Source: Planctomycetaceae bacterium (GTDB lineage: Bacteria; Planctomycetota; UBA1135; GCA-002686595). From it: a stretch of 10,557 nt of DNA. The notes under the pieces are model-generated. The model was not told where the DNA came from, did not search any database, and was given only the letters and a program-made list of their open reading frames with translations. The stretch is from positions 1-10,557 of the forward strand of contig JABWBL010000071.1 of assembly GCA_013360535.1 (NCBI GenBank), read 5' to 3'. Shown here piece by piece: positions 1 through 10,557 of this stretch. Both the position numbers and the translations under genes were made by a program. Each line of letters opens with the position of its first letter. Positions within the stretch are counted from its first letter, which is position 1.

Positions 1-87
1 CGTGGTGTCCGCCGCCGGAGCCTTCTCGCCACCCCCGCAGGCCGCCAGAACCAACGACGCACCCGCCATCCATCCGATCATCCTCAT
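1..87 (-). CDS. Lipoprotein, N-terminal 29 residues (gene runs off the left edge)
   Basis: Read on the minus strand, an ATG at 87 opens 29 codons that continue past the window edge. The product begins MRMIGWMAGASLVLAACGGG. This is a short n-region with Arg2, a hydrophobic core, then the lipobox LAAC with the lipidated Cys at residue 17, followed by a Gly-rich and Ala/Pro-rich linker. That is a type II signal peptide, so the protein is expected to be exported and membrane-anchored. The start is well supported by a strong GGAGGAGA ribosome site 7 bases upstream. The short stretch after the Cys resembles the linker of the lipoprotein at 7940, but too little is visible to claim the same family. 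Function is unknown. Confidence 0.8.
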   Translation of the reverse strand, partial: MRMIGWMAGASLVLAACGGGEKAPAADTT

Positions 88-94
88 GCCGCCA

Positions 95-102
95 TCTCCT
101 CC
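95..102 (-). promoter_or_regulatory. Strong Shine-Dalgarno site of the left-edge lipoprotein
   Basis: The minus strand reads GGAGGAGA, 7 bases before the ATG at 87. It is the best ribosome-binding match in the window and is what makes the short edge fragment credible as a real gene start. Confidence 0.8.
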
Positions 103-184
103 ACTGAAGTGTTCCGTGGTCCGTTGCCGCTACTCGAAGGTCGTCGCGCCGGCCACGGCGGCGCGGTTGCTTGTGAAAAGGTTC

Positions 185-222
185 AAAAAAGATAGGCGGG
201 TACGGCTTCGGCTGCCAGACCC
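185..222 (-). terminator. Weak terminator-like hairpin with T6 tract (minus strand)
   Basis: On the minus strand GGGT (222-219) pairs with ACCC (201-198) around an inner 3-bp GGC/GCC stem. Seven bases later comes TTTTTT (190-185). The stem is short and interrupted and the T-run is farther away than usual, so this may be only an AT-rich element in the leader of the left-edge lipoprotein gene. Confidence 0.22.
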
Positions 223-540
223 TTAGGTTCCAGACATGACCCCGCCTCCAGCCTGTAAAGCCGTCGGGCCTCATTGCTTGGCCCTCTCGGTCACCCTGCG
301 ACTTGCCACCGCCGATGGCCCCGGAATCGCCTCCGCCGACCACGAAGCAACCTGGCTGCTCGGCCATACCCAGCGGATCCAATTCGGGCCGATCCGGCGA
401 CTCGGCCGGACCCTGGAAGCGCGGTCCCGATTACTGGTTCCCTGCCGGCACGCCGCCGTCGCCGGGAGCCGGGTCCGCTGCCGAGCCCACGGATTCCAGG
501 GGGCCGTCCGCCCGCCTCGGCGCTCGCCCACCGCGCCGGA

Positions 541-584
541 AAAGAAAGCGGGCCGACCCGTCGTCGAGACGACCGGTCGGCCCT
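541..584 (-). terminator. Intrinsic terminator-like hairpin, minus-strand orientation
   Basis: Bases 551-559 (GGGCCGACC) pair perfectly with 576-584 (GGTCGGCCC). After one C/C mismatch an inner stem, 561-565 with 570-574, closes a CGAG loop. Read on the minus strand, the hairpin is followed by GCTTTCTTTT, a U-rich tail. The shape is that of a Rho-independent terminator for leftward transcription. No convincing leftward gene lies to its right, because the 834 gene runs the other way. It may therefore end an unannotated RNA or antisense transcript. Read rightward, the A-rich stretch precedes the stem and no U-tract follows. Confidence 0.5.
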
Positions 585-633
585 GGATCCCCACCACGCT
601 TCCCGGGACGCCTCGCGGCTCGCAATCGCAGAA

Positions 634-654
634 GCGTCCTCGTGATGAGGATGC
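634..654. other. Stem-loop, 8 bp with 5-base loop
   Basis: GCGTCCTC (634-641) pairs with GAGGATGC (647-654), with one G-U wobble, around the loop GTGAT. It has no U-tract on either side. It lies about 50 bases from the stronger hairpin at 551-584, so the two could be parts of one structured leftward transcript. GC-rich DNA yields such stems often, so the call is weak. Confidence 0.3.
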
Positions 655-833
655 GCGGACCCTAGCCCGACCCCGCCCATTCCACAACCCGCCCTCCACG
701 ATTTCGATCGCTCGAGCACGTCAGCGCAGCAGGCGGGTTGGCCCGGGAACGCGCGAAGTAGGATCAGGGCACCGCTCGACCTTGGAAGAACTCGCGCTCC
801 TGACCGTCCCATCGGCGTGTTCGAGAGGATGCC

Positions 834-2174
834 TTGCCCGACCGAAGACACTGGCTGGCCCTGTTCGTCACGATCGTGGTGATCGTCGCGTGCTTGCGTG
901 GACTCCTCGACGCGCCGGAGGACTCGAGCCCCGACGTCGGTGCCGCGCGGACTGAGGCCGAGCCGGAAGGGTACGTTCGGGAGCCCCGCGCGGAATCGCT
1001 CGCGCTGCGAGCCGAACCTTCGGGTGCGCGGGACGACGGAAGTCCCGGTCCGGCCGCGGACATCGAGGTTGCGTCGCAGGGAGCGACGCGGGAGTCGATC
1101 CGTGGCCGACTGGAGTTTCTGGACGGTTCGCCCGTTCCGCTGCAACGCATCGAAGCGACTCTGGGCAACGCAGGACCCGACGCCGTGCCGCGTTCAGCGA
1201 CCACCGGCCTCGACGGCAGCTTCGCGCTCGACGGCCTGCCCGCGGGACTGCACAAGCTGCGCTTGGACGGTGCCGCGAGCCTGGTGCCGGCTGACGCGGC
1301 CCAAGTGGCCCCGAAGGACGGGCTCGTGTTGCGAGTCGAGGGATTTGGCCTGCTCGTCAAGACACGGGATGCCTCCGGTGCGATCGTGCCGGGGGCCAGC
1401 CTGCAGCTCACCGGGCCCCAGCGTCGCAGCTCCGCGCATTCCAACTCGCAGGGCGTGGCGGCGTTCACGGTTTCGCAGGCGACGACCGGCGAGGTCGAAG
1501 CGTGGAAGGCCACCCTGCGAGGATCGCTCCGTCGGCTCAGCCTGCCGGATGAGGCGCACCTGATCGTCCGCGAGCTCGTGCTTCTTCCGCCGACGACGAC
1601 CGGTCGCCTCGACGTCATCGTCCGCAGCCGCTCCGGAAGTCGCCTCAACGACTTCTCCGTCCGGTTGCTCGACTCGAACTCGAACGCCCAAGTGCTCTTC
1701 CTGCGCGCGAAGGACGCCGACTCGGACGGCACGTTCGGCAACGTGCCCGTCGGCACCTTCCGCGCAAGCCTCGCGCCCGCCTTCGTGGGTGCGCCCGAGC
1801 TCTACGCAAGGAATCCGACGCGCAAGACCGTGACCATCACCGAAGGTGCGACGGCGACGCTGGAGTTCGAGGTCGAGCTCTGCGGCCGCGTGCTCCTGCG
1901 CATCGAGAGACCCGAGGCGACTCCCGAGCAACACGCGACCCTCTCGATCCGCGACCGCGACGGCCACACCCGCTCGCTCAGCTGTCGCGTCCCCGGCCCC
2001 GACGACACCGTCGAGGTCACCAGCCAAGTCCCGCTCAACTCCACCTTCGTCGTCGACGACCACTTGCCCGACGGCCGCTACACGATCCTCGGGCACCTGC
2101 CCGACGGCACCCAATCCGACACGACGATCCTCATCACTTCCGGCCTCATCACCCAAGCCACGCTCCGCTTCTGA
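834..2174 (+). CDS. Anchored carboxypeptidase-regulatory-like (beta-sandwich repeat) protein
   Basis: The product has 446 residues. The start is TTG at 834, preceded by GAGAGG with a 5-base gap. The frame closes at a TGA at 801 and offers no other upstream start; the ATG at 829 is out of frame. Residues 8-19 form a hydrophobic segment ending IVAC (Cys20), so the protein is either a lipoprotein or held by an N-terminal membrane anchor. An acidic linker (about 22-85) follows. About four beta-rich segments come next: 89-148, 170-230, 257-320 and 342-446. The first has the pattern TTGLDGSFALDGLPAG, typical of CarboxypepD_reg/Cna-B-like folds, and the third has a related DGTFGNVPVGTF stretch. No catalytic motif is seen, so an extracytoplasmic structural or ligand-binding role is inferred. 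It stands alone, with no gene in its strand within about 500 bases downstream. Confidence 0.8.
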   Translation: MPDRRHWLALFVTIVVIVACLRGLLDAPEDSSPDVGAARTEAEPEGYVREPRAESLALRAEPSGARDDGSPGPAADIEVASQGATRESIRGRLEFLDGSPVPLQRIEATLGNAGPDAVPRSATTGLDGSFALDGLPAGLHKLRLDGAASLVPADAAQVAPKDGLVLRVEGFGLLVKTRDASGAIVPGASLQLTGPQRRSSAHSNSQGVAAFTVSQATTGEVEAWKATLRGSLRRLSLPDEAHLIVRELVLLPPTTTGRLDVIVRSRSGSRLNDFSVRLLDSNSNAQVLFLRAKDADSDGTFGNVPVGTFRASLAPAFVGAPELYARNPTRKTVTITEGATATLEFEVELCGRVLLRIERPEATPEQHATLSIRDRDGHTRSLSCRVPGPDDTVEVTSQVPLNSTFVVDDHLPDGRYTILGHLPDGTQSDTTILITSGLITQATLRF

Positions 2175-2680
2175 CGCGTCGACCTGCGGCGTCGTGCGCG
2201 AAAATCGCTGAAATCCCCGTTCGTTCTGCTCGACTTCAGTTTCCGAGCGTCGGTTGATTTCGAGCTGCGGAAGGTCCGTGCCGTTTCTGCACAACCCGCC
2301 GTTTCGAAGCCTGGAGAGGTCAGTGGGCCCAATCGAGGACAGTTCGAACGGATAGGCCATCCAGGCGGCCAGGAATCGGCTCGGCCGTATCCGTTGCGCG
2401 TGGTGAGGGCGCGCAGGTGCAAACCCGCCATCACCGGAGAGATTCCGAGGCCCGGCACGTGCGTTGCCATCCCTCCAGCGTTCCTTTCAGTTCCACGAGC
2501 GCCCTCGCGAAGCCCGGTTCTCGAGGAGGTTGATCGAGGCCGGCGAGGCTGATGCGCGCTGGTCGAGAGCGCCTCCGAGCGACCCAGCTTCTCTCGGGCG
2601 CCGCGGCGCTCGACGGAAGTTCTCCTCCCCAACTCTCGCTCGCGCCAACGCGAGTCAAGGCCCCCGTTCTGCCCCCACAC
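2175..2680. other. Gene-free region upstream of the helicase operon
   Basis: About 500 bases with no frame that looks coding in either direction. The sampled line at 2221-2280 is about 57% GC, below the genes to the left. A GAGGAGG sequence at 2523-2529 looks like a ribosome site but has no usable start behind it in the helicase frame, because a TGA lies at 2531-2533. I found no recognisable transposase, integrase, tRNA or repeat. The helicase promoter presumably lies here, but I cannot place it. Confidence 0.5.
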
Positions 2681-5302
2681 ATGGATACGAACAACCGAAG
2701 ATTCGAACTCTCACAACCTGCGCGACTCACGTCGATGCTCGCGGAGAAACACCACCGCCACGTGCTGAACGCGGCAATCGAACTGCTCGATGTCCAGAGG
2801 GACTCCAACCCGGGAACGACAGAGCTCGTTCGCGCCTTGCTCCAGCGATTCGTCTTCGGACGCGAGCTCGCGATCTCCAGAGCCCCGGGCCGAAGCGTGA
2901 ACTCCAGAACGGGTGACCTGTTCTACGTGCGCTCGCTTCCGCTCGACGAACCGGGCCTGCGCCTTGAGGTCCAGAGTGAACTCGCCCAGGGTCGCGATGC
3001 GTTCTCGCCGGGCAGGGTCCACTTCCGACTGGTGTGGATCGAGTTCGAAGGAGCGAGGCCGCCGCGGGAGAACGAACGGACCGTGGCCGGTCTGCTGGCG
3101 GAAGACGGCCCGGGCATCCCCCAATCCGAAGGTGGGTCCTTCAGCACGCTGCCGAGCTGGCGCCACGACGTGCCGGCGCAGTGGGAGCGATGGAGCGAAC
3201 TGCTGGAGTGTCTGGAGGAACTTGCGCGGCTCAAGACGCTCCAGCTGCCAGCCTCGGTGCTCTCGGTCGACGATGGTGGCGGCAGTGTCCGCATCGCTCT
3301 CGCGGCAAGTCCCGCGATGCACGAGCGCGAGCTCCTTTCCTCAGGAGATCTGGAACTGATCTGGGGGCTGGGCATGAACGCACGAGTCAGTCTCGGCACG
3401 CACAACGACGACGACGACGACACTGAGCTTTCGCTCGACGTCTCCAGAGGCAGCAAGGTACCTCCATTCCCCGCGGGCACGGAGGTCACGCTGGCCACAC
3501 GCCCGGACCTCACGGTCCTCCAACGCCAGCGTGCGGCGCTCGGGCAACTGCGCGACGCCAAGATCCAGAACCCCCATCTCGCCACAGCACTGATCAATCC
3601 TGCCGAGGCCCGCGAGCTGCCGCCGGAGGTGTGGCCCGCCATCCCCATCGTTGATGCGGAAAAACTCCGTCCAGCTCAGCGCTCGGCCGTGGAAGCCGCG
3701 CTGTCAGCGCGCGAGGTCACTTTCATCTGGGGGCCTCCGGGCACTGGCAAGACCGAAGTGATCCGCGCCATCAGCCAGAGCGCAGTCGCCGCCGGACTCC
3801 GCGTGCTGGTCGTGTCCCAGGCGAACGCAGCCGTCGACAACGCGGTGTCGCGCGTGAAGCAGCTGAAGGGGATGCGGCCCCTGCGCCTCGCGCAAAAGGA
3901 CATCCAACGCACGGACGAGAACGTGAAGGACGTGCTCGACAAGGTCGCCGTGGGCAGCTTCCTCCGTCGGATTGAGGCGCTCACGGACGTCCCCGAGGAA
4001 CTTGCTCATGCCAAGAGCGCGGTTCAGGCTTTCCTGGATGCAGCGCCGAAGGACGGCGAGGAGCACGAGAAACGTGCGATCAACGAACTCTGGGAGCCCT
4101 ATCGACGCAGCGTGAACCTGATCGGCTGCACCTGCTCACAAGCCGCTCGCCTCGACGAGCGCTGCGGCATCTCGGCGGTCGATCTCGTGATCATCGACGA
4201 AGTCAGCAAGGCGACGTTGGTCGAAATGCTCCCGGCGCTGGTCCGTGGCACGAAAGTGGTGCTCGTCGGCGATCACTGCCAGCTCCCCCCAGTCTTCCGC
4301 GACGACGAGCAGTCGTTGCGCCAGACGCTGGAGCAGGCCGCAGGCAGCCTCGACCCCGATCGCCTGGCAGCAGCCCGCGAGCTCGTCGACGAACCCTATT
4401 TCAAGAACTGCAAGGAACAGGCAGAAGGAGTTGACGGAGCGCTGGCGACGCTGAACGAGCAGCACCGCATGCACCCGTTCATCCGTGAGATGGTCTCGCG
4501 CTTCTACGAGAACGGCCTGGAGGATGCTCCTCACGTGACGTTGCGGTCGCGCGCCCTGCCGTTTGGGCCGCAGATCCTGAGGAGAGACGTCGCCGCGGAT
4601 ACCGGAACGCTGTGGATCGATACGGGTGGCTCGCACAAGGAAGATCGCTGCGGCACCTCCCGCCAGAATCCCGGTGAAGCCCGTGTTCTCGTCGACCTCG
4701 TCCGGGACCTTGCCAGTCAGGTCGCGGGGGTGACGAAGCTCCCGTACTTGAAGCTGAGGCTCGGCGAACGCTACGCCGGCAAGCTCGCCAGCGAACTCCT
4801 CAAGCCTGTCGGGGGGACCAAGCTCCCCGAGGGCCTTCAATGGACGTACTGGCTGGATGGCCACCCGGTCCGTCCCGACACGCGCTGCGAGTCCGACAGC
4901 CTGCTGGTGCTTGGGCCCGCGCTCCCCGTCGCATGCATCACCTTCTACAAGGCGCAGAAAGAGCTGCTGCGCCGCAAGTTGGACGAGCTCGCAGCAGCAG
5001 GCGGACTGATCGGCCTGAATTGTCGGGTCGACACCGTCGACAGCTACCAGGGTTCCGAGGCCGAGTTCGTCGTGCTGAGCCTCGTGCGGACGGGCTTCCG
5101 GTCCGACTCGCCGTTCGTCACCGACTTCCGGCGCGTGAACGTCGCCATGTCCCGTGCGCGCCGGTTCCTCTGCATCGTCGGATGCCGCGCGAGCTTCTCC
5201 AAAGCGCTGGTCCAGCTCCCCTCGCACTCCGCGCCAGTTCCCGTTTACGGTTCGATCCTCGAAACCCTGCAGAAGCGCAACTCCATCCTGCGCTGCGCCT
5301 GA
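2681..5302 (+). CDS. SF1 helicase, DNA2/NAM7 (Upf1-like) family, AAA domain
   Basis: The product has 873 residues from the ATG at 2681. All superfamily 1B motifs are present in order: a Q-like LRPAQRSAV before the Walker A GPPGTGKT (351-358), Walker B IIDE (Asp506/Glu507), motif III GDHCQLPP (530-537), NEQHRMHP (592-599), DSYQGSEAE (787-795) and NVAMSRAR (820-827). An intact ATP-driven DNA or RNA helicase/translocase is therefore expected. The first 350 residues match no domain I recognise and carry a run of five Asp (243-247). No nuclease motif was seen. The frame is open back to an ATG at 2552, but those 43 extra residues look untranslated, and neither ATG has a good ribosome site. GC is visibly lower than in the flanking genes, which hints at transfer. 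It is followed after 14 bases by the small gene at 5317, so the two are probably one operon. Substrate and role (repair, RNA or defence) cannot be read from sequence. Confidence 0.9.
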   Translation: MDTNNRRFELSQPARLTSMLAEKHHRHVLNAAIELLDVQRDSNPGTTELVRALLQRFVFGRELAISRAPGRSVNSRTGDLFYVRSLPLDEPGLRLEVQSELAQGRDAFSPGRVHFRLVWIEFEGARPPRENERTVAGLLAEDGPGIPQSEGGSFSTLPSWRHDVPAQWERWSELLECLEELARLKTLQLPASVLSVDDGGGSVRIALAASPAMHERELLSSGDLELIWGLGMNARVSLGTHNDDDDDTELSLDVSRGSKVPPFPAGTEVTLATRPDLTVLQRQRAALGQLRDAKIQNPHLATALINPAEARELPPEVWPAIPIVDAEKLRPAQRSAVEAALSAREVTFIWGPPGTGKTEVIRAISQSAVAAGLRVLVVSQANAAVDNAVSRVKQLKGMRPLRLAQKDIQRTDENVKDVLDKVAVGSFLRRIEALTDVPEELAHAKSAVQAFLDAAPKDGEEHEKRAINELWEPYRRSVNLIGCTCSQAARLDERCGISAVDLVIIDEVSKATLVEMLPALVRGTKVVLVGDHCQLPPVFRDDEQSLRQTLEQAAGSLDPDRLAAARELVDEPYFKNCKEQAEGVDGALATLNEQHRMHPFIREMVSRFYENGLEDAPHVTLRSRALPFGPQILRRDVAADTGTLWIDTGGSHKEDRCGTSRQNPGEARVLVDLVRDLASQVAGVTKLPYLKLRLGERYAGKLASELLKPVGGTKLPEGLQWTYWLDGHPVRPDTRCESDSLLVLGPALPVACITFYKAQKELLRRKLDELAAAGGLIGLNCRVDTVDSYQGSEAEFVVLSLVRTGFRSDSPFVTDFRRVNVAMSRARRFLCIVGCRASFSKALVQLPSHSAPVPVYGSILETLQKRNSILRCA

Positions 5303-5304
5303 AC

Positions 5305-5310
5305 AAGGAG
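5305..5310 (+). promoter_or_regulatory. Shine-Dalgarno site of the small gene behind the helicase
   Basis: AAGGAG lies 6 bases before the ATG at 5317, inside the 14-base gap after the helicase stop. It fixes the start of the small gene and supports its being a translated operon partner. Confidence 0.75.
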
Positions 5311-5316
5311 ATTCCC

Positions 5317-5742
5317 ATGCAACGCAAGCTCAAACCCGTGCTCGAGTACTCCATTCAGGATCCCCTGCTCGCGATCGAGACGCTCGTTCTTCGGCTCGTC
5401 GAACTAGGGGTGTGCCCCAGCCTCGACGATGTCGTGGCGCGCTGCGCGGGGCTCGGTTCGAACCTGTTCCTCGAGTCCGTGCGCGAGCGCTTGCGCAACC
5501 GGACCGCGATCGAGCACGACGAGGCGGGTCTCGTGTTGACGCCTCTCGGCGCGACGATGCTGGCCGAGGGATTCCATCCAGAACGTGCGGTCTCGCGCAC
5601 GCTCGACCGTTGCCGGAGAGCGTCAAGGTTGAAGTCGGATGAGCTTGTGGAGCTGGATCCGGAAGAGGTACGAGCGCAACTTCGCGAAGACGGCGTCGAC
5701 TTCCGGGGCCGGGTGCTGCGCGGCTCGCTCTACCTCGCCTGA
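5317..5742 (+). CDS. Hypothetical 141-residue protein, possible winged helix, helicase operon partner
   Basis: I do not recognise this family. The start is set by AAGGAG 6 bases upstream; a longer in-frame opening that runs back inside the helicase gene is a shadow. Residues 16-31 and 36-60 look like three amphipathic helices. They are followed by a possible beta-hairpin wing at 62-76 and the phrase LTPLGATMLAEG (75-86). The order helix-helix-helix-wing and the 'LTPLG' wording are common in winged-helix DNA-binding proteins, but this is inference from pattern only. An Arg-rich helix (95-105) and an acidic stretch (108-120) follow. There is no signal peptide or membrane segment, so it is cytoplasmic. 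It sits 14 bases behind the helicase and just before a strong terminator-like hairpin, so the pair forms a closed two-gene unit. A DNA-binding adaptor or regulator for the helicase is the simplest guess. Confidence 0.75.
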   Translation: MQRKLKPVLEYSIQDPLLAIETLVLRLVELGVCPSLDDVVARCAGLGSNLFLESVRERLRNRTAIEHDEAGLVLTPLGATMLAEGFHPERAVSRTLDRCRRASRLKSDELVELDPEEVRAQLREDGVDFRGRVLRGSLYLA

Positions 5743-5756
5743 GTCCTCGATCACGG

Positions 5757-5799
5757 ACGCGGCGCCGCTGCTCGCGATTGCGAGCAGCGGCGCCGGCGT
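5757..5799. terminator. Very strong hairpin between convergent operons (bidirectional terminator candidate)
   Basis: Bases 5761-5775 pair perfectly with 5780-5794 (15 bp) around a GATT loop. C5760 pairs with G5795, and with one bulged base the stem extends to about 5757-5799. It lies 15 bases after the stop of the plus-strand helicase operon and about 40 bases after the stop of the minus-strand cysC operon. Placement and symmetry suggest it ends transcription from both sides. Neither strand has a clear U-tract, so it may act as an RNA 3'-end protector instead. Confidence 0.65.
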
Positions 5800-5837
5800 T
5801 GGTGCGAGCGTGGACTTCGGGTACGCAACGGTCGCCG

Positions 5838-6401
5838 CTAGCCCCGAACCTTGGCGGCGGAGCCCTTGGGGACGAGGCCCTGGGACTCGAGGTAGGCGAT
5901 GACCTTGGCGGCGGATTCCTCGATGTCCTCGCGGTCGGTGAAGACGGTGACTTCGGGGTGGAGCGGTTCTTCGTAGGGGTCGGAGACGCCGGTGAACTGC
6001 TTGAGGACGCCGGCGCGGGCCTTGCGGTAGAGGCCCTTGGTGTCGCGCTCCTCGACGACGGCGAGCGGGGCGTTGACGAAGATCTCGACGAAGGGCGCCT
6101 GGGACTTGGAGCGGATCTCGTCGCGGATCGGGCGGTAGGGCGAGATCGCGGCGGTGATCGCGATGACGCCGTTGCGCGCGAGCAGGTTGGCGACGAAGCC
6201 GATGCGGCGGATGTTGGTGTCGCGGTCTTCCTTGGAGAAACCGAGGCCCTTGGAGAGGTTCTCGCGCACCTCGTCGCCGTCGAGCACCTCGACCTTGAGG
6301 CCGAAGTCGCGCAGCAGCGGCGCGACGAACTCCGCGAGCGTCGACTTGCCGGCGCCCGAGAGGCCGGTGAACCACAGGATGCAGCCCTTGTTGGTGCTCA
6401 T
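5838..6401 (-). CDS. cysC: Adenylyl-sulfate (APS) kinase
   Basis: The product has 187 residues, close to the usual 180-200. APS kinase phosphorylates the 3'-OH of adenylyl sulfate with ATP to give PAPS, the sulfate donor for sulfotransferases and reductive assimilation. Visible signatures are the P-loop GLSGAGKS (13-20), LDGD (40-43), [13 protein letters not shown] (54-66) for APS and nucleotide binding, and ISPYR (86-90) with the conserved Ser87. Residues 117-134 ([10 protein letters not shown] and onward) and SDPYEEP follow, as expected in the family. It looks intact and cytoplasmic. The start is the ATG at 6401, 11 bases after the stop of the sulfatase-like gene, with AGGGG about 9 bases upstream. 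The frame stays open into the upstream gene, but that part is a shadow. No ATP sulfurylase, sulfotransferase or PAPS reductase is in the window. It is last in a three-gene operon. Confidence 0.95.
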
Positions 6402-6412
6402 GGCGTGCGCCC

Positions 6413-7369
6413 CTAGCGGATCTTGCCCTCGAGGTACGGCACCTCGAAGCACTTGTCGTGCATGATCGGACCGTGGCCGAAGTAGCCGCCTTCGCCGAAC
6501 AATTCGCCGTGGTCGGCGGTGACGACGATGTGCGTGTTCTTCGGGCACAGGTCGTAGAGCTTCTCGAACACCTGATCGAGGTAACGCACGGTGTCGACCT
6601 GGCGCTCGTGCAGCTGCGCCATCTTGTCGTCGTCGAAGAAGGCCGTGTCGTCCTTGACGAGGTTGCCCTGCTCGTCGACGGCCTCGTTCATCTTCTTGAA
6701 GACGCCGTTGACGCCCGAGATGCGCGGCCACATCGAGCTGTCCTCGTCGGGCTTGGCGTACGGGTAGTGCGTCTCGCCGACGTTGAGCATGTAGAAGCTC
6801 GGCCGCTCGGTCGTGAAGGTCAGCGTGGGCAGCATCGACGCCATGTCGTTGTGCTTGTCCATCAGCTGGAAGCTGTCGAAGTCGCGGTTGATGCCCGTGC
6901 GCGGGTTGAGCACCGGCAGCGAGACGCGCGCGTTCGTGCGGTAGCCGAGCGTGTTGCGCAGGAAGCCGGGGAACCACAAGGCCGGCACCATCTTCGCGAA
7001 GTCGACGCCCTTGGCGCCCAGGCGCGCGTTGTAGTTGAAGAAGTCCTCCTTGTAGTACTCCGACGCGTACACGTTCGGCGGCGTCGTGTGCGGCAGGAGG
7101 CCGGTGAGCAGGTTGTAGTGCGAGGGCGCGGTCCAGCTCGCGTAGCTGTAGCGCTTCTCGACCTTGCCACCCGAGAGCTTGGGGATGATCTTCGGCGCCG
7201 CGCGCATGAACGAGTCGTAGCGGCAGCTGTCGAGCGTGATGATGATGAAGTTGTTCTCCGCCTGCGGCTGCGGGTGCGGCGCGAGGCCGCCGAGCGGGCG
7301 CGGCATCGGACGCGGTCCGGTCGGCGGAGGCGAAGCGGGCTTCTTCTTCAGGAAGTCGAACAGTCCCAT
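6413..7369 (-). CDS. Sulfatase-like hydrolase of the alkaline phosphatase superfamily, with Thr at the nucleophile site
   Basis: The product has 318 residues. The fold is recognised by the metal-site strand [14 protein letters not shown] (41-54), the nucleophile loop before LLTG (87-90), NVGETHYPY (197-205) and [14 protein letters not shown] (282-295) with GHG (298-300). Sulfatases carry C/S-x-P-S-R at the loop; here it reads T-A-P-S-H (80-84), so there is no residue to become formylglycine. Thr nucleophiles are known in related phosphotransferases such as EptA and LtaS, so phosphate-ester or phosphotransfer chemistry is at least as likely as sulfate hydrolysis. There is no signal peptide. 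A Pro-rich linker (11-38) follows an N-terminal GLFDFLKKK that could be a membrane-surface helix. The C-terminus ends soon after the last metal motif, shorter than most sulfatases. The ATG at 7369 has no clear ribosome site. The gene sits between the ribbon-helix-helix gene (48-base gap) and cysC (11-base gap). Confidence 0.85.
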
Positions 7370-7417
7370 GGCGTTCAGGCGGGGTTGGCGTTGGTGGAAA
7401 GGGCTCGGGGTGCCCGG

Positions 7418-7636
7418 CTACAGGTACCCGAGGTTCTTGAGCTTGCGCTTGACGTCCTCGAGCTCGGCCTCGGAGTAGCTCTCCGCAGCCTGCTTGGGGT
7501 CGTGCTCCCCCATCACGTCGCGCAGCACGTACACGATGAAGTCGGTCGGCGAGCTGAAGCCCGATCCGTCGACCACCTGCTGGATCTTGCGATACAGCGG
7601 GCGCGGGATCTTGACGGTGACCTTGGGCTCACGCAC
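7418..7636 (-). CDS. Ribbon-helix-helix (CopG-like) protein with LGYL tail
   Basis: The product has 72 residues. Its layout is that of a ribbon-helix-helix DNA-binding domain: beta-strand KVTVKIP (5-11), helix [13 protein letters not shown] (13-24), the turn SGF, then helix [15 protein letters not shown] (29-42). Such proteins dimerise through the strand and insert it in the DNA major groove at repeated short half-sites. The charged C-terminal helix (52-65) ends in LKNLGYL. The chosen start is GTG at 7636, which places the ribbon at the normal distance from the N-terminus. No ribosome site is visible and a downstream start would cut the ribbon. It is first in the operon with the sulfatase-like gene and cysC, and lies beside phased half-sites at 7716-7740. 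Local autoregulation is therefore plausible. A toxin-free, non-antitoxin role is likely, as no toxin gene adjoins. Confidence 0.85.
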
Positions 7637-7715
7637 GGGGGAGACGCTCGGGCTTGGGGGGAGGTAAGGTTGAGCGTTCCGGAGCGGGAATCGGCCGCCG
7701 GGAACGGGAAAACGT

Positions 7716-7740
7716 ACTCCAATCGGAGTGTGATTGGAGT
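7716..7740. promoter_or_regulatory. Inverted and phased half-sites, candidate operator
   Basis: ACTCCAATC (7716-7724) is a perfect 9-bp inverted repeat of GATTGGAGT (7732-7740) with a 7-base spacer. The core GGAGT also occurs at 7725-7729 and 7736-7740, 11 bp apart, with its inverse ACTCC at 7716-7720. Three half-sites on one helical turn spacing are the kind of target that ribbon-helix-helix dimers bind cooperatively. The site lies about 80-105 bases before the ribbon-helix-helix gene start. It could equally be read as an RNA hairpin with two competing stems. Confidence 0.5.
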
Positions 7741-7908
7741 GTCGAGCCTCGCGGCGGGCCTCGGACCGCGCCCGGCCGTCCGTCCCAAGCCCTTGCAGGT
7801 CAAAGGTTTGCGGCGCAAGGCCGCGGCGCCATCCAGAGCGTCACCCGCGCCGGCCGCACGCGCGCCGTAAGCTCTGCCCAAGCCCCCGGGAGTCCTGTCC
7901 CAGCCTCG

Positions 7909-7923
7909 CCCGCTTCAGGCGGG
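7909..7923 (+). promoter_or_regulatory. Short leader hairpin before the first TPR-like lipoprotein
   Basis: CCCGC (7909-7913) pairs with GCGGG (7919-7923) around TTCAG, ending 16 bases before the ATG at 7940. A similar stem precedes the paralogous gene at 8529, so it may affect translation. On its own it would be unremarkable. Confidence 0.3.
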
Positions 7924-7939
7924 TACGTTTCTCACCACC

Positions 7940-8440
7940 ATGATGCGTCCGCACCTGCTCTTCGCCCTCAGCCTCGCGCTGCTCGCCCCTTCGGTCACCT
8001 CCTGCGGGGGTGACGCCACGCCCGCCGAGAACGTCACGGCCGGCTCGACCGCGCTCGGCAAGAGCGACTGGAAGGCCGCCAAGGAGAGCTTCGAGAAGGC
8101 GCTCGTGAAGCTGCCCGCGAGCGACCCCGCCTTCAAGCGCGCGAAGCTCGGCCAGATCGAGGCCCTGATCCAGCTCGAGCCCGACCGGGCCAAGACCGAG
8201 TTCCTCGCCTACGCGGGGGCCGCGGACACGTCGGCCGAGTCGAAGGACTGGCGCAACGTGATGAGCAAGCTGACGGCCAAGGCCAAGTTCAAGGAAGCGA
8301 TCGCGATCCTCGAGGCCGGCCTCAAGCAGCACCCCGGCGACGCGGACATCAAGGCCATGGGCGACGCCATCAAGGTCGCCGCGGAGAACGCCGGCGACGC
8401 CGACGCGCTCGGCAGCCTCGCCGGCCTCGGCTACTTGTAG
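7940..8440 (+). CDS. TPR-like lipoprotein, first of a tandem paralogous pair
   Basis: The product has 166 residues. A hydrophobic signal (6-19) ends in the lipobox VTSC with Cys22, followed by a short Gly/Asp/Thr linker, so export and membrane anchoring are expected. The mature part is all-helical. Residues 31-57, with the pattern A-L-x-K-S-D-W-x-A-A-x-x-S-F-E-x-A-L, look like one TPR helix pair. DPAFKRAKLGQIEALIQL (62-79) and a second pair at 116-133 (FKEAIAILEAGLKQHPGD) follow. TPR helices usually serve as protein-binding scaffolds; no catalytic site is seen. It ends LAGLGYL. The start is ATG at 7940 or the adjoining ATG at 7943; neither has a close ribosome site. The next gene is its paralogue. 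It is divergent from the ribbon-helix-helix operon and could share regulation with it. Confidence 0.8.
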   Translation: MMRPHLLFALSLALLAPSVTSCGGDATPAENVTAGSTALGKSDWKAAKESFEKALVKLPASDPAFKRAKLGQIEALIQLEPDRAKTEFLAYAGAADTSAESKDWRNVMSKLTAKAKFKEAIAILEAGLKQHPGDADIKAMGDAIKVAAENAGDADALGSLAGLGYL

Positions 8441-8450
8441 CTCTTGCGGC

Positions 8451-8465
8451 TCCGGGCCTTCCGGA
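8451..8465 (+). terminator. Weak hairpin after the first TPR-like lipoprotein
   Basis: TCCGG (8451-8455) pairs with CCGGA (8461-8465) around GCCTT, 10 bases after the stop at 8440. The stem is only 5 bp and no T-run follows, so termination here is uncertain. Confidence 0.2.
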
Positions 8466-8501
8466 TAGGCTCGGAATCACCCCTGAGCGTCCTTTCGCCA
8501 G

Positions 8502-8515
8502 CCCGTTGCAACGGG
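8502..8515 (+). promoter_or_regulatory. 14-bp perfect palindrome overlapping the ribosome site of the second lipoprotein
   Basis: CCCGTTGCAACGGG is its own reverse complement and ends 13 bases before the ATG at 8529. As DNA it could be a repressor operator. As RNA it gives a 5-bp stem with a TGCA loop that would pair part of the GGGAG likely to serve as ribosome site. Either way it is placed to control the 8529 gene. Confidence 0.45.
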
Positions 8516-8528
8516 AGCGAGAGTCTGG

Positions 8529-9086
8529 ATGTTCGTTCGAGCGAAGGCCGCGGCCCGAGTCGTCGTGTTGGTCCTGCCGGGGTTGGTGGCCTGCACGGGT
8601 GCTGATCCGGCGCTCGAGGTCGGGCGCGCGTCGCAGGCGCTCGGCCGCGGGGCCGTGCACGAGGCGCTGGAGCGCTACGAGAGCGCGCTCGGCGCCTTGC
8701 CACAGACCGATCCGGCTTGGAAGCGTGCGAAGCTCGGTCGCGTCGAGGCCCTGATTTTGCTCGATCGCGAGGACTTCGAACGCGCCCTGCGGCAGGCCAA
8801 GGAAGGCGAGTCTCCGACGGCACCGCGGCGTGGGGAGCTCGCGTTCCTCGAGTTCGCGGGCGCCGATCCGAGCGCGGCGAGTTCGAAGGAGTGGCGGAGC
8901 GTGCTGGGCAAGCTCACGCAGAGCGCGCTGTTCGACTCGGCGGTGGCGGTGCTCGCCAAGGGGCTCGAAGTCCATGCCGGGGACGCGGAACTGGCCCGCT
9001 GCGGCGACGCGATCCGGGACGCGGCGGCGAAAGCCGGGGCCAAAGGCGCGTTGGGGGCGCTCGCGGGACTGGGGTACGTCGATTGA
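8529..9086 (+). CDS. TPR-like lipoprotein, second of a tandem paralogous pair
   Basis: The product has 185 residues. An n-region with Arg4/Lys6/Arg10 and a hydrophobic core lead to the lipobox LVAC, Cys22, the same position as in the neighbour at 7940. The two mature parts align along their length: DPAWKRAKLGRVEALILL (61-78) against DPAFKRAKLGQIEALIQL, then the SSKEWRSVLGKLT and LEVHAGDAELARCGDAIRDA regions, and the end LGALAGLGYVD. Relative to its neighbour it has about 20 extra residues near 85-105. The helices look TPR-like and no catalytic motif is visible, so an envelope scaffold or adaptor is inferred. The ATG at 8529 has GAGAG about 5 bases upstream and GGGAG about 11 bases upstream. 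The 88-base gap to the first gene, with its own palindrome, suggests the copies may be separately controlled. The family is otherwise unrecognised. Confidence 0.8.
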   Translation: MFVRAKAAARVVVLVLPGLVACTGADPALEVGRASQALGRGAVHEALERYESALGALPQTDPAWKRAKLGRVEALILLDREDFERALRQAKEGESPTAPRRGELAFLEFAGADPSAASSKEWRSVLGKLTQSALFDSAVAVLAKGLEVHAGDAELARCGDAIRDAAAKAGAKGALGALAGLGYVD

Positions 9087-9149
9087 GCGCGGGCGGCCGG
9101 GTGCCGCTGCTCGGTCGCTGCCTACTGGCGTCGGAGCGTCGGCCGCACC

Positions 9150-9626
9150 ATGCTCCGGCGCATGAGCGAGACCACCCAGCCTGCGGAGAAGGTGCGCATT
9201 CCCGGACTTCTGCTCGCCGCTTGGGGCGTGCTGTCGGTCCTGTGGGGCCTGGTGATGACCGCCATCTCGATCTTCGGCATGCCGCTCCAGCAGCAGATCC
9301 TCGAGTCCGCCGCGGAGGACGGCCGCCAGCTGCCGCCGATCGCCCAGCAGTTCTTCAACAGCCCGCTGCTCGGCGCGGTCGGCGCCATCGGGATCCTCCT
9401 CGAGCTCGCCAAGGTCGGACTGTCCGTCTACGTGGCGTGGGGCGGCTGGCAGATGACCAAGCTGCGCCACCACGGAGCCTGCATGGGCGCCGCCATCGTC
9501 GCGCTGCTCCCCTGCACGGGCGCCGGCTGCTGCTGTGTCTTCGGCCTGCCGTTCGCGATCTGGGCCCTGATGGTCCTCAACCGCGCCGACGTGCGTGCGT
9601 CCTTCGGCCTGTCGAATTCGAACTGA
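9150..9626 (+). CDS. Small polytopic membrane protein with a CCC cluster
   Basis: The product has 158 residues. Three to four membrane segments are visible: 18-44, 72-98, 109-121 and 127-145. The last two are joined by the motif PCTGAGCCC (121-129), with five Cys in all at 111, 122 and 127-129. The end of the last segment (FGLPFAIWALMVLNRADV) resembles small planctomycetal integral membrane proteins of unknown function known to me only as hypothetical. The soluble loop 45-70 is Gln-rich. The ATG at 9150 is preceded by GGAG 13 bases away; ATG at 9162 (beginning MSETTQ) is an equally good start. The protein's last residues and stop codon lie inside a 30-bp tandem repeat. It follows the lipoprotein pair in the same direction after 63 bases, so co-transcription is possible but not shown. 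Confidence 0.75.
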   Translation: MLRRMSETTQPAEKVRIPGLLLAAWGVLSVLWGLVMTAISIFGMPLQQQILESAAEDGRQLPPIAQQFFNSPLLGAVGAIGILLELAKVGLSVYVAWGGWQMTKLRHHGACMGAAIVALLPCTGAGCCCVFGLPFAIWALMVLNRADVRASFGLSNSN

Positions 9627-9701
9627 CGCGGGGTCCAACGCGTCGAACTCGAACGGACGCGGGTCCAACGCGTCGGGCGCTCGAACGGACGCGCGTCAGT
9701 T
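9612..9701. repeat. 30-bp tandem repeat and inverted repeat covering two convergent stop codons
   Basis: A unit of about 30 bases (TCGAAYTCGAAC, then GACGCGGGTCCAACGCG) occurs at 9612-9642 and 9643-9672, with a partial third copy to about 9697. Each full copy holds the stem GACGCG/CGCGTC: 9625-9630 with 9639-9644, and 9656-9661 with 9669-9674. The partial copy has the palindrome GACGCGCGTC at 9688-9697. Spanning all of it, AACTGACGCG (9621-9630) is a perfect inverse of CGCGTCAGTT (9692-9701). The TGA of the plus gene and the TGA of the minus gene both sit inside this 10-bp arm. A shared bidirectional transcription end is the likely role. Confidence 0.75.
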
Positions 9702-10430
9702 GTCGCCCTGCAGCAGGTTGCCGAGCAGGCCACCTTGCTCCTTGCGACCTCCGGCGGCGGCCATCAGGCGGCCGGCGAGGCGCGAGAACGGGAGCGTCTG
9801 CAGCCACACGCGTCCGGGGCCGCGCAGCACGGCGAAGAACAGGCCCTCGCCGCCGAACAGAAAGCTCTTCACGCCGCGCACCATCTGGATGTCGTAGTCG
9901 ACGCCGGCTTCCATCGCGACGATGCAGCCCGTGTCGACGCGCAGGGTCTCGCCCTGGCCGAGCGTGCGCTCGACGACCGAGCCCGAGGCGTGCAGGAAGG
10001 CCGTGCCGCGGCCCTCGATGCGCTGCAGCATGAAGCCCTCGCCGCCGAACAGGCCGGCGCCGAAGCGGCGCGTGAACGCGACCGAGATCTGCGCATCGGT
10101 GGTCGAGCACAGGTAGGCGTCGCGCTGGCAGAGCACCGTCCCGCGCGACAGGTCGATCGGCAGCACCTTGCCGGGGTAGGGCGCGGCGAACGCCACCGTC
10201 GCGGGCGCGCCGCCCTGGTTGGTGAACGTGGTGACGAAGAAGCTCTCGCCGCCGATCATGCGCTTGAGGCCCGACAGCACGCCGCCGCCGGTCGAGGTCT
10301 CCATCTCGATGCCGTTCTCCATCCACACGAACGCGCCGGGCTCGGCCCGCACCGCGTCGCGCGGCGCGAGCCGCACCTGCACGTACTGGAAATCGTCGCC
10401 GTCGATCGAATAGTCGAGCTGGGTGTTCAT
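9696..10430 (-). CDS. AIM24 / TIGR00266 family protein
   Basis: The product has 244 residues, the full length for the family. Diagnostic features are the N-terminal [20 protein letters not shown] (14-33), [10 protein letters not shown] (36-45), [18 protein letters not shown] (48-65) and the thrice-repeated Gly-rich GGE-x-F/L pattern at 60, 129 and 193 ([24 protein letters not shown]). The fold is a beta-rich TRAP-like (AIM24) barrel. The fungal namesake is mitochondrial, and the bacterial members have no settled function. There is no signal peptide or membrane segment. A Gly/Leu-rich tail (221-244) follows. The ATG at 10430 overlaps the TGA of the upstream fragment (ATGA), which may explain the missing ribosome site through translational coupling. 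A longer opening to 10529 is unlikely, as it is out of character with the family. Confidence 0.9.
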
Positions 10431-10557
10431 GGCGTGGAGGAGCGTAGTGGGAAGGTCGGGCCCCGCGCCAGTACAGCGATGCCGTCCTGCGGTTTGAACT
10501 TGAGATAGCGTGCGGTGCCGCGAAAGCACACGCAGCGCACCTGTGCACCATCGTCTT
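10427..10557 (-). CDS. Exonuclease VII large-subunit (XseA)-like OB-fold fragment, 3' end only
   Basis: On the minus strand a frame enters from the right edge and gives 42 residues before TGA at 10429-10427. It reads [13 protein letters not shown], then [16 protein letters not shown], then ten unrelated residues. From memory, E. coli XseA has DDTAQVRCAMFR and FRPQHGQQVLVR at the same spacing, in the N-terminal OB-fold that binds single-stranded DNA. In a normal XseA a YEPRG stretch and some 300 residues of catalytic region would follow. Here the frame stops and overlaps the AIM24 ATG by ATGA. So this is either a truncated xseA remnant or a short stand-alone OB protein coupled to AIM24. The part beyond the edge is needed to decide between them. 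Confidence 0.6.

Follow-up and report, generated by a model that had tools for sequence, protein, structure and literature searches.

A two-gene cassette in a Planctomycetaceae bacterium, pairing a UPF1-like helicase with a separate winged-helix protein: a candidate minimal relative of Mokosh and CoCoNuT modules

A helicase gene that is closely followed by a small gene raises the question of whether the two form a defence system of their own or a variant of modules that are already described. In this study, the window (the whole stretch of DNA analysed, 10,557 bases, which is also the whole contig) contains such a pair, and an earlier note had proposed that a fixed small partner would be the mark of a new system. 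We read the cassette (Table 1), with moderate confidence, as a minimal branch of the modules that combine a UPF1-like helicase with a winged-helix protein, known from MkoA-MkoB of Mokosh and CnuH-CnuE of CoCoNuT; in this branch no kinase or nuclease is recognisable. Since operons that couple such a helicase to a winged-helix protein have already been published, as CnuH-CnuE (PMC11090510) and also in Mokosh, we take the cassette for a variant and not for a wholly new system.

Table 1. Coordinates of the cassette, its parts and the variable site within the window.
Feature	Positions	Strand	Evidence
UPF1-like SF1B helicase, 873 aa	2681..5302	+	Walker A 351-358, DE at 506-507; Pfam, PADLOC and fold match
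Helicase N-terminal region, residues 1-330	2681..3670	+	hhalign, Pfam, block pLDDT
Spacer, 14 nt, ribosome site AAGGAG at 5305-5310	5303..5316	+	Sequence
Stand-alone winged-helix partner (predicted fold), 141 aa; winged helix ~15-86, short alpha/beta tail 87-141	5317..5742	+	AlphaFold2, winged-helix matches, MkoB HMM
Perfect hairpin of 16 bp, separating the small gene from the convergent cysC gene	5760..5795		Arms 5760-5775/5780-5795 fully complementary
Variable site: 834-2174 gene plus cassette	694..5837		blastn/tblastn against L042; ORF call

The first gene encodes a complete SF1B helicase, as the earlier note had supposed. Its frame runs from the ATG at 2681 to the stop at 5302, and a longer in-frame start at 2552 is unnecessary, since a relative of 872 aa with 98% identity (P0006) begins at the very same methionine. 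The protein carries AAA_11 and AAA_12 in Pfam, its SF1 motifs are intact as judged by their positions, and its top fold match in the PDB is the human Upf1 core (E 1.6e-35); with this RecA pair, these motifs and a UPF1-type fold, it is securely assigned to the UPF1-like SF1B family. The suspicion of a defence-type helicase was also borne out, as MkoA was the closest defence model in PADLOC (residues 242-867, E 1.2e-98), and residues 167-838 aligned to MkoA-type proteins with a probability of 100 in a profile comparison. When the N-terminal part alone was compared by hhalign, residues 118-320 corresponded to the linker that joins the kinase to the helicase in MkoA-type proteins (probability 95.3, E 2.4e-8). 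The N-terminal region, which had been described as unassignable, is thus partly assigned; residues 1-160 have no match among the 25 Pfam families listed and are poorly modelled (block pLDDT of 70 or less). No kinase was found in the N-terminal region among the Pfam families listed. The helicase also shares a homologous core with the PLuB helicase (NCBIfam NF040671), with a score of 130.5 bits that lies far under the 999-bit cut-off, and membership of that family was rejected.

The small gene does follow after 14 bases with a good ribosome site, as had been noticed, AAGGAG lying six bases upstream of its ATG. Its product, previously called unrecognised, is predicted with high confidence to be a winged helix by the best of five AlphaFold2 models (pLDDT 92.6). 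This model fits MarR, PadR and other winged helices equally well, Foldseek gave no match for it at E 0.001 or better, and the protein has no Pfam family. MkoB was the only match in PADLOC and a weak one (E 0.013). An HMM of six other MkoB-like N-termini, from which the window sequence was left out, gave two untrained matches at E<0.01 among 2185 ORFs: one is an ORF that overlaps the Actinophytocola helicase at its end (E 4.2e-5), the other is the small ORF of the window (E 0.0014). Comparison of the small family with this six-sequence set by hhalign yielded P 5e-5 and a probability of 68%, and with the HMM cut to the four firmer MkoB sequences the small ORF was found at E 0.027, with an hhalign probability of 44%. 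Judged by these profiles, the small protein is probably related, modestly, to the N-terminal domain of MkoB. The HMM of the small family itself placed a frame in genome G319 (E 0.00089; 0.05 in a second run) above the MkoB partners (E 0.021-0.053; 0.087-0.52 in the second run), and this frame has no helicase within its fetched 8.9 kb. Two matches to the small protein, each at E about 0.004, were rejected as homologues: the one in G319 sits within a 1060-aa frame and the one in G067 has a stop inside the match. A helicase HMM gave no convincing match in the fetched stretch of either genome, and these two weak matches call for caution on the specificity of the small-protein search. The protein database holds seven members of the small family, including the window's own; five have 141 aa and two have 149 aa. 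Since only predicted proteins of comparable length are listed there, broken copies would be invisible.

With respect to the pairing, two of the order's 154 genomes were found to have the helicase; the small gene was detected in these two alone, next to the helicase each time, which agrees with the idea of a fixed small partner. Both genes went undetected in the other six of the seven same-genus genomes (87-92% complete). In G054, which belongs to another genus of the same family, a 42%-identical helicase is followed by a 149-aa small ORF, which an HMM built on the five 141-aa proteins picked out, untrained, from 1081 ORFs (E 1.9e-9). The G054 small protein has no PADLOC match and was scored at E 4.5 by the six-sequence MkoB-like HMM; it is therefore tied in through the window family only. 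The flanks of the pair differ between the window and G054, where the flanking genes are presumably housekeeping genes.

Helicase searches led to 12 other loci (L002, L003, L005, L022, L023 and L047-L053), a count from which L020 and L021, reached via MkoB only, and a phage record were left out. In seven of the 12 an HMM spoke for a winged-helix neighbour: PADLOC MkoB in L003, L022, L023, L047 and L052, the small-family HMM in L005, and the six-sequence HMM alone in L053, which has no PADLOC match. Such a neighbour was weak or recognised by eye in three (L002, L048, L051) and was not seen in two (L049, L050). The winged-helix partner stands alone in L005 and also in L052, a Streptococcus salivarius plasmid, and is longer in L002, L003, L022, L047, L048, L051 and L053. 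A PLD is found on the partner in L022 and L020, the L048 partner is Ppx/GppA-like, and RNxxxH motifs observed by eye in the L002 and L003 partners are suggestive of HEPN.

The helicase tree comprised 42 rows (L002 and L023 left out) and has several long branches, which make its deeper order unsure. The window helicase forms a clade with P0007, P0008 and P0010 (support 100/100), and this clade is nested in a 19-row set (99/98) with L053, L047 and L048. Outside the 19-row set lie the MkoA rows that bear a kinase. The IGHMBP2, DNA2 and SEN1 types constitute a separate set of 10 rows, including L050 with no winged-helix neighbour, and every tree row for which such a neighbour was seen lies outside it. 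Within the 19-row set, the L053 helicase adjoins Qat and a dGTPase, and that of L048 adjoins AbiU; the L051 helicase adjoins integrase and transposase genes. Such neighbourhoods are typical of defence islands, but no known defence gene was recognised beside the cassette in the 10,557-base contig. Relatives of the helicase or small protein were not confirmed in viral contigs, and no close copy was found in phages or plasmids. One phage record appeared in the helicase search, with 13% coverage.

The cassette occupies a variable site, as had been surmised. In the nearest same-genus genome (G004), window positions 5838-8439 align at 93% and 528-693 at 84%, and the 5.1 kb between them is swapped for 875 bp that carry an unrelated ORF of 251 aa. 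Among the five relatives fetched for this comparison, only that of G004 aligned on both sides; in L044 and L045 the contig stops in or soon after cysC. There was no convincing pair of flanking direct repeats, no tRNA in the window, and no Rfam match at gathering thresholds in the window or L042. The hairpin that was reported to close the unit is present, with 16 bp instead of 15, and would probably function as a bidirectional terminator. Likewise, the 500-base gene-free stretch in front of the helicase holds no supported gene (2175-2680), although mechanical ORFs cross it. The GC values of 58-62% that had been counted in lines of the helicase gene were not representative, as the whole gene has 65.6% and the small gene 65.5%. 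The contrast is real against the assembly itself, in which the 14 unmasked contigs of the 20 sampled have 68.5-70.8% and two of 61 crude stop-to-stop frames from the sampled contigs lie under 65.6%, but it is smaller than claimed: the neighbouring 834-2174 gene has 69.4% (taken over 834-2171), cysC 67.9% and the sulfatase gene 64.6%, and the latter, lower than the cassette, is yet present in six of the seven genomes of the genus. A GC3 comparison was abandoned, the crude calling of frames being too unreliable for it. Set against the three nearby genes and the 14 contigs, the case for a foreign origin from low GC is weak.

Comparison with known systems places the cassette close to two of them and inside neither. 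In Type II/III CoCoNuTs, as PMC11090510 describes them, the UPF1-like SF1 helicase CnuH is accompanied in its operon by the winged-helix CnuE, in the same order of helicase and then winged helix as in the window, the comparison covering the winged helix in general, whether or not of the 'elongated' form. The paper describes CnuE types with a nuclease (HEPN or PLD) fused to the winged helix, or with Vsr fused to CnuH; neither kind of nuclease was recognised in the window. In the published modules of UPF1-like helicases, the helicase is proposed to license a nuclease. The CoCoNuTs described there also include McrBC-type GTPase genes, whereas no McrB/McrC-type gene (CnuB/CnuC) was recognised among the nine proteins scanned in the 10,557-base contig. 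CnuH is further described with a large helical insertion after Walker A, and the window model has helices at 413-477 (block pLDDT 64-87), a stretch shorter than in the MkoA-type rows. A plain CoCoNuT was rejected, as neither an effector nuclease in the pair nor McrBC in the contig was recognised. In Mokosh type I, MkoA bears a protein kinase domain, present in L022, and MkoB bears a PLD, present in the L020 and L022 partners. The window helicase is a strong match to the MkoA profile and the small protein a weak one to the MkoB N-terminal domain, with the gene order alike, but the helicase is without the kinase, the 141-aa partner is without the PLD, and the helicase lies in a branch neighbouring the kinase-bearing MkoA rows; plain Mokosh type I was rejected, as no kinase or PLD was recognised. 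On pIKMIN-B501 (L052), a separate 148-aa winged-helix ORF goes with a homologous 498-aa helicase, as the window pair is also separate, but there the winged-helix gene is upstream and overlaps the helicase, which is much shorter than the window's, and the accompanying genes have by eye a coiled-coil and membrane look. With the libraries used here, neither protein of the pair showed a recognisable kinase, PLD, HEPN or any further effector. Searches of the open-access literature, aimed more broadly than at this form alone, turned up no account of a winged-helix partner that lacks an effector, which does not prove that none exists.

An effector could nevertheless be hidden, if helicase residues 1-160 or the small-protein tail 87-141 were a divergent nuclease or toxin. 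The poor model and missing Pfam match of the former and the scant coverage of the latter by the fold search are in keeping with this, but inspection by eye of the conserved columns gave no sign of the residues that mark known nucleases, and residues 118-320 align to the MkoA-type linker and not to an effector, so that we consider it unlikely. UPF1/IGHMBP2-like helicases frequently act in RNA or DNA metabolism, the winged helix resembles regulators of the MarR/PadR type and its tie to MkoB is modest, which together speak for a housekeeping or repair helicase with its own regulator, a winged-helix protein binding the operon promoter. Against this stand the fusion of a similar domain to PLD in MkoB-type partners, the sporadic occurrence in two of 154 genomes at a variable site, unlike housekeeping genes, and a helicase branch outside the IGHMBP2-type set; such a regulator we likewise judge improbable. 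That the cassette is a decayed Mokosh-type system on its way out, with kinase and nuclease lost, would account for the missing kinase and PLD domains of Mokosh type I, and is very improbable: the helicase motifs are intact, all seven proteins of the small family are predicted at full length (broken copies would be unlisted), the same two-gene form recurs in another genus at 42% helicase identity, and the branch lies apart from the kinase-bearing MkoA rows, from which it follows that any loss of the kinase was not recent.

The preferred reading, that of a minimal helicase plus winged-helix branch, draws its support from the MkoA match, the MkoB matches of the small protein, the winged-helix model, the G054 pairing, the co-occurrence in the same two of 154 genomes, the winged-helix neighbours at the other loci, the place of the helicase outside the IGHMBP2/DNA2/SEN1 set, and the Qat and AbiU neighbours of its relatives. 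It is weakened by the modest MkoB tie, the score of the G054 small protein, the G319 ranking, the equally good fit of MarR, PadR and other winged helices, the lack of a recognised effector where the published modules work through a nuclease, the lack of a recognised defence neighbour in the window, the housekeeping look of the G054 flanks, and the lack of a close copy in phages, plasmids or viral contigs. A defence role of the pair is likely, judging from its kinship and the neighbourhoods of its relatives. The helicase would load onto foreign RNA or single-stranded DNA and translocate along it using ATP, UPF1-like helicases habitually moving 5' to 3', and the 141-aa protein would bind the helicase and link its activity to an effect. 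The nuclease fused to the winged helix would provide this effect in the relatives, whereas in the window it would fall either to a partner acting in trans or to the helicase, which would then strip or block the nucleic acid of the phage by itself; the complex, its substrate and the replacement for the missing effector are what we infer here. It is also conceivable, though rather doubtful, that the pair is a complete two-gene immune system without a nuclease, in which an adaptor-gated helicase strips or stalls phage RNA or replication intermediates. If so, the nuclease-less pair would be the minimal core that was extended with nucleases and kinases in the Mokosh and CoCoNuT modules. In a recurrent, sporadic pair that has no recognisable nuclease, the helicase/adaptor step stands apart from killing, and such a pair offers a small two-protein object for direct study of the sensing and coupling step common to Mokosh and the CoCoNuTs.

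The site of the cassette, formed by the UPF1-like helicase gene and the gene of the 141-aa winged-helix protein, is occupied in the nearest same-genus relative by an unrelated ORF that returned no match in Pfam or PADLOC, and this position is possibly a cargo hot spot. A conserved stretch that harbors a 16-bp hairpin and has no match in Rfam borders the variable site (window 694-5837) on its far side. Elsewhere in the window, two TPR-like paralogues are arranged in tandem, both of which correspond to one single place in four of the five same-genus relatives.

Coordinates of the features observed in the window and in the fetched loci
Locus	Position	Feature
Window	528-693	conserved stretch, 166 bp
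Window	550-583	hairpin
Window	7940-9086	TPR-like paralogues
L042, nearest relative	9455-10207	251-aa ORF at the cassette site
L052, Streptococcus salivarius plasmid pIKMIN-B501	5081-7007	148-aa winged-helix ORF and 498-aa helicase
L051	7682-8560	partner gene
L002	7500-13865	kinase-like gene, helicase, winged-helix-type protein
L003	7231-13562	same gene order as L002
L026	5675-8854	frame scored by the small-family HMM
L047	1990-11764	five-gene operon
L048	5285-15905	five-gene operon

Among the loci reached by helicase searches, the Streptococcus plasmid carries its winged helix on an ORF separate from, and overlapping, the helicase; this ORF matches MkoB, the partner of the Mokosh helicase MkoA, at E 9.7e-5, and the ORFs before the pair look coiled-coil and glycine-zipper-like by eye. 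In L051, half of the winged helix is lost with the annotated start of the partner gene and can be read if the frame is taken further upstream, into the end of the helicase. In L002 and L003, a separate kinase-like gene precedes an MkoA-like helicase, its frame interrupted by a stop in L002, and a winged-helix-type protein bearing RNxxxH motifs, the winged helix being weak in L002. The L026 frame from genome G319 scored E 0.00089 to 0.05 with the small-family HMM, although the DNA fetched around it yielded no helicase; the frame may be either a chance hit or a real solo relative.

The operon common to L047 and L048, from two genomes that belong to different families within the phylum, comprises an MkoA-like helicase, a helicase partner with a winged-helix-like start (and a Ppx/GppA-like end in L048), a protein of 285 aa in L047 and 371 aa in L048, an AAA protein and a small protein. 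In L048 the AAA protein is ClpB-like and the small one is an NrdG/viperin-like radical SAM protein. AbiU adjoins the L048 operon. This five-gene operon is possibly an undescribed defence system.
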